Notes under the pieces: model-generated | Database searches by the model: none | What the model was told of the DNA's origin: nothing | Seen by the model: the letters and a program-made list of their open reading frames with translations, nothing else | Source of the DNA: Candidatus Zixiibacteriota bacterium | GTDB lineage: Bacteria > Zixibacteria > MSB-5A5 > UBA10806 | NCBI GenBank assembly: GCA_020344055.1 | Contig: CP070813.1 | Location: 653,499 to 708,577, forward strand | Direction: 5' to 3' | Length of the DNA stretch: 55,079 nucleotides | Shown here: piece after piece, positions 1 to 55,079 of the stretch | Layout: each line of letters begins with the position of its first letter | Numbering within the stretch: the first letter of the stretch is position 1 | Made by a program: the position numbers and the translations under genes

Positions 1-402
1 ATCGCCGATCCCTTAGTCGAAGCCATAGCCGATTCCACCGGCGGTGCGATTAATCTCTACAATGAGATAAGTAAATATATGGGTCTTGAGCCTTGTCCGT
101 TTGCTCCTGGTGGATTGCTTCAAATGTACGATCCCATAGCCGATGTAGTTAAATTTGAAGTCGTCTCTACCGAAGACGGGGCAGGAGTTGATATTTATGA
201 TGAAATCGGCAAGTATATGGGATTAGATCCTTCACCATTCACGCCCGGCGGCCTTCTCAGAATGTATGATCCGGTGGCCGATGCCGTAAAGTTTGAAGTA
301 AGTTCTACAGAGGATGGGGCCGGTATCGATATTTATGACGAAATAGGCAAGTATATGGGCTTCGATCCAACACCTTTTACACCGGGCGGATATTTATATA
401 TG
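1..402 (+). repeat. 138-bp (46-aa) in-frame tandem repeat
   Basis: The codon for the Met of YMG recurs at 79, 217 and 355, exactly 138 bp apart, with a partial unit upstream of 79. Each unit reads as two about 23-residue half-units, one with PSPFTPGGLLRMYDP and one with GAGIDIYDEIGKYMG. Related single or double units occur in the 1223 gene (about 2500-2710) and once in the 3477 gene (about 5515-5610). Confidence 0.9.
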
Positions 403-1077
403 ATCGAATCCACCGGTTTTGTCATTGATACCAATATAACGATGGGATCGGACGGTTACATTCAGGTAGAAAATGGCGTTACCATCGGACCCAATACCAA
501 TACCGGAGAACATACCCTGGTTATGGGCGAAGGAACCAGCGCATCCGGCAATAACTCCTTCGCGGGCGGCAGACATGCGCAGGCCGATCATAATAACAGT
601 TTTGTCTGGTCCGATCTACCCATCGGACCGTCAGTAGTACCCCTGCAGACCTCTTCCGATAATCAATTTCTGGTCAGGTCCGCGGGTGGAATCAAATTTT
701 ATACCAACGCCAATCTTACATCCGGCGTGGAGCTAACTCCCGGCTCCTCTTCATGGTCTTCAATAACAATTCTCGACGGCATCCGCAATCTGCGCCCGGT
801 CGACGGAGCTGATATACTGAACAAAATCGAACAACTTCCCATAAATCGTTACAGCTTCAAATCGGAAGACGAAAACGTCGAACATATCGGCCCTATGGCC
901 GATGATTTCCACAATCTTTTCGGCGTGGGAGTGGATAACCAGCATATCGATATGCTCGATCCTTCCGGTATCGCATTAGCCGGGATTAAAGAATTAATTA
1001 AGGAAAATAAACAGCTTAAAAATATTGTTAAGGAATTAAGAGATGAAATTGAAAAACTGAAAACCAAAACCAATTAA
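1..1077 (+). CDS. Fibre-like surface protein, 5' truncated by window edge
   Basis: The reading frame is open from base 1, so the true start lies upstream; an internal ATG at 79 is only inside the repeats. The visible part has three 46-residue repeats (cores YMGLDPSPFTPGG, MYDPVADAVKFEV, DIYDEIGK), then a YadA/Hia-head-like stretch (TIGPNTNTGEHTLVMGEG), a conserved region shared with the next gene (FYTNANLTSGVELTPG), an S74-like chaperone region (LRPVDGADILNKIEQLPINRYS) and a short C-terminal coiled coil (ELIKENKQLKNIVKELRDEIEKL). The order repeats-head-chaperone-coil is that of trimeric phage-tail or adhesin fibres. The SSRRWK-type cleavage motif seen in the 3477 gene is absent. It is a close paralogue of the 1223 gene. 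A surface fibre role is inferred from architecture; the ligand is unknown. Confidence 0.85.
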   Translation: MADPLVEAIADSTGGAINLYNEISKYMGLEPCPFAPGGLLQMYDPIADVVKFEVVSTEDGAGVDIYDEIGKYMGLDPSPFTPGGLLRMYDPVADAVKFEVSSTEDGAGIDIYDEIGKYMGFDPTPFTPGGYLYMIESTGFVIDTNITMGSDGYIQVENGVTIGPNTNTGEHTLVMGEGTSASGNNSFAGGRHAQADHNNSFVWSDLPIGPSVVPLQTSSDNQFLVRSAGGIKFYTNANLTSGVELTPGSSSWSSITILDGIRNLRPVDGADILNKIEQLPINRYSFKSEDENVEHIGPMADDFHNLFGVGVDNQHIDMLDPSGIALAGIKELIKENKQLKNIVKELRDEIEKLKTKTN

Positions 1078-1090
1078 TGGCAGCAAGAGA

Positions 1091-1136
1091 ATGTAGGTCG
1101 GGTTCCGACCCCGCTTTAGCGGGGGAGAAACCCGAC
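1091..1136. repeat. 46-bp double-hairpin intergenic repeat, copy 1
   Basis: This stretch is identical over 46 bp to 3383-3428. It has an outer inverted repeat (GTCGGGTT / AACCCGAC) and an inner one (CCCCGC-TTTA-GCGGGG), so it could fold as nested or cruciform hairpins. It lies between the first and second fibre genes. No poly-T tract follows, so a terminator role is doubtful; a dispersed REP-like palindrome is likelier. Confidence 0.8.
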
Positions 1137-1222
1137 ATCAGGATTAATAGGAAAATTAAATGAAAGGAAAATAAATACAAACTAAAAATCCAAAATCTCA
1201 ACCTATTTAAAGGGAGGAAGTA

Positions 1223-3379
1223 ATGCGAAGCAAAGCTACAACCGTGATCCTGACAGCTTTGATTTTCGCAACCGTGACCTTAACAGCTTCAGCGCAAATC
1301 CCGCTGAACATGAGCTACCAGGCCCGCCTGGCCGACAACGCCGGCAACCCGGTGCCCGACAGCAGCTACGATATGGAATTCCGATTCTACTCGGATTCCA
1401 CCGGCGGCGTTCCGGTCTGGACCGAGTCGTTTTTCGATGTCTTCACCGATAACGGCTTTTTTGATGTTTTTCTCGAGATGGATCTCGATAATCTGGATGG
1501 GCCGCTCTTCTTGGAGATAATGGTAGGCGACGAAATCATGTCACCGCGAGCCCCGTTGGCATCAGTGCCCTTCAGCGCCATCTCGCAAAGAGTGCAGGGG
1601 GATATCATTACCAATGAAGGGTATATGGTGTTAACAAACGCTGACGGCGATTCATCTTTCAGCATTCTATCGGACGCTGGAACTGATATTATCAGCGTCA
1701 AGATGGCGCACCCGCCCGAACAACCCGCTTTCGAATTGATTTCTAACGGTGTCGATGACCAAATAAGTATGAAAATGGCTCATCCCCCGGAAGGACCGGG
1801 GATTAATGTTATGGCTGATGGTATAGCCAATTCTATTAATTTCAGATTGATCCATCCCCCGGAAATGCCTTCAATTGAAATGTCTGCCGATGCCGCACAG
1901 TCATCTTTTAAAATGATGGACCCCACCGATGAAAAAGTAGGCTTTGACGTATTCGTCGGGGGCGAGGGAAACTCCATGAAACTTATGGATCCCTCTGATG
2001 AAATAGTGCCTCTGGTAGAGCTATCGGCCCTTAACACCGAAAGTTCTATGAAGTTAATGGATCCCACCGATGAAAAGGTGGGCTTCGACGTATTTATAGG
2101 GGCGGCAGGAAATTCTCTGAAACTTATAGACCCCGATAATGATAGCGTATCCGCAATTGAAATGTCCGCCGACGCGGCCAAGTCATCATTCAAAATGATG
2201 GATCCCGGCGATGAGAAGGTGGGCTTTGACGTATTCGTCGGAGGAGAAGGTAACTCCATGAAACTTATGGATCCTACTGATGAAATAGTGCCTTTGGTAG
2301 AGATGAATGGCGGAATCGGCGGGGAAGCTAACTTTAGAATGTTCAATCCCCAGCCCGAACCGCCTGAACCGCTTCTGGAAATGAATACAGATCAATACGG
2401 CGCCACTTTCGCCATGACCGCCCCGCAGGCTGCCGGCCCCGGTGATCAGATCACCGATCCCCTTTTCGAGGTTACGGCCGATTCCACAGGCGGTGCCATT
2501 AATTTATACGATAATATCGGTAGATACATGGGCCTTGAGCCCATGCCGTTTACTCCCGGCGGCATATTTAGAATGTATAGTCCCCTATCGGATGCCGTGA
2601 AATTTGAAGTCTATACTAGCGCGGATGGGGGTGGCGTCGGTCTATATGACGATATAGGAAAATACATGGGCTTTGAGCCCAGCCCCTTCGTTCCCGGCGG
2701 TTTTGTTTACCTGATCGATCCCTCTTCCGGAGATACGACCATATCTTTAGATACGCATGGTTATATCCAGGTCGATAAAGGTATCACTTTGGGCCCCAAC
2801 ACGAATAACGGAGAACGTAATCTGGTCGCCGGTACAGGCAATACAGTTAACGGCTGGTATAATGTTGTGAGCGGATACGGTTCTCAGTGCGATTACAACA
2901 ATAACTTCATATGGTCCGATTACCCGGTCGGGCCGTCAGTAATACCGGTGCAGTCATCAGGCAACAACCAGTTCCTGGTCAGGGCCACCGGTGCGGTAAA
3001 ATTCTATACCAACGCCAATCTCACATCCGGCGTTCAACTGACCCCTGGCGCCACCTCCTGGTCTTCCATAACGACTCTCGACGGCGTGCGCAACCTCCGG
3101 CCTGTTGACGGAGGGGAGATATTAAATAAAATCGAACAGCTTCCTATCAACCGCTACAGCTACAAATCTGAGGATGAGTCCGTCGAGCATGTCGGCCCCA
3201 TGGCCTACGATTTTCACAATCAGTTTGGAATCGGCGTTGATGACGAACATATCTCCGCTCAGGATCAATCCGGTATCGCCTTAGCGGGAATGAAAGAAAT
3301 GATAAATATTATAAACGAACTTAAAGACAAAAACGCCGAACTCGAAAGGAGGATCGCCGAACTGGAGGGAACACGGTAG
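1223..3379 (+). CDS. Modular fibre-like surface protein with S74-like C-terminus
   Basis: 718 aa with a strong SD (GGGAGGAAG) before ATG. Domain order: Sec signal peptide (about 1-25, ending TASA-Q); an N-terminal domain of about 100 aa with the MSYQARLADNAGNPVPD signature shared with the 3477 and 7046 proteins; about 160-400, repeats of 23-25 aa (MKMAHPPEGP, MKLMDPTDEKVGFDVF, FRMFNPQPEPPEP); about 425-490, two units like the 46-aa repeats of the upstream gene; a YadA-head-like stretch (GITLGPNTNNGERNLVAG); an S74-like chaperone region with NKIEQLPINRYSYK; and a coiled-coil tail ending ELERRIAELEG. It was probably exported by Sec and displayed or assembled as a trimer, by analogy with S74-terminated tail fibres. 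The autocleavage motif is not visible. Flanked on both sides by identical 46-bp palindromes, suggesting tandem duplication of gene plus spacer. Confidence 0.85.
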   Translation: MRSKATTVILTALIFATVTLTASAQIPLNMSYQARLADNAGNPVPDSSYDMEFRFYSDSTGGVPVWTESFFDVFTDNGFFDVFLEMDLDNLDGPLFLEIMVGDEIMSPRAPLASVPFSAISQRVQGDIITNEGYMVLTNADGDSSFSILSDAGTDIISVKMAHPPEQPAFELISNGVDDQISMKMAHPPEGPGINVMADGIANSINFRLIHPPEMPSIEMSADAAQSSFKMMDPTDEKVGFDVFVGGEGNSMKLMDPSDEIVPLVELSALNTESSMKLMDPTDEKVGFDVFIGAAGNSLKLIDPDNDSVSAIEMSADAAKSSFKMMDPGDEKVGFDVFVGGEGNSMKLMDPTDEIVPLVEMNGGIGGEANFRMFNPQPEPPEPLLEMNTDQYGATFAMTAPQAAGPGDQITDPLFEVTADSTGGAINLYDNIGRYMGLEPMPFTPGGIFRMYSPLSDAVKFEVYTSADGGGVGLYDDIGKYMGFEPSPFVPGGFVYLIDPSSGDTTISLDTHGYIQVDKGITLGPNTNNGERNLVAGTGNTVNGWYNVVSGYGSQCDYNNNFIWSDYPVGPSVIPVQSSGNNQFLVRATGAVKFYTNANLTSGVQLTPGATSWSSITTLDGVRNLRPVDGGEILNKIEQLPINRYSYKSEDESVEHVGPMAYDFHNQFGIGVDDEHISAQDQSGIALAGMKEMINIINELKDKNAELERRIAELEGTR
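1700..2310 (+). repeat. Alternating 69/72-bp (23/24-aa) in-frame repeats
   Basis: The Asp codon of the MxDP core falls at 1919, 1988, 2060, 2129, 2201 and 2270, giving spacings of 69, 72, 69, 72 and 69 bp, that is a 141-bp super-repeat. Looser units with MAHPPE cores precede it. Core features are an alternating hydrophobic/charged strand (S-x-K-L-M), a DP or HPP turn with following acid, and a second strand. Confidence 0.85.
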
Positions 3380-3382
3380 AAA

Positions 3383-3428
3383 ATGTAGGTCGGGTTCCGA
3401 CCCCGCTTTAGCGGGGGAGAAACCCGAC
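3383..3428. repeat. 46-bp double-hairpin intergenic repeat, copy 2
   Basis: Identical to 1091-1136 over all 46 bases, with the same outer (GTCGGGTT/AACCCGAC) and inner (CCCCGC/GCGGGG) arms. It starts 3 bp after the stop of the second fibre gene, as copy 1 lies just after the stop of the first. Confidence 0.8.
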
Positions 3429-3476
3429 GCTCAGCTAAATTTAGAGAATTTAAACTTCAACTAAAGGAGAGTGAGA

Positions 3477-6038
3477 ATGGGAAAGCGAAACTGCGTAATT
3501 GCGATGCTTGCTTCTTTGATCTTGCTTTTCGCAGGATTCGCGACAGCATCGACCGTAATCAACTATCAGGGTCTTTTGACCGACGCCTCCAGCAATCCCG
3601 TGCCGGATGATACCTACCAGATAATATTCAGCATCTGGGATGCTCCAACCCTCGGAAATCAACTCTGGACAGAGCCGCATCCCGCCGTACAGACAACAAA
3701 CGGCCATTTCAGCGTGGAGTTGGGAAGCATCGATCCCATCAACCTGGATGATCTCGGTTCCGCGGCATTATACCTGCAGATGCAGGTGGAAACAGAACCC
3801 CCCATGGATCCCCGTATACAATTGAACTGGGTACCCTATGGAGCAGTTTCCCAGAGAGTATTGGGCGATGTGGTAACCGACGAGGGCTCGTTGACTATCC
3901 AGTTGCCGGAATCCGAACAACTGCCATACATAAACATGAACGTCGATTCTGCGCAGGCCAACGTTATGTTATCGCCGGGTTATCCCGATGGTCCCGGGAT
4001 TAATATGGTGTTGACGGAGACACTGGAAGGCATGGGCGCGGAACTGACATTGCGGGGAGAGAATGGCAGTACAAACGTAGGAATGGGTGCCGGGCCCGGA
4101 GACAGCTTTTTTGATGTTATGTATACCATACCGCTTGCAGTGGATATGAGAGGTGTTGAGATTTTAGCCGACTCCTCTGATGCCAGCGTTTCTATCAAGC
4201 GCGAACTCCCTGATGCCGAACCGCCGTTTACGCTCTTTGAGGCTTCCGCGAACGATGCCATGACGCAGCTGAATATGAGAGGCCTGAGCCTTATGGATGG
4301 CCCTGCGGTAAACATGCAAGTTACACTCACAACAGAAGCCTATGATGCCGGCATGGCCTTTATCGGCGCGGAAGGCGGACCGACCCTGAAAGCCGGAGCC
4401 GATCCCGACTCCGCCGGGATAATAATTATTGGGGGAACGCCAACAGATGGCAACAAATCGATAAATTTGCAGGCCAATACTGGCGAGGCCGGGATAATAG
4501 TCATCGATTCACAGCCTACCGGCGAGGAAAAATCGATCAATATAGGAACCAGTACCGATGAGGCCGGGATAATAGTCATCGATTCCAAACCGACTGGCGA
4601 GGTCAAAACGGTCAATCTGGAAACCAGTACCGATAATGCCGGGATTATTATCATCGATTCCAAACCAACCGGCGAAGAGAAATCGATTAACCTGGAAACC
4701 GATATCAGTACTGCCGGGATAATAGTTATCGATTCACAGCCTACCGGCGAGGAAAAATCGGTCAATATAGGAACCAGTACTGATAATGCCGGGATAATTG
4801 TCATTGATTCAAAGCCCACGGGCGACAGCGCCATAGTCGAGATGACCGCAAATAACGGTGCCGATTTGACCATTAATTTCACCCAACCTCTAGATAATCA
4901 GGCCCATGGAGTGGGATTGGCCGCCAATTCCGGTCTGGCGGATGTTAACGTTTATTTCGCCGAACCCCTCGATGAGGGCAGACACGGCGTCCAGATTTTC
5001 TCCGACAGCACGGGCGGGAATATAAATGTTTATCAGGAACTGGCGGAAGGAGAAGAGATAGGTACTCCCATGTTTTCCGTCAGCGGATCGCCGGATACCG
5101 GCGTGAGCGCCAGGATTTTCAATCCTCTGTTGGAACCCCCCGGCCGCGATCCAATGATTGAGATGAGGACCGCACCTGGCAACAACGCCAGTTTCGTAAT
5201 GTTCCAGCCTCAACCCGAACCGCCCGGAAATCTACACGAGGCCATCATGATGGAGACCAGTTATAACGGCAGCAGAGCTCTCGGCGCAAGCGTCAAGATG
5301 TTCCAGCCACAGCCGGAACCCCCCGGAATTCCGGCCGCGATACAGATGGCCGCGCAGACAAACAATACATTTTTTGATGTTTTCAAATATACCCAGGATC
5401 CCATGGGTGGAATGGACAGCAGCGGAATGCATATGACCGCCGATTCCAGCGAAATTTCTATGGAGCTATTGCAGGGCGCCAATACCTGGGTGAAATTGTT
5501 CGCCAACGAGGACGGCGGAGGTATAAAATTTTTCGATGACGGTTCTGAATATATGGGCGTCGAACCCAGTCCCTTTTACAACGCCGGCGATATGAAAATG
5601 TATGATTCCACTCAAGCGACGTCCATCATTGTATCGTCGCTGGGCATGGTATCAATAGGTACGGGAGTGATGGGGAATATCCTCACAATTGCCCGTGGTG
5701 CCTCCACTTTTCCCATCGCCGACGCCTGGACATTGTATAGCTCGAGAAGATGGAAAAGAAAAATCGAGCCGATCGAGGGATCGCTGGATAAGGTTATGAA
5801 CCTGCGCGGTGTCTCCTTCGAATGGAAGGACAGCGGCAAGGAGGATATCGGCCTGATAGCCGAGGAAGTGGCGGAAGTTGTACCTCAAGTTGTCGCTTAC
5901 GAGGAAAACGGCGAGGACGCTCAATCGGTCGATTACGCCCGCCTGGTGGCGCTTTTGATAGAAGCTACAAAAGAGCAACAGAAAGAGATAGAGGAACTGA
6001 AGGCAGAAGTAGACGAACTGCGAGACAGAATTAGATGA
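3477..6038 (+). CDS. Large modular fibre-like surface protein with canonical S74 chaperone domain
   Basis: 853 aa from ATG 3477, chosen because AAGGAG at 3464-3469 is 7 nt upstream; a GTG at 3471 is too close to it. Signal peptide (about 1-24), then the N-terminal domain (INYQGLLTDASSNPVPDDTY) shared with the neighbours, a β-repeat shaft including six 25-aa units (AGIIVIDSQPTGEEKSINI), further units with FQPQPEPPG cores, one YMGVEPSPF unit, and a C-terminal S74 domain: SSRRWK (Ser755, Lys760), then LRGVSFEWK, DIGLIAEEVAEVVPQVV and a coiled coil. In characterised S74 proteins a Ser and a Lys five residues later catalyse self-cleavage that releases the chaperone after trimer folding, so this protein may self-process. 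Display on the cell surface is inferred. Confidence 0.88.
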   Translation: MGKRNCVIAMLASLILLFAGFATASTVINYQGLLTDASSNPVPDDTYQIIFSIWDAPTLGNQLWTEPHPAVQTTNGHFSVELGSIDPINLDDLGSAALYLQMQVETEPPMDPRIQLNWVPYGAVSQRVLGDVVTDEGSLTIQLPESEQLPYINMNVDSAQANVMLSPGYPDGPGINMVLTETLEGMGAELTLRGENGSTNVGMGAGPGDSFFDVMYTIPLAVDMRGVEILADSSDASVSIKRELPDAEPPFTLFEASANDAMTQLNMRGLSLMDGPAVNMQVTLTTEAYDAGMAFIGAEGGPTLKAGADPDSAGIIIIGGTPTDGNKSINLQANTGEAGIIVIDSQPTGEEKSINIGTSTDEAGIIVIDSKPTGEVKTVNLETSTDNAGIIIIDSKPTGEEKSINLETDISTAGIIVIDSQPTGEEKSVNIGTSTDNAGIIVIDSKPTGDSAIVEMTANNGADLTINFTQPLDNQAHGVGLAANSGLADVNVYFAEPLDEGRHGVQIFSDSTGGNINVYQELAEGEEIGTPMFSVSGSPDTGVSARIFNPLLEPPGRDPMIEMRTAPGNNASFVMFQPQPEPPGNLHEAIMMETSYNGSRALGASVKMFQPQPEPPGIPAAIQMAAQTNNTFFDVFKYTQDPMGGMDSSGMHMTADSSEISMELLQGANTWVKLFANEDGGGIKFFDDGSEYMGVEPSPFYNAGDMKMYDSTQATSIIVSSLGMVSIGTGVMGNILTIARGASTFPIADAWTLYSSRRWKRKIEPIEGSLDKVMNLRGVSFEWKDSGKEDIGLIAEEVAEVVPQVVAYEENGEDAQSVDYARLVALLIEATKEQQKEIEELKAEVDELRDRIR
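4413..4862 (+). repeat. Six 75-bp (25-aa) in-frame tandem repeats
   Basis: The GCCGGGAT motif starts at 4413, 4488, 4563, 4638, 4713 and 4788, exactly 75 bp apart. The units encode AGIIVIDSxPTGEEKSINx followed by TSTDx. The third-to-sixth units are more alike than the first, and the last diverges at its end, as expected of unequal exchange or slippage. Confidence 0.93.
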
Positions 6039-6108
6039 AAAAAACTTTGAAAAAATGTTTGCAAAATAGATCGAAATGTGTATTTTTAAAAAAGAGAGAG
6101 GAGAATAG

Positions 6109-6696
6109 ATGAAGATCATCAATATCGTACTCTTGATATTTTTGATGACATCGTTTGCCATAGCCCAGAATTACCAGATCGATTGGTACGTCATAGCCTC
6201 GGGCGGGGGAGAGATGTCATCGACCAACTACAGCGTCAACGGCACCGCCGGGCAGCCGATTACAGGGAGCTCATCATCGCCCAGTTACATCGTTGAATCG
6301 GGATACTGGGTAGGTGCCGGTGCACCAGCGGGATGCGATTATACGGTCGGCGATGTCAACGGCAGCGACAGCTATAACGGCCTCGATATCACCTATGGCG
6401 TCAACTACTTCAAGGGCGGTCCCGATCCCATGTGCCCGTACGGTTCCTGTCCTATTCCCCCCTGCGACGTTTTCTACTACTGCGGTGATGTTAACGCCAG
6501 CTGCAGCTACAACGGTCTGGATATAACCTACGGCGTAAACTATTTCAAAGGCGGCCCCGGACCGCTGCCCTGCGGCGATTGTCCCCCCAGCGGGTTGATA
6601 GTTACATCGGTACCGGGTGAAGTCATCAAATCCCCGGCTGTCTTAAATGTGAAGCCGAAAGTGAAGGTCAAAGAAAAAGAAGAACTGAAAAGATAA
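6109..6696 (+). CDS. Small secreted protein with two dockerin-like motifs
   Basis: 195 aa, preceded by GAGAGGAG. Signal peptide about 1-19 (ending FAIA-Q). The next about 55 residues form a conserved domain (IDWYVIASGGGEMSS, GTAGQPITGSS, YIVESGYWVGAG) found again at the start of the 8857 protein. Then two copies of a dockerin-like motif, GDVNGSDSYNGLDITYGV and GDVNASCSYNGLDITYGV, each ending YFKGG. The 12-residue loop D-V-N-x-[SA]-x-x-x-N-G-L-D places D/N/N/D at positions 1, 3, 9 and 12 of an EF-hand-like calcium loop; position 5, usually D, is S or A. Cys residues around each motif may form disulfides. A Lys/Glu-rich tail follows. It sits 70 bp after the S74 fibre gene and before a terminator. 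No cohesin is seen in the window, so its partner is unknown. Confidence 0.8.
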   Translation: MKIINIVLLIFLMTSFAIAQNYQIDWYVIASGGGEMSSTNYSVNGTAGQPITGSSSSPSYIVESGYWVGAGAPAGCDYTVGDVNGSDSYNGLDITYGVNYFKGGPDPMCPYGSCPIPPCDVFYYCGDVNASCSYNGLDITYGVNYFKGGPGPLPCGDCPPSGLIVTSVPGEVIKSPAVLNVKPKVKVKEKEELKR

Positions 6697-6725
6697 TAAA
6701 TCGCAGAATTCAGATTGTCTTTTTG

Positions 6726-6752
6726 AAAGGGATTGCGACAGGCAGTCCCTTT
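6726..6752 (+). terminator. Rho-independent-type terminator after fibre/dockerin cassette 1
   Basis: Arms AAAGGGATTGC and GCAGTCCCTTT pair over 11 bp (one G-T) with a 5-nt loop, followed by ATTTGTT. It lies 30 bp after the stop. Its sequence is nearly the same as the terminator at 9490. Confidence 0.75.
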
Positions 6753-7045
6753 ATTTGTTAATATAGACATTTTAATATCTTTTTTATTGACAATTTCTGC
6801 TGGTATTTTTAATTGGGTATTAGATTCTGCTTCTTTGATATTTGCACCTCAGGCATTAAATTGACCCGATAACTAAACTGGCTTCGTATTCCGGTTACGA
6901 ATATTCGGAAACAATTCATGCGTAAACGAAAGGAGGATGTCGAATATCTATCTTATTGATTTGTTGGTTGTCAGATACATCCCGAGATTTTTGCTGTTCA
7001 ATTTGACAACTTGAGCAAACTACCAAACCTAACTGAGGAGCGATA
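6753..7045. other. Intergenic region of about 290 bp, possible promoter
   Basis: AT-rich and without a convincing gene. A TTGACA at 6787-6792 with TAATTG 17 nt downstream could be a weak promoter for the 7046-9417 pair. An AAAGGAGG at about 6929-6936 directly abuts an ATG (25 codons), too close for normal initiation. The SD for the 7046 gene is TGAGGAG just upstream of its ATG. Confidence 0.4.
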
Positions 7046-8860
7046 ATGAGAAGTATATTCAGCACATCTGTAACTTGGATATTTATAATTCTGGGTGCAT
7101 CAGTCATGCTATCAACGTACCTGATGGCCGGAAGTCTGGGAAATAGCGGTGATGGCAATATTATTACTTCCGTCCCTCGCGATATGACATACCAGGGCAT
7201 CCTCAAAGACTCGGCCGGCGACCCGGTGACGGACACAACAGTTAACGCTACTTTCAGGATCTACGATGACGAATTTGCGGGTACCATGGAATGGAGCCAG
7301 GGGATGGCGATAACGACCGACGATGCGGGCGTTTTTGACGTGACTTTAGATAACCTCAACATTCCTTTTGATGAGGATTACTGGCTGGAAATACAGATTG
7401 ATACTGAACCTGGCCCCATGACGCCGCGGCAGAAGGTGACTCTCTCAGGGTACGCTGCCAGAACCGATACCAGCGATTATGCTCTTAATGCCGGCACCGA
7501 TTCCGACTGGATGATTTCCGGCAGTGACATGTACTCCGGCGTTTCCGGCAATGTTGGTATAGGAATAGACAGTCCAGTATACAAGCTTCATGTTATTGGC
7601 AACTTCAGGGCGAATACGGTTAATACCGGACAGGGAGATAATCAACTTTACGACATGAACCAGAATGTTACCACCAGCAGCAGCCCCACGTTTGCGACGG
7701 TTAATACCGGGCAGGGAAATAATGAACTTTATGCCATGAACCAGCACGTTCAAACCTCGGATAACCCCAGTTTTAATAATCTCAGTTTAAACAGGGCATA
7801 CATTTCGGATTACGGCTATGCTCTCGGCGGATTTCATGTCGGCGGTACTGCGGACCCCGGTACCGATAATCTGATCGTTGATGGCAATCTCGGCGTGGGG
7901 ACAACGCCTTCGGATATGCTCGATGTAAATGGTGACATAAGAGTCAGAGGGGCCGATATAAAAGACGCCGGAGGTACGACCAGGATATCATTATACGATG
8001 ACGGCAGTCTTCATCTCAAGGAAGACGGTGGTTCGACATCGCTTACGGTCGATACCAACGGCGAGGTCGGTATCGGCACAACCTCCCCCTCATACCCGCT
8101 TCATGTTAGCACTTCTGCAAGTCGGGCCGGTAATTTCACATCCAGTTACCCGAGTACTTCAAACCATACCGTTCACGCGGAAGTTACAGCGACAGGAAAT
8201 TATGACGCCAGAGCTGTTTACGGTAAGTCCACACCTGCGGACTACTACGGATTTGGTGGATATTTCGAAGGCGGCTATATGGGAGTACGCGGGATAGTAT
8301 CCGCAACTGGTAGCAATTTTTATTATGGCGTGCGCGGTTCTTCTACTGGCACAGGAGCAGGAACCAATTACGGTGTTTATGGTTATGGATACAGCTCTGC
8401 CGGAACCAGCTACGGCGTGTATTATTCAGGCGGTCTTGCCGGTACCGGTACCAAAAGCTGTATTGTGAAAACCTCTCAAGGCCCCACGCTTCTCTATTGC
8501 CAGGAATCCCCCGAAAACTGGTTTGAGGATTTCGGCGAAGGTCAACTGCAGAACGGCCGGGCACATATCGATCTTGACGCACTCTTTCTTGAAACGGTGA
8601 CCATAAACGACACTCATCCCATGAAGGTGTTCGTACAATTGGAGGGCGACTGCAATGGCGTTTATGTGTCCAAGGGATCAACAGGATTTGACGTAATCGA
8701 GCTGAATAAAGGTACAAGTAATGCTCCATTTTCCTATCGTGTCGTCGCCAAACGTCAGGGATTTGAGGATAGACGCCTTGATTACACCGCCGCCGGGGAA
8801 AATGATCCCTATCTTTACCCCGAAAAAGCCGCAGAATTCGATAAAAAGGAAACGCAATGA
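7046..8860 (+). CDS. Fibre-like surface protein, tail-fibre-type repeats
   Basis: 604 aa. N-terminal hydrophobic signal (about 8-30), then the same N-terminal domain as the upstream fibres (MTYQGILKDSAGDPVTD, followed by a strand-rich stretch ending DTEPGPMTPRQKV). The middle carries tail-fibre-like segments (NVGIGIDSPVYKLHVIG, VGIGTTSPSYPLHVS), two NTGQGxNxLYxMNQ units, and Gly/Ser/Tyr-rich strands (YYGVRGSSTGTGAGTNYGVYG). The C-terminal about 130 aa (ENWFEDFGEGQLQNGRAHIDLDALF, in part) form a compact domain unlike S74; no SSRRWK motif is present. It overlaps the next gene by 4 bp (ATGA), so the two are probably translationally coupled. Surface display is inferred; binding target unknown. 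Confidence 0.83.
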   Translation: MRSIFSTSVTWIFIILGASVMLSTYLMAGSLGNSGDGNIITSVPRDMTYQGILKDSAGDPVTDTTVNATFRIYDDEFAGTMEWSQGMAITTDDAGVFDVTLDNLNIPFDEDYWLEIQIDTEPGPMTPRQKVTLSGYAARTDTSDYALNAGTDSDWMISGSDMYSGVSGNVGIGIDSPVYKLHVIGNFRANTVNTGQGDNQLYDMNQNVTTSSSPTFATVNTGQGNNELYAMNQHVQTSDNPSFNNLSLNRAYISDYGYALGGFHVGGTADPGTDNLIVDGNLGVGTTPSDMLDVNGDIRVRGADIKDAGGTTRISLYDDGSLHLKEDGGSTSLTVDTNGEVGIGTTSPSYPLHVSTSASRAGNFTSSYPSTSNHTVHAEVTATGNYDARAVYGKSTPADYYGFGGYFEGGYMGVRGIVSATGSNFYYGVRGSSTGTGAGTNYGVYGYGYSSAGTSYGVYYSGGLAGTGTKSCIVKTSQGPTLLYCQESPENWFEDFGEGQLQNGRAHIDLDALFLETVTINDTHPMKVFVQLEGDCNGVYVSKGSTGFDVIELNKGTSNAPFSYRVVAKRQGFEDRRLDYTAAGENDPYLYPEKAAEFDKKETQ

Positions 8861-9417
8861 TGGGGGCTGATATGACTATCTTAAGGATATTGATTGCGTT
8901 TATTCTACTATCGTCGATAGCTTACGCCCAGAATTTCGAGATCGACTGGTATGTTATGGCCTCCGGCGGGGGAGAGATGTCATCAACTGGTTTCTCTATC
9001 AATGGCACTATCGGTCAACCGATAATCGGCGAATCCTCGTCGGCAGGCTACACCATTGAATCCGGTTTCTGGGTGGGAGCCGGCGGTATCGCATGTGAGT
9101 ATGCAGTCGGCGACGTTAACTGGAGCGGCAGTTTCAACGGCCTCGATATCACCTATGGAGTGGCGTATCTGAAAGGCGGCAATCCTCCTTTATGCGAACC
9201 ATGCGCCTTATGCCCCGATTGGTATTATTGCGGCGATGTTAACGCCAGCTGCTCCTACAATGGACTTGATATTACCTATGGAGTAAGTTACCTCAAAGGC
9301 GGCCCGGCTCTCATGCCCTGCGACGACTGCCCGCCTGCCGGCTGGACCGTCGCCTCTACGCCCGGCAGGATCGCGAAACCGGCTTCGATTTTAAACGTGA
9401 GACAAAAACCTCGATAA
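8857..9417 (+). CDS. Small secreted protein with two dockerin-like motifs
   Basis: 186 aa; paralogue of the 6109 protein with the same layout. Signal peptide (to about residue 24, ending IAYA-Q), domain with IDWYVMASGGGEMSS and GTIGQPIIGESS, then GDVNWSGSFNGLDITYGV and GDVNASCSYNGLDITYGV, each followed by YLKGG. The ATG overlaps the stop of the fibre-like gene; an AAAGGA precedes it at normal spacing, and a further ATG at 8860 is equally possible. The basic tail seen in the paralogue is shorter. As in the first cassette, the dockerin-like gene follows a fibre gene and precedes a terminator. Confidence 0.82.
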   Translation: MMGADMTILRILIAFILLSSIAYAQNFEIDWYVMASGGGEMSSTGFSINGTIGQPIIGESSSAGYTIESGFWVGAGGIACEYAVGDVNWSGSFNGLDITYGVAYLKGGNPPLCEPCALCPDWYYCGDVNASCSYNGLDITYGVSYLKGGPALMPCDDCPPAGWTVASTPGRIAKPASILNVRQKPR

Positions 9418-9489
9418 CCGGAAATGCAAATAGCCACGAGAAACACCGATAATAGATTGTAAATGCGGATTTCAGGTATGTTTCTTTTT

Positions 9490-9516
9490 AAAGGGACTGC
9501 GACGCGCAGTCCCTTT
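9490..9516 (+). terminator. Rho-independent terminator after fibre/dockerin cassette 2
   Basis: Perfect 12-bp stem AAAGGGACTGCG / CGCAGTCCCTTT with a 3-nt loop, followed by TTT. It is the paralogous counterpart of the 6726 terminator. It faces a minus-strand gene ending at 9548 and may act for both. Confidence 0.88.
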
Positions 9517-9547
9517 TTTACTCAGTTCGTATTTTAATGATAGTCAA

Positions 9548-10369
9548 TTACGGTCTATAGCAAAACAGGCTGATTTCCTCCTCCACGTCGGGGTATCCGA
9601 ATAAGGTTGACCTAACGGCTGTTTCAATAAAATTCGGATCGTTATGGCCATCCGGAATATCCTCGTAACGAATTCTATATTGCGTATAGGCCCAGCCGTG
9701 ATCATCCGTGTAAACCGAAGTGGGCCCGCAGATCTCTCCCGCCACCAATGCCCTAAATACAATCCGCCCGCCGCCAATGGGATTATCAAAAACGTTTGTT
9801 AATCGGCAGGCGACAATCGAGGTATCGTAAGCACCCGGCTGCTCCGCCCAGAGTTTTTCCGGAAAAGCGTTTAATCCCAGGTCGGGCCGATAAATGGGCA
9901 GTAATATTGTAAGTGTATCGGCGACCGAAACACACGAGACGACCAATTGAACCTCCTGCAAAGCATTTTCCGCCGGATATACTAGCTTCGCCAATGCAGC
10001 TCCGTTTTCATTAGTATAGGCGGTATGATTGATAGAAGCCAGACTTTCCGGGGCTACCTGGAAACGCACCTCCAACCGCGCACCCGGGTAGGGGTAACCG
10101 TAAAAATCCATAGGTACTGCACATACCAATAGTTCGCATGAAAATCCGATCGTATCCATAATGCCATACACAACCATTATATAGTAAGGAGGCCTGAGAC
10201 CGATATCGCCATATTCCGGCGGGTATTGAGGATCCGGAACCTCAGATAGGCTATTTGAATTCGCGATGTCATTGTCAGTGATTATTCGATCAACTACAGC
10301 CCGGTCGCCGGAGCAGTTTATCAGAATAATTATAGCGATCAACAAAGTTGACAATAAGCTCATTTTCAT
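9548..10369 (-). CDS. Lipoprotein with Ig-like (Big1-type) domains
   Basis: 273 aa, preceded on its strand by AGGGAGGGAAC. A short hydrophobic signal ends in LINC-S, a plausible lipobox, so the protein should be lipidated at Cys19. The body has strand-rich Ig-like segments: TAYTNENGAALAKLVYPAEN resembles the end of a Big1/invasin-type domain, and VFRALVAGEICGPTSVYTD with DDHGWAYTQYRI suggests a second. Such domains usually act as spacers or adhesion modules on surface lipoproteins. It stands alone, convergent with the fibre block and divergent from the M28 peptidase gene. The exact family is not recognised. Confidence 0.75.
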   Translation of the reverse strand: MKMSLLSTLLIAIIILINCSGDRAVVDRIITDNDIANSNSLSEVPDPQYPPEYGDIGLRPPYYIMVVYGIMDTIGFSCELLVCAVPMDFYGYPYPGARLEVRFQVAPESLASINHTAYTNENGAALAKLVYPAENALQEVQLVVSCVSVADTLTILLPIYRPDLGLNAFPEKLWAEQPGAYDTSIVACRLTNVFDNPIGGGRIVFRALVAGEICGPTSVYTDDHGWAYTQYRIRYEDIPDGHNDPNFIETAVRSTLFGYPDVEEEISLFCYRP

Positions 10370-10575
10370 GTTCCCTCCCTTTTAATCAGGGTACCTATAT
10401 ATAAAGCAAAACAAATCTGATCCATTAATCAATCCATTTTTTTATATAATTCGTATTATATCAACCGAATCGGGGAAAGCCCATTTTGCTTGATTTTTCG
10501 TGAATTATTATTATTTTTTAAATGTGTTCGCGTTAAATTCTATCCCCGCTCGGCTCATGGATGGGAAATAGGGCG

Positions 10576-13266
10576 ATGAAACGCCTTCGGCGCATCACCG
10601 TTACATTATCCCTGTTCCTGCTTATTATTTCCATTAACGGGAAAACCCGGGAATACAATATCGTCGATTCCTGGAACTTCTCCAGCAGAATCCTGACCAA
10701 CGAAACCATAGAGGAGATGATCGATTCGGTTTCGGCAGATATCATATTGGCCAATGTCGATACCCTGGCGGGCTTCTATACCCGCCATACCAACTCCGAT
10801 ACCATATCCTCAATTATCGGCGTAGGGGCCGCCCGGCGCTGGGTCTATGATAAGTTTGATGCCTATGCCAACGATTCCGCTACTTATGATCTCCAGCCCG
10901 GTTACTTTACATTCAATGCTAACGTATGCGGAATTTACGGGGAACACCGCAATATGCTCGCCACTTTGCCCGGGACTCTTACTCCCGATCGACACTTTTT
11001 AACCATGGGGCATATCGATAGCCGCACCAACAACGTCTGCGACGCGACGTCGTTTTCCCCGTCCGCAAATGACGACGGAAGCGGTACCGCAATCGCTATG
11101 GAAATAGCGCGAATTATGAGCCGATATCCTTTTGAATCGACTGTCATAGTCATGGTTGTCACCGGCGAGGATCAGGGACTTTACGGCAGCACTGCCTACG
11201 CGCAATGGGCCCAGTCTCAAGCCATGTATATCGGCGCGGTCATCACCAACGACGTGGTGGGCAATATCGAGGGTTGCGAAAACCCGGCCTGCCCGCCCGG
11301 CGAACCGGTTATCGTAGACAGCACTTCAGTAAGGCATTTTTCGGGGACGCCGGAAACCGGGATTTCACGCCAGCTGACAAGATATATGAAATTGAAAGCT
11401 ATGGAATATTTACAGGGATTTACCGTTAATCTTATTCCGGCGCTGGATCGACCGGGCCGTTCCGGCGATCATGTGCCATTTTACAACCGCGGCTATGCCG
11501 CCGCCCGGTTCACGGAAGCTCACGAAAACGGTGACGGAAGCGGAAACAACGGCAGACAGCATAACGCCCACGATACCGTGTCCTATTACAATACCAATCC
11601 CGGCTATATGGCCAATATCGCCCGGTTAAATATCGCCGGAATAGCCAGCCTCGCCCTGGCACCCGCGCCGCCGGGCTACCTTCAGGCCGAGAATGCCGGT
11701 AACGGTACCAGCGTTGTCCTTACCTGGCCCAATACCCAGACAGAACCCGACTTCGCTGGCTATAGAATCGCTGTCCGTCCCCAGGGTGAGCTCTTTTACA
11801 CCGATGTTGTGGACGCCGGAAACGTAAACCAATTTATTCTGGATAGCCTTACCGAAGGCCAGCTCGTTTACCTGAGTATATCCGCATACGATTTGGACGA
11901 TAACGAATCGGTGTTCTCGGAGGAGATCTCCTTTACACCCTCCAGTATCCCCTCGGCCCCGGCCGGATTTGAAACCGAATCTCAACAAACCGGCATACAG
12001 CTTACCTGGATTCCAAATACTGAACTGGACATCGATGCCTACAATGTCTATCGTTATGCCCCCGGCCAGACCAATCCGCAATTAATACAGATTGTCCCGC
12101 ATCCCACCTCGTCTTATTTTGATAATACCGTTCTGCCGCATAATCTTTACACCTACAAAATAACCGCCATTGACTACCTTGAAAACGAAAGCGTGTTTTC
12201 GGAACCCGGTTACGGGCAGCTCGCTACCCATGATCTCGGGATATTGCTAATTGACGGCACAATAGACGGTTCAGGTGGGCCACTTCAACCAACGGATGAA
12301 GAGGTTGACGATTATTACGCGACCATAGTCGAGGTTTTCAATGTCGGCGGAAACTGGGATGTCGCCGACAGTACCCTCGTCGATGTTTTAATTCAGGACG
12401 CTCATCTTGCCCCGTTTTCGGTCGCGTTCTATCACAGCGATAGGGTAAACGCTTCCCATATTCAAGATACAACGGCATTAAAGAAATACCTCGATAACGG
12501 GGGCAAGCTCTTATTAAGCGGCTGGAATCTGGCGGGCAGCTTCGCCGGGGTGGTCGATACTTTCCATACTTTTCCTCACGGCAGCTTTTTCAGGGAGTAT
12601 ATTAAAACCGATTCCCTGGGTGTGTCTCGGCCCGCCAATCAGGATTTCATCAGCGCGCCGTCGCTGCTCCCGTCATTCTATCCCGATCTGACCGTCGATA
12701 GCGTGAAAGTGCCGATATTCGACCATCATCTATTTAAAATGGACGCCTTATTAAGCCCGCTGGTCGATGAACCTGTCACCGAAAGGCTTTACACCTACAA
12801 TTCGTCCTTCGGTGGGAGTTTCAGGTTGCATGGCGAACCGGTCGGCTTCAGATATCTGGGCCAGGATTTTGGCATAATCGTATTTGACGTTCCCCTGTTT
12901 TTCCTAAACCAGCAGCCGGCCATATCGGGCGCAAGACAGGCCCTGTTGGATCTGGGCGAAGCATACGTAGGTGTTTATGATGATGATCAATTGGATACCC
13001 CTACCGCAAACGTCATTCTCAACGCCTACCCGAATCCTTTTAATTCAAGCGTCACAATTGCTTACGAGGCTTCTGCCAATACCTCGATAAATATATCGAT
13101 ATATAATCTCCTGGGGCAGGAAATCGAGGTTCTGGAGGCGGGTGTTACCCGACCGGGCCAGCATCGGTTGATCTGGCGGGCAGATAATTATCCTTCCGGC
13201 ATCTACTTTTGCAGATTGAGCGTAAAAGGCGGTTCCGAGACGATCAGGTTGATACTGTTAAAGTAG
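10576..13266 (+). CDS. Secreted M28-family metallopeptidase with FN3 domains and T9SS-type tail
   Basis: 896 aa from ATG 10576; an ATG at 10561 would add five residues before the signal peptide. The M28 zinc peptidase domain spans about 45-360. The metal/catalytic set is visible: His146 (MGHIDSR), Asp166 (ANDDGSG), Glu198-Asp199 (TGEDQGLYGS), Asp226 (NDVVGN), His332 (NAHDT). The second acidic residue of the usual GEE is Asp. Two FN3 domains follow (VVLTWPNTQTEPDFAGYRI; IQLTWIPNTELDIDAYNVYR), then about 240 aa with a possible α/β fold (LGILLIDG, LKKYLDNGGKLLLSGWN), then a C-terminal sorting domain (AYPNPFNSSVTI, ISIYNLLGQEI, YPSGIYFCRL). That tail is typical of T9SS cargo. It probably cleaves N-terminal residues or dipeptides outside the cell. 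Confidence 0.88.
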   Translation: MKRLRRITVTLSLFLLIISINGKTREYNIVDSWNFSSRILTNETIEEMIDSVSADIILANVDTLAGFYTRHTNSDTISSIIGVGAARRWVYDKFDAYANDSATYDLQPGYFTFNANVCGIYGEHRNMLATLPGTLTPDRHFLTMGHIDSRTNNVCDATSFSPSANDDGSGTAIAMEIARIMSRYPFESTVIVMVVTGEDQGLYGSTAYAQWAQSQAMYIGAVITNDVVGNIEGCENPACPPGEPVIVDSTSVRHFSGTPETGISRQLTRYMKLKAMEYLQGFTVNLIPALDRPGRSGDHVPFYNRGYAAARFTEAHENGDGSGNNGRQHNAHDTVSYYNTNPGYMANIARLNIAGIASLALAPAPPGYLQAENAGNGTSVVLTWPNTQTEPDFAGYRIAVRPQGELFYTDVVDAGNVNQFILDSLTEGQLVYLSISAYDLDDNESVFSEEISFTPSSIPSAPAGFETESQQTGIQLTWIPNTELDIDAYNVYRYAPGQTNPQLIQIVPHPTSSYFDNTVLPHNLYTYKITAIDYLENESVFSEPGYGQLATHDLGILLIDGTIDGSGGPLQPTDEEVDDYYATIVEVFNVGGNWDVADSTLVDVLIQDAHLAPFSVAFYHSDRVNASHIQDTTALKKYLDNGGKLLLSGWNLAGSFAGVVDTFHTFPHGSFFREYIKTDSLGVSRPANQDFISAPSLLPSFYPDLTVDSVKVPIFDHHLFKMDALLSPLVDEPVTERLYTYNSSFGGSFRLHGEPVGFRYLGQDFGIIVFDVPLFFLNQQPAISGARQALLDLGEAYVGVYDDDQLDTPTANVILNAYPNPFNSSVTIAYEASANTSINISIYNLLGQEIEVLEAGVTRPGQHRLIWRADNYPSGIYFCRLSVKGGSETIRLILLK

Positions 13267-13298
13267 CGCGATTTTATCCGATAATTAATATAAGTTAT

Positions 13299-13326
13299 GG
13301 TAATTGGGATAGTTATCCCAATTATC
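13299..13326 (+). terminator. Candidate terminator hairpin after the peptidase gene
   Basis: Arms GGTAATTGGGATA and TATCCCAATTATC pair over 13 bp (one G-T) around a 2-nt centre, followed by TTAATTT. It begins 33 bp after the peptidase stop. The poor T tract leaves open that it is an operator-like palindrome for the SPFH gene downstream. Confidence 0.5.
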
Positions 13327-13372
13327 TTAATTTATGAAATCAAAAGACAATTCTAAATAAAAGGGAGGAATC

Positions 13373-14488
13373 ATGGCGGTAATGATGGAGGTCCTTGAGT
13401 GGGTAGACATGTCCGGTAGCGATATGATTCATCGCCTGCCGGAACAGGGTTCGCTCGATATCAAGGCGGGCGCTCAGCTCATCGTAAGAGAATCGCAATC
13501 GGCGGTATTTTTCAAATCGGGAAAGGGGTATGATGTACTGGGTCCCGGACGGCATACATTGTCATCGCTTAATATCCCCATTCTTACCCGGGCATTATCG
13601 CTTCCCTGGGGATTCAAATCGCCCATCAGGTGCGAGGTCTATTTTATAAATCATAAGGTATTTACCAATCTCAAATGGGGGACCCGCGATCCGGTCGCCT
13701 TCCGCGATAAAGAGCTGGGCCTGGTCAGGTTGCGGGGTTATGGCGTTTATACGTGCAGAATAGTGGAGCCCCTGGTTTTCATCAATAGCATCGTGGGTCG
13801 CGAGGCCGCCTACACCACCGACGACATCTCCAGCTACCTCCGGGATGTCATCGTGGCGCGCATTAACGATCTGTTCGGAGAGAAGCTTGAGACTATCTTC
13901 GACTTGCCAAAACAGTATGATGAGTTGGGATTGGAGATAAAGCAGAAAATCGGTGGAGAATTCTCCAAATACGGTATGGAGCTTATCGATTTCTACATTA
14001 CCTCCATCACGCCGCCGGACGAGGTCCAGAAGATGATCGACGAGAAATCCTCCATGAAGGCTGTGGGAGATCTTGATAAATTCCTGAAATACTCCATGGC
14101 CAAGGCCATGTCATCGGGAGAGGGAACCACTGCCCAGGCCGGAGCGGGGCTGGGAATGGCCGCCGGAGTCGGCTTGATGGTGCCGGCAATGCTTTCCAAC
14201 GCCTTCGCGCCGGAGGAGAAAGGTTTGAAAACGGGATCGGTTCCCACGGTAACCTGCCCCGATTGCGGTAATGATACGCCGCAAAACTCCAGGTTCTGCT
14301 ATAAATGCGGACATCCCATGGTCGCCTCCGATCGTTGCCCGGATTGCGGTATCGATCTCAGCCCCGATGCCAAATTTTGCCATTCGTGCGGCAAGAAATT
14401 GGGTGATAAGCTGACCTGCTCGAAATGCGGCGCCAGGCTTCCCTCGGGATCGAAATTCTGCACCGAGTGCGGCGAAAAGGTCGATTGA
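13373..14488 (+). CDS. SPFH/band-7 protein with three C-terminal zinc-ribbon pairs
   Basis: 371 aa, with AGGGAGG 6 nt before ATG. Residues about 25-230 form an SPFH domain of the YdjI-like type (LIVRESQSAVFFKSGK, LGPGRHTLSSLNIP, RLRGYGVYTCRI, YGMELIDFYITSITPPDEVQKMI). A short hydrophobic stretch lies at about 247-277 (AGAGLGMAAGVGLMVPAML). The tail carries CxxC pairs arranged as three zinc ribbons (CPDCGNDTPQNSRFCYKCG; CPDCGIDLSPDAKFCHSCG; CSKCGARLPSGSKFCTECG). In Bacillus the related YdjI helps bring a phage-shock protein to the membrane; a membrane-scaffold or stress role here is inference. It is followed 15 bp later by another zinc-ribbon gene. Confidence 0.85.
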   Translation: MAVMMEVLEWVDMSGSDMIHRLPEQGSLDIKAGAQLIVRESQSAVFFKSGKGYDVLGPGRHTLSSLNIPILTRALSLPWGFKSPIRCEVYFINHKVFTNLKWGTRDPVAFRDKELGLVRLRGYGVYTCRIVEPLVFINSIVGREAAYTTDDISSYLRDVIVARINDLFGEKLETIFDLPKQYDELGLEIKQKIGGEFSKYGMELIDFYITSITPPDEVQKMIDEKSSMKAVGDLDKFLKYSMAKAMSSGEGTTAQAGAGLGMAAGVGLMVPAMLSNAFAPEEKGLKTGSVPTVTCPDCGNDTPQNSRFCYKCGHPMVASDRCPDCGIDLSPDAKFCHSCGKKLGDKLTCSKCGARLPSGSKFCTECGEKVD

Positions 14489-14503
14489 TAGGGGAATTCG
14501 TTT

Positions 14504-15901
14504 ATGGCTGAATATTCAGCGCAATTTAATTGCCCCGGCTGCGGCTCACCCCTCGAGACCCTCGAAGGCACCATCAGCCTGCAGTGCAAATTCTGCGGGC
14601 TGATCATGCGTATCGGTTCGCCCGGCAGGATATTGAAATATTTCTATCAACCCAAACTCGACGGTTTCGCGGTAAAGTTCTCAGTCGAAAAACACCTCAA
14701 GGAAAAGGGATTATCGTTGACCTATTCCGAGATCTCGCGTCAGCTTTATTATATTCCCTTTTACAGGTTCAGGGGGATGTCTTACGTTCTTTTCTGTGAA
14801 AAGACGGTCGAATGCGACGACGAAGATCCCGAGAACGCCATACCCATGGTTAAGCGCGAACTGCAGAGGAAATGCAGCCATTTCGATCTTACCGTCCCCG
14901 GCTACACCAATGAATCGTTCAGCCTGGAATCGCTGGGAATAAGGCCGGAGGTCATGCCGTTGACGGCTCTTCACAAGGATAACTTCCCGGAGGATTCAGT
15001 TAAAATCGATATAAAAATCTCTCCCGAAGACGCCAAACAAAAGGCTATGGCGATGTTCTTTATGAATGTCGGTTTCGCGTCGTTAAATAAAGAAGTTCTA
15101 TCATCTGAGATGATCGGGGAGGGGCTTTCGGTGATTTACTATCCCGTCTGGGCCTTCTGTCTCAGCCAGGGCGATTTTGTAACGACCATGTTTATCGACG
15201 GTTTGAATAAGAGAGTGTACCATGAAATACCAGGCGAATTGGAGACACATTCGACCGGTGTCGATTTAAGCCGCGCCTCGGAGATGAACCCGGTTCTACA
15301 TAGGTGCCCCAATTGCGGTTTCGATCTCCGTGTTTCTGAATACTCGCTTTTTTATTATTGCGGGAACTGCTTCCGCTCTTATATGATAGGCGATGATAAG
15401 TACAATACAACGGAGTTACGGACCGCGAAATACGAAGAGGGCAATCATTATCATCCTTTCTGGAGATTTCCTTTTGTCGCAGGTGAAGATATCGATACCG
15501 TGTCGAAATTTTCTAAGGTTCTCACCGGGGAGATACCGCTGGTGGCGAAGAAGAAGGCTGAAAACAGGTTTTATCTATACGTGCCGGGATTCAAATCCAT
15601 GAACCTGAATTCCCTTACCAATGTGGGAACGAGAATCTGCTGCGTGCAACCGGAATTGAATTTTGAAAACAAACAGGTGCCTTTCGAGGCGGAGATGATT
15701 CTCCCCGAAAGCGAAGCCCTGGAGCTTGCCAGGCATTACTGGAACGTCATAAGAGCAAAATATCGCCATCTCGATCGGCCGGAATACGAGTTCGAGTCCT
15801 GTAAAACCGGCCCGGGGGAGATCGTCTGGCTCAGTCTTTCCAGACCGCATTACGATAACAGGCCCCGTTATCTTAACCAGGCCAAATTGTATGCCAGATA
15901 A
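14504..15901 (+). CDS. Zinc-ribbon protein of unknown function, SPFH partner candidate
   Basis: 465 aa. The N-terminus has a zinc ribbon (CPGCGSPLE then CKFCG, about residues 9-35) and a second one lies at about 267-292 (CPNCGFDL then CGNCF). Between and after them is soluble α/β sequence rich in aromatic residues (YYPVWAFCLSQGDF, HYHPFWRFPFV) with no clear transmembrane segment. I do not recognise the family. The position, 15 bp after the SPFH gene and overlapping the Ppx gene by 11 bp, suggests co-expression. By analogy with Bacillus ydjG-ydjH-ydjI, where a zinc-ribbon protein is encoded with an SPFH protein, it could be a partner in envelope-stress sensing; this is inference. Confidence 0.75.
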   Translation: MAEYSAQFNCPGCGSPLETLEGTISLQCKFCGLIMRIGSPGRILKYFYQPKLDGFAVKFSVEKHLKEKGLSLTYSEISRQLYYIPFYRFRGMSYVLFCEKTVECDDEDPENAIPMVKRELQRKCSHFDLTVPGYTNESFSLESLGIRPEVMPLTALHKDNFPEDSVKIDIKISPEDAKQKAMAMFFMNVGFASLNKEVLSSEMIGEGLSVIYYPVWAFCLSQGDFVTTMFIDGLNKRVYHEIPGELETHSTGVDLSRASEMNPVLHRCPNCGFDLRVSEYSLFYYCGNCFRSYMIGDDKYNTTELRTAKYEEGNHYHPFWRFPFVAGEDIDTVSKFSKVLTGEIPLVAKKKAENRFYLYVPGFKSMNLNSLTNVGTRICCVQPELNFENKQVPFEAEMILPESEALELARHYWNVIRAKYRHLDRPEYEFESCKTGPGEIVWLSLSRPHYDNRPRYLNQAKLYAR

Positions 15902-16799
15902 AAACAGGCTAATAATCGACGTGGGAACAAATTCCATCCTGGCGCTGAATGCAAAAATCAGCGATGGGGAAATATCGGTAATCTCCGATGTGAAGGTCAC
16001 CACCCGTCTTGGCGAAGGTCTGCAAAAATCCGGTTTGCTATCCAAAGAGGCCATGAAAAGGACAATCAAGGCTATTGCTGAGATATTCGCTAAAAAGAAC
16101 TTCGATTCCGCCACCGTTATCGGTACGGAGGCTGTTAGAAAGGCGACTAATAAATCGGATTTTTTAGAGTTAATAAAGAAAGAATGCGGATTGGAACCGG
16201 TTGTAATTTCCGGGGAATCCGAAGCCCGGCTATCATATTACGGGGCTTTCTATAATCTCCATATCGATAAAAGCGATATTTTGCTTGTGGATATGGGGGG
16301 CGGTTCCACGGAGTTGATTTTCGGATCCGGCGATAATATTACCGATAGCCTGAGCGTGCCCATAGGAGCAATGATACTGAAGGACGCCACTTCGACCGAT
16401 TCGCTCAAAGAATACAGCAGTTTCGCGGAAATCGTTTTCGCTAAAGAGCTTGAGAGATTCAGCCAAAATTCGCCGGGAACTTTGGTGGCCACCGGAGGTA
16501 CAATCACTTCAGCAGGGGCTATCTACAAAAAAATGACCGAATTTAAAGGCTCTGAAATTCATGGAATGAAACTTACCGCAAAAATCCTGACCGAAATCGG
16601 CGAAAAATTCGAGAATCTGGGTCCCGGGAAACGTAAATCATTGATACCGTTTGACCCTCATAGAGCGGATTTAATGTTGCCGGGCCTGGGAATATTTCTG
16701 ACGCTTCTCGGTATATTCAAGAAAGATGAAATAGTGATCTCAAACGGCGGATTGCGATACGGCGCCGCCTTGAGACCGGAGTTAGTTGTAAGTTGTTGA
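15891..16799 (+). CDS. Ppx/GppA-family phosphatase, short form
   Basis: 302 aa; the ATG overlaps the preceding stop by 11 bp. It belongs to the ASKHA fold Ppx/GppA family: IIDVGTNSILALNA (phosphate-1 loop), GTEAVRKATNK, GESEARLSYYG, LVDMGGGSTELIFG (phosphate-2), VATGGTITSAGAIYK. About 300 aa matches the single-domain short Ppx form, without the C-terminal HD-like domain of the about 500-aa enzymes. It should hydrolyse exopolyphosphate or the 5'-phosphate of pppGpp; the sequence alone does not say which. Its close linkage to the SPFH gene suggests a stress context. Confidence 0.88.
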   Translation: MPDKNRLIIDVGTNSILALNAKISDGEISVISDVKVTTRLGEGLQKSGLLSKEAMKRTIKAIAEIFAKKNFDSATVIGTEAVRKATNKSDFLELIKKECGLEPVVISGESEARLSYYGAFYNLHIDKSDILLVDMGGGSTELIFGSGDNITDSLSVPIGAMILKDATSTDSLKEYSSFAEIVFAKELERFSQNSPGTLVATGGTITSAGAIYKKMTEFKGSEIHGMKLTAKILTEIGEKFENLGPGKRKSLIPFDPHRADLMLPGLGIFLTLLGIFKKDEIVISNGGLRYGAALRPELVVSC

Positions 16800-16897
16800 A
16801 AATGTAAGATTTTTTACTTTACCGATCTGGAAAGGACGCCTATTTTACACAGCTAAAGGTTTTTGAGCGACTTACGAAGAGTAATGTAGGCGGTCCA

Positions 16898-18379
16898 ATG
16901 TTAAAGAAATTCACTTTTTCGACAAATTTGATTTTCCTCTGCGTTCTGTTTATATCCTGCGACGGCGATAACGGCCCTGCTCCATCAAATGTACCTGTCC
17001 TGTCGAATATCCAGCTTGTCGATCCTGTCCATTACGCCGATTCCCAGACGGTTTCGGTGCTGGTTTCCGATCCCCAGGGCCCCGGCGATATAGATTCTGT
17101 CTGGGGAAACTACCTGGTCCCGGGCAATCCCGGTTCCGTGCGATACATCCGGTTCCACGATGACGGAACTAATGGCGACGCGGCTCCGGGGGACAGCAGG
17201 TTTACCTCCCGATTCCGGCCGGCGACCGGGTTTATACTCGCCGATTACGCGCTAAACATTGGAGCTGTCGATCTGGCCGGTAATAGCGCCGACTGGATCG
17301 AGTCCGCATTTTCCGTCATAGATACCACTACTCCCTTATACCCGGTTTTATCCGATGTTCAGCTGGAGCTTTATCATTTCTACCGCGATTCGCAGACCGT
17401 TTCGGTCCTGGTCTCCGATCCCAACGGCCCCGAGGATATCGATTCTGTGTGGGGGCGGTATTATTTCGATGAGGCTATTCCGATTTACGCCCACGTTCTC
17501 CTCAACGATATTGGCATAAACGGTGATCTAATACCCGGTGACAGCCGTTATACCGCCATGTTCCTGCCCGATAGCGGCGCTTTTATTCAGGGCTTCTATA
17601 AGGTCAATATCTGGGCGGTCGATCTGGACGGTCAGCAGTCGGCGCGATACGACACCCTTTTCGTTTCTGCCGACTCGGCCGGATTGGTTTCGCCCGCATT
17701 TTTCGACCTGGAACTTGATATTATTCACAATTACACCGACTCCCAGACAGTCTCCATTTATGTCAGTGATCCTCAGGGATACGATAATATCGATTCCGTC
17801 TGGGGTGAATGGTTCTCCGTGGATAATCCTTTTCCTGTTAATCATATTCTTTTCTATGACGATGGCAGTCACGGAGATCAATCCTCCGGCGATGGCATTT
17901 TCACGATAACTTTCATGGCCGATACCGGGGTGTTCGATATCGGTTTGCATTACCTGAGCATATTCGCGGCCGATCTCGATGGCCACCAGTCGGATCAGTT
18001 CGATACCACCTTCACCACCGTTGGGAATCCGACTCTTTTTAATGTTGTGGCTCCTGATTCGATAGAACAAATTCCTGGCGATACGGTCAGAGTCACAATT
18101 ACCGTCGATGCTTATGATCCGGACGGGCTTTCTGATATTGATTCGGTCTTTTTTACATCAACGAGAGTAGGAGAGCCCCCGGATCCCGATCATTTTCACC
18201 TGTATGATGACGGAGATGTTAGTGCACATGGAGATCTTGTGGCGGGGGACGGTACTTACTCACTGATTATTCAAGTGGATGAATCAAGTATTCCGGGTGA
18301 TTATATTTTTAAGTTCTTCGCTTATGACAGCGATGGTAACGGTTCCAACAATCCGGAAACAATGGTAACAGTATACTGA
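16898..18379 (+). CDS. Lipoprotein with four repeated Ig-like domains
   Basis: 493 aa. The signal ends LFISC-D, a fair lipobox (Cys21). Four related domains of about 115 aa follow, each opening with DSQTVSVLVSDPQGPGDIDSVWG or a variant and containing a DDG-x-GD-x-x-PGD-x-R-[YF]-T loop (HDDGTNGDAAPGDSRFT; YDDGSHGDQSSGDGIFT; YDDGDVSAHGDLVAGDGTY). Acidic DDG/GD loops look suited to bind calcium. The domain type recurs on surface proteins of FCB bacteria; function unknown, probably spacer or binding module. Only 8 bp separate it from the T9SS cargo gene, which has its own SD (GAGGAG), so these two and the PorV-like genes look like one operon. Confidence 0.78.
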   Translation: MLKKFTFSTNLIFLCVLFISCDGDNGPAPSNVPVLSNIQLVDPVHYADSQTVSVLVSDPQGPGDIDSVWGNYLVPGNPGSVRYIRFHDDGTNGDAAPGDSRFTSRFRPATGFILADYALNIGAVDLAGNSADWIESAFSVIDTTTPLYPVLSDVQLELYHFYRDSQTVSVLVSDPNGPEDIDSVWGRYYFDEAIPIYAHVLLNDIGINGDLIPGDSRYTAMFLPDSGAFIQGFYKVNIWAVDLDGQQSARYDTLFVSADSAGLVSPAFFDLELDIIHNYTDSQTVSIYVSDPQGYDNIDSVWGEWFSVDNPFPVNHILFYDDGSHGDQSSGDGIFTITFMADTGVFDIGLHYLSIFAADLDGHQSDQFDTTFTTVGNPTLFNVVAPDSIEQIPGDTVRVTITVDAYDPDGLSDIDSVFFTSTRVGEPPDPDHFHLYDDGDVSAHGDLVAGDGTYSLIIQVDESSIPGDYIFKFFAYDSDGNGSNNPETMVTVY

Positions 18380-18387
18380 GGAGATAC

Positions 18388-20415
18388 ATGAAAAAAATAA
18401 TATTCGCGTCGGCATTATTACTTCCCGTTTCACTGGCCCTCGGCCGCGTGACCATAACCCTGGACGGCGGCATTACCGGGCTGACCTCCAACGCCGTGAT
18501 CGATATAGATCATACCTCCAACGCCATCTGGCTTGGAACGGGCAGCGGAGCGTCGGTCAGTTTCGACAGCGGCGCCACCTGGACCACGTTTAGCACCGGA
18601 TCCGGGCTTCCCGGCGCAGAGGTCTCGGCCCTGGCCGCAAACAATGTCGCCGTTTGGGTGGGCAATTCTCATTCTGAAACTTTTGGTGGTGAAGAAATTC
18701 CTTTCGGGAACGGTATATCTTTTACCACCGATGACGGTCAGACCTGGGCCTCCTTTCGGCCCTTCGCCTATCTTTTTCCCGGCTATACCGGATCGCCCGG
18801 AATGCTCTCTTACGATCTGGCGGTGTACGATTCCATAGTCTACTCGGCATCATTTTACGGGGGGTTGATACGCAGCACCGATTACGGAGAGTCCTGGGAG
18901 AATCTTTTCCCCACCCAGCTCAATGAAACCAATACCGATTCCATCGATTTTGTCGATCGGAATTATTTAAGTCTCAATAATAGAATGTTTTCGGTAACCG
19001 TGGATACCGGCGGTTCTCCCGATACGCTCAACGTATGGGCGGGAAGCGCCGTCGGCATTAACCGCTTTTCTTTTCCGGGAACGGGGGGCGTCTACGATAC
19101 CTATCCTGCAAATATCGTCAGGGCCTTCAGAATGGACGCCGAGTTTGTCTGGGATCAATACGACTGGCATAAAGATACGGTTATGGCCGATTTCTTTATA
19201 GGTGTGTCCGGAGAATCGCAATCGGAAGATAACGAGGACTGGCTTTATTCTCCCGTAGTAAATTTCAGTAACGCCTCGGCCTGCACTCTCTTTTTCGAAC
19301 AGTATTACTTCTTTGGCGACTCCGTAAATATCGATTCCGGTCTGGTGCTGTTATCCGACGACGGTGGCAACTCCTGGCCCGAGACGGTCGCCGTTTTCAC
19401 CGCCTACCCCGATAGCGTTTACGGCGACAGCACCGCCTCGGACAGTCAATGGATAGACATTTCATCTTTCGCGGCGGGCAAGAGCTCTATTATAACCGCG
19501 TTCCTTTACCTCAGGAATATCTATGAGCTGACCGAAGAGGCCGGAAGCTGGATGCTGAACGATATTACTTATCTCGCGGACGGCGATACTTTGCTGGTTG
19601 AGGATTTTGAGGGAGATTGGGGACCTTATGGCAACCTCCCTCCATCCGGCTGGATAATCCTTGATGGCGATTACGATAAGCAGCTCGCAGGTAATTTCGT
19701 GGTCGCCCTCGGCGTTCAGGAATTCCAGAATACCAGAATTATCTGGGCCGCCTGCAGGCCCGCTTTCTCGGGCCTTCTCAGGGTGTCATATTCCTATAAC
19801 GACGGCAGAACCTGGAACACTGCGGATATTGCCGACCGTTTCGGTGACGATGACATCGAAGCCTGGAATTTCTCATTTGCGGAAGATACCGTTTATGTCG
19901 CCTCCAGCAACGGACTTTTCTGGTCCGAGGGCGACTATTCGGAATGGAACTATTTCTCCGGTTTTGTCGATACCCTGGATCAGACATTCGTTCACGACGA
20001 AGCCCCGTTCTTTTCGGTTGATGTCGTCGGAGCGGATATATGGGCCGGAGGCTCGGACGGCGTGATAAAAGGGCGAGCCGGTAACTGGGATGTTTTCCGG
20101 TCATCAATAGATGCCGCCGACCATTTCGCATATCCCTCTCCTTTTTCGCCTACGCATGTCACCAGGCAGGGCGCGACAATCCATTTCAGGCCGTCGGTGG
20201 ATACATATGCCACGATCAAGATCTATGATATAAATCTCGAACTGGTAAAGACCGTCGTTGACGGCGTGTATCGACGGGGCGGCGTCGAATCGGATGATAT
20301 CCTCTGGGATGGCACCAATGGCGATGGTGATTTGGCCGCCAACGGAATCTATTTCTATAGAATTCAACTCGATTCGGGCGAAGACCTCTGGGGAAAGGTG
20401 GTGTTGATAAAATGA
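18388..20415 (+). CDS. Secreted propeller-like protein with FlgD/T9SS-type C-terminal domain
   Basis: 675 aa, signal peptide about 1-19 (ending LALG-R). The first about 190 aa and the stretch at 430-560 contain BNR/YVTN-like blades (IWLGTGSGASVSFDSGATW, SFTTDDGQTWASF, LIRSTDYGESWENLF, RVSYSYNDGRTW, VYVASSNGLFWSEGDY). Between them about 220 aa resemble a jelly-roll or immune-inhibitor-type module (DWLYSPVVNFSNASACTLFF). The last about 90 aa are a FlgD-Ig/T9SS-type tail (AYPSPFSPTHV, IKIYDINLELVKTV, WDGTNGDGDLAANGIYFYRIQ). The protein is probably exported across the outer membrane. It overlaps by 4 bp the PorV-family gene whose relatives carry such cargo, which supports T9SS export. Confidence 0.82.
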   Translation: MKKIIFASALLLPVSLALGRVTITLDGGITGLTSNAVIDIDHTSNAIWLGTGSGASVSFDSGATWTTFSTGSGLPGAEVSALAANNVAVWVGNSHSETFGGEEIPFGNGISFTTDDGQTWASFRPFAYLFPGYTGSPGMLSYDLAVYDSIVYSASFYGGLIRSTDYGESWENLFPTQLNETNTDSIDFVDRNYLSLNNRMFSVTVDTGGSPDTLNVWAGSAVGINRFSFPGTGGVYDTYPANIVRAFRMDAEFVWDQYDWHKDTVMADFFIGVSGESQSEDNEDWLYSPVVNFSNASACTLFFEQYYFFGDSVNIDSGLVLLSDDGGNSWPETVAVFTAYPDSVYGDSTASDSQWIDISSFAAGKSSIITAFLYLRNIYELTEEAGSWMLNDITYLADGDTLLVEDFEGDWGPYGNLPPSGWIILDGDYDKQLAGNFVVALGVQEFQNTRIIWAACRPAFSGLLRVSYSYNDGRTWNTADIADRFGDDDIEAWNFSFAEDTVYVASSNGLFWSEGDYSEWNYFSGFVDTLDQTFVHDEAPFFSVDVVGADIWAGGSDGVIKGRAGNWDVFRSSIDAADHFAYPSPFSPTHVTRQGATIHFRPSVDTYATIKIYDINLELVKTVVDGVYRRGGVESDDILWDGTNGDGDLAANGIYFYRIQLDSGEDLWGKVVLIK

Positions 20416-21398
20416 GAAGGATGTTGTTTACGATTATAGCGATTTTATCGGCATCATCCATCGCCGTTTCGGGCGAATATGCCGGATATGCCGGAGCCTT
20501 TCTGAGAAACGGTGTGGGAGCCAGAGCCCTCGGTATGGGCGGCGCCTTCACCGCAGTTGCCGAGGGGATCGATGCCGTCTACTACAATCCCGCGGGATTG
20601 GGTTTTATTCCCAGAACCATGGTCGGATTCAGCTACAAATCTCTTTCGCTGGACAGGCATTTCGGACATATCGCCGTCGCGTTTCCTATAAGAAATGAGG
20701 CCGCCATGGCCGCCAGCTGGCTGAATTTCGGCGTTTCCGATGTGCCTATGAGAGGGCAGTCCCGGCAGATTCTGGGTGAGGTTAAAAATAACAGTAATGC
20801 CTTCGAACTCTCCTTTGCCAAAGCCCTGGGGGAGAAATTTTCTTTTGGCGGTAAAATTCGATACCTTCAGGAAAAATTCGATGACCTCCAAAGTTTCACC
20901 GTAGGTATGGACATGGGCGCGATCGCCAGACCGCGCGAATTTGTCTCGATCGCGGCCGTATTTCAAAACATAGGCTCCAAACATCAATGGAACGGCGGTG
21001 ATTACTGGACCCGGGGCACGACTTATGAAGAACAATTTCCCATAGTGATGAAATTCGGGGCCGCCGGCAATCTGGTAAAGGGTAAGATAGTACCCGCTGT
21101 CGATTTGGAGACAAGCGATAAGGGCGAGCTCAAGTTCAGGGCCGGGACGGAATTATGGTACACCAAAAAAGTTACCCGCCGGGTCGAGGACGAATACGAG
21201 GAAGATTTATATGTCGAAGTCGAGGAAGATGTCCGTGTCGCCGGTTTGCGAATTGGCGTGGATAGGAAAAATCCCACCTTCGGGGCGTCGGTGATTCGGG
21301 TGATGAGAAATACATCATTGAGTCTCGATTACGCCTATCTTGTAGGACGCGAGGGAACATCGGCAGGGCACCTTTTTACCCTGGGATTTGTTTTTTAG
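20412..21398 (+). CDS. PorV/PorQ-family outer-membrane protein
   Basis: 328 aa; ATGA overlap with the cargo gene. Signal peptide about 1-21. The family signature is near the N-terminus: AFLRNGVGARALGMGGAFTAVAEG, then DAVYYNPAGLGF, as in PorV/PorQ (UPF0164) proteins of T9SS. The remainder is amphipathic β strands of a FadL-like barrel, ending in an aromatic residue (LFTLGFVF). PorV shuttles CTD-bearing cargo from the translocon to the attachment complex; PorQ proteins act similarly. An acidic patch (EDEYEEDLYVEVEED, about 260-275) is unusual and may form a loop. A role in exporting the upstream protein is inferred. Confidence 0.85.
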   Translation: MRRMLFTIIAILSASSIAVSGEYAGYAGAFLRNGVGARALGMGGAFTAVAEGIDAVYYNPAGLGFIPRTMVGFSYKSLSLDRHFGHIAVAFPIRNEAAMAASWLNFGVSDVPMRGQSRQILGEVKNNSNAFELSFAKALGEKFSFGGKIRYLQEKFDDLQSFTVGMDMGAIARPREFVSIAAVFQNIGSKHQWNGGDYWTRGTTYEEQFPIVMKFGAAGNLVKGKIVPAVDLETSDKGELKFRAGTELWYTKKVTRRVEDEYEEDLYVEVEEDVRVAGLRIGVDRKNPTFGASVIRVMRNTSLSLDYAYLVGREGTSAGHLFTLGFVF

Positions 21399-21405
21399 GT
21401 TGAAG

Positions 21406-22308
21406 ATGATAAAGAAAACTTTTGCGCTTCTTTTTCTTCTGTATTCCGCGTCGTTTGCGGAGGTAGGCGGAAGTTCTTTCGAATTTCTGCTGGTCGGTTC
21501 ATCCTCCCGGGCTTCGGCCATGGGGGAGGCCTTCTCCGCCGTCAGCGGCGACGCGGGCGCGCCGTATTTCAATCCCGCTTCCGCAGGCGTTATGAACGGC
21601 AGTGAAGTCTCCTTCGCGCATCTGGTATACCTTGAGGATGCCTCCATAGAGCAGTTGTCGGCGTTAACCCGTTCCGGAAAGATGCGCCTCGGCCTGAATA
21701 TGAGTATCGGACAGGTGGCCGATTTCGAGCGTCGCGATGACCGTCCCACCACTGAACCTCTGGGGACTTTCGACGAACACAATTTTGCCCTGTCCATATT
21801 CTGGGCCTATCCGATATCGCCTGACTGGTCGGTCGGGAACGCCCTGAAATTCGCATATGAAAAACTTGATTACGGAAGCGCTACCGCGGTCGGCACCGAC
21901 CTCGGGATTTTCTACACCTTCGATCCCCAGATAGCCTTCGGAGCTTCCGTCAGGAATCTGGGCTCCAGACCGAAATTCATCTCCAGATCATACGATCTGC
22001 CCAGGGAATTGAGGCTGGGATTTTCCTATCGGGGCGCCCCGGAGTCCCCCCTGGACGGTATCCTGTTCGCCGCCGACTATATCCTGCCCAAATGGGGCAA
22101 CGGCGATTCCAAGCTCAATTTCGGCGGCGAATATAACTACGACAATTTCGTCTTTTTCCGGAGCGGTTATAATCTCGGTTACGATTCCCGATCGTTCGCT
22201 ATCGGCGGAGGGTTGGCTTATCGGATATATTATATCGATTACGCATACGTGATTTTCAGGCACAACCTGAGCAATACGCATAGAATCACCATGCGGATCA
22301 GGTTGTAG
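21406..22308 (+). CDS. Second PorV/PorQ-family outer-membrane protein
   Basis: 300 aa from ATG 21406; in-frame TTG codons upstream overlap the previous gene and lack a signal-like start. Signal peptide about 1-18 (ending SFA-E). The N-terminal signature parallels its neighbour: FLLVGSSSRASAMGEAFSAVSG, then APYFNPASAGVM. β-barrel strands follow with a final IRL. The two genes are 7 bp apart and are distant tandem paralogues. One may be the PorV-like and the other the PorQ-like type; the sequence does not decide. No other T9SS core gene (porK-N, sov, porU) is seen in the window. Confidence 0.83.
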   Translation: MIKKTFALLFLLYSASFAEVGGSSFEFLLVGSSSRASAMGEAFSAVSGDAGAPYFNPASAGVMNGSEVSFAHLVYLEDASIEQLSALTRSGKMRLGLNMSIGQVADFERRDDRPTTEPLGTFDEHNFALSIFWAYPISPDWSVGNALKFAYEKLDYGSATAVGTDLGIFYTFDPQIAFGASVRNLGSRPKFISRSYDLPRELRLGFSYRGAPESPLDGILFAADYILPKWGNGDSKLNFGGEYNYDNFVFFRSGYNLGYDSRSFAIGGGLAYRIYYIDYAYVIFRHNLSNTHRITMRIRL

Positions 22309-22415
22309 TCGCCATACCGAAACTTATACCGATTTTCATAGTTTATATATTTATGATTTCATTTATGTTTTTTGAAATCGATAAATGGAGCCGCTTGGAG
22401 GAAAAGGAGAATTGA

Positions 22416-23534
22416 GTGCCGAAATTTAAGATAGCCTGGATGCCCGGCGATGGTGTCGGCAACGATGTGATGGAAGCCGCCCGGATCGTCCTTGATAAAA
22501 TCGAACTCGACGCTGAATATATTCATGCCGATATCGGATGGGAGTTCTGGCGCAAAGAGGGCGATCCCCTTCCGGATCGCACCATAAAAATACTCGACGA
22601 GACCGATTGCGCCCTGTTCGGCGCCATAACCTCCAAACCCAAAGAGGAAGCCGAAAACGAGCTCGTTGCAGAACTGCGGGGTAAAGGTTTGACCTACCTA
22701 TCGCCGATAGTAAGATTGCGGCAACTGCTTAATCTCAGAACCAACCTGCGCCCTTGTAAGGCCTATCCCGGAAATCCCCTTAACTACAGGGATGATATAG
22801 ACATAACCGTCTTCAGGGAAAACACCGAGGATCTTTATTCCGGCGTGGAGTTCTTCCCGTTGCCGGACGATGTCCGCGAAACGCTGAAGAAACATAATAA
22901 GAAAATGTCCCGCTTCGATTGGTCGCCCGCCGATAAAACCGCCCTTTCTTGCCGAATTGTTACCGCAAGGGCCTGCGAAAACATAGTCCGCGACGCTTTT
23001 GAGTACGCCAGAAAGCATGGCAAGAAAACCGTAACCGTGGTTGAAAAGCCGAACGTTATAAGAGAAACATCCGGCCTGATGGTGCGTACCGCGCGCAGAG
23101 TCGCGAAGGGATATCCCGGTATTCCCCTCTGGGAAACCAATATCGATGCCATGTGTATGTGGCTGGTGAAAAATCCGCAGGATTATTCCGTTCTGGTGAC
23201 ATCGAACATGTTCGGCGATATAGTATCCGATCTCGCAGCTCAGCTCGTAGGGGGATTGGGATTCGCCTGCTCCGGCAATATCGGCGATGATTACGCGGTT
23301 TTCGAACCCACGCACGGTTCCGCTCCCAAGTACGCCGGTCAGTACAAGGTCAATCCCATGGCTATGCTTCTCACTACTAAAATGATGCTCGATTATCTGG
23401 GCGAATTTGATAAATCATCATCATTGGAAACCGCCATCGCCGGGGTTATTAAAGAGGGCAAGATCCGCACCTACGATGTGGGCGGAACCAATACCACCTT
23501 GGAGGTCGCCGAAGCGGTCGCGACACGGCTTTAA
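22416..23534 (+). CDS. Isocitrate/isopropylmalate dehydrogenase family, probable NADP-linked isocitrate dehydrogenase
   Basis: 372 aa from a GTG with AAAAGGAG upstream. β-decarboxylating dehydrogenase fold: MPGDGVGNDVMEAAR, FGAITSKP, RTNLRPCKAYPG (substrate arginines), FRENTEDLYSG, VVEKPNVIRETSG (Lys/Tyr-region variant), SNMFGDIVSDLAAQLVGGLGF (metal Asp). The cofactor loop THGSAPKYAG carries Lys305-Tyr306 in the place where E. coli Icd has Lys344-Tyr345, which favour NADP. The length is that of IPMDH or short IDHs rather than E. coli Icd (416). It therefore most likely oxidises isocitrate to 2-oxoglutarate; isopropylmalate or homoisocitrate as substrate is not excluded. No leu or TCA genes lie next to it. 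Confidence 0.8.
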   Translation: MPKFKIAWMPGDGVGNDVMEAARIVLDKIELDAEYIHADIGWEFWRKEGDPLPDRTIKILDETDCALFGAITSKPKEEAENELVAELRGKGLTYLSPIVRLRQLLNLRTNLRPCKAYPGNPLNYRDDIDITVFRENTEDLYSGVEFFPLPDDVRETLKKHNKKMSRFDWSPADKTALSCRIVTARACENIVRDAFEYARKHGKKTVTVVEKPNVIRETSGLMVRTARRVAKGYPGIPLWETNIDAMCMWLVKNPQDYSVLVTSNMFGDIVSDLAAQLVGGLGFACSGNIGDDYAVFEPTHGSAPKYAGQYKVNPMAMLLTTKMMLDYLGEFDKSSSLETAIAGVIKEGKIRTYDVGGTNTTLEVAEAVATRL

Positions 23535-23559
23535 TAAAAAATTATTACTGTCTACTGTA

Positions 23560-23582
23560 GGGACGGAACACGGTTCTGTCCC
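23560..23582 (+). terminator. Candidate terminator after the dehydrogenase
   Basis: GGGACGGAAC and GTTCTGTCCC form a 10-bp stem (one G-T) with a 3-nt loop, followed by ATTTTTAT. It starts 26 bp after the stop. The form resembles dispersed GTAGGGACGG palindromes, so it may double as a repeat. Confidence 0.65.
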
Positions 23583-23757
23583 ATTTTTATGGGCTGTTAT
23601 AATAATGTCAGCAGGTGATTGCGAGGATAGAAACCCCTCAAGCGTAACAACAATTCGCTTGACTACCTGGATTAAATAGAGTTACCATAACCATGAACAG
23701 CCCGGGATCAAGCTTTCGGTTCCCTAAAAATTCATTCCCTTCCAAGGAGGAGCAAAC

Positions 23758-24066
23758 ATGGCTGAAAAGATTCTGCAAATCAATTTCAGATTCAGCGTCA
23801 CTCCGGACGAATATACCTCGGCCGTTTCGGAGATGGCGGAGGATTTCGCGGCGGTTGACGGTCTTCGCTGGAAGGTATGGATAATGAATGAATCGCGAAA
23901 GGAGGCCGGGGGCATATATCTTTTCAACGATCAACCTTCTCTGGATGCTTTTCTGAAAGGACCTCTGGCGGCGGGTGTGACCAGCCATCCCGCTCTCGCC
24001 GATTTCTCGGTGAGGCAGTTTGACGTTATGCCCGATATTACCGCCGTCACCCGCGGCCCGGTGTAG
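23758..24066 (+). CDS. YdhR-like small protein (putative monooxygenase fold)
   Basis: 102 aa with a strong AAGGAGG 7 nt upstream. It starts AEKILQINFRFSVTPDEY and contains VDGLRWKVWIMNESRKEAGG followed by IYLFNDQPSLDAF, which is the pattern of the YdhR family of dimeric α/β-barrel proteins (L-x-W-K-x-W, EAGGIYLF). Family members are annotated as putative monooxygenases without a known substrate. It is a single gene, convergent with the NFACT gene, with a 65-bp gap between them. Confidence 0.78.
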   Translation: MAEKILQINFRFSVTPDEYTSAVSEMAEDFAAVDGLRWKVWIMNESRKEAGGIYLFNDQPSLDAFLKGPLAAGVTSHPALADFSVRQFDVMPDITAVTRGPV

Positions 24067-24131
24067 AAGGATAATGCGGCCGGATAAATCCTGAGGGTCT
24101 ATATTGGCCGACCGGCTATATCTTTTTTATA

Positions 24132-25775
24132 TTACTCTTCAAGCAGAAACAGGCTTGGGTCGGCGGGCTTAACCATCAGCTGTTTTTCCCGTTCGACCAG
24201 CACCTTGCCAGGAGGGAATTTCCTCGGCTTGCGCACATGTTTAACCTGCGTATAGATTACCGGCACCTTCGACGAATGTTTCGCCCTGGAATGGTATGCC
24301 GCCAGCGCTGCCGCCTCCAGTAAGGCTTGCTTATCAGGTTTCGATGATCTGTCGGGAAGACGCAAGACCGTATGCGACCCTGCCGCCTGCCAGGCGTGAA
24401 ACCAGTAATCCTCTTTCGAGGCTATATGAAAAGTCAGCTCGTCGTTGTCTTTGTTCGATTTGCCGATCAGGATCTCCCAACCGCAGGAGGCGCGGTATCT
24501 TCGGTAGGGCTTTCGTCTTTTAACCGTCTTTGCGGTCGCTGCCCGCGATCTGCCCGGGATTAAGATTCGCATCTCGGTCAATTTTCCCTCAATTGAATCC
24601 GGTTTTCCAGGTAATGATGATGCCATATTCTCCAGCTCGCCAAGTTCGCGCTCGGTCTCCCGCAAACGGTTTTCGAGCGTTTCTCTCGATCCTGCCGCCT
24701 TTCTCGATTTCTTGAAATAGGCTTCGGCATTAGCGGCCGGCGATCTTGAGGAATCGAGCTTTATGGTAATTTTATCGCCGATTAGACTATCGAGTGAATC
24801 CAGAATTACGGAAGCGGCCCCTTTTTTTATCTTGCCGATATTGGTCAGTATCATCTCACCGTACATTTTATATAGTCCCGCCTTTTGCGATTCCTCCAGC
24901 TCCTTTTTTATCCGGGATATTTTTCGGCCTCTTTTCGAAATCTCCGATTTGATCGTCTTTTGAAGGTTTTCGATCCGCTTTTTTTCGTCGATACCCCCCG
25001 CGACTTTCCTGTAATAATTCTCATACATCGCCAGCGCCGATTCAATTTCCAAAACGGTCTCACCCCTCATGAGAACCGGTTCGACGAGTGAATACCCGAT
25101 ATATTCGTCACCCCGCACGATTATCCAGGCGGGACCCGGTTTTACCGCTTCGCAGGCATATTCTTTTAAATCGTGATAAAGCCCATCGATATCGGGATCA
25201 TCCGCGGGGGATAGGTTGAGACGATCTCTATCGCTCAAACCGTAAATTTCAATTAGAGGATTTTTCCCTTTTTCCGCAACCGCTTTCAAATTTTCTTCGG
25301 TGATGCTCAAAACGGTTGGCTTTTTTAGCGGAGCGGGATATTGGTATGTTTTTTTTCTTTTTTTCCGTAGCGCCGATTTAATTTTGAGCTCCGGACCGAC
25401 AAAATAAATATCGCCGATATTGGGCATCAGCTCCAGTATCAAAATGGCGGTCTTTTTCTTGCCCAGCCTGTCTTTTCTCTCCATCTCTACGGCCAGGATT
25501 CTATCGTTATTGATCTGTTTTACGTCGTGAAATTCATAACCCTCGATACCGGGCATAGCTTTTTCCAGTTTTTCCGGCGGCTGTTCGGTGATTCCGATAT
25601 AAGATGACTCCGCACCGACCGCATATATTAACAGCTGGCTTGACTCGCGAAACTTGATAATAAGGCTCCTGCCCGAAAAGCTCGAGTATGCGCCTTCGAG
25701 TACATGATTTTTGAATCTTTTGAGCTCCCCGCAAAGTCGGGCGGTATCCAGCACCGTTGTTTTCTGAATTTGCAT
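24132..25775 (-). CDS. rqcH: NFACT-family ribosome quality control protein (RqcH-like)
   Basis: 547 aa. N-terminal NFACT-N domain (about 1-190: VLEGAYSSFSGRSLIIKFRESS, MPGIEGYEFHDVKQI, LILELMPNIGDIYFV), central helical coiled-coil segment (about 250-390, Lys/Glu-rich with ISKRGRKISRIKKELEESQ), and a C-terminal NFACT-R domain (YRASCGWEILIGKSNKDND, DYWFHAWQAAGSHTVLRLP, SSKVPVIYTQVKHVRKPR). Family members bind the 60S/50S-nascent chain-tRNA complex and extend stalled chains with alanine tails for degradation. The DYWFHAW variant of the usual D-x-W-[LF]-H is kept. Formerly annotated as fibronectin-binding protein; the conserved core is cytosolic. Confidence 0.88.
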   Translation of the reverse strand: MQIQKTTVLDTARLCGELKRFKNHVLEGAYSSFSGRSLIIKFRESSQLLIYAVGAESSYIGITEQPPEKLEKAMPGIEGYEFHDVKQINNDRILAVEMERKDRLGKKKTAILILELMPNIGDIYFVGPELKIKSALRKKRKKTYQYPAPLKKPTVLSITEENLKAVAEKGKNPLIEIYGLSDRDRLNLSPADDPDIDGLYHDLKEYACEAVKPGPAWIIVRGDEYIGYSLVEPVLMRGETVLEIESALAMYENYYRKVAGGIDEKKRIENLQKTIKSEISKRGRKISRIKKELEESQKAGLYKMYGEMILTNIGKIKKGAASVILDSLDSLIGDKITIKLDSSRSPAANAEAYFKKSRKAAGSRETLENRLRETERELGELENMASSLPGKPDSIEGKLTEMRILIPGRSRAATAKTVKRRKPYRRYRASCGWEILIGKSNKDNDELTFHIASKEDYWFHAWQAAGSHTVLRLPDRSSKPDKQALLEAAALAAYHSRAKHSSKVPVIYTQVKHVRKPRKFPPGKVLVEREKQLMVKPADPSLFLLEE

Positions 25776-25801
25776 TTTGTTAATTTACAAGCATATTTGG
25801 G

Positions 25802-25831
25802 TTGACAAAACATCTTTTTAGTCTATTTTTG
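25802..25831 (+). promoter_or_regulatory. Candidate promoter for the yicC-hslU gene run
   Basis: TTGACA (25802-25807), 16-nt spacer, then TATTTTTG (25824-25831). The second box fits the TAnnTTTG -7 element known from Bacteroidota σABfr promoters as well as an A/T-rich -10. It lies 36 bp before the yicC ATG in the gap between divergent genes. Confidence 0.5.
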
Positions 25832-25866
25832 GGGCTTGATTTGGAATATTTAATACGGAGCTCGAA

Positions 25867-26742
25867 ATGCCTCGAAGTATGACCGGATTCGGGCGCGCCG
25901 AAGCCGAGTACCGCGACACCAAGTTTACAGTCGAGATAAACACCTTAAACAGCAGGTATCTTGAATACCAGATACGAATACCCAAAGCCCTGGCTCCCCT
26001 GGAGAACGATATCAAGAATCTGCTTAACTCCACCTTCAAACGCGGGAAGATAATTATTACCATTACCCAGGACCAGGATCAGCCCGAGAATTCCATTATT
26101 CTGGACGAGAAAAAAGCCGACGCTTATTTTAAAATATTCAATTTACTTAAGGAAAAATACTCATTAAAACCGGATCTGTCCTTACAGGACTTCGCGGCCC
26201 TGCCCGATCTCGTGAAAATAGAAAAAGAGGAAGAAGACCTCATGGAGATATGGAACAACCTGCGCCCGGTGATCCTCAAAGCGGCGGAGGCGGTCGACAG
26301 GATGAGGATAGTAGAAGGGGAAAATCTTACCAGGGACATGGTAGATCGTCTGAAAAATATCGAAAAGTATACCGATGAGATCGGGAAGTTATCGGGCGAG
26401 AATGTGAATGAATATCGTGAGAAACTTAAGGGGAAAATAGCCGAAATTATAGGCGATACCCCGGTTGATGAAAACCGGCTCGCCATGGAGATAGCCCTTT
26501 TCGCCGAAAAATCGGATATTACCGAGGAGTGCATCCGGTTGCGGTCTCACGCCGAACAGTTCGAAAGCAGCCTGGAGGAAAGCGGCCCGGTGGGCAAAAG
26601 GCTCAATTTCATTTTGCAGGAGTTGAACCGGGAGGCCAACACCGCAGGATCGAAATCTGCCAGCTACCCGATCTCCCGCAGGATAATATCCATAAAGGAA
26701 GAGGTAGAACGCCTCAGGGAGCAGGTTCAGAATATCGAATAA
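25867..26742 (+). CDS. yicC: YicC-family endoribonuclease
   Basis: 291 aa, the usual length. N-terminal signature MTGFGRAEAEYRDTKFTVEI and LNSRYLEYQIRIPKAL; C-terminal signature EECIRLRSHAEQFESSLEE, GPVGKRLNFILQELNREANT, GSKSASYPISRRII (part of the conserved tail with the acidic metal residues). The family (YicC/YloC) is an endoribonuclease acting in RNA turnover. Its place immediately upstream of gmk and rpoZ is a widespread bacterial arrangement. It begins the run of plus-strand housekeeping genes. Confidence 0.92.
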   Translation: MPRSMTGFGRAEAEYRDTKFTVEINTLNSRYLEYQIRIPKALAPLENDIKNLLNSTFKRGKIIITITQDQDQPENSIILDEKKADAYFKIFNLLKEKYSLKPDLSLQDFAALPDLVKIEKEEEDLMEIWNNLRPVILKAAEAVDRMRIVEGENLTRDMVDRLKNIEKYTDEIGKLSGENVNEYREKLKGKIAEIIGDTPVDENRLAMEIALFAEKSDITEECIRLRSHAEQFESSLEESGPVGKRLNFILQELNREANTAGSKSASYPISRRIISIKEEVERLREQVQNIE

Positions 26743-26779
26743 CTGAAACCTTTATTCAATATCTGCGTTATCTTCTTAA

Positions 26780-27430
26780 ATGATGGGTTCTCAAAAAAAA
26801 TACCCGGGATTGATAGTCGTAATCTCCTCGCCCTCCGGCGCGGGGAAAACGACCATTTGTCATAAACTTATAAAGAAACACAAGGATTTCGCTTTCTCCG
26901 TTTCCGCTACCACCCGTCCCCCTAGAAAAAAAGAAAGAGATGGGGTCGATTACCATTTTTTGTCCGACGCCCGGTTTGACGGTCTGCTGCGGAAAAACCA
27001 TTTTGCGGAATGGGCCGACGTTTTCGGCTATCGTTACGGAACCCTCAAAAGCGAAATAACGGCAGCCTTAAAGAACGATATGGTATTACTATGCGATGTC
27101 GACATTCAGGGCGGCATGTCGATCAAGAAGCGTTTTAGAGACGCCATCTCGATTTTTATAATTCCTCCTTCGTTAACCGAACTAAAAAAAAGATTGTTTA
27201 CAAGGCGAACGGAGTCCCCCCGGCAAAAAAAACTCAGGCTGGAAACGGCGTTGAAAGAACTGCAGTATTGGAGGCGCTACGATTACGTCGTATTAAACGA
27301 TAATCTTAAAGCGGCGGTAAATGAGGTCGATATGATAATCGCGGCCGGCAGGAAAAAATCGAACCGGCTTGAAAGCGGCAGGTATTGGTCGCGAGCCCAG
27401 ATGAGACTTTTAGGCCTGCGGGGAACATAA
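26780..27430 (+). CDS. gmk: Guanylate kinase
   Basis: 216 aa. P-loop SSPSGAGKTT (about 17-26), GMP-binding region SVSATTRPPRKKERDGVDYHFL, AEWADVFGYRYGT, and the core LLCDVDIQGG. It phosphorylates GMP to GDP with ATP. Two adjacent ATGs (26780, 26783) are possible; no clear SD is seen. It lies between yicC and rpoZ as in many bacteria. Confidence 0.95.
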   Translation: MMGSQKKYPGLIVVISSPSGAGKTTICHKLIKKHKDFAFSVSATTRPPRKKERDGVDYHFLSDARFDGLLRKNHFAEWADVFGYRYGTLKSEITAALKNDMVLLCDVDIQGGMSIKKRFRDAISIFIIPPSLTELKKRLFTRRTESPRQKKLRLETALKELQYWRRYDYVVLNDNLKAAVNEVDMIIAAGRKKSNRLESGRYWSRAQMRLLGLRGT

Positions 27431-27475
27431 TATGAATGTCGGTCGTTTCGTTTCTTTAAACAGGAGGATCAATTA

Positions 27476-27751
27476 ATGGAAGAAATGGATAAAGAACAAA
27501 CTGAGTCCGGGGGAAAAACCGATAGCGTGCTAAAGCTGAACGAATATGAAAAAGTTATACTGGCGGCCAAACTGGCGAGAAAAATCAACAACTCCAGGAT
27601 CGCGGCCAGGGAACAACTCGCTCCCGAAGAATTAGGCAAACTGGATCGACGGAAAGTTACGACCGTGGCAGTGGAACACCTGGATAGCGGTAATGTTCAA
27701 ATATCCCGTAAAAGAGAAGAACCTTTTGAAGAAACTTATGATTTGACTTAA
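27476..27751 (+). CDS. rpoZ: RNA polymerase omega subunit-like protein
   Basis: 91 aa with CAGGAGG upstream. The core KLNEYEKVILAAKLARKINNSR and KVTTVAVEHL matches the omega (RpoZ/Rpb6) family: N-terminal helix that packs on the β' C-terminus plus conserved A-x-x-A-R-x-[IL]-N. The N-terminal about 18 acidic residues and the C-terminal tail are variable, as usual. Position directly after gmk supports the call. Omega assists assembly of RNA polymerase. Confidence 0.82.
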   Translation: MEEMDKEQTESGGKTDSVLKLNEYEKVILAAKLARKINNSRIAAREQLAPEELGKLDRRKVTTVAVEHLDSGNVQISRKREEPFEETYDLT

Positions 27752-27815
27752 ACTGTTTATTCTTATTGACGAAAAATATATTGATTGGCTTGATTTTTAA
27801 TAACGGAGTCGCACC

Positions 27816-30041
27816 TTGCCTGAAAATCTCGTAATTGTAGAATCGCCCACCAAATCCAGGACCCTTCAGAAATTTCTGGGCAAAGATTATAAGATCATGG
27901 CCTCCGGGGGGCATGTAAAGGACCTGCCGGTGAAAAGGCTCGGTGTCGATATTGAAAAAAGTTTCGAGCCTGAATATGTCACCATACGGGGCAAGGCCCG
28001 GGTTTTAAAAGAGTTGAAATCGGCGGCCACCTCCACCAAAAAGGTTTATCTGGCTCCCGACCCGGATCGCGAAGGCGAGGCCATCGCTTTTCATATCGCC
28101 GAGGAACTTGGAAATGCCAAGAAAAAAATCCTCCGCGCCTCCTTCAATGAAATTACCAAAAACGCCGTGCTTAAGGCGATTGAAAACGCCGGCGAAATAG
28201 ATATAAACAAGGTCAACGCCCAGCAGGCGAGAAGGATTCTGGATCGGCTGGTGGGATACCAGATCAGCCCCATTCTTTGGAAAACTGTATTGCGAGGCTT
28301 ATCCGCCGGGAGGGTTCAGTCCGTGGCGCTTAAGATGATCTGTTCCCGCGAGGACGAGATTGTGAAATTTGTCCCTCAGGAATACTGGACCTTTGAAGTA
28401 GATTTCAACGACAATAAAGGGCGAAGCCTGACGCTGAAGCTTTCGAAAATAGACGATGAAAAAGTCGAGATCGGAACCGAAAAAGAAGCCAGGGCTATTG
28501 AAAAAGGGATAAAGAAAGAATCCTATATCGTTAAAAGCCATGAAAAATCCAGGTTAAAAAAATCGCCACCGCCTCCGTTTATTACCAGCAGCCTGCAGCA
28601 GGATAGTTTTAACAAGCTCAGGCTCTCCAACAAGGCCACCATGGTGCTGGCGCAGCAGCTCTATGAGGGGGTGGAGATCGGTTCGGAAGGTCAGGTTGGT
28701 CTAATAACCTATATGAGAACCGATTCCACCCGGATTTCCAACGAGGCCGCGACGGCCGCCGGTAAAACCATAAAAAAGCTCTTTGGAGACAGCTATCTTT
28801 CCTCCGGGGGCAGGAGCCAGGCCATATCGAAGAAGATCCAGGACGCTCACGAGGCAATCCGTCCGACATCGCCGGATCTTTTGCCCGATAAAATCAAAAA
28901 ATATCTTTCCCGGGATCAGTATCGTCTCTACGATCTTATCTGGAGAAGGTTCATGGCCTCGCAGATGGCGCACGCGGAGTTCGACGTCGATACGGTAGAG
29001 GTCGAGGGAGGCAGGTTTTTGTTTAAGGGATCCAAGCAGAAAATGAAGTTTGACGGGTTTATACGAGTTTATGACGGCAACAACGACAACGGAAAAAACG
29101 GATTTCCGCCCCTGAAAAAGGGCGATGCTTTAAAAATAGAACAGATCCGTTCCGAACAGCATTTCACCGAACCTCCCCCCAGGTACAATGCGGGAAGCCT
29201 TGTCAAAGAGCTGGAGCAAAAGGGGATAGGAAGACCGTCGACCTATGCCCAGATAATATCCGTGCTCTTGGACAGAAAATATATTTCGTCTGAAAAAAGA
29301 CGTTTTCAGCCAACCGATCTGGGGAAAACGGTAAACAAGATCCTGATCGAATACTTTACCGATATCTTTTCCGAGGAATTCACCGCCAGGATGGAAGAGG
29401 AGCTGGATAAAATCGAGGACGGGTCTTACGAATGGACCGATGTCCTTATGGATTTCTATAAACCCTTCAAAGCCGATCTCGATAAGGCCGAGGCGTCAAA
29501 GGAAAGCATAAAAAAGTCGGCTATCGAGGAAACCGGAGAAATGTGCGAAAAATGCGGCAGACCCATGATCATTAAATATGGAAGAAATGGAAAGTTCATA
29601 GCATGCTCCGGATATCCCAAATGCAAGAATACCAGGTCACTCCAGGAAGATGAAAAAATAGAGGTCGAGGATAAATGCCCGACCTGCGGCGGCCCCATGG
29701 AGATAAGGCGGAGTCGCTTCGGCAGGTTTATCGCCTGCGCTAACTATCCGGAATGCAAGACCACCAAGAGCTTTCCCACCGGTGTCAAATGTCCCGAAGA
29801 GGGGTGTCCCGGGGAGCTGGTGGAAAGATCCACGCGGCGCGGGAAGAGATTTTTCTCCTGTTCGGAGTACCCGGCCTGCGAGCATTCTACCTGGTATCGT
29901 CCGGTAAATATTAAGTGCGCTTCCTGCGGATTTCCATATATGGTGGAGAAGTCGACAAAAGCTAAGGGCGATCATCTTGCCTGCCTGAAGTGCAAGGCCT
30001 ACCGGGATAATAAAGTTGAAGAACCTGTCAACAGCGAATAA
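27816..30041 (+). CDS. topA: DNA topoisomerase I
   Basis: 741 aa from TTG 27816 (CGGAG upstream); the codon directly precedes PENLVIVESPTKSRTL, the normal TopA start. Toprim domain (VESPTKSRTL, DPDREGEAIAFHI), topoisomerase IA core with the active-site Tyr299 (GLITYMRTDSTRIS), then four C-terminal zinc-finger modules (CEKCGRPMIIKYGRNGKF...; CPTCGGPMEIRRSRFGRF...; CPEEGCPGELVERS...; CASCGFPYMVEKS...). The third is a CPEEGC variant and the last keeps CASCG with CLKC. It relaxes negative supercoils. It heads topA-xerC-hslV-hslU, an order like that of Firmicutes topA-codV-clpQ-clpY. Confidence 0.96.
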   Translation: MPENLVIVESPTKSRTLQKFLGKDYKIMASGGHVKDLPVKRLGVDIEKSFEPEYVTIRGKARVLKELKSAATSTKKVYLAPDPDREGEAIAFHIAEELGNAKKKILRASFNEITKNAVLKAIENAGEIDINKVNAQQARRILDRLVGYQISPILWKTVLRGLSAGRVQSVALKMICSREDEIVKFVPQEYWTFEVDFNDNKGRSLTLKLSKIDDEKVEIGTEKEARAIEKGIKKESYIVKSHEKSRLKKSPPPPFITSSLQQDSFNKLRLSNKATMVLAQQLYEGVEIGSEGQVGLITYMRTDSTRISNEAATAAGKTIKKLFGDSYLSSGGRSQAISKKIQDAHEAIRPTSPDLLPDKIKKYLSRDQYRLYDLIWRRFMASQMAHAEFDVDTVEVEGGRFLFKGSKQKMKFDGFIRVYDGNNDNGKNGFPPLKKGDALKIEQIRSEQHFTEPPPRYNAGSLVKELEQKGIGRPSTYAQIISVLLDRKYISSEKRRFQPTDLGKTVNKILIEYFTDIFSEEFTARMEEELDKIEDGSYEWTDVLMDFYKPFKADLDKAEASKESIKKSAIEETGEMCEKCGRPMIIKYGRNGKFIACSGYPKCKNTRSLQEDEKIEVEDKCPTCGGPMEIRRSRFGRFIACANYPECKTTKSFPTGVKCPEEGCPGELVERSTRRGKRFFSCSEYPACEHSTWYRPVNIKCASCGFPYMVEKSTKAKGDHLACLKCKAYRDNKVEEPVNSE

Positions 30042-30095
30042 CCACTCGATTCCATCTTGATTTAATAAAAATAACCGATTATAATTTAAGGTAAT

Positions 30096-31019
30096 ATGGC
30101 CGACTGGGATAGAATTTTGCCCGAATTTGAGGGACACCTGGAATGCGCGGAAGGGTTGTCGAAGAACACCCTGATAGCCTATCTCGGAGATTGCAGGGCA
30201 TTTGTGAAATTCATGCTCGACAAGTACCCCGAATCCCACGATAGCATACAAGTTTCTACCAGGGAGGCCAGAGCGTTTCTAATATTTCTTAAAAGACATG
30301 GATTGAAGCAGGTTTCAATCGGGAGAAAACTCGATTCTCTAAAAAGATTCGGCGATTATCTTATTGAAACCGGACGATGGAAAAGCAATCCTTTCAGGGA
30401 GTTGCCGTATCCCAGGAAAGAGCATTACCGCGCCGAATACCTGTCTCCCGAAGAGGCCCTGGGCCTGCTTTCGTTCGAGTTCAAAGACGATTTTTCCGGC
30501 GCCAGAGATCGGGCCATGCTGGAGCTTTTTTACGGCAGCGGCATCCGGCTTTCGGAACTTGTGGAGATAGACCTGAAAGATATTAGGTTTTCCGAACGGA
30601 TTATCAGGATTTTCGGCAAAGGGGGAAAATACAGAGTTGTGCCCCTGGGGAAAAAAGCGGCGGAAATCCTGGGAATCTATCTTGAAAAAAGAAAAGTTAA
30701 GATTATATCTGAAAATATCGCCGCGGAGGCCGGGGCCGCGGTGTTTCTTAACGTGAGGGGAAGACGGATCACCCCCAGAAGTGTTGCCCGAATTGTCAAA
30801 AGCTATCTTCTGAAATCGTCGGAACAGCAAAGGTTGTCAACGCACAGCCTGCGACACTCCTTCGCCACTCATCTTCTCGAAGCCGGCGCCAACCTTCGCG
30901 CGGTGCAGCAGATGCTCGGTCATTCCAGCTTAAAAACAACCCAAAAATACGCGCATACTACTACGGGAAGACTCATTTCAATTTATAAAAGAGCGCATCC
31001 CAGATGGGAGAAGAAATGA
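30096..31019 (+). CDS. xerC: Tyrosine recombinase XerC/XerD type
   Basis: 307 aa. N-terminal SAM-like core-binding domain ([22 protein letters not shown]); catalytic domain with Arg151 (SGIRLSEL), Lys in [13 protein letters not shown], His250 and Arg253 ([10 protein letters not shown]), His276 (LGHSSLKTT) and the nucleophile Tyr285 (KYAH). All catalytic residues are present. It resolves chromosome dimers at dif. XerC is the more likely name because of its place before hslVU, but XerA or XerD function cannot be excluded. It overlaps hslV by 4 bp. Confidence 0.9.
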
Positions 31020-31555
31020 TTCACAGCAATTACAGAGGTACCACGGTTATTGCCGTGGTCGACAAAAAAGGCGCCGCCATGGGGGGAGACGGCCAGGTAA
31101 GCCTCGGCGATACCATAATGAAATCAAAAGCCTCCAAGATAAGGAAGCTTTATGACGGGAATATCCTGGCGGGATTCGCCGGCGCAACGGCGGATGCTCT
31201 GACTTTATTCGAAAAATTCGAGGCGAAAATAGAGGAATTCTCGGGAAACCTCTCGCGCGCGGCGGTGGAGCTGGCTAAAGAGTGGCGGACCGATAAATAC
31301 CTGCGCCGCCTGGAAGCGGTCATGGCGGTTATTGACCGGAAGAAAGCGCTGATGATTTCGGGAAACGGCGACGTGATCGAGCCTGATGACGGCATAATCG
31401 CCATTGGATCGGGAGGACCTTATGCGCTGGCCGCGGCCCGGGCGCTGAAATCCGAATCGAATTTGCCGGCCGATGAAATCGTTAATAAATCTCTGCTTAT
31501 TGCAGCGTCTATATGCGTATATACAAATAGTAATATTAATGTGGAGACATTATGA
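31016..31555 (+). CDS. hslV: HslV (ClpQ) protease subunit
   Basis: 179 aa from ATG 31016, which has GGGAG upstream and overlaps the xerC stop as ATGA; an ATG at 31004 is also in frame. N-terminal nucleophile protease: [19 protein letters not shown] then [36 protein letters not shown], and [17 protein letters not shown]. The catalytic Thr is Thr9, so an eight-residue leader must be removed. It forms the two hexameric rings of the HslUV protease. Confidence 0.94.
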
Positions 31556-32925
31556 ATGAAGAAATATTGAAGGAGCTCGAATCCCTCACTCCCAAACAGA
31601 TTGTCGCAGAGCTTGATAAATATATAATAGGACAGGACGAAGCCAAGAAAATGGTCGCCATAGCCATGAGAAACCGCTGGAGACGGCAGATGGTAGAGGG
31701 CGGGCTACGGGAAGAGATAATGCCCAATAATATCATAATGATCGGACCCACGGGAGTAGGGAAAACCGAAATCGCCAGGCGATTATCGAACCTGGCGAAC
31801 GCTCCTTTTATAAAGGTCGAGGCTTCGAAGTTCACGGAAATAGGATATGTCGGGCGGGATGTGGAGTCGATGGTGCGCGATCTGACGGATCTTTCGGTAA
31901 GCATGGTTAAAAAGGATAGGCAGGAAAAGATCGCTGAAAAGGCCCGAAAGGTAGCCGAAGAACGGCTGCTCGATCTCTTGCTGCCGTCTTCGGCAAAAAA
32001 GAAGCTGGCGCAATTGTCGGAGGACGATGAATCACTGGATAAAAGCCTGCTTGCCAGGAAAAAGCTCTATCGACAGCTCCTTGATGGAAAACTTGATAAA
32101 CGTTCCGTCGAAATAGACGTTACCAGCCACAGGTTCCCCGTGGTGGAGATATTTTCTCCCATGGGCATGGAGGAGCTGGGAGTCAATATGCAGGATATGT
32201 TTTCGGGTATGATACCGTCAAAAACCAAGAAAAGAAGGGTCACAGTATCCGAAGCTCTCGATATTCTGGAGGCCGAAGAGGCCAACAAGTTGATAGACAT
32301 GGAAGAGGTTATCGGAGAGGCCGTAAGAAGGGTGGAAAACTCCGGGATGATATTTGTTGATGAGATAGACAAAATCGCCGGGGAAAAATCCAAAACCGGA
32401 CCGGATGTCTCCCGCGAAGGGGTGCAGAGAGATATATTGCCCATAGTCGAGGGAACCAATGTAATGACCAAGTACGGGTTGGTTAAAACCGATCATATTC
32501 TCTTTATCGCGGCCGGGGCGTTTCATATTTCCAAACCTTCCGACCTGATACCGGAACTGCAGGGAAGATTTCCGATCAGGGTGGAATTGAACGCTCTCAA
32601 GGATTCCGATTTTATCAGAATCCTTACCGAACCGGAAAACGCGTTAATAAAACAGTATACCGCTCTTATGAAAACCGAGGGAATCGACCTGGTTTTCGAG
32701 AAATCCGGGGTGGAGGAGATGGCAAAAATCGCCTTTGAAGTCAACTCGAAAACGGAGAATATCGGCGCCAGGCGCTTGCAGACGGTGATGACCAAACTTC
32801 TTGAGAATATCCTTTATGAGGCTCCGGACTTTCCGAAAAAGAAAATAAGAATTAATAGAAGGTTCGTGCATGAAGTCCTTGACGGAATTGTCAAGGATAA
32901 GGATCTGTCGCGGTATATACTGTAG
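31552..32925 (+). CDS. hslU: HslU (ClpY) ATPase subunit of HslUV
   Basis: 457 aa, overlapping hslV by 4 bp (ATGA). AAA+ ATPase: [21 protein letters not shown] at the N-terminus, Walker A GPTGVGKT (65-72), pore region VKASKF-type sequence [19 protein letters not shown], intermediate domain (about 110-245), Walker [13 protein letters not shown], sensor-type [17 protein letters not shown], and the conserved C-terminus LSRYIL, which docks into HslV. It unfolds substrates for the HslV protease. Confidence 0.96.
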
Positions 32926-32939
32926 ATTGCAGGCTCTTT

Positions 32940-34352
32940 ATGCGTTATTTAACCTCACAACTGAGCTATTTTTATAACGGGATAATTCCCGAAAAATACA
33001 GGCAAAAAGCCGTTCCGTTTTATGTAATTTTTATTACAGCCGTCAGCGTCACTCTGGTTTCTTTATTCGGGAAAGATTCTCTGATGATAATACCGGCAAT
33101 GGTCATCGGTTATGCCGCGCTTAAATACCCCATGTTTCCACTATATTTATTCTTCGCGACCGTTACGGTAACTCCGTATTTGATCCCCGGAGCTCATAGA
33201 ATCTACAGCTATTCCCTGGTATTGTTGATAATCGCACTCTGGTTTTGCAGGAAGATGCTGATGGGATATCGCGCCTTCGAATATTCGAGGATGCTGCTGG
33301 GCTATATTGTCCTTTTTTATTTTGTTTTGATTTGCACGGCCTTGAATAACGGCCTGACCGTTCTGGAAATCAATAGCCTGGTTAGATATACCATATTTTT
33401 CCCGCTCGTACTGGTCGTATATGACATGTACAAGCCGAGGCTTACGCTGCCAATATTTCTTTCAATCTCGTTGCCTTTAATTGTATCGTCGTATTACATA
33501 TTCTTGGTATATATGAGCGCCGGGAACTTTATTGAATTTCTCAACCTTTATAGAATGAAACCCGCGGGCCTGTTCAGCAATGCGAATGTATTCGGCGTAA
33601 TGATGATATTCGCCGCGCCCTTCTGGATTGCGCTGGCAATATGGGGCAAAAAAAAATATCTGCGAATCGGATCCGCGGCGATCGCCTTAATTCTAACAAT
33701 TTCGTTATTGCTGTCAAATTCGCGCTCTGCCATTGTCGGCATATTGTTTACCGCCCTGTTCTATTTTATAATCTCAAAAAAGGTGAGATATTTATTGATT
33801 ACCGCGGTGCTCCTGGTGGTAATTTTCGCATCATCGCCCGTTATTAGAATCATAACCACAGTGGGCTTCAGATATGAACAGGGAACAAGCCGTAGAGTTG
33901 ACGTCTGGAATAATTCTCTGGATATAATTAAGCGAAATGCCGTATTCGGGATCGGCTCCGGTAATTTTCCGGAAGTTTATAAGCCAAATTTAAAGACCGC
34001 CTTTGATAAGGGATTTATCGGTAGCGTGGCCCATGCCCATAATGAATTTTTGCATGCGGTTGTCGAGTTTGGCATAATGGGTTTGTTCTTTATAACGGCG
34101 CTCTTTTATATCCCCTTGAAGAAAGGATTTCTTCTGTTAAAGAAACCGCTTTCCGATTTCGACCGCGCCGCCGTTTGCGGCTCCATGGGTATTATATTCG
34201 CCAATCTCGGAAATTCAATTTTCCACGCAAATGCGATACAATCGGCGGGCGGCCTTTTCCCGCCTATATTGTATTGGACTACTATGATCGTCATATTGAA
34301 GCTGTATAAAAAATACGAGGGCACCGGGAATAAATTAATTTTGCATAAATGA
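32940..34352 (+). CDS. O-antigen ligase/polymerase-like membrane protein
   Basis: 470 aa with about 11-12 hydrophobic segments. A large loop between late segments contains GTSRRVDVWNNSLDIIKRNAVFGIGSGNF and AHAHNEFLHAVVEFGIMGL, the Wzy_C (O-antigen ligase RfaL/Wzy) pattern with the H-N-x-x-L motif. It is likely an inner-membrane enzyme that ligates or polymerises a lipid-linked glycan in the periplasm. No other glycan-assembly genes flank it; it lies between hslU and argF. Confidence 0.8.
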   Translation: MRYLTSQLSYFYNGIIPEKYRQKAVPFYVIFITAVSVTLVSLFGKDSLMIIPAMVIGYAALKYPMFPLYLFFATVTVTPYLIPGAHRIYSYSLVLLIIALWFCRKMLMGYRAFEYSRMLLGYIVLFYFVLICTALNNGLTVLEINSLVRYTIFFPLVLVVYDMYKPRLTLPIFLSISLPLIVSSYYIFLVYMSAGNFIEFLNLYRMKPAGLFSNANVFGVMMIFAAPFWIALAIWGKKKYLRIGSAAIALILTISLLLSNSRSAIVGILFTALFYFIISKKVRYLLITAVLLVVIFASSPVIRIITTVGFRYEQGTSRRVDVWNNSLDIIKRNAVFGIGSGNFPEVYKPNLKTAFDKGFIGSVAHAHNEFLHAVVEFGIMGLFFITALFYIPLKKGFLLLKKPLSDFDRAAVCGSMGIIFANLGNSIFHANAIQSAGGLFPPILYWTTMIVILKLYKKYEGTGNKLILHK

Positions 34353-34417
34353 CAGACGCCCCTTCAAAAAATCTTTGGAGATAACGCCGACCACTTAATG
34401 ATTCAAAGGAACAATAA

Positions 34418-35329
34418 ATGAAAAGAGATTTTCTGGCTATCACCGATTTCAGCGAATCCGAGATCAGGGAAACCCTGAAACTCGCGGGAGACCTTAAAAA
34501 GAAAAAAGGACAGATACTCGACGTTCTAAGGGGGAAAACCGTAGCCTGTATCTTCCATGAGCCGTCTTTAAGAACCAGGATATCTTTCGAAGTTGGTATC
34601 CATGAACTGGGCGGTTATTCTCTTTATGTAACCGACAGTGAAATAAAATTGGGCGTGCGGGAATCGATTCACGATGCCGCCAAAGTCCTGTCCCGTTATG
34701 TCGCCATGATTCAAATCAGGACCCTTTCCCATGACAATGTATTAGAGCTTGCCCGTCATTCCACGGTCCCGGTTATAAACGGATTGACCCGCCTTCTGCA
34801 CCCCTGCCAGATTATGGGGGATATGTTTACCATAATCGAGCACAAGGGGAAAATAGATAATATGAAGATAGCATATCTCGGCGACGGCAATAACGTCGCC
34901 AATTCATGGTTGAAAGCGGCTGTCCGGATACCGCTGGATTTGAGAATAGGTACCCGCAAAGAAACCATGCCCGATGCCGGAATTGTGGAGGAGGCTAAAA
35001 CTGCCGATCGCTCGAAAATCACCATTACCGAAGACCCCAGGGAGGCCGTTCGCGGTGCCGATGTTATATATACCGATGTTTGGGCCTCCATGGGTCAAAA
35101 GGACAAAACCGGCGCTCAGGCCGATCTTCTGAAAGATTTTCAGGTCAATTCCAGGTTGCTGGCTGCCGCGGATAAGGAATGTATTGTAATGCATTGCCTG
35201 CCCGCCGAACGGGGCCGCGAAATAACCGACGACGTTATGGATGGAGACCATTCTGCCGTTTTCGATCAGGCCGAGAACAGGCTGCATATACAAAAAGCCA
35301 TCATGGTGAAGCTGGCGAGCTGGATGTAA
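34418..35329 (+). CDS. argF: Ornithine carbamoyltransferase
   Basis: 303 aa. Carbamoyl-phosphate site HEPSLRTRISFE (S-L-R-T-R in place of the common S-T-R-T-R), then GGYSLYV, RYVAMIQIRT, NGLTRLLHPCQIMGDMFTI (HPCQ), ornithine side with DVWASMGQ, and HCLPAERGREIT with Cys. It converts ornithine and carbamoyl phosphate to citrulline. An SD AAAGGAAC precedes ATG. No other arg gene is adjacent. The L variant of the phosphate loop also occurs in other OTC-type enzymes; a related N-acylornithine specificity is not excluded but less likely given DxxxSMG. Confidence 0.88.
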   Translation: MKRDFLAITDFSESEIRETLKLAGDLKKKKGQILDVLRGKTVACIFHEPSLRTRISFEVGIHELGGYSLYVTDSEIKLGVRESIHDAAKVLSRYVAMIQIRTLSHDNVLELARHSTVPVINGLTRLLHPCQIMGDMFTIIEHKGKIDNMKIAYLGDGNNVANSWLKAAVRIPLDLRIGTRKETMPDAGIVEEAKTADRSKITITEDPREAVRGADVIYTDVWASMGQKDKTGAQADLLKDFQVNSRLLAAADKECIVMHCLPAERGREITDDVMDGDHSAVFDQAENRLHIQKAIMVKLASWM

Positions 35330-35475
35330 GCATAATTTACGTACCCACGAATCTGCGCGGGACCGGCTTCGAATCATCGCTCTTATTAGACAAAATTCTC
35401 AATAAAATAGGTTGATTTTAGTCGTATTGATATTATTTTAGGCCGCAGTTTTGGAATTTTTTTCGGAGGATGGTA

Positions 35476-36342
35476 ATGCCGAAGGTTTTAGATAATATTC
35501 AGATAGGACCCCAGAACTGGAAGATGCGGGTTGAAGTCCCCAAGCTGGTAAAGAAAGCAAAACCGGGTCAATTTGTCATAATCAGAGTCAATGAACAGGG
35601 CGAGCGTGTTCCCATGTCGATTGCGGGCCTCGACCGTGAAAACGGACTGCTAACCATTATTTATCAGGTCGTCGGTAAAACATCGGCCTTGATGACCACC
35701 GTCCCTCCCGGAGGAGTGGTGCTCGATTGCGTCGGCCCTCTGGGATTGCCGACCCATGTGGATAACTGGGGAACCGCGGTTCTCGTAGGCGGAGGCATCG
35801 GCATCGCCCCCATATATCCCATAGCTCAGGAATGGAAAGAAGCCGGAAATAAATTGATCACCATAATCGGCGCGCGTTCGAAAAATATCCTTTTCTACGA
35901 GGAAGAGCACAAAGCGGTCGCGGACGAGCTTCATGTCTGCACCGACGATGGTTCATACGGCCATCACGGTTTCGTCTCGGACGTTTTGAAAAATATCCTC
36001 GATTCCGGAGAGAAAATCGGGATGATAATGGCCATAGGGCCGGTTCCCATGATGAGGGTGGTGGCGAATCTTACAAAGCCCTATGGAGTTCCCACCTGGG
36101 TTTCGTTGAATCCCCTTATGGTGGACGGCACCGGGATGTGCGGCGGATGCCGTGTCGCTATCGGAGATACCACCAAGTTCGCCTGCGTGGACGGTCCTGA
36201 TTTCGACGGTCATCTGGTAGATTTCGATCTTTTGACCAAAAGGCTGAGCGCATATAAAGAGCAGGAGAAAATAGCCTTTCACAAGTTTCTGGAAGCGCCC
36301 GGTTGCAGGTTATCGGAATCTGTAAAATCGCTTGAAGTTTAG
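35476..36342 (+). CDS. nfnA: NfnA-type small subunit of NADH-dependent ferredoxin:NADP oxidoreductase (SudB/GltD-partner type)
   Basis: 288 aa from ATG 35476, with GGAGG 6 nt upstream; ATG at 35470 abuts the SD. FNR-like fold: FAD-binding domain (AKPGQFVIIRVNEQGERVPMS), nucleotide-binding domain (LVGGGIGIAPIYPIAQEW, TIIGARSKN) and a C-terminal [2Fe-2S] module VDGTGMCGGCRVAIGD ... FACVDGPDFDGH. In this family three Cys and one Asp bind the cluster, as visible here. The gene pairs with nfnB 27 bp downstream by stop-to-start. Together they make an electron-bifurcating transhydrogenase, or less likely a sulfide/glutamate-synthase-related enzyme. Confidence 0.87.
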   Translation: MPKVLDNIQIGPQNWKMRVEVPKLVKKAKPGQFVIIRVNEQGERVPMSIAGLDRENGLLTIIYQVVGKTSALMTTVPPGGVVLDCVGPLGLPTHVDNWGTAVLVGGGIGIAPIYPIAQEWKEAGNKLITIIGARSKNILFYEEEHKAVADELHVCTDDGSYGHHGFVSDVLKNILDSGEKIGMIMAIGPVPMMRVVANLTKPYGVPTWVSLNPLMVDGTGMCGGCRVAIGDTTKFACVDGPDFDGHLVDFDLLTKRLSAYKEQEKIAFHKFLEAPGCRLSESVKSLEV

Positions 36343-36386
36343 ATTGATATTATAAGTCGCAAGTTTTTTTGTTTCAGGAGAATAAA

Positions 36387-37817
36387 TTGGCTGTCGAGAA
36401 ATTATCAAAAAAGGAGCGGATGCAAATACCGCGGGTTGTCATGCCGGAGCAAAATCCCGCGGAACGTATAAAGAATTTTAATGAGGTTCCCTACGGCCTC
36501 ACTCCCGAGATGGCGATTAAAGAGGCCACCAGGTGCATCGAGTGTAATAAAAGGCCCTGTGTCGACGGTTGCCCTGTTGAAGTCGATATCACCGGTTTTA
36601 TCGATCTGGTTGTTAAAGGGGAGTTTGCCGCCGCCGCTAGAAAGATAAAGGAAACCAACTCTTTACCCGCTATCTGTGGTCGCGTGTGCCCCCAGGAAGA
36701 ACAATGCGAAATAGTATGTATCCTGGGCAAGAAAGGAAAGCCGGTGGCGATCGGACACCTCGAAAGATTCGTCGCCGATTATGAGCGTGATAACAATCTT
36801 GTGGAGATACCGGAGGTGGCTCCTCCTACCGGTTTCAAGGTTGCCGTAGTGGGGGCCGGCCCAGCCGGATTGACGGTTACGGGCGATCTTTTAAGGTTAG
36901 GTCATGCAGTTACCATTTTCGAGGCCTTGCATAAACCGGGCGGGGTGCTCGTCTACGGTATCCCGGAATTCAGATTGCCTAAAACCATCGTGCAAGCGGA
37001 GTGCGATTTTCTCGCCGATATGGGTGCTGAGTTCAGGAATTCTACCGTGATAGGCAAAACCGATACTGTCGATGAGCTTTTCGAGATGGGTTACGACGCG
37101 GTCTTCATCGGCACCGGCGCTGGTTTGCCCAACTTCATGGGTATTCCCGGCGAAAACCTTATCGGTATTTATTCGGCCAATGAATACCTGACTAGATCCA
37201 ACCTGATGCGAGCTTTCGATTTCCCCACCTATGACACTCCTATTATACACGGCAAAAATGTGGCCGTACTTGGAGGCGGAAACACCGCCATGGATTCGGT
37301 ACGTACCGCTCTACGGCTCGGCGCTGATAACGCCTATATAGTCTATAGACGTTCGGAAGTTGAAATGCCGGCCAGGATCGAGGAGATCCATCACGCCCAA
37401 CAGGAGGGGGTTCAATTTCATCTGCTGACTACTCCTATCAAGTTTAATGGTGATGAATCGGGCAAAGTTACCTCAATGGAATGCCTCCGTATGGAACTCG
37501 GCGAACCCGACGATTCCGGTCGCCGACGTCCCGTGCCGATAGAGGGATCGAATTTCGTTCTCGACGTTGACTTGGTGGTGGTGGCCATAGGAAATTCCTC
37601 GAACCCGCTTATCCCCAGAACAACCCCGGGTCTCGAAACCAACCGCTGGGGAAATATAATCGTGAACGAGGAAACCATGCAGACCTCGCGAGAAGGGGTT
37701 TACGCAGGCGGCGATATAGTAACCGGCGGGGCGACGGTTATCCTCGCAGCTGGAGCGGGTAAAAAGGCCGCCCGGGCCATTCACAAGTACCTGATGGATA
37801 AGAAAGTCGCTGTCTAA
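36387..37817 (+). CDS. nfnB: NfnB-type large subunit (GltA/GltD-like flavoprotein)
   Basis: 476 aa from TTG 36387, with CAGGAG 6 nt upstream; an earlier in-frame TTG at 36369 overlaps that SD. Ferredoxin-like N-terminal domain with two cluster motifs (CIECNKRPCVDGCPV; CGRVCPQEEQCEIVC), FAD loop VVGAGPAGLTV, NADPH loop VLGGGNTAMDSVRTALRL, and C-terminal FAD closure YAGGDIVTGGATVI. It matches the large subunit of NfnAB or a stand-alone GltD-like protein; the adjacent small subunit supports NfnAB, which couples NADH, NADPH and reduced ferredoxin. Confidence 0.9.
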   Translation: MAVEKLSKKERMQIPRVVMPEQNPAERIKNFNEVPYGLTPEMAIKEATRCIECNKRPCVDGCPVEVDITGFIDLVVKGEFAAAARKIKETNSLPAICGRVCPQEEQCEIVCILGKKGKPVAIGHLERFVADYERDNNLVEIPEVAPPTGFKVAVVGAGPAGLTVTGDLLRLGHAVTIFEALHKPGGVLVYGIPEFRLPKTIVQAECDFLADMGAEFRNSTVIGKTDTVDELFEMGYDAVFIGTGAGLPNFMGIPGENLIGIYSANEYLTRSNLMRAFDFPTYDTPIIHGKNVAVLGGGNTAMDSVRTALRLGADNAYIVYRRSEVEMPARIEEIHHAQQEGVQFHLLTTPIKFNGDESGKVTSMECLRMELGEPDDSGRRRPVPIEGSNFVLDVDLVVVAIGNSSNPLIPRTTPGLETNRWGNIIVNEETMQTSREGVYAGGDIVTGGATVILAAGAGKKAARAIHKYLMDKKVAV

Positions 37818-37840
37818 AAACTATAATTTGATTCGAATAA

Positions 37841-37866
37841 AAAGGGCGGATTTAGGTCCGCCCTTT
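37841..37866 (+). terminator. Terminator after nfnB
   Basis: Perfect 10-bp stem AAAGGGCGGA / TCCGCCCTTT with a 6-nt loop, followed by GTTTTG. It lies 23 bp after the nfnB stop, in the gap before the minus-strand LVIVD genes. Confidence 0.82.
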
Positions 37867-37880
37867 GTTTTGATAAAATA

Positions 37881-37928
37881 TGTCATCGCGAGGAGACCCG
37901 CCTTTGGCGGGACGACGAAGCGATCTCA
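37881..37928. repeat. Palindromic intergenic repeat (TCATCGCGAGGAG type)
   Basis: The stretch contains TCATCGCGAGGAG, an inner hairpin CCCGCC-TTT-GGCGGG, then CGACGAAGCGATCTC. The outer parts pair loosely (GATCGC/GCGA). I recall similar sequences as dispersed repeats in many environmental genomes; family unsearched. Confidence 0.55.
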
Positions 37929-37957
37929 TTTCTTTTAATAAAGATAAAACTAAGGTT

Positions 37958-37993
37958 CCGTCAGCTCGTAGGCCGTAGGCCGTGACCTGACGG
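37958..37993. repeat. Inverted repeat CCGTCAG...CTGACGG with internal GTAGGCC duplication
   Basis: Seven-bp arms CCGTCAG and CTGACGG flank a centre with two tandem GTAGGCC copies followed by GTGAC. It sits between two other palindromes and the end of the first LVIVD gene. Probably a dispersed element; terminator role uncertain. Confidence 0.45.
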
Positions 37994-38122
37994 ATTTATC
38001 GTTCCCTAATTCGGCGGGCAGTCGGGGCAGGGGATGGGGTCAGGGCCACCCTTGAAATAGGCCACGCCATATGTAATATCCAGCCCGTTGTAATTGCAAC
38101 TGCCGTTGACATCGCCGGCGAC
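37994..38122 (-). repeat. 3'-end duplication, copy A (LVIVD gene 1)
   Basis: 129 bp closely similar to 40153-40281 with no gaps, covering 12 bp past the stop and the last dockerin-like unit. The shared ATTTATCGTTCCC outside the coding frame shows DNA-level duplication or conversion. Confidence 0.75.
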
Positions 38123-40132
38123 ATGCCAGATATTTCCCGGCGTGCATTCGCATTCGTACGGCGGAGGAGGGCCGCCTTTGAAATAGTTGACGCCATAGAT
38201 GATATCCAGGCCGTCATAGGCACCCGAATTATTTACATCACCTGTGACATAAAATGAACAGGGAGTTGCTCCAAAAGAATAAATTTGCAGCGAATAAATA
38301 TTGCAGGCGAATAAATTACCATCATTTATGAATAATTCTTCTACTCTTCCCGGCGTAATAATATCCAATATTCCAATCGGATTTAATGGGTCGCTAACGT
38401 CATAAGCCCTAATACCCCAATGGCCTTTCCCTACAAAGGCATAATTCCCGCTTAATACCACGCCGTTAACGGAATTTCCAGCGTGGGAACTCGCCACTTT
38501 GATTGGATTTGTCGGATCAGATACGTCTATTATTTTCAGGCTGTACATTTGAGCAATATATAAGTAATCTCCACGTACATCCATACCCCAAATACTCGAG
38601 GGGGCATTTTCATTAAATTCCCCGGCGAAAACCGGCGTTGTGGGGTCAGTAACATCGATTATATGCAATCCCACGCTCTCCATGGATAAATATGCGTAGT
38701 TTCCCTCAACGCAAATTAAAAACGGGCGGCCCGGAACATAGTACTCACCCAATACCGCAGGATTAATCGGATCGGATAAATCGAGGATGGTCATTCTACG
38801 AGGTGAAATAGTATTCGCAACATACGCAAGACTATCTGCAATAAATACTTCACTGAAATAGGAACGTGTTCCGGGATGATAATTCCCTACGATGATTGGA
38901 TTCTCCGGTTCTTGAACGTCCACGATTTCGAGCCCCGCGTAACCGTCAGCTACATAGACATAATCTCCATATCCATATACGCCCTGAGCTTCGCCGTTCA
39001 TCGCCAAAAAAGATTCTACGATCGGGGAAGACGGATCAGTTATATCAACGATCGAAAGCCCGATATCTCTATGGACTACATAGGCATGAGTATCTGAGAC
39101 ATATAAGAATTCCACTTCCGGATATGATTCGTATTCTCCGGTTTTAGTGGGTTCTAATGGATTCGAAATATCGATAACCGCCAGCCCATGCGACGCGTTA
39201 TACCATTGCGGTCCTGTAAAAGCCAATTCTCCTTCTATATCGAGACCGTTGCAATGCAATATCGCGTTTTCCAATCCGCAGTATACCGGATTGCTGGGAT
39301 TTGAGACGTCGAAAACCATCAATCCATAGGTGTCCGCTGCATATAAATAATTGTCTTTTTCATATAAATCGGTAACGGTCCCGGCCTGCGCGTAAGTGGA
39401 GAGAAGCGTGGGATTGCTCCTGTCAGTTATATCCAATATAGATATCCCATTGTAAATAGTGTATAACCTGTTCCCGGCAACAAATACCACACTGGATCCT
39501 TCCGTATCAAATAGACCTACTAGCACTGGTGATGTTGGATCACTTACATCTATAATTTGGAGGTCCTGAGACTCCGATGAAAAATATACATAGTTGCTGT
39601 CCGCAAAAATATAGCCGTAAGCTGTAGAGCCATAGCTTCCGACTATTGCAGGAGACGAAGGATCGGTAATGTTGATAATCTTCAGGCCAAAAGAACCGGC
39701 GGCGACGTATGCGTAATTACCGTCAACATGCACATGCCAGGCCTGGTCAAGAATAGTACTGGCGAGGGTTGGATTGTGGGGATCCTGCACATTTAGAATT
39801 ACCAAGCCAACGGTGTCACTCGCTATAAAAGCATAACCTCCCGAGACCGAAATCCTGCCGGTTACTTTTTGTCTCCAATAATAGTAATCGTTGGAGATGT
39901 AATATTGACCTATCCATACCGGAGATGTTGGGTCTGAAACATCTATGATTCCCAGTCCATTCAGAAATAGACAATAAGCATATTGTTCTTCCACGTCGAG
40001 GTCATAGATATTGTTCCATAAAGCAGAACCCTCATAATTAATCTCAAGTGCAAGTATATTTTGCGACATAAAGGCCGCAAGGAATGCGATGATTATCGCC
40101 ATTTTAATTGAAAACCTGAACCATCTACGCAT
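38006..40132 (-). CDS. Secreted LVIVD-repeat protein with dockerin-like pair
   Basis: 708 aa. Signal peptide or N-terminal membrane segment about 9-29 (IIAFLAAFMSQNILA). More than a dozen LVIVD-type repeats of about 42-45 aa follow, with cores such as GLGIIDVSDPTSPVWIG and GNYAFVGKGHWGIRAYDVSDP; this family is predicted to form a β-propeller-like or solenoid surface structure. The last about 75 aa hold two dockerin-like motifs (GDVNNSGAYDGLDIIYGV and GDVNGSCNYNGLDITYGV) separated by a Cys-containing linker (ECECTPG), ending CPDCPPN. Preceded by AGGGAGG. Probably exported and bound to the surface or to a cohesin-like partner that is not in the window. Tandem paralogue of the next gene. Confidence 0.85.
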   Translation of the reverse strand: MRRWFRFSIKMAIIIAFLAAFMSQNILALEINYEGSALWNNIYDLDVEEQYAYCLFLNGLGIIDVSDPTSPVWIGQYYISNDYYYWRQKVTGRISVSGGYAFIASDTVGLVILNVQDPHNPTLASTILDQAWHVHVDGNYAYVAAGSFGLKIINITDPSSPAIVGSYGSTAYGYIFADSNYVYFSSESQDLQIIDVSDPTSPVLVGLFDTEGSSVVFVAGNRLYTIYNGISILDITDRSNPTLLSTYAQAGTVTDLYEKDNYLYAADTYGLMVFDVSNPSNPVYCGLENAILHCNGLDIEGELAFTGPQWYNASHGLAVIDISNPLEPTKTGEYESYPEVEFLYVSDTHAYVVHRDIGLSIVDITDPSSPIVESFLAMNGEAQGVYGYGDYVYVADGYAGLEIVDVQEPENPIIVGNYHPGTRSYFSEVFIADSLAYVANTISPRRMTILDLSDPINPAVLGEYYVPGRPFLICVEGNYAYLSMESVGLHIIDVTDPTTPVFAGEFNENAPSSIWGMDVRGDYLYIAQMYSLKIIDVSDPTNPIKVASSHAGNSVNGVVLSGNYAFVGKGHWGIRAYDVSDPLNPIGILDIITPGRVEELFINDGNLFACNIYSLQIYSFGATPCSFYVTGDVNNSGAYDGLDIIYGVNYFKGGPPPPYECECTPGNIWHVAGDVNGSCNYNGLDITYGVAYFKGGPDPIPCPDCPPN

Positions 40133-40152
40133 CTTTTTCCTCCCTTATTCAA

Positions 40153-40281
40153 ATTTATCGTTCCCTAATTCGGCGGGCAGTCGGGGCAGGGGATGGGATC
40201 GGGACCGCCCTTGAAATAAGCCACGCCATAGGTTATGTCCAGGCCGTTAAAATTGCAGCTGCCGTTGACATCGCCGGCGAC
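40153..40281 (-). repeat. 3'-end duplication, copy B (LVIVD gene 2)
   Basis: Counterpart of 37994-38122. Similarity continues more weakly through the linker into the first dockerin-like unit, then falls to that of diverged paralogues in the LVIVD repeats. Confidence 0.75.
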
Positions 40282-42264
40282 GTACCAGATACTTCCCAAT
40301 ATACATTCGCATTCGTACGGGGGCGCGGGGCCCCCTTTAAAGAAGTTGACTCCATATACTACATCAAGGCCGTTATAGGTTTCGTCACCGTTGACGTCTC
40401 CAACAATATATGAAGTACACGGCAATAAACCGCTTGGCGTATATCGCAATATCATCAAGGAGTAACAATTGGCAACAAATGTATAATCACCTTGAACAGC
40501 GATGCCATAGCCTTCACCGTCAGTTACGAGCTTCCCGACATGCGCCGGATGAGCTGGATCGCTTACGTTGAGAATATTTATACCATCAATCCAGTCGCCG
40601 CCCGCATAAGCATAGTCTCCAGATACATAAACACAGTAGCAAGTATGCATATCAAATTCAGATACCTTTAAAGGATTAATAGGATCCGATATGTCTATTA
40701 TTTTAGGCCCATGGATGTAATCGGCCACATACGCGTAATCGCCGGCAACAAATACATCTTTTGGATAAACGATATCGCCCAAATGAGATCCCGAAAATGC
40801 AGGATTGGAAGGATCCGTCACATCGAAAATGAAGAGGCCTGAATCAGCATCAGTCATAAAAGCATAATTGCCCGATACGAATATACCGGTTGCCTGATCG
40901 AGCATGTTATTAGATCCAATAAACGCGGGATTTGAAGGTACGGATATGTCGATTACCTCCAGGCCAAAATCGTAACCCGCAAGATACGCGTATTGGCTAA
41001 CTACGAATATGTCATATGTAACGCCAAAGGGCTCATATTTTCCGATTATCATGGGACTCTCAGGGATAGATACGTCTATTATTTGAAGGCCCGAATCTGA
41101 ATCCGCCATATATACATAATTGCCTGCGTAAAATACGCTTACGGCTTTGTCAGGCGTATCGCAATTGCCTATGACGGTTGGTTCTGAAGGATCAGAGACG
41201 TCGACAACAAAAAGACCGGATTGCCTTGCCGCAATATATGCCAGAGTATCTGTAATTGCCACTCCATATAAGGGTCCTGGAATGTCGTATATTCCGGCGA
41301 TTGTCGGATTTGCCGGATTAGAAATATCCAATATCTGAAGCCCTTCATATCTGCCCGGGATAAAGGCATAATTCCCGGCCACAAAATTACGTGTAGTATT
41401 ATTAAACTGATAAAAACCCACCTGCAGGGGATTCGCGGGATCTGCTATATTCAATATATGAAATTGATAAGAACTTTCATTTAGATAGGCGTAATCTCCG
41501 GAAACATACACGCAATTGGCAGATGAAGTCGTCGGAAAATTACCTGCAAGCGTCGGATTCAAAGGATTAGATATGTTAATAATTTGAAGTCCGTTAGTAA
41601 AATCCGCCACGTAAGCATAATTTCCGCTTATGAATAGACGGAAAGCGTGATCCAATGGGTATGATGCTGCAATCCATGGATTTGTTGGATTGGATACGTT
41701 TACGATTTGAAGGCCAGCCCCATTATTGCATACATAAGCATAATTTCCCGAGACAAATACATCAGGATTACCCCCCGCATTACAACTACCCACGATGTAT
41801 GGGCTTGAAGGATCCAGGACGTTTAATATGCGGAGCCCGTCATAGCGCGTAGTCACATACGCGTAATCGCCTGAAACAAATACAGCCTGGGGAACATGGA
41901 GAATTTCAAAACTTGAAGCCAATGTCGGATTCGCAGGATCAGAAATATCCATTATGTACAGGTTATTGGCCAGGTCAATTATATAGGCATATGAACCTGA
42001 AACATAAACATCGTAGACCTCGCCCATAAAGAAAAACTTGCTGACGAATATTGGATTTGCGGGATTTGAGACATTTATAATAACCAGACCATTATGTAGC
42101 GCGCAATAGGCGTAATCTCCCACAATAAAAGCGTCATACATGCAGGTCCATAATGTCGAACCTACATAATCAATATTCTGAGCAGGGGCCATCTGGGGAG
42201 CTATTACCATCAGGCACACGAGAACCGTGGCCATCCCGATCAAAAACCTCTTCCATCTACACAT
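40165..42264 (-). CDS. Secreted LVIVD-repeat protein with dockerin-like pair (paralogue)
   Basis: 699 aa, with GGAGGG about 7 nt upstream of its ATG. Signal peptide about 1-28 (VLVCLMVIAPQMAPA-Q). Repeats of about 42-45 aa have cores GNYAYVCNNGAGLQIVNVSNP and GDYAYVADYIHGPKIIDISDP. The C-terminus repeats the dockerin-like arrangement (GDVNGDETYNGLDVVYGV, GDVNGSCNFNGLDITYGV) with the same ECEC linker and CPDCPPN end. The first unit keeps the acidic DGDE-like position that others lack. It is upstream in transcription of the 38006 gene with a 32-bp gap, so both may be one operon. The mature proteins differ in repeats but share the anchoring end, which suggests the same docking partner. Confidence 0.85.
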   Translation of the reverse strand: MCRWKRFLIGMATVLVCLMVIAPQMAPAQNIDYVGSTLWTCMYDAFIVGDYAYCALHNGLVIINVSNPANPIFVSKFFFMGEVYDVYVSGSYAYIIDLANNLYIMDISDPANPTLASSFEILHVPQAVFVSGDYAYVTTRYDGLRILNVLDPSSPYIVGSCNAGGNPDVFVSGNYAYVCNNGAGLQIVNVSNPTNPWIAASYPLDHAFRLFISGNYAYVADFTNGLQIINISNPLNPTLAGNFPTTSSANCVYVSGDYAYLNESSYQFHILNIADPANPLQVGFYQFNNTTRNFVAGNYAFIPGRYEGLQILDISNPANPTIAGIYDIPGPLYGVAITDTLAYIAARQSGLFVVDVSDPSEPTVIGNCDTPDKAVSVFYAGNYVYMADSDSGLQIIDVSIPESPMIIGKYEPFGVTYDIFVVSQYAYLAGYDFGLEVIDISVPSNPAFIGSNNMLDQATGIFVSGNYAFMTDADSGLFIFDVTDPSNPAFSGSHLGDIVYPKDVFVAGDYAYVADYIHGPKIIDISDPINPLKVSEFDMHTCYCVYVSGDYAYAGGDWIDGINILNVSDPAHPAHVGKLVTDGEGYGIAVQGDYTFVANCYSLMILRYTPSGLLPCTSYIVGDVNGDETYNGLDVVYGVNFFKGGPAPPYECECILGSIWYVAGDVNGSCNFNGLDITYGVAYFKGGPDPIPCPDCPPN

Positions 42265-42420
42265 AATAACCCTCCATCAAAATTAGCTATATAATTGTCA
42301 AAACATCTTAATCTTAGGCTGCTTACTTGTGGCTAAATGATAACCTGTTATTTACTTTATGTCAACATATTTTTATTTTTTCGGGGTTGACCGAAATTGA
42401 GTCGCTCCGCCCCTTTGACG

Positions 42421-42447
42421 TTGACTATCAGCCATAGTTTATATAAT
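42421..42447 (+). promoter_or_regulatory. Candidate promoter for the purN gene run
   Basis: TTGACT (42421-42426) and TATAAT (42442-42447) are separated by only 15 nt, shorter than the usual 16-18. A start about 42454 would leave about 90 nt of leader before purN. The region of about 280 bp between the divergent LVIVD and purN genes has no gene. Confidence 0.35.
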
Positions 42448-42547
42448 ATGAGCGACTATGAAGATACTGCTTTGCAGCAAAATTGAATGGTGACATTGTT
42501 CCGCGTTAACTTATTTAAAAATGGAAAGATAGGGGATAAGAGACGAC

Positions 42548-43129
42548 ATGCCGAAACTCTCAATAGCCGTCTTCGCCTCCGGGGGGGGCACCAACCTGCA
42601 ATCGCTCCTCGACTCATCGAAGAAAGGCGCGTTTGACGGGGAGATAACCGCTGTAATATCCAACAATTCCGGCGCTTACGCCCTGGAAAGGGCCAGGAAC
42701 GCCGGTATCGCGACCTATCATATTAGCGGCAAAAAGTTCCCCGAAAGAGACCGGTTTGTGGAGGAGATCCTTAAAACGCTGGAAAAGCATAACGTCAATC
42801 TAATCGTACTCGCGGGGTATATGAAACTCCTGCCGCTTGAAGTTGTTAAAACATATAGAAACAGAATATTGAATATTCACCCGGCGCTACTCCCCAAATA
42901 CGGCGGAAAGGGTATGTACGGCATAAATGTTCACAAAGCGGTAATCGAATCCGGGGACAGGATCTCCGGCGCTACCGTGCATTTTGTCGATGAGATATTC
43001 GATCACGGCGTTATACTGATACAGAGAACCGTCCCGGTACTGCCCGGCGATGATCCGGAGACGCTGGCGGCGCGGGTCCTGAAAGTCGAGCATAAGATTC
43101 TCCCGAAAGCCGTGAGTATGTTCGCATGA
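42548..43129 (+). CDS. purN: Phosphoribosylglycinamide formyltransferase
   Basis: 193 aa. SIAVFASGGGTNLQSLLD (phosphate loop), VISNNSGAYALERA, LAGYMKLLP, NIHPALLP (Asn/His catalytic pair) and GATVHFVDEIFDHGVILIQ with the catalytic Asp (DHG). It transfers formyl from 10-formyl-THF to GAR in purine synthesis. It overlaps the Omp85 gene by 4 bp; purC and purH lie 3 kb downstream beyond two envelope genes. Confidence 0.94.
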   Translation: MPKLSIAVFASGGGTNLQSLLDSSKKGAFDGEITAVISNNSGAYALERARNAGIATYHISGKKFPERDRFVEEILKTLEKHNVNLIVLAGYMKLLPLEVVKTYRNRILNIHPALLPKYGGKGMYGINVHKAVIESGDRISGATVHFVDEIFDHGVILIQRTVPVLPGDDPETLAARVLKVEHKILPKAVSMFA

Positions 43130-44742
43130 TTCGCAGAATTCTTCTTTCGGCCATACTGATCTTTTCCCTCGCCCGGGGGGGTGAATTTCCCAGCGGGGAA
43201 AACCTTAAACCGTATGAGGGAAAAATAATAAGAAACATCGAGATATTAAGGAAGAACGTTTTTGAGAACGGAGAAGAAAATCTTCCCTTCTATTACCGCT
43301 GGGCGAACAGCTTGCATATAAAGACACGCAAGAGCGTGATAGAGGGCGAGCTTCTGTTTAAGGTCGGGGAACCGCTCGATATCGAGAAAGTGATTGAAAG
43401 CGCCCGCAATATAAGGCTCAGGAGAATCATAGGGGAGGTGAAGATTATAGCTGCTCCCCGAGGTGAAGATGGGGTTGATATAACGGTAATTACGTACGAT
43501 AACTGGACCACCAAAGTGGCGATTTTTCTCGAATCGGGAGGCGGCAGCTATCATTACGGCGCTTCGGTATCCGAGGACAATCTGCTCGGTTACGGTCGGA
43601 TTGCCGAGATTTCCGCCTCCACCTCGGAAGATAATGATGGTTACACTCTGTTTTTCAATGACGACAGGATGGGCAGGACCAGGTGGTCAGGAAGTTTCTT
43701 TTATTCCGATTATACGTTAAATAGTTTGATCAGCCTTCAAGTGTATAGACCTCAGTATTCGCTTGACGTTCCCTACGCCGTGAGCGCCGAATACCTGAGG
43801 CTGGACGGCACGGCGAGACTGTATAGCGGGGGAATAGAATTTTTCAGATATAATCGTCTGATCAACAGTTTCGAATTCAATTCCAAATATACCCTCGGCA
43901 GGGTGAGAAGATTGAATTTCTACGCTTATTATGATTACGAGGATTTCGATTATTCGGAATACTACCCTGGAAGCGCGCTCAACGAAATCTTGATTCCTGA
44001 CGATGAAAGGATTTCATTTCCGTCTCTGGGAATCGGCGGCGAGATTATGAAATACGATTTCGAAAGGTTTCTGGATGAGCCCGGCACGCCCGAGGATCTG
44101 ACTCTGGGCGCAACCGTCAGGTTAATGTCCGGCAGATCGGTACCGGAATTCGGCGCCGATTTTGTCGGTACCAGGACTGCCGTTTCGACCGGTTTTTTTA
44201 TTCGCCCGTTCAGTCCGGTTTTTATCAGGGGAACCGATCGGGTACAATGGTGGCATCGTAAAGGACGAAATGAAAGAATCAGGCACCGGTCGGAATTGAT
44301 GTTTTATTACAAAACGACGGAAACGCAGGTTTTCGCCGCGCGGGCCCTTGCCAACTTCGTCTGGAGAGAAAAACCCGGCTACCAGCAGCTTCTGGGCGGA
44401 GCCAACGGCCTCAGGGGCTATTCCAGCCACGAACTGGAGGGAGATAAGCTGGCCCTCGGCAATATGGAATACCGCTTTTATACCCCTCTGGAGATATTTA
44501 CCGTGCGGTTCGGCGGGGCGCTGTTTTTCGATGTCGGCGATGTGTGGAGAAAAGGGGAAAAAGTGAGATTCGGCGATATGAAGTATGACGTCGGAGTGGG
44601 TCTGCGTTTCGGATTGACTAAGTCGTCAACGTCGCGGGTCCTGCGTCTCGATTTCGCAAAGGCGCTGACCGAGAATGAATACTACGTCTCGTTCGGAACG
44701 GGTATGCTTTTCAACCTGGGCTCGATTTTCAAAGATGAATAG
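43126..44742 (+). CDS. Omp85-family outer-membrane protein
   Basis: 538 aa; ATGA overlap with purN. Signal peptide about 1-18. One or two POTRA-like regions (about 28-125: KIIRNIEILRKNVF, FKVGEPLDIEKVIESARNIRLRRI, VDITVITYDNWTTKV) lead into a barrel of amphipathic strands. A LGGANGLRGYSSHEL segment contains the RGY form of the conserved [VI]RG[FY] motif that inserts into the barrel lumen. The shorter POTRA region sets it apart from BamA (five POTRAs). It may secrete, insert or anchor a protein or lipid at the outer membrane; the partner is unknown. Confidence 0.83.
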   Translation: MIRRILLSAILIFSLARGGEFPSGENLKPYEGKIIRNIEILRKNVFENGEENLPFYYRWANSLHIKTRKSVIEGELLFKVGEPLDIEKVIESARNIRLRRIIGEVKIIAAPRGEDGVDITVITYDNWTTKVAIFLESGGGSYHYGASVSEDNLLGYGRIAEISASTSEDNDGYTLFFNDDRMGRTRWSGSFFYSDYTLNSLISLQVYRPQYSLDVPYAVSAEYLRLDGTARLYSGGIEFFRYNRLINSFEFNSKYTLGRVRRLNFYAYYDYEDFDYSEYYPGSALNEILIPDDERISFPSLGIGGEIMKYDFERFLDEPGTPEDLTLGATVRLMSGRSVPEFGADFVGTRTAVSTGFFIRPFSPVFIRGTDRVQWWHRKGRNERIRHRSELMFYYKTTETQVFAARALANFVWREKPGYQQLLGGANGLRGYSSHELEGDKLALGNMEYRFYTPLEIFTVRFGGALFFDVGDVWRKGEKVRFGDMKYDVGVGLRFGLTKSSTSRVLRLDFAKALTENEYYVSFGTGMLFNLGSIFKDE

Positions 44743-46174
44743 GAAATTCTACAGCTTTCTTTTCGGCATAGCCGTTTTCAGATTGGGTTTTGCCTTCTTC
44801 TTACCGGCGGCGCCCCAGGAAGCCTACTACTGGAACTATAGCCGCCATGCTGCCCTGTCCTATTTCGACCACCCGCCTCTGGCCGCCTACTTTATAAAGC
44901 TTACGACCATTTTTGGCGTGAGCGGTTTCAGCGTGCACCTGGCCGCCATTATCCTCTCCACCCTCTCAAGCATTGTTATTTATCGTCTGGCGTCGTTACT
45001 CTTTGATGATACGACCGCCTTCTGGAGCGCGGTTGCCATAAACCTCACCTTCATTTACGCGCTGGGAAGCATGATAATCACCCCCGATACCCCCATGCTT
45101 CTGTTCTGGTGCCTTTCGATGCTGGCCTGCTACAGCATTGATCGGGATAGGGGAAAGATATGGTGGATTCTCCTGGGATTCTTTATCGGGGCCGGTTTCA
45201 TGTCCAAATACTCGATGGTGTTCGCCGGGCTGGGAGCTTTCCTGTATTTTGTTCTTTCCCGTAAAAGAGTCAAGTGGTTTACGACAATCTGGCCTTATGT
45301 TGCCTTGATAGTGGCTGTGATTACGACTCTTCCCGTTTTGATCTGGAATTATCAGAACGACTGGGCGAGTTTCGCTTTTCAAACCGGTAGAAGGGTTGAC
45401 GAGATGGGCCGTTTCAGACCCGACTTTTTCTTCGGTTTTATCGGCGCCGTAATAGGAATTTACGGTATTGTACCGATTCCGCTTCTTTTTGCCGGCATCT
45501 GGCATTCCATTAAGGGATTCCTATGGGGAAACTTTTCAAACCACGCGCTGATAGTCTGTTTTTCGGTCCCGCTGCTGCTTTTTCTAATCCCGGTTTCCGC
45601 AAAATCCTGGGTGAAAATGAACTGGACGACCCCGGCCTTTATCGGGATATTCATAGCGGCCACGGCATATTACTTTACAAAGAAAAGCAGGCTCGTACAA
45701 ACCTGGGGAAAGATTTCTATCGGTTTTTTGATCCTATCTTTTATCGCCATACATACGCTGGCTCTGATTCCCGGTATATATTTCGGAAGAGGAGACTATT
45801 TTACCGGCTGGGACAGGCTTGCCCGCAGAATTGAAACGGTGAGAAAGGACGTCCCGGAACCCTATTTCATATGCGGGTACGAATACAAGACCGCCTCGCT
45901 GCTGGCCTTTTACCTGGATGACCATCCGGAAACCGTAAGCAACACCATAATAGGCCGCCCCGGTCTGCAGTATGACTACTGGTGCGACCCGGATACCCTG
46001 GTTGGATACAACGCGGTTTTTGTATACGATAAACGAAATAAACTCAAAAGCCCGTCGGAACTTGCCGACCGATTCGAGAAAGTGGAATTCGATTCGGGCA
46101 TCCATATAGAAAAAGGTGGAAAAGAGATAACGGAATTCTATATATTTCGATGCTATAACTATCGTGGATTGTGA
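44735..46174 (+). CDS. GT39/ArnT-like membrane glycosyltransferase
   Basis: 479 aa from ATG 44735, which overlaps the preceding stop by 8 bp; an ATG at 44675 would add 20 non-hydrophobic residues inside the Omp85 frame. The N-terminal motif AYYWNYSRHAALSYFDHPPLAAYFIK is the PMT/ArnT periplasmic loop (E-x-Y-Y-W ... D-H-P-P-L). Ten or so transmembrane helices follow, then a soluble C-terminal periplasmic part (about 370-480). It should transfer a sugar from a polyprenyl-phosphate donor to a lipid or protein on the periplasmic face. Acceptor unknown. Confidence 0.82.
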   Translation: MNRKFYSFLFGIAVFRLGFAFFLPAAPQEAYYWNYSRHAALSYFDHPPLAAYFIKLTTIFGVSGFSVHLAAIILSTLSSIVIYRLASLLFDDTTAFWSAVAINLTFIYALGSMIITPDTPMLLFWCLSMLACYSIDRDRGKIWWILLGFFIGAGFMSKYSMVFAGLGAFLYFVLSRKRVKWFTTIWPYVALIVAVITTLPVLIWNYQNDWASFAFQTGRRVDEMGRFRPDFFFGFIGAVIGIYGIVPIPLLFAGIWHSIKGFLWGNFSNHALIVCFSVPLLLFLIPVSAKSWVKMNWTTPAFIGIFIAATAYYFTKKSRLVQTWGKISIGFLILSFIAIHTLALIPGIYFGRGDYFTGWDRLARRIETVRKDVPEPYFICGYEYKTASLLAFYLDDHPETVSNTIIGRPGLQYDYWCDPDTLVGYNAVFVYDKRNKLKSPSELADRFEKVEFDSGIHIEKGGKEITEFYIFRCYNYRGL

Positions 46175-46183
46175 GGGAAGCGA

Positions 46184-47104
46184 ATGATAGACTCAATTTT
46201 AAAATCTGACATTAAAGAGTACCCGTTGGTTCGGGAAGGCAAGGTGCGCGATATCTACGACCTCGGCGATTGTCTCTTATTCGTCACCACCGACCGGATA
46301 TCCGCCTTCGATAGGGTGCTGCCCAATGGTATCCCCGGCAAGGGCATTATTCTTAACAAGATGTCTCTATTCTGGTTTTCCATGATGAAAGATATTATTC
46401 CCAACCACCTCTTGATTGGCGATTTTAAGTCTTTCCCCAAGGATCTCAAAAAATATGAGTATCTGGACGGCCGTTCCATGATGGTCAAAAAAGCGAAACG
46501 TATAGATATAGAGTGCGTCGCCAGGGGATACCTGGTGGGATCGGGTTATAAAGATTATAAAAAAGCGGTGGAATCATCTCCCGGCATCCCCGCTGTAGAT
46601 CTCTACGGCTATGAGCTTCCCGCCGATATAAAGCTTGCCGAAAAACTGCCTTACCCCATCTTCACTCCCGCGACCAAGGAGGACGACGGCCACGATATCA
46701 ATATCTCCTTTGACGATATGACCGACCGGGTGGATATAAACCTGGCGTCGGAATTAAGGGAAATCTCCCTGGCGATATATTCTAACGCCTATGAATACGC
46801 TTTCCCCAGGGGTATAATCATAGCCGACACCAAGTTCGAGTTCGGTTTTATAAAAAAACGATTGACTTTAATAGATGAAATACTGTCTCCGGATTCATCG
46901 AGATTCTGGCCGGTCGATTCCTACCGGGTGGGATCGAATCCGCCCTCATTCGATAAACAGTTCATAAGGGATTTTCTGGAGACCACCGGCTGGGATAAAA
47001 ACTCGCCTCCGCCGGAGCTGCCCACGGATATCGTACAGAAGACTCTTGAAAAATATAAGCAGGCTTATAAAATTTTAACGGGTTCCGATGCCTTTGAGGA
47101 ATAG
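46184..47104 (+). CDS. purC: Phosphoribosylaminoimidazole-succinocarboxamide synthase
   Basis: 306 aa. REGKVRDIYDLGDCLLFVTTDRISAFDRVLP, ECVARGYLVGSGYKDY, FTPATKEDDGHDINIS and GIIIADTKFEFGF are diagnostic. The length is that of the longer, yeast-like PurC (about 300) rather than the about 240-aa E. coli form. ATP-dependent ligation of aspartate to CAIR. It lies 2 bp before purH. Confidence 0.96.
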   Translation: MIDSILKSDIKEYPLVREGKVRDIYDLGDCLLFVTTDRISAFDRVLPNGIPGKGIILNKMSLFWFSMMKDIIPNHLLIGDFKSFPKDLKKYEYLDGRSMMVKKAKRIDIECVARGYLVGSGYKDYKKAVESSPGIPAVDLYGYELPADIKLAEKLPYPIFTPATKEDDGHDINISFDDMTDRVDINLASELREISLAIYSNAYEYAFPRGIIIADTKFEFGFIKKRLTLIDEILSPDSSRFWPVDSYRVGSNPPSFDKQFIRDFLETTGWDKNSPPPELPTDIVQKTLEKYKQAYKILTGSDAFEE

Positions 47105-47106
47105 CC

Positions 47107-48651
47107 ATGGCGATAAGAAGAGCGCTTTTAACGGTTTATGATAAGACAAACATAGTCGAGCTGGCCCGGAAATTAAGAGAATTCGATATCGAGATAATCT
47201 CCACCGGCGGCACCATGAAGGAATTACGCAAGGGCGGCCTGGAGGTGAAATCCGTCTCCGATATTACCGGATTTCCCGAAATACTCGAAGGCAGGGTAAA
47301 GACACTCCATCCCAAGATTCACGGCGGGATTCTTGCCCGTCGTGACAAGGGGGAACATGTATCTCAATTAAGCCTCTACAATATCTCGCCCTACGACCTC
47401 GTGGTGGTCAATCTCTACCCGTTCGAGAAGGTCGTTTCTTCGGGGCAAACGGATGAAGATATCATTCTCGAGAATATCGATATCGGGGGTCCGGCGATGA
47501 TCAGGTCCGCGGCCAAAAATTACCCCCACGTAACGGTGATAACCTCGCCCGACCATTATCAGACGCTGATTGAAGAGCTGGCGGAAAACAACGGTGCAAC
47601 AACGCTGGAATTCCGGAAGAGGATGGCGAAAACAGCTTTCGAAAGAACCGCGGCCTACGATGCCGCCATATCGTCCTGGTTCCAATCCGGGAAAGATGAA
47701 TTCCCTTCCACTTTGAATCTAAGTTATAATCTGAAATCATCCCTGCGATACGGGGAGAATCCGCATCAAAAAGCGTCGCTTTACGAGATGCCCGATTATT
47801 CTTTTACCTCCCTGGCGAAAGGGAAGCTTCTTTCCGGGAAGGAACTGTCGTTTAACAATATCTGGGATCTGGAAGCCGGGCTACTGATGGCTCTCGATTT
47901 TGACCAACCGTTTGCCGCCGTCATCAAACATACCAATCCCTGCGGCGCGGCTATCGGCATTTCGCTTGCAGAGGCCTACCGCAAGGCGCTGGACTCCGAT
48001 CCCCTTTCGGCCTTCGGATCGGTGATAGCGTTGAACCGGTGGGTCGATATCGAAACCGCGAACCTGCTTCACGAGACCCCCTTTATCGAATGTATCCTGG
48101 CTCCGGGTTTCGATGGTGATTCGCTGGAACTCCTGTCTACAAAGAAAAACCGAAGGTTGCTTGACGTCGGTGAGATGAAAAGAACGCCGGGGAACGCTCT
48201 TGAGTTCAGGCCGCTTACCGGAGGTGTACTGGCTCAATCTCCGGATAGACACGAAATCGACAAAGATGAATTGCAGCATATTACCGAAAAACGCCCGTCG
48301 GATGAAGAACTTGAGGAGCTATTTTTCGCCTTTAAAATAGTGAAGCACATAAAATCTAACGCCATCGTGATCTGTAAAAACATGGCCACGGTCGGCGTGG
48401 GGGCGGGGCAGACATCCAGGGTCGATTCGTCTATAATCGCTGTCAGGAAAGCCGGTGACCGGGCGAAGGGCGCGGTTGCGGCCTCGGATGCTTTCTTTCC
48501 CATGCCCGATGGTCTCGAAACGCTGGCCAATGCGGGTGTTACAGCGGTTATCCAACCGGGTGGATCAAAAAAAGATCCGGAGGTAATTGAGGCCGCCAAC
48601 CGGATGGGGATCGCCATGGTCCTGACCGGCATACGTCATTTCAAGCATTAA
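47107..48651 (+). CDS. purH: Bifunctional AICAR formyltransferase/IMP cyclohydrolase
   Basis: 514 aa. N-terminal cyclohydrolase (MGS-like) domain: ALLTVYDKTNIVELARKL, STGGTMKELRKG, GRVKTLHPKIHGGIL. C-terminal transformylase: RYGENPHQKASLYE, GKELSFNNIWDLEAG, KHTNPCGAA (Lys274-His275), and SNAIVICK. Performs the last two steps of IMP synthesis. Together with purN and purC it forms a purine gene run interrupted by two envelope genes. Confidence 0.96.
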   Translation: MAIRRALLTVYDKTNIVELARKLREFDIEIISTGGTMKELRKGGLEVKSVSDITGFPEILEGRVKTLHPKIHGGILARRDKGEHVSQLSLYNISPYDLVVVNLYPFEKVVSSGQTDEDIILENIDIGGPAMIRSAAKNYPHVTVITSPDHYQTLIEELAENNGATTLEFRKRMAKTAFERTAAYDAAISSWFQSGKDEFPSTLNLSYNLKSSLRYGENPHQKASLYEMPDYSFTSLAKGKLLSGKELSFNNIWDLEAGLLMALDFDQPFAAVIKHTNPCGAAIGISLAEAYRKALDSDPLSAFGSVIALNRWVDIETANLLHETPFIECILAPGFDGDSLELLSTKKNRRLLDVGEMKRTPGNALEFRPLTGGVLAQSPDRHEIDKDELQHITEKRPSDEELEELFFAFKIVKHIKSNAIVICKNMATVGVGAGQTSRVDSSIIAVRKAGDRAKGAVAASDAFFPMPDGLETLANAGVTAVIQPGGSKKDPEVIEAANRMGIAMVLTGIRHFKH

Positions 48652-48764
48652 AAGTTATTCACACCCGATGTTGATAACTTTGTTGATAAAAAACTCTTGA
48701 GTTCCGATCGCTTTTTTATTTTTTTTGAGTGGCGAGCGAATTCTAACTTGGTACTTTTAATAAA

Positions 48765-49982
48765 ATGTCTTTGATGAACGATAAAAATATTCTCCTCGGT
48801 GTCAGCGGTGGCGTGGGAGCTTTCAAGGCTTGCGAGCTTCTGAGGCTGTTTGTAAAAGCGGGATCGAACGTAAGAGTAATTATGACTGAGGCCGCCACTA
48901 AATTCGTGACCCCTCTTTCTTTTCAATCGCTGGGTGCTGAGCAGGTATCAGTTGATATGTTTGCCGAGAAACGCGAATCTCTGGAGCACGTCGCCTGGTC
49001 GGACTGGGGAGATATACTTGTAATAGCACCAGCCACGGGCAATATAATAGGGAAAATGGCGGCCGGCATTGCCGATGAGATTCTCTCTACTCAGGCCATC
49101 GCTTTCGACGGTATTACGCTGTTGGCCCCGGCGATGAATGTAAAAATGTACAACAATAAAACCGTACAAAAAAATATAAAGTATCTCGAATCCGTCGGCG
49201 TGAATTTAGTAGGACCGGAAACCGGATATCTGGCTTCCATGATAACCGCGCCGGGGAGAATGTCCGAACCGGAGATAATATTTAAAAGAGCGAGGCAGTT
49301 GCTTTTAAAAAGATCTTCTTTAAAGGGTAGAAAAGTAATTGTTACCGCCGGGCCCACCGTAGAGCCTCTCGATCCGGTAAGATATTTATCCAATTTTTCG
49401 TCGGGGAAGATGGGTTATGCTCTGGCGGATGCCGCCGCCGGATTCGGCGCCAACGTTACATTAATATCGGGACCGGTCCATCTTGAGCCTCCTCCCGGTG
49501 TGAGGATCATCGACGTGAAATCAGCCGAGGAGATGCACAGGGCTGTCGTTAAAGAATGTCCTCGAACCGCTCTGCTTATTATGGCTGCCGCCGTCGCCGA
49601 TTACCGTCCCTCCGCCTTCCATAAGCAGAAAATAAAACGCCATAGCGATTCGATGAGATTAAACCTCAGGGCCAATCCCGATATTCTCAAATCCCTGAAA
49701 AGAAACAGGCCGAAGGTGGTAGTCGGTTTTGCCCTGGAAACCAGGGACGTTGAAGCTCGGGCGATAGAGAAACTAAAAGATAAAGGGCTCGATCTAATTG
49801 TCGCTAACAATCCCACTGAAAAAGGAGTGGAGTTCGGCTCCGATTTCAACAAGGTCACCATCTACGGCAGAAAGGGATTGGCTGTTCCTCTGGAGAGGGC
49901 TGAAAAATTCGATATTGCCGTGGCCGTCATCGAAGAATCCGTCAAGTTTCTGAAGAAACGTGGATCGAAAAGAAAAAAATAA
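48765..49982 (+). CDS. coaBC: Phosphopantothenoylcysteine decarboxylase/phosphopantothenate-cysteine ligase
   Basis: 405 aa from ATG 48765 (ATG 48774 also possible). CoaC half: LLGVSGGVGAFKACELLR, LEHVAWSDWGDILVIAPATGN (catalytic His), PAMNVKMYNNKTV (PxMNxxMW-like). CoaB half: KVIVTAGPTVEPLDPVRYLSNFSSGKMG, LIMAAAVADYRP, KIKRHSD, GFALET, NNPTEKG. The decarboxylase loop that normally reads ACG before GRM reads YLASMITAPGRM, so the usual catalytic Cys (Cys158 in E. coli) is Ser158 here. Otherwise complete; makes 4'-phosphopantetheine for CoA. It overlaps the udg gene by 23 bp. Confidence 0.92.
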   Translation: MSLMNDKNILLGVSGGVGAFKACELLRLFVKAGSNVRVIMTEAATKFVTPLSFQSLGAEQVSVDMFAEKRESLEHVAWSDWGDILVIAPATGNIIGKMAAGIADEILSTQAIAFDGITLLAPAMNVKMYNNKTVQKNIKYLESVGVNLVGPETGYLASMITAPGRMSEPEIIFKRARQLLLKRSSLKGRKVIVTAGPTVEPLDPVRYLSNFSSGKMGYALADAAAGFGANVTLISGPVHLEPPPGVRIIDVKSAEEMHRAVVKECPRTALLIMAAAVADYRPSAFHKQKIKRHSDSMRLNLRANPDILKSLKRNRPKVVVGFALETRDVEARAIEKLKDKGLDLIVANNPTEKGVEFGSDFNKVTIYGRKGLAVPLERAEKFDIAVAVIEESVKFLKKRGSKRKK

Positions 49983-50670
49983 ACTTAAAAAATATCTTCT
50001 ACTGCAGAGGGACCTGGGATTCGAGGAGTTCTATCTCCCCGAGTCGTCTCGTCCGGCGGGAAAAATCACTGTGAAACGGCTTGGCATAGATCGGTTCTCC
50101 GAAGCCGAATCGCTTTTCCAGCTGGAGACAACTATCAAAAGATGCAAGCGTTGCCCGCTGGGTAAAACCAGGACCAAATTCGTCTTCGGTGTCGGCAATC
50201 CCGATGCCGATATTGTATTCATCGGTGAGGCGCCCGGCCGGGATGAAGATCTGCAGGGCATACCGTTTGTGGGACGTGCCGGTAAGCTCCTCGATAAGAT
50301 GCTCGCCGAGATAGGCCTGAATCGAAATGACGTTTATATCGCGAATATCCTCAAATGCCGCCCGCCCGAAAACCGCGATCCGGAATCGGAGGAGGTAGAT
50401 GAGTGTTTGCCATACTTGATTAAGCAGATAAAGCTTATCAAGCCGAAAGTGATTTGCTCACTGGGTCGCGTCGCCGCGCAAAGAATATTGCAGACCACCA
50501 TGTCTCTGGGCGCCATGCGCGGCCGCTGGTTCGATTATCATGGAATAAAATTTATGGTCACCTATCATCCGGCGGCTATCTTAAGAACGAATTCCTATAT
50601 GGCCGGCGCCCTCCAGGATTTAAGACGTCTGGCCAAAACGGTAAATTCTATGGAGAACGGGTCGAAATAA
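49960..50670 (+). CDS. udg: Family 4 uracil-DNA glycosylase
   Basis: 236 aa. Motif A GEAPGRDEDLQG (89 onward), the [4Fe-4S] cysteines in CKRCPLGKTRTKFVFG and ILKCRPPENRDP plus a later VICSLG, and motif HPAAILR near the C-terminus. These mark thermostable-type family 4 UDG, a base-excision enzyme that removes uracil from DNA. The N-terminus overlaps coaBC by 23 bp and the stop directly precedes dnaB. Confidence 0.92.
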   Translation: MDRKEKNKLKKYLLLQRDLGFEEFYLPESSRPAGKITVKRLGIDRFSEAESLFQLETTIKRCKRCPLGKTRTKFVFGVGNPDADIVFIGEAPGRDEDLQGIPFVGRAGKLLDKMLAEIGLNRNDVYIANILKCRPPENRDPESEEVDECLPYLIKQIKLIKPKVICSLGRVAAQRILQTTMSLGAMRGRWFDYHGIKFMVTYHPAAILRTNSYMAGALQDLRRLAKTVNSMENGSK

Positions 50671-52026
50671 TTGGCTGAGATCAAGGAAAAACTACCGCCG
50701 CAGGCCATCGAGGCGGAACAGGCGATTCTCGGAGCTATGCTGCAGCATCCCGACGCTCTCCATGCCGGAATCGAAGGTCTGAAAGAAGATTATTTCTACG
50801 TTCCCAAGCACCGAAAGATTTTCGCGGCCATAAGAAGTCTCTTCGAATCCTCCAACGCGGTGGACCTTATAACCGTGCCGGATGAGCTTTCGAAAAAAGA
50901 CCTGCTGGAGGAGGTGGGGGGACGACGGTACCTGCTCGATCTCGTGGATTCCGTGGTTACCTTCGCCAACATCGAAGATCATATCAGGATTGTAATCGAG
51001 GCCGCCGTTAAGAATCAGTTGATAGGCGATTGCAGCGATATCGTCAATCGATGTTACGATCAGACGATCTCAGCCGATGATATCCTCGACTATTCGGAAA
51101 GAAAAATCTTCGCCATTAAGGAAAGCTCCTTGAGAGGGGACTTTATCGAGCTGAGAGAGATACTCCCCCAGACCTTCGAGCAGATCGAGGAATACTCTAA
51201 AAGGGAAGGTCATGTAACCGGTATCCCCACGGGATTTCCCGAACTGGACACCATAACGTCCGGTTTCCAGAAATCGGACCTGATTATCATAGCCGGAAGG
51301 CCCTCTATGGGCAAAACCGCTTTTGCATTGAATGTCGCGGAATATGTAGCGGTGGAGAAAGGAGTCCCGGTATGCGTCTTCTCCCTGGAAATGGCCAAAG
51401 AGCAGATCGCCCAAAGGTTATTATGCAGCAGGGCGAGAATCTCGGCTCATCAACTGAAGACCGGACGTATCGCCGATCATCAATGGACGAATCTATCCAT
51501 CGCCGTAGGTCCGCTTTCGGAAGCCCCCATATATCTCGATGATTCTGCCTCTTTGACGGTCATGGAAATAAGGGCCAAGGCGAGACGTCTTAAGCTCCGG
51601 TATGATATCGGAATGGTAATCGTCGATTACCTGCAGCTGGTCAGGGGCCGATCGGATGCCGAAAGCAGGCAGCAGGAAATGACATATGTCTCGCAATCTC
51701 TCAAAGCTCTTGCCAGAGAACTGAAAATTCCGGTAGTAGCTCTTTCACAGCTTTCGCGCCAGGTGGAGATTCGTGGAAAAGATGCCAGACCTCAGCTCTC
51801 CGATCTTCGCGAATCCGGGGCGATCGAGCAAGATGCAGACGTTGTGCTGTTTATACACAGACCCCGCGATGAAGAGGGCCATCTCGGTACTACAGCAGAA
51901 ATTATCATAGGCAAGCAGAGAAACGGTCCCACCGGCTTAATAAAATTGGCTTTCGTGAAGGATATTGTACGATTCGAGCTTCTGGATATCCATCACGGTT
52001 CGCCCTATTCCGAAGAGCAATATTAA
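50671..52026 (+). CDS. dnaB: Replicative DNA helicase
   Basis: 451 aa from TTG 50671, immediately after the udg stop; next codons give the normal AEIKEKLPPQAIEAEQAILGAML start. N-terminal primase-binding domain (VDLITVPDELSKKDLLEEVGG), RecA-like ATPase with Walker A GRPSMGKT (209-216), FSLEMAKEQIAQRLL, VIVDYLQLVRG (Walker B), ALSQLSRQVE and LRESGAIEQDADVVLFIHR. No intein is present. Hexameric 5'-3' helicase of the replication fork. Confidence 0.96.
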   Translation: MAEIKEKLPPQAIEAEQAILGAMLQHPDALHAGIEGLKEDYFYVPKHRKIFAAIRSLFESSNAVDLITVPDELSKKDLLEEVGGRRYLLDLVDSVVTFANIEDHIRIVIEAAVKNQLIGDCSDIVNRCYDQTISADDILDYSERKIFAIKESSLRGDFIELREILPQTFEQIEEYSKREGHVTGIPTGFPELDTITSGFQKSDLIIIAGRPSMGKTAFALNVAEYVAVEKGVPVCVFSLEMAKEQIAQRLLCSRARISAHQLKTGRIADHQWTNLSIAVGPLSEAPIYLDDSASLTVMEIRAKARRLKLRYDIGMVIVDYLQLVRGRSDAESRQQEMTYVSQSLKALARELKIPVVALSQLSRQVEIRGKDARPQLSDLRESGAIEQDADVVLFIHRPRDEEGHLGTTAEIIIGKQRNGPTGLIKLAFVKDIVRFELLDIHHGSPYSEEQY

Positions 52027-52090
52027 TACTTTTTTATATGCCGGATATAAGAATTCCAGATTTTATTGAAGTTACTTCGAGAGGCTGGTT

Positions 52091-52861
52091 TTGAATCTTA
52101 TATCGTATCTGGGATATCTGGTCATAAGGTTCATAGAACACGTCGGACGATTATCGATTCTCATTGGTCAGCTTGTGTTATCTTTGCATCTTTTTCCGAA
52201 GAATCTCCGCCTTATTTCTCAGCAGATGCTTTATATGGGAGTAAATTCACTTCCCCTTGTATTATTCACATCGCTTTTTACCGGCGGCGTAACCGCCGTC
52301 CAGGCGGCATATCAATTCCGGGGGATAGTGCCCATGACCTACCTCGGTGGGGCCGTGGGCAAAGCCGTCGTTATAGAGCTCGGCCCGGTTTTAACCGCGC
52401 TGGTGATTGCCGGTCGCGTTGGGGCTTCCATAGCCGCCGAACTGGGGACCATGAAAGTGACGGAACAGATCGACGCGCTGGAGACCATGGCCATAGACCC
52501 CGTCCGCTACCTGGTCATGCCGAGATTCATTTCCGGTATCGTAATGCTCCCGGTATTAACCGTTTTTTCCAATTTCATCGCCATCGTTGGAGGTCTGGCC
52601 GTTTCGGTATGGTTCCTGGATTTAACCACCTATAGCTTCCTGAACAGCCTGAAGATGTTTTTCGAACTGCAGGATCTGTTCGGCGGCCTTCTAAAGTCGA
52701 TCGCTTTCGGGGCCATTATTTCGATAATAGGATGTTATAACGGTTTTGCTACCGTTGGTGGCGCCGAGGGAGTGGGAAAGTCGACCACCAGGGCCGTGGT
52801 TGTATCATCGATATTGATACTCCTCGCCGACTACGGGATAGCGTCGCTGGTGTTCGGGTAA
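52091..52861 (+). CDS. mlaE: MlaE-family lipid ABC transporter permease
   Basis: 256 aa from TTG 52091. Five to six hydrophobic segments. The family core is clear: LPLVLFTSLFTGGVTAVQAAYQF, ELGPVLTALVIAGRVGASIAAELGTM, TEQIDALETMAIDPVRYLVMPR. Permease of the MlaFEDB/TGD-type phospholipid transport system that maintains outer-membrane asymmetry. The ATPase gene follows at 52881; no MlaD (MCE) gene is adjacent. Confidence 0.93.
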   Translation: MNLISYLGYLVIRFIEHVGRLSILIGQLVLSLHLFPKNLRLISQQMLYMGVNSLPLVLFTSLFTGGVTAVQAAYQFRGIVPMTYLGGAVGKAVVIELGPVLTALVIAGRVGASIAAELGTMKVTEQIDALETMAIDPVRYLVMPRFISGIVMLPVLTVFSNFIAIVGGLAVSVWFLDLTTYSFLNSLKMFFELQDLFGGLLKSIAFGAIISIIGCYNGFATVGGAEGVGKSTTRAVVVSSILILLADYGIASLVFG

Positions 52862-52880
52862 TAAAATATGGCTGATCGGT

Positions 52881-53627
52881 ATGATAGAGATAATTGATTT
52901 ACATAAGAAATTATCGGGGCAAACGGTCTTAAAAGGGATCGATCTGGTCATAAATCGGGGTGAGACCCTTACGATTATCGGACGTTCGGGGGAAGGTAAG
53001 TCGGTTTTGCTGAAACACATAATCGGCCTGTTTCGTCCCGATTCCGGCAATATCCGCGTTGATGGAGAGAATATTACGCGCCATAAAACCTCCGACCTAT
53101 ACCGCCTACGGCGCCGCTTCGGCGTACTTTTCCAGGGTTCCGCTCTATTTGACTCATTAACGGTCGGCGAAAATGTCGGTCTGGCGTTGAGAGAACATAA
53201 GACATTCCCTGAATACGAGATAAGGCGGATCGTCGCTGAAAAACTCGCCCGCGTGGACTTGAAAGGGGCGGAAAATAAGAAACCGGCCGAACTTTCGGGC
53301 GGCATGAAAAAGAGGGTCGGCCTGGCGCGGGCCATCGCCATGTCGCCTGAATACATTTTATATGATGAACCGACTACCGGTCTCGATCCTATAACCGCTG
53401 ATTCCATCAACGATTTAATTATCCAGCTTAAGACCGACCTTAACATTACCTCTATTGCGGTTACTCATGATATGGCTTCGGCTTATAAGATCTCGGACAG
53501 GATCGCGATGCTTTTCGACGGCAGGATCATTGCCATCGGCACACCTGAGGAGATAAAAAACTCGGATTCGGAGGCGGTTCAACAGTTTGTCACGGGAAAA
53601 GCCAAAGGTCCGATAACTGATTTTTAG
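52881..53627 (+). CDS. mlaF: MlaF-family lipid ABC transporter ATPase
   Basis: 248 aa. Walker A GRSGEGKS (34-41), Q-loop LFQGSALFDSLTVGENV, signature LSGGMKKRVGLARAIA, Walker B YILYDEPTTGLDP, and VTHDMASAYKISDRIAMLFDG. The FQGSALFDSLTV and DEPTTGLDPITA patterns are typical of MlaF. Energises the MlaE permease; starts 19 bp after it. Downstream comes a promoter and mreB rather than mlaD. Confidence 0.93.
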   Translation: MIEIIDLHKKLSGQTVLKGIDLVINRGETLTIIGRSGEGKSVLLKHIIGLFRPDSGNIRVDGENITRHKTSDLYRLRRRFGVLFQGSALFDSLTVGENVGLALREHKTFPEYEIRRIVAEKLARVDLKGAENKKPAELSGGMKKRVGLARAIAMSPEYILYDEPTTGLDPITADSINDLIIQLKTDLNITSIAVTHDMASAYKISDRIAMLFDGRIIAIGTPEEIKNSDSEAVQQFVTGKAKGPITDF

Positions 53628-53683
53628 GTTAAGATGTTGAAAAATATTAAAATTAGAGGCAATTATGCCGAAGAAAAAACAGG

Positions 53684-53712
53684 TTGTTATTTGAGGGTTG
53701 ATAACTTATAAT
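53684..53712 (+). promoter_or_regulatory. Candidate promoter for mreB
   Basis: TTGTTA (53684-53689), 17-nt spacer, TATAAT (53707-53712). Predicted start about 53719 leaves only a short leader before the ATG at 53729. The 101-bp gap after mlaF is otherwise without features. Confidence 0.5.
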
Positions 53713-53728
53713 GCACGGATGGTAAGTT

Positions 53729-54802
53729 ATGGGAATCGCGACAGAGACCAAAGGGAGCGGTAAATCAAAGGAAATGTCGGTATTTGGTTTCCTATCAAAT
53801 GACATCGGTATAGACCTCGGCACCGCCAATACGCTTGTTTATGTAAAAGGGCAGGGAATTATTCTCAACGAGCCGTCGGTTGTCGCGATGGAGAAAAGAT
53901 CCGGCAAAGTATTGGCCATTGGAATTGCCGCCAAGGAGATGATCGGTCGAACTCCCTATGAGATTAACGCCATAAGGCCATTGAAAGACGGCGTCATCGC
54001 CGATTTTGAAATAACTGAAAGAATGTTATCCGACTTCATCAAGCGAGCGGTAAAGCACCGTTTTTTGATGAAGCCCCGGATAATCATTTCTGTTCCATCA
54101 GGAATTACCGAAGTAGAAAAAAGAGCCGTACGCGATTCTGCAGAGAATGCGGGAGCTCGAGAGGTCTATTTGATTCCCGAACCGATGGCGGCGGCCATCG
54201 GGGTCGGATTGCCCGTGGATCAACCATCCGGATCGATGATCATCGATATTGGTGGCGGAACATCCGAGATCGCGGTGATCGCTCTGGGCGGGATAGTGAA
54301 CGATACCTCCATAAGAATAGCCGGTGATGAGCTCGATGAAGCCATAATAAATTACCTGAAGAAAAATTACAATCTGCTCATAGGTGAGAGGACCTCTGAG
54401 GAGATAAAATGGAAAATAGGTACCGCCTACCCCCTCGAAAAAGAGGAGACGATAGAGGTCAAAGGTCGCGACCTTGTCGCCGGGGTTCCCAGAACCATGA
54501 AGGTATCTTCAGCCCAGATAAGAGAGGCGCTCAATGAGCCGATTTCCGGGATAATCGAGGCCGTAAGACAGGCTCTCGAGCAGACGCCTCCTGAACTCGC
54601 ATCCGACATTCTCGATAGAGGAATAATTATGACCGGCGGCGGCGCCCTGATTCGGGGATTGGATAAGAGGTTACGTCAGGAAACCAATCTTCCGGTTATC
54701 GTCTCCGACGATCCCTTAACATGCGTGGCCCGGGGAGCCGGGAAATGCCTGGAAAATTTCCAGAGTTTCGCAAAAGTGCTTCAAAAGCCCACCCGTGGCT
54801 GA
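53729..54802 (+). CDS. mreB: Rod shape-determining protein MreB
   Basis: 357 aa. Actin-like ATPase: [113 protein letters not shown]. The N-terminal about 15 residues ([12 protein letters not shown]) before [11 protein letters not shown] are longer than usual; an in-frame ATG at 53774 may be the real start, but its upstream AAAGGA is too near. Guides peptidoglycan synthesis. No mreC or mreD follows within the window; an ECF sigma gene does. Confidence 0.94.
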
Positions 54803-54858
54803 TTCTGACACCCCTGATTTTTCATTAAACCGTTATTCGCCTTTCGGGGTCAAACTCT

Positions 54859-55079
54859 ATGAATGAAATGAAAAACGAAGATCCCGGGGGCAAGAATATT
54901 GAAAAAGCCTTCGAGAGAGCCGTAATTGATTACCGCGAAAGGATTTACCTGATGCTCCTGAAATACGTAAGAAACCGCGATGACGCCAAAGACCTGACCC
55001 AGGAAACGTTCGTAAAAGCGTATAATTCCCTCGGTTCCTTCAGGGGAGAATCCGGGCTTTACACCTGGATTTACAGGAT
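54859..55079 (+). CDS. ECF-type RNA polymerase sigma factor, 3' truncated by window edge
   Basis: The frame from ATG 54859 stays open to the window end (73 codons) and reads an N-terminus MNEMKNEDPGGKNIEKAF, then sigma region 2: YRERIYLMLLKYVRNRDDAKD, LTQETFVKAYNSLGSFRGES, LYTWIYR. D-A-x-D-L-T-Q-E-T-F-V and F-R-G-x-S-x-x-x-T-W-I-Y are diagnostic of ECF sigma-70. It starts 56 bp after mreB. Region 4 and any anti-sigma gene lie outside the window. Confidence 0.88.
   Translation, partial: MNEMKNEDPGGKNIEKAFERAVIDYRERIYLMLLKYVRNRDDAKDLTQETFVKAYNSLGSFRGESGLYTWIYR

Follow-up and report, generated by a model that had tools for sequence, protein, structure and literature searches.

Many uncultured bacteria and archaea have surface proteins that resemble tail fibres, and the way in which such fibres are attached to the cell is addressed here. 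In choice-of-anchor proteins, a concept of NCBIfam, one domain is found with alternative surface-attachment tails, and in phages the adhesins of the fibre tip are encoded just after the fibre gene. The MAT fibres of Bdellovibrio bacteriovorus, the best-studied case, have been divided into S74 and non-S74 forms, and the surface element bound by their head awaits identification (PMC10769870). Cohesin-dockerin attachment is described for cellulosomes and for non-cellulosomal archaeal dockerins, e.g., in ANME (PMC9012536). Here we analyse a cassette in which a fibre gene is followed by a gene whose small product bears a C-terminal dockerin. Its parts, namely MAT-like heads, S74 fibres and dockerins, are all known already, and the cassette is not a categorically new system. 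No description of the cassette, of the conservation of the pair or of the exchange of its anchor was found in the open-access literature on dockerins, Zixibacteria, tail fibres and choice-of-anchor proteins, and the open-access literature likewise yielded no paper on Zixibacteria with type IX secretion.

The window, i.e., the whole stretch of 55,079 nucleotides analysed, belongs to a single-contig Zixiibacteriota genome of 3.83 Mb, and close relatives of the cassette are found in Candidatus Zixiibacteriota genomes. An earlier note on this DNA had described two units of the same layout (fibre gene, small-protein gene, near-identical hairpin terminator); both units are real and lie at the coordinates given for them, all on the + strand. 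In unit 1, the fibre gene (3477..6038, +, 853 aa) encodes successively a signal peptide, a YQG head (~3537-3869), a repeat shaft, a Peptidase_S74 chaperone (PF13884, E=1.3e-13) and a coiled coil; the C-terminus of this fibre matches phage tail-fibre PHROGs, and its head is related to the NCBIfam family Bdello_MAT_N. After a gap of 70 bp come the small-protein gene (6109..6696, +, 195 aa) and the hairpin terminator AAAGGGATTGCGACAGGCAGTCCCTTT (6726..6752, +, fold of -19.9 kcal/mol). The unit 2 fibre (7046..8860, +, 604 aa) has a signal peptide or transmembrane segment, a YQG head (~7169-7471), a shaft and, without S74, a C-terminal domain resembling the phage tail protein phrog_6616 (E=7e-16, residues 458-583). 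Its stop overlaps the start codon of the small-protein gene (8857..9417, +, 186 aa) in the ATGA at 8857-8860, which is the 4-bp overlap reported earlier, and an AAGGAA resembling a ribosome-binding site stands upstream of that start. The encoded protein, with a signal peptide, an N-domain and one dockerin module, is 62% identical to that of unit 1, and the unit closes with the hairpin AAAGGGACTGCGACGCGCAGTCCCTTT (9490..9516, +, -19.7 kcal/mol). Both terminators, each folding at about -20 kcal/mol, are indeed near-identical, and the pattern AAAGGGAYTGCG-N4-GCAGTCCCTTT, with at most 2 mismatches, has just 2 sites in the 3.83-Mb genome, both in the cassette. Two further fibre genes precede unit 1, which gives a fibre-fibre-fibre-anchor run with the putative anchor gene last. 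The first (79..1077, +, 332 aa) is a fibre gene remnant or a fibre masked at its 5' end, the reading frame continuing into masked sequence immediately before the window, and its product ends in a Peptidase_S74-like chaperone (PF13884, E=6e-7) with a coiled coil. The second (1223..3379, +, 718 aa) encodes a signal peptide, a YQG head (SYQARLADNAGNPVPD) that was matched in the search for such heads, a repetitive shaft and an S74-like C-terminus (PF13884, E=1e-5).

The window fibres start with the YQG head, of consensus P..I.YQG.LTD..G.PV.D....F.IY...GG...W....V....G.F...LG...P, for which a beta-sandwich is predicted with high confidence (pLDDT 90.5) and which has no significant match in the PDB, where weak matches to Ig-like sandwiches alone were obtained (best E=0.03). 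Bdello_MAT_N matches 61 of 69 YQG heads (best E=5e-12), under its curated cut-off; the window head scores 21.3 bits, the family cut-off being 60 bits. These matches point to a clear but distant homology of the YQG head with the head of the Bdellovibrio MAT fibres. The C-termini of the fibres differ, with Peptidase_S74 in unit 1 and another tail-protein-like domain in unit 2, so that the window fibres share the MAT-family trait of an S74 or alternative C-terminal tip. A phage origin of the cassette was rejected because the small protein has no relatives in viral contigs and the S74 and tail PHROG matches correspond to shared fibre domains; a plasmid search gave no match to the cassette.

The small protein is composed of a signal peptide, an N-domain of ~50 residues, a linker of ~10 residues and one complete dockerin. 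In unit 1, the signal peptide (MKIINIVLLIFLMTSFAIA, then QN) is followed by the N-domain (~6163-6321), the dockerin module (~6346-6600) and a basic tail. The N-domain has no Pfam name; its consensus is IDWYVIASGGG..STNY.VNGT.GQP..G.SSS..Y..ESG.W, and AF2 models it alone with low confidence (pLDDT about 47-60). The dockerin portion reaches a pLDDT of 88-96, and all 22 Foldseek matches of the small protein in the PDB are dockerin chains from cohesin-dockerin work, with target TM values mostly of 0.6-0.78, which establishes the dockerin fold. The whole-model E-values (0.03-2) are modest, as the other half of the protein is not dockerin. Two calcium loops of the D-x-N-x-[D/S] form typical of type I dockerins (PF00404), GDVNGSDSYNGLDITYGVNYFKGG and GDVNASCSYNGLDITYGVNYFKGG, are each followed by a helix (91-101 and 136-146 in the AF2 model). 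The window copies score 14.2 and 11.7 bits with PF00404, under the Pfam curated cut-off of 22.9, and 34 of 79 homologues of the small protein match this family at E<=0.01 (best 6.5e-15). The "two dockerin-like motifs" that the earlier note assigned to this protein are, from the AF2 and Foldseek results, the calcium-loop halves of one dockerin. Pfam and NCBIfam profile searches found no enzyme domain in the window fibres or small proteins, and no type IX sorting domain in the window small proteins.

Three copies of the N-domain are present in this genome, each directly behind a fibre gene; the third (G000:C1:3666954-3667499, - strand) lies 3.0 Mb away, and its fibre is partly masked. The same genome has over 90 dockerin-bearing genes. 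None of the 91 tabulated dockerin ORFs without N-domain is directly behind a YQG fibre, versus 3/3 with it (Fisher p=7e-6, or p=7e-4 with the masked third fibre left out). It is thus the N-domain (IDWYV/SGGG), not the dockerin, that marks the fibre partner, and the dockerin alone is ruled out as the fibre-associated part. The proposal that dockerin-like proteins pair with fibres is accordingly to be restricted to the carriers of the N-domain.

Across the phylum, the N-domain was found in 103 of 132 genomes. Adjacency was assessed in 15 well-assembled genomes (few contigs), whose 28 N-domain genes and 104 fibre heads were mapped separately from each other. For 19 of the 28 N-domain genes, the gene just upstream is a same-strand fibre, against 0.04 expected under uniform placement. 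This null ignores gene clustering, but an excess of nearly 500-fold is too large to depend on it. Among the neighbourhoods retrieved (about 100), 103 N-domain genes have an upstream ORF, and this ORF is a same-strand fibre in 70 cases and an opposite-strand fibre in 2; a fibre is immediately downstream in 12. Inspection by eye identified ~7 further upstream genes as fibres truncated at a contig end, by masking or by a frameshift, and about a quarter of the N-domain genes have no upstream fibre. The gaps between fibre and small-protein genes are mostly below 75 bp, and the genes often overlap. Seen from the fibre side, an adjacent N-domain partner is present for only 19 of the 104 fibres in the 15 genomes, so that a neighbouring partner is less necessary to the fibre than the fibre is to the small protein. 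In this genome, fibres that occur singly adjoin unrelated genes.

The pair is also found in Archaea, with the N-domain detected in 7 of 393 genomes drawn from the Halobacteriota. Of the ten archaeal N-domain genes, nine stand behind a YQG fibre, from which about 0-65 bp separate them; the exception, L238, is preceded by a non-fibre ORF. One contig binned as a Methanosarcinales archaeon (L106) carries the same pair, the small protein having a canonical archaeal-type dockerin. These archaeal genomes are metagenome bins, for which misbinning of single contigs is possible; misbinning of all seven is unlikely. That neighbours might be random in related genomes had been named beforehand as a possible refutation of the pairing, and they are random neither in the Zixiibacteriota nor in the Archaea. 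The existence of a fibre/small-protein pair is strongly supported by these data.

Co-transcription alone can hold gene pairs together for a while. The two genes could have no more than a promoter in common and encode distinct surface proteins that never touch, a reading with which the lack of an adjacent partner for most fibres would agree. We regard it as distinctly unlikely, given that the pair persists at very low similarity across the phylum and the Archaea while the C-terminal modules change, and that the dockerin genes devoid of N-domain are never directly behind fibres in this genome. Within families, the distances between N-domains and those between heads are correlated (r=0.34, 0 of 2000 permutations as high), which indicates that the pairs were inherited together; such a correlation can stem from shared ancestry alone.

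The C-terminal module of the small protein varies. A dockerin is detected by HMM on 99 of 108 small proteins of the Zixiibacteriota, and on a few more by eye. At L145, L153 and L200, also in Zixiibacteriota, a type IX secretion (T9SS type A) sorting domain (PF18962/TIGR04183) replaces it, and a fibre stands beside two of these three variants, upstream at L153 and downstream at L145, L200 being at a contig end. In the Archaea, the small proteins of L106 and L238 are of the dockerin type, those of L239-L243 have PEGA and/or DUF4082-like domains (by HMM for L239 and L240, by sequence likeness for the rest), and the L244 counterpart, of 551 aa, ends in an apparent transmembrane segment and a basic tail, as read from the sequence; the PEGA/DUF4082-like and L244 variants are each behind a YQG fibre. 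From these comparisons, the dockerin is an exchangeable tail of the small protein. A constant N-domain and fibre with a changing mode of attachment is what an anchor-adaptor would predict, and such an exchange fits poorly with a pair that exists for the sake of its dockerin. This pattern, the same partner with a choice of anchor, is in our opinion the strongest argument for a tethering of the fibre by the small protein.

The same observation bears on a different placement of the small protein, at the distal tip of the fibre as a cap, from which the dockerin would bind cohesins carried by secreted proteins or by other cells and so cross-link cells or build a matrix. The gene order is that of phage fibre/tip pairs, the N-domain is short and beta-rich, and many exported proteins of this genome bear dockerins, all of which would fit. 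However, in relatives the N-domain is joined to a transmembrane tail or to a T9SS sorting domain, and these would fix the protein to the cell that produces it and not to a distant tip, and we hold a tip position to be rather unlikely.

Candidate counterparts of the dockerin exist in the genome itself, which has 18 cohesin-domain hits, three of them on a single protein of 703 aa; cohesins are located at G000:C1:2692-2696 kb, 2464 kb and 3588 kb. Since most of the inspected cohesin proteins end in a T9SS-type sorting tail, they are predicted to lie outside the outer membrane.

These data lead us to favor, by a little, the hypothesis that the cassette is a two-gene surface-display module made of an exported fibre and a co-transcribed small anchor-adaptor, the latter probably fastening the fibre to the cell. 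The mechanism could be as follows: (i) the fibre, with its conserved YQG head, long and possibly trimeric shaft and variable tip with or without the S74 chaperone, would be co-transcribed with the adaptor, and both would be exported; (ii) the N-domain of the adaptor would hold the fibre, most simply at the conserved, cell-proximal head; (iii) the exchangeable C-terminal module would fix the complex to a surface fixture of the cell, the dockerin plugging, in this organism, into cohesins displayed on the outer surface and giving way in other organisms to a transmembrane tail, a type IX sorting domain or domains of another kind; and (iv) the tip of the fibre, putatively adhesive, would then be free to vary. 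The tight coupling of the genes, with short gaps and overlaps, is also what would be expected of an extracytoplasmic assembly factor or chaperone of the fibre, simply retained at the export site by its C-terminal module; phage fibres often require a chaperone encoded by a neighbour, and non-S74 fibres such as that of unit 2 have no built-in one. Such a function would nevertheless often be redundant, as S74 fibres with their own chaperone are partnered as well (unit 1 and 14 "YS" pairs), and we judge it unlikely. One ORF (L118) joins a fibre head, a broken N-domain and a dockerin in a head-to-anchor chimera; it lacks the first part of the N-domain and looks like a deletion product, and it was not retained as proof that the two domains work jointly.

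The relative G112 (G112:C208, L108/L109) has 5-6 cassettes in series, in which the fibres are different and the small proteins very similar, with identities of 56-85% between N-domains and of 18-65% between heads. N-domains so much more alike than the heads would be unlike a tight, specific co-adaptation, unless a feature shared by the heads is bound. A broader reading, which we put forward as possible though doubtful, is that a fibre head common to Bacteria and Archaea, distantly related to that of MATs, has its missing docking partner in the N-domain protein, i.e., that phage-like adhesive fibres are displayed by a general two-part system in which tip and anchor are both exchangeable. A partner gene kept next to the fibre throughout a phylum, and in archaea as well as in bacteria, with its anchors swapped, is a concrete candidate for the surface element. 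Heads and N-domains are each small enough to be expressed, and the question of how the fibre is held can be tested by pull-down.

Compared with the MAT fibres of B. bacteriovorus, the fibres of the cassette are alike in having a signal peptide, a beta-rich head of ~110-130 aa, a long shaft and a variable C-terminus with or without S74 (PMC10769870); they differ in that their head scores under the curated cut-off and in that they have a neighbouring candidate anchor, whereas MATs have no described anchor partner. The N-domain weakly resembles the first ~70 positions of the CPR-type pilus protein PamT (NCBIfam NF058579), which match in 29 of 79 relatives (best E=4e-9) and in the archaeal N-domains as well. 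The likeness is partial, the window match being of 25.8 bits over residues 6-66 only, with a cut-off of 240, and the remainder of PamT being absent. Unlike in the choice-of-anchor proteins, the domain joined to the alternative tails is here encoded by a gene of its own, linked to that of a neighbouring fibre. With cohesin-dockerin attachment, in cellulosomes as in the archaeal non-cellulosomal cases, the cassette shares a complete dockerin with a duplicated calcium loop, in a genome that also encodes cohesin proteins with likely surface-sorting tails. The dockerin is, however, carried by a small adaptor beside a fibre gene instead of being fused to an enzyme, which suggests that the cohesin-dockerin plug may be used outside cellulosomes for the mounting of fibres.

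At the syntenic place in the nearest relative (locus L107, G115:C1:2257500-2269500), a single cassette was found, in the order fibre, fibre, anchor, whereas its counterpart in the window has two, which indicates that the second window unit was gained or lost recently. The neighbours shared by both genomes at this place, a 274-aa gene and a gene for an M28-family peptidase, follow the cassette(s). The window copy of this peptidase (10561-13266) has a sorting tail of the type IX kind, matched by TIGR04183 at E=1.5e-11. Behind each of the first two window fibre genes lies one copy of a GC-rich palindromic element, GTAGGTCGGGTTCCGACCCCGCTTTAGCGGGGGAGAAACCCGAC (1093-1136 and 3385-3428), which resembles a REP-type intergenic repeat. 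Elsewhere in the relative's genome (G115:C1, about 3537 kb), a chimeric ORF (L118:5786-6502, minus strand), directly preceded by another fibre gene, combines a fibre head, a broken N-domain and a dockerin in one frame, apparently as the product of a deletion that fused two adjacent genes of a pair.

A DUF4082-like C-terminal domain is seemingly common to an archaeal NosD-like repeat protein (L240:12529-14001) and the adjacent anchor proteins, suggesting that in those archaea the domain is a surface-attachment module in its own right.

In the Zixiibacteriota genome, more than 90 exported proteins, many of them above 500 aa, bear a terminal dockerin module, and 18 cohesin-domain matches were found at loci other than those of the dockerin proteins. 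Three neighbouring cohesin-domain genes (L207, G000:C1:2692502-2696295, minus strand) account for five matches, three of them in a 703-aa protein; all three products end in a T9SS-type sorting tail, and the trio is a candidate surface scaffold. Taken together, the dockerin and cohesin sets point to a genome-wide cohesin-dockerin surface system outside cellulosomes.

Follow-up and report, generated by a model that had tools for sequence, protein, structure and literature searches.

Described systems and layout of the locus

The closest described counterpart of the locus studied here is pspA-ydjGHI of Bacillus subtilis, which encodes PspA, the SPFH-Zn protein YdjI, the ZnR-TM protein YdjG (a zinc-ribbon protein with a transmembrane part) and the TPM protein YdjH. 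YdjI has been reported to have no membrane anchor of its own, and YdjI-type SPFH proteins are known for helping PspA to reach the membrane. Two other kinds of described system, the NfeD-stomatin (slipin) operons and the short Ppx/GppA phosphatases, exemplified by the enzyme of Aquifex aeolicus, also share features with it.

Within the window, by which we mean the whole 55,079-nucleotide stretch of a Candidatus Zixiibacteriota genome that was analysed, three genes encode an SPFH protein, a 465-residue middle protein (MID) and a short Ppx/GppA phosphatase (Table 1). The ORF coordinates of the original prediction, with all three ORFs on the + strand and junctions of 15 bp between SPFH and MID and -11 bp between MID and Ppx, were borne out exactly; because the ORF starts were unrefined, large negative gaps are to be read as upper bounds of overlap. 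Its three protein assignments held as well. The SPFH protein matched Band_7_1 (PF13421) at 215.9 bits against a curated cut-off of 24 (E 6.5e-64), and the three zinc ribbons claimed for it were seen at its C-terminus; MID, described as an unrecognised protein with two zinc ribbons, matched nothing in Pfam or NCBIfam above cut-off and carried two CxxC...CxxC ribbons; and the short Ppx/GppA protein matched PF02541 at 178.8 bits (cut-off 27; E 2.1e-52). SPFH homologues of the phylum have three zinc-ribbon motifs in 84 of 88 cases and two in the remaining 4, and the window protein contains one Gly/Ala-rich stretch at residues 256-274, with a mean of 1.63 on the Kyte-Doolittle scale. A defence system was rejected, PADLOC giving no match below E 0.08.

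Table 1. Positions, in window coordinates, of the SPFH-MID-Ppx locus and of the genes that follow it
Feature	Position	Strand	Description
SPFH (Band_7_1) gene, YdjI-type	13373..14488	+	371 aa; upstream of MID
Three zinc ribbons of SPFH protein	14252..14485	+	residues about 294-371; Pfam Zn_Ribbon_1 / DZR matches, sequence
MID gene	14504..15901	+	ZnR, alpha/beta domain, ZnR, C-terminal domain
MID zinc ribbon 1	14531..14596	+	C10, C13, C28, C31; invariant
MID N-half domain	14648..15235	+	residues 49-244; predicted fold weakly like YpeB C-terminal domain / CD1622
MID zinc ribbon 2	15305..15370	+	C268, C271, C286, C289; invariant; begins C-half
Short Ppx/GppA phosphatase gene	15891..16799	+	302 aa; judged a neighbour, outside the module
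Secreted repeat protein	16898..18379	+	first gene of the conserved block after Ppx in the phylum
Secreted protein, FlgD-like C-terminal tail	18388..20415	+	conserved block after Ppx
PorV-like outer-membrane protein	20412..21398	+	conserved block after Ppx; second copy 21388-22308
Isocitrate/isopropylmalate dehydrogenase family gene	22416..23534	+	last of the conserved block after Ppx

Conservation of the SPFH-MID pair and architecture of MID

We found the SPFH gene immediately upstream of MID in 88 of 91 Zixibacteria loci, where the remaining three are contig ends, and likewise in all four loci of Nitrospinota and related bacteria (L196-L199) and all ten MID loci of a third phylum. These neighbourhoods covered 20 of the 33 matched genomes outside Zixibacteria, and further Zixibacteria loci, largely from the same species as the counted genomes, were left out of the counts. 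SPFH and MID are a real conserved unit common to several bacterial phyla. In the third phylum, NfeD, which has a ClpP-like part, is directly downstream of MID in all nine loci where the contig continues, and a stomatin-type SPFH gene comes after NfeD in eight of the nine, an arrangement like that of NfeD-stomatin (slipin) operons. The window pair differs from these operons, in that none of the genes around it matches NfeD and stomatin is likewise absent beside it.

Like pspA-ydjGHI, the window pair combines the same SPFH family (PF13421) and a C-terminal zinc ribbon with a zinc-ribbon partner. The partner is built differently: whereas YdjG has two ribbons in a row and a transmembrane part, MID carries a single ribbon at either end of the N-half, an extra C-half and no predicted membrane helix (its best 19-residue window averages 1.21), and its membrane location would therefore rest on the SPFH partner and on its relatives. 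The eight ribbon cysteines were invariant among 30 aligned homologues. In a search of nine sequences, a set to which B. subtilis YdjG itself did not belong, the MID profile matched five two-ribbon proteins, named YdjG-like by their architecture, past the ribbon, with i-E values of about 1e-9 to 1e-11; the match of the N-half spans ribbon 1 to a YxPFW motif. In other phyla the C-half is encoded by a gene of its own, and split forms of MID with a membrane anchor occur there. An SPFH gene accompanies split A-B-C versions of MID in L158 and L162, and the A and B proteins of L158 carry C-terminal hydrophobic pairs.

Among solved structures, MID had matches to its ribbons only, and fold searches with the whole model and with the N-half gave no confident solved match (best Foldseek E 0.057). 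The predicted fold weakly resembled 5boi (Z 4.9-5.1; Foldseek E 0.057 and 0.33) and 4exr (Z 5.2-5.5) over alignments of 63-67 residues, a VIA-align Z of 5.2-5.5 over 63 residues being below the level that the tool calls trustworthy. Ravi et al. (2024; PMC11237479) describe a YpeB-related domain in YdjG, and the predicted N-half of MID bears a weak resemblance to it.

The Ppx gene beside the pair

Of the 78 Zixibacteria loci that could be assessed, 17 have Ppx directly after MID, in each case on the same strand and mostly with short overlaps; these loci belong to six families (f1, f2, f11, f12, f17 and f19). This packing, together with RelA/SpoT, which the window genome encodes, as do 40 of the 42 genomes with Ppx, would fit the original suggestion that the three genes might be one unit in which alarmone or polyphosphate metabolism is coupled to the state of the membrane. 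In such a unit, SPFH and MID would sense membrane state and set the activity of Ppx on (p)ppGpp or polyphosphate. The phyletic distribution, however, makes such a single system unlikely. Among the 132 genomes of the phylum, 31 have both MID and Ppx, 11 have Ppx only, 60 have MID only and 30 have neither, a distribution with no co-occurrence beyond chance (31/42 versus 60/90; Fisher p=0.54), absences in draft genomes being soft. Even where both are encoded, Ppx was not seen beside MID in 14 of 31 genomes, in one of which (G131) the contig of the pair ends, and no Ppx adjoins the pair in the Nitrospinota or third-phylum loci. The predicted linkage among the three families thus stood for SPFH with MID and failed for Ppx, in gene neighbourhood as in co-occurrence.

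Depending on the genome, Ppx abuts or overlaps a MID, EtfA, biotin-ligase-like, methyltransferase or PPK1 gene, and where the pair is absent or elsewhere, Ppx stays in its own block of unrelated genes (as read in 20 of the 25 genomes with Ppx away from MID, with G066, G067, G068, G071 and G095 left out). Because Ppx overlaps or abuts whichever gene precedes it, the tight junction was rejected as a sign of a functional unit, and Ppx was rejected as a third component because it does not co-occur with MID beyond chance, can be separated from the pair and has a gene block to itself. Its adjacency to MID looks like inherited gene order rather than evidence of a membrane-alarmone circuit; as an inherited neighbour with its own block, Ppx is therefore unlikely to share a regulatory circuit with the pair. 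The packing of Ppx in this phylum, being conserved gene order, is a trap for operon-based guesses. A tree of 61 SPFH proteins, limited to 12 rows for each of f7 and f10 and to sequences of at least 300 aa, had 6 changes of the Ppx-adjacent state, an unrooted count in which the tree alone does not separate gain from loss. Recurrence of the adjacency in six families is also compatible with co-transcription and with a lineage-specific link, and co-transcription of Ppx with the pair is possible in this genome.

The window Ppx is like the short Ppx/GppA phosphatases in having a full-length match to the A. aeolicus enzyme (1T6C, 2J4R; E 1.5e-42), with E111, D134 and E141 aligned with its key acidic residues E119, D141 and E148. 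Unlike them, it scored 199.2 bits against NCBIfam exo_poly_only (TIGR03706), under the cut-off of 307, and neither PPK1 nor PPK2 was found in its genome. PPK1 was above cut-off in 4 of the 132 genomes (G061, G099, G125 and G131), with Ppx beside it in each; PPK2 was strong only in G131, and G109 and G110 exceeded the cut-off through a match that was short and weak. Polyphosphate is thereby weakened as the substrate, and since neither kinase was detected in the window genome, Ppx probably serves no PPK-made polyphosphate there. Because RelA/SpoT is present, an alarmone (GppA-type) activity is possible, with nothing tying it to the pair.

A candidate membrane scaffold

PspA was above the Pfam cut-off in none of the 132 genomes of the phylum, with six weak sub-cut-off matches in the phylum and no match of any kind in the window genome (G000); the same search gave a match in 9 of 14 control genomes. 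SPFH-MID is for this reason not a Psp system, though it resembles part of ydjGHI: the likeness that had been noted was upheld as a relation of the pair, conserved across phyla, to the YdjI/YdjG half. The pair might alternatively be a reduced psp-ydjGHI, in which MID and SPFH recruit a PspA/ESCRT-III-like protein whose gene lies elsewhere and whose sequence has diverged beyond detection. The YdjI/YdjG relation and the six weak matches are consistent with this, as is the cluster around one MID-profile match (L169), where a PspA gene lies between the YdjG-like and SPFH-ZnR genes, but the count of 0/132 and the lack of any match in the window genome make it improbable.

The data are probably better explained by SPFH and MID forming a two-protein, PspA-free membrane scaffold module, with Ppx as an inherited neighbour that has its own gene block. 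Most likely, the SPFH protein would oligomerise at the cytoplasmic membrane, on its inner face, and present its zinc ribbons there; soluble MID, with its two ribbons and YdjG-like domain, would dock on it as a dedicated partner, and the resulting scaffold may serve membrane surveillance or membrane-protein quality control without PspA. We infer this physical interaction, the oligomerisation, the membrane location and the role in stress or quality control. It is unlikely that MID is a nucleic-acid-binding or transcription-related protein which SPFH only tethers. By sequence, its ribbons do best match RNA polymerase subunit P and TFIIB-type and ribosomal ribbons, but these matches are limited to the ribbon and lie below curated cut-offs, and relatives of MID have hydrophobic segments at the C-terminus and are found alongside NfeD/stomatin.

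A phylum that keeps an SPFH protein and its zinc-ribbon partner without detectable PspA suggests that the scaffold has its own job. For the partner family there is neither a Pfam entry nor a solved structure, and from its fused and split forms one can predict which proteins are in contact. More tentatively, the SPFH-MID scaffold might belong to a PspA-independent membrane-maintenance system extending over several phyla, composed of an SPFH-ZnR scaffold and an unnamed ZnR partner family (fused as MID or separate as A-B-C), of which the Firmicute psp-ydjGHI would be one, PspA-using branch, and to which the NfeD-stomatin protease pair would be tied in some phyla. In addition, a helical gene product of ~170 aa, which had no Pfam match worth the name and was looked for but not found in the Zixibacteria neighbourhoods, is encoded upstream of SPFH in 9 of the 10 third-phylum loci and in L158 and L162.

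Conservation of the SPFH-MID pair

The three ORFs of the locus agree with the original prediction in length and in their junctions of 15 bp and -11 bp. The first encodes an SPFH protein of the Band_7_1 type that ends in three zinc ribbons, and the third a short Ppx/GppA phosphatase (Pfam and NCBIfam); the protein between them (MID) contains two zinc ribbons and matched no family above cut-off in either database. The window genome, a member of the phylum Candidatus Zixiibacteriota (Zixibacteria), is 3.83 Mb in one contig.

Coordinates of the window genes and of the loci compared with them
Feature	Location	Protein length
SPFH-zinc-ribbon gene	window, 13373-14488	371 aa
MID gene	window, 14504-15901	465 aa
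Ppx gene	window, 15891-16799	302 aa
Conserved gene order, window copy	window, 13373-23534	
Third-phylum five-gene cluster (example)	L154:4333-9575	
YdjG-like, PspA/IM30 and SPFH-ZnR genes (genome G299)	L169:5824-8757	
MID remnant and Ppx (genome G119)	L175:6708-7906	
PPK1 genes in Zixibacteria	G061:C284, G099:C449, G125:C26, G131:C421	

A single-sequence search found MID in 91 of 132 Zixibacteria genomes, and a profile search added matches in G119, G016 and G086. We read the neighbourhoods in all 91 genomes of the former search and found SPFH directly upstream of MID at 88 of the 91 loci, so that the linkage of these two genes holds in the gene-neighbourhood check proposed for the 465-aa family; at the other three (genomes G090, G092 and G052), only 72, 0 and 2 bases of contig, respectively, are left on that side. 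SPFH is by far the better conserved partner, with mostly 57-75% identity to the window protein versus often only 20-30% for MID.

The pair also occurs in other phyla. At loci L196 to L199, labelled Nitrospinota, Nitrospinales or merely "bacterium", it is present in four of four, although at two of them the contig begins within SPFH. We read 20 neighbourhoods out of the 33 genomes outside Zixibacteria matched by the MID profile, and in seven of them an SPFH-Zn gene is adjacent to a MID-like gene or separated from it by a single gene (L154, L155, L156, L158, L162, L169 and L170). Two of these, L154 and L155, are also counted in a third phylum, 10 of whose 12 genomes have MID. SPFH is the gene immediately upstream in all 10; NfeD comes after MID at all nine loci with further contig sequence, and at eight of the nine it is followed by a stomatin-type SPFH gene.

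Most likely, the SPFH protein would form an oligomer on the inner face of the membrane, its zinc-ribbon tails providing a docking surface for MID as partner, and the two would jointly serve to survey the membrane or to control the quality of its proteins. Of these two roles, quality control is the one suggested by the neighbouring NfeD and stomatin genes of the third phylum. The analysis shows conservation and sequence relations; binding between the two proteins, their location and their function are inferred. NfeD pairs with the SPFH1, SPFH2 and SPFH5 subfamilies ("Evolution of prokaryotic SPFH proteins", PMC2636767), and the word "zinc" is absent from that text. Among open-licence papers, we recognised none on the pair or on MID.

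The third-phylum loci (L154, L155 and L227 to L234) carry a cluster of genes for a helical protein of ~170 aa, SPFH-Zn, MID, NfeD (ClpP-like) and stomatin, with all five together at 7 of 10. The helical protein had no Pfam match, and its gene is also upstream of SPFH at L158 and L162 in other phyla.

Composition of MID and relation to the Psp system

The eight cysteines of the two MID ribbons are invariant across an alignment of 30 homologues. In other phyla, MID is split into gene B, corresponding to profile positions of about 3-240, and gene C, of about 258-402, with B often preceded by gene A, which resembles its start; in the Zixibacteria genome G124 (L203), MID is in two pieces broken at the B/C boundary. 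In sequence, MID looks like B and C fused. At L158, both A and B have paired hydrophobic segments at their C-terminal ends, a feature not found in MID. Tandem A-B-C sets of zinc-ribbon ORFs, some with hydrophobic C-terminal segments, were observed at L158 to L163, L171 and L172; these ORFs belong to no named family, and six of the eight sets had no SPFH-Zn gene in the stretch read.

Proteins of L169 and L170, which have two ribbons and a C-terminal hydrophobic segment, and similar proteins of L167, L168 and L173 match the MID profile from the second ribbon to a YxPFW motif, with positions 179-238 matching only marginally. According to Ravi et al. 2024 (PMC11237479), YdjG combines a pair of zinc ribbons with a domain related to YpeB and a membrane segment. 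Predicted structures of whole MID (pLDDT 81.7, pTM 0.80) and its N-half (pLDDT 84.5, pTM 0.77) both ranked, among the re-aligned chains, CD1622 (4exr) first and the YpeB C-terminal domain (5boi) second, in weak alignments (Z 4.9-5.5 over 63-67 residues; Foldseek E for 5boi of 0.057 and 0.33, respectively). This modelled likeness is consistent with, and no proof of, a relation to YdjG.

In Bacillus subtilis, recruitment of PspA to the membrane depends on the SPFH protein YdjI together with YdjG/H, which are membrane proteins (PMC8581546). The SPFH-MID pair is related to part of the ydjGHI set, but by the tested feature it is not a Psp system, because PspA was above cut-off in none of the 132 Zixibacteria genomes; six weaker matches were obtained, none in the window genome, and the same search matched 9 of 14 control genomes. 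Locus L169, where genes for a YdjG-like two-ribbon protein, PspA/IM30 (E 1.6e-40) and SPFH-ZnR stand in a row, looks like a Psp locus.

Ppx as a neighbour of the pair

The proposal that SPFH, MID and Ppx form one unit was not supported, as MID and Ppx each occur without the other and Ppx is directly downstream of MID at only 17 of 78 assessable Zixibacteria loci. These fall in families f1 (4/4), f2 (3/4), f11 (4/4), f12 (2/2), f17 (2/3) and f19 (2/2), with none among the 59 loci of the remaining families. Ppx/GppA is present in 42 of the 132 genomes: 31 have both MID and Ppx, 11 Ppx only, 60 MID only and 30 neither (Fisher p=0.54, or 0.42 including profile-only MID matches).

The data are explained by the pair and Ppx being old neighbours within a larger conserved gene order that have been lost or moved independently. 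In 14 of the 31 genomes with both, they were not seen adjacent (in G131 the pair is at a contig end). In f3 and f8 genomes with the pair elsewhere, Ppx keeps the order EtfA-Ppx-secreted protein-PorV-PorV-Icd, and in f19 genomes lacking MID it still follows EtfA; in the large family f7, the pair lies between EtfA and the secreted/PorV block at 14 loci (hand count), and the only Ppx is the PPK-linked copy in G061. In addition, G119 retains a MID remnant of ~96-100 C-terminal residues in 4-bp overlap with an intact Ppx, SPFH and the rest of MID being gone, and in G118 Ppx is overlapped by a biotin-ligase-like gene in MID's place.

As to substrate, neither PPK1 nor PPK2 was found in the window genome, RelA/SpoT is present there, as in 118 of the 132 genomes and 40 of the 42 with Ppx, and acidic residues of the window Ppx correspond in an alignment to the Aquifex residues E119, D141 and E148, which we take to be catalytic. 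We therefore infer that this Ppx more likely acts as a GppA-like or other phosphatase than on polyphosphate made by a PPK. PPK1 was above cut-off in four of the 132 genomes, each with a Ppx gene beside it, and PPK2 was convincing in G131 only; elsewhere in the phylum PPK1 is absent, and the Ppx context at these four genes is unlike that of the window.

The order Dus-LarB-LarC-EtfA-(SPFH-MID)-Ppx-secreted-PorV-PorV-Icd is kept across Zixibacteria families, the Dus-to-EtfA part being absent upstream of the pair in the window's own family, and such stability is unusual given the seemingly unrelated functions.
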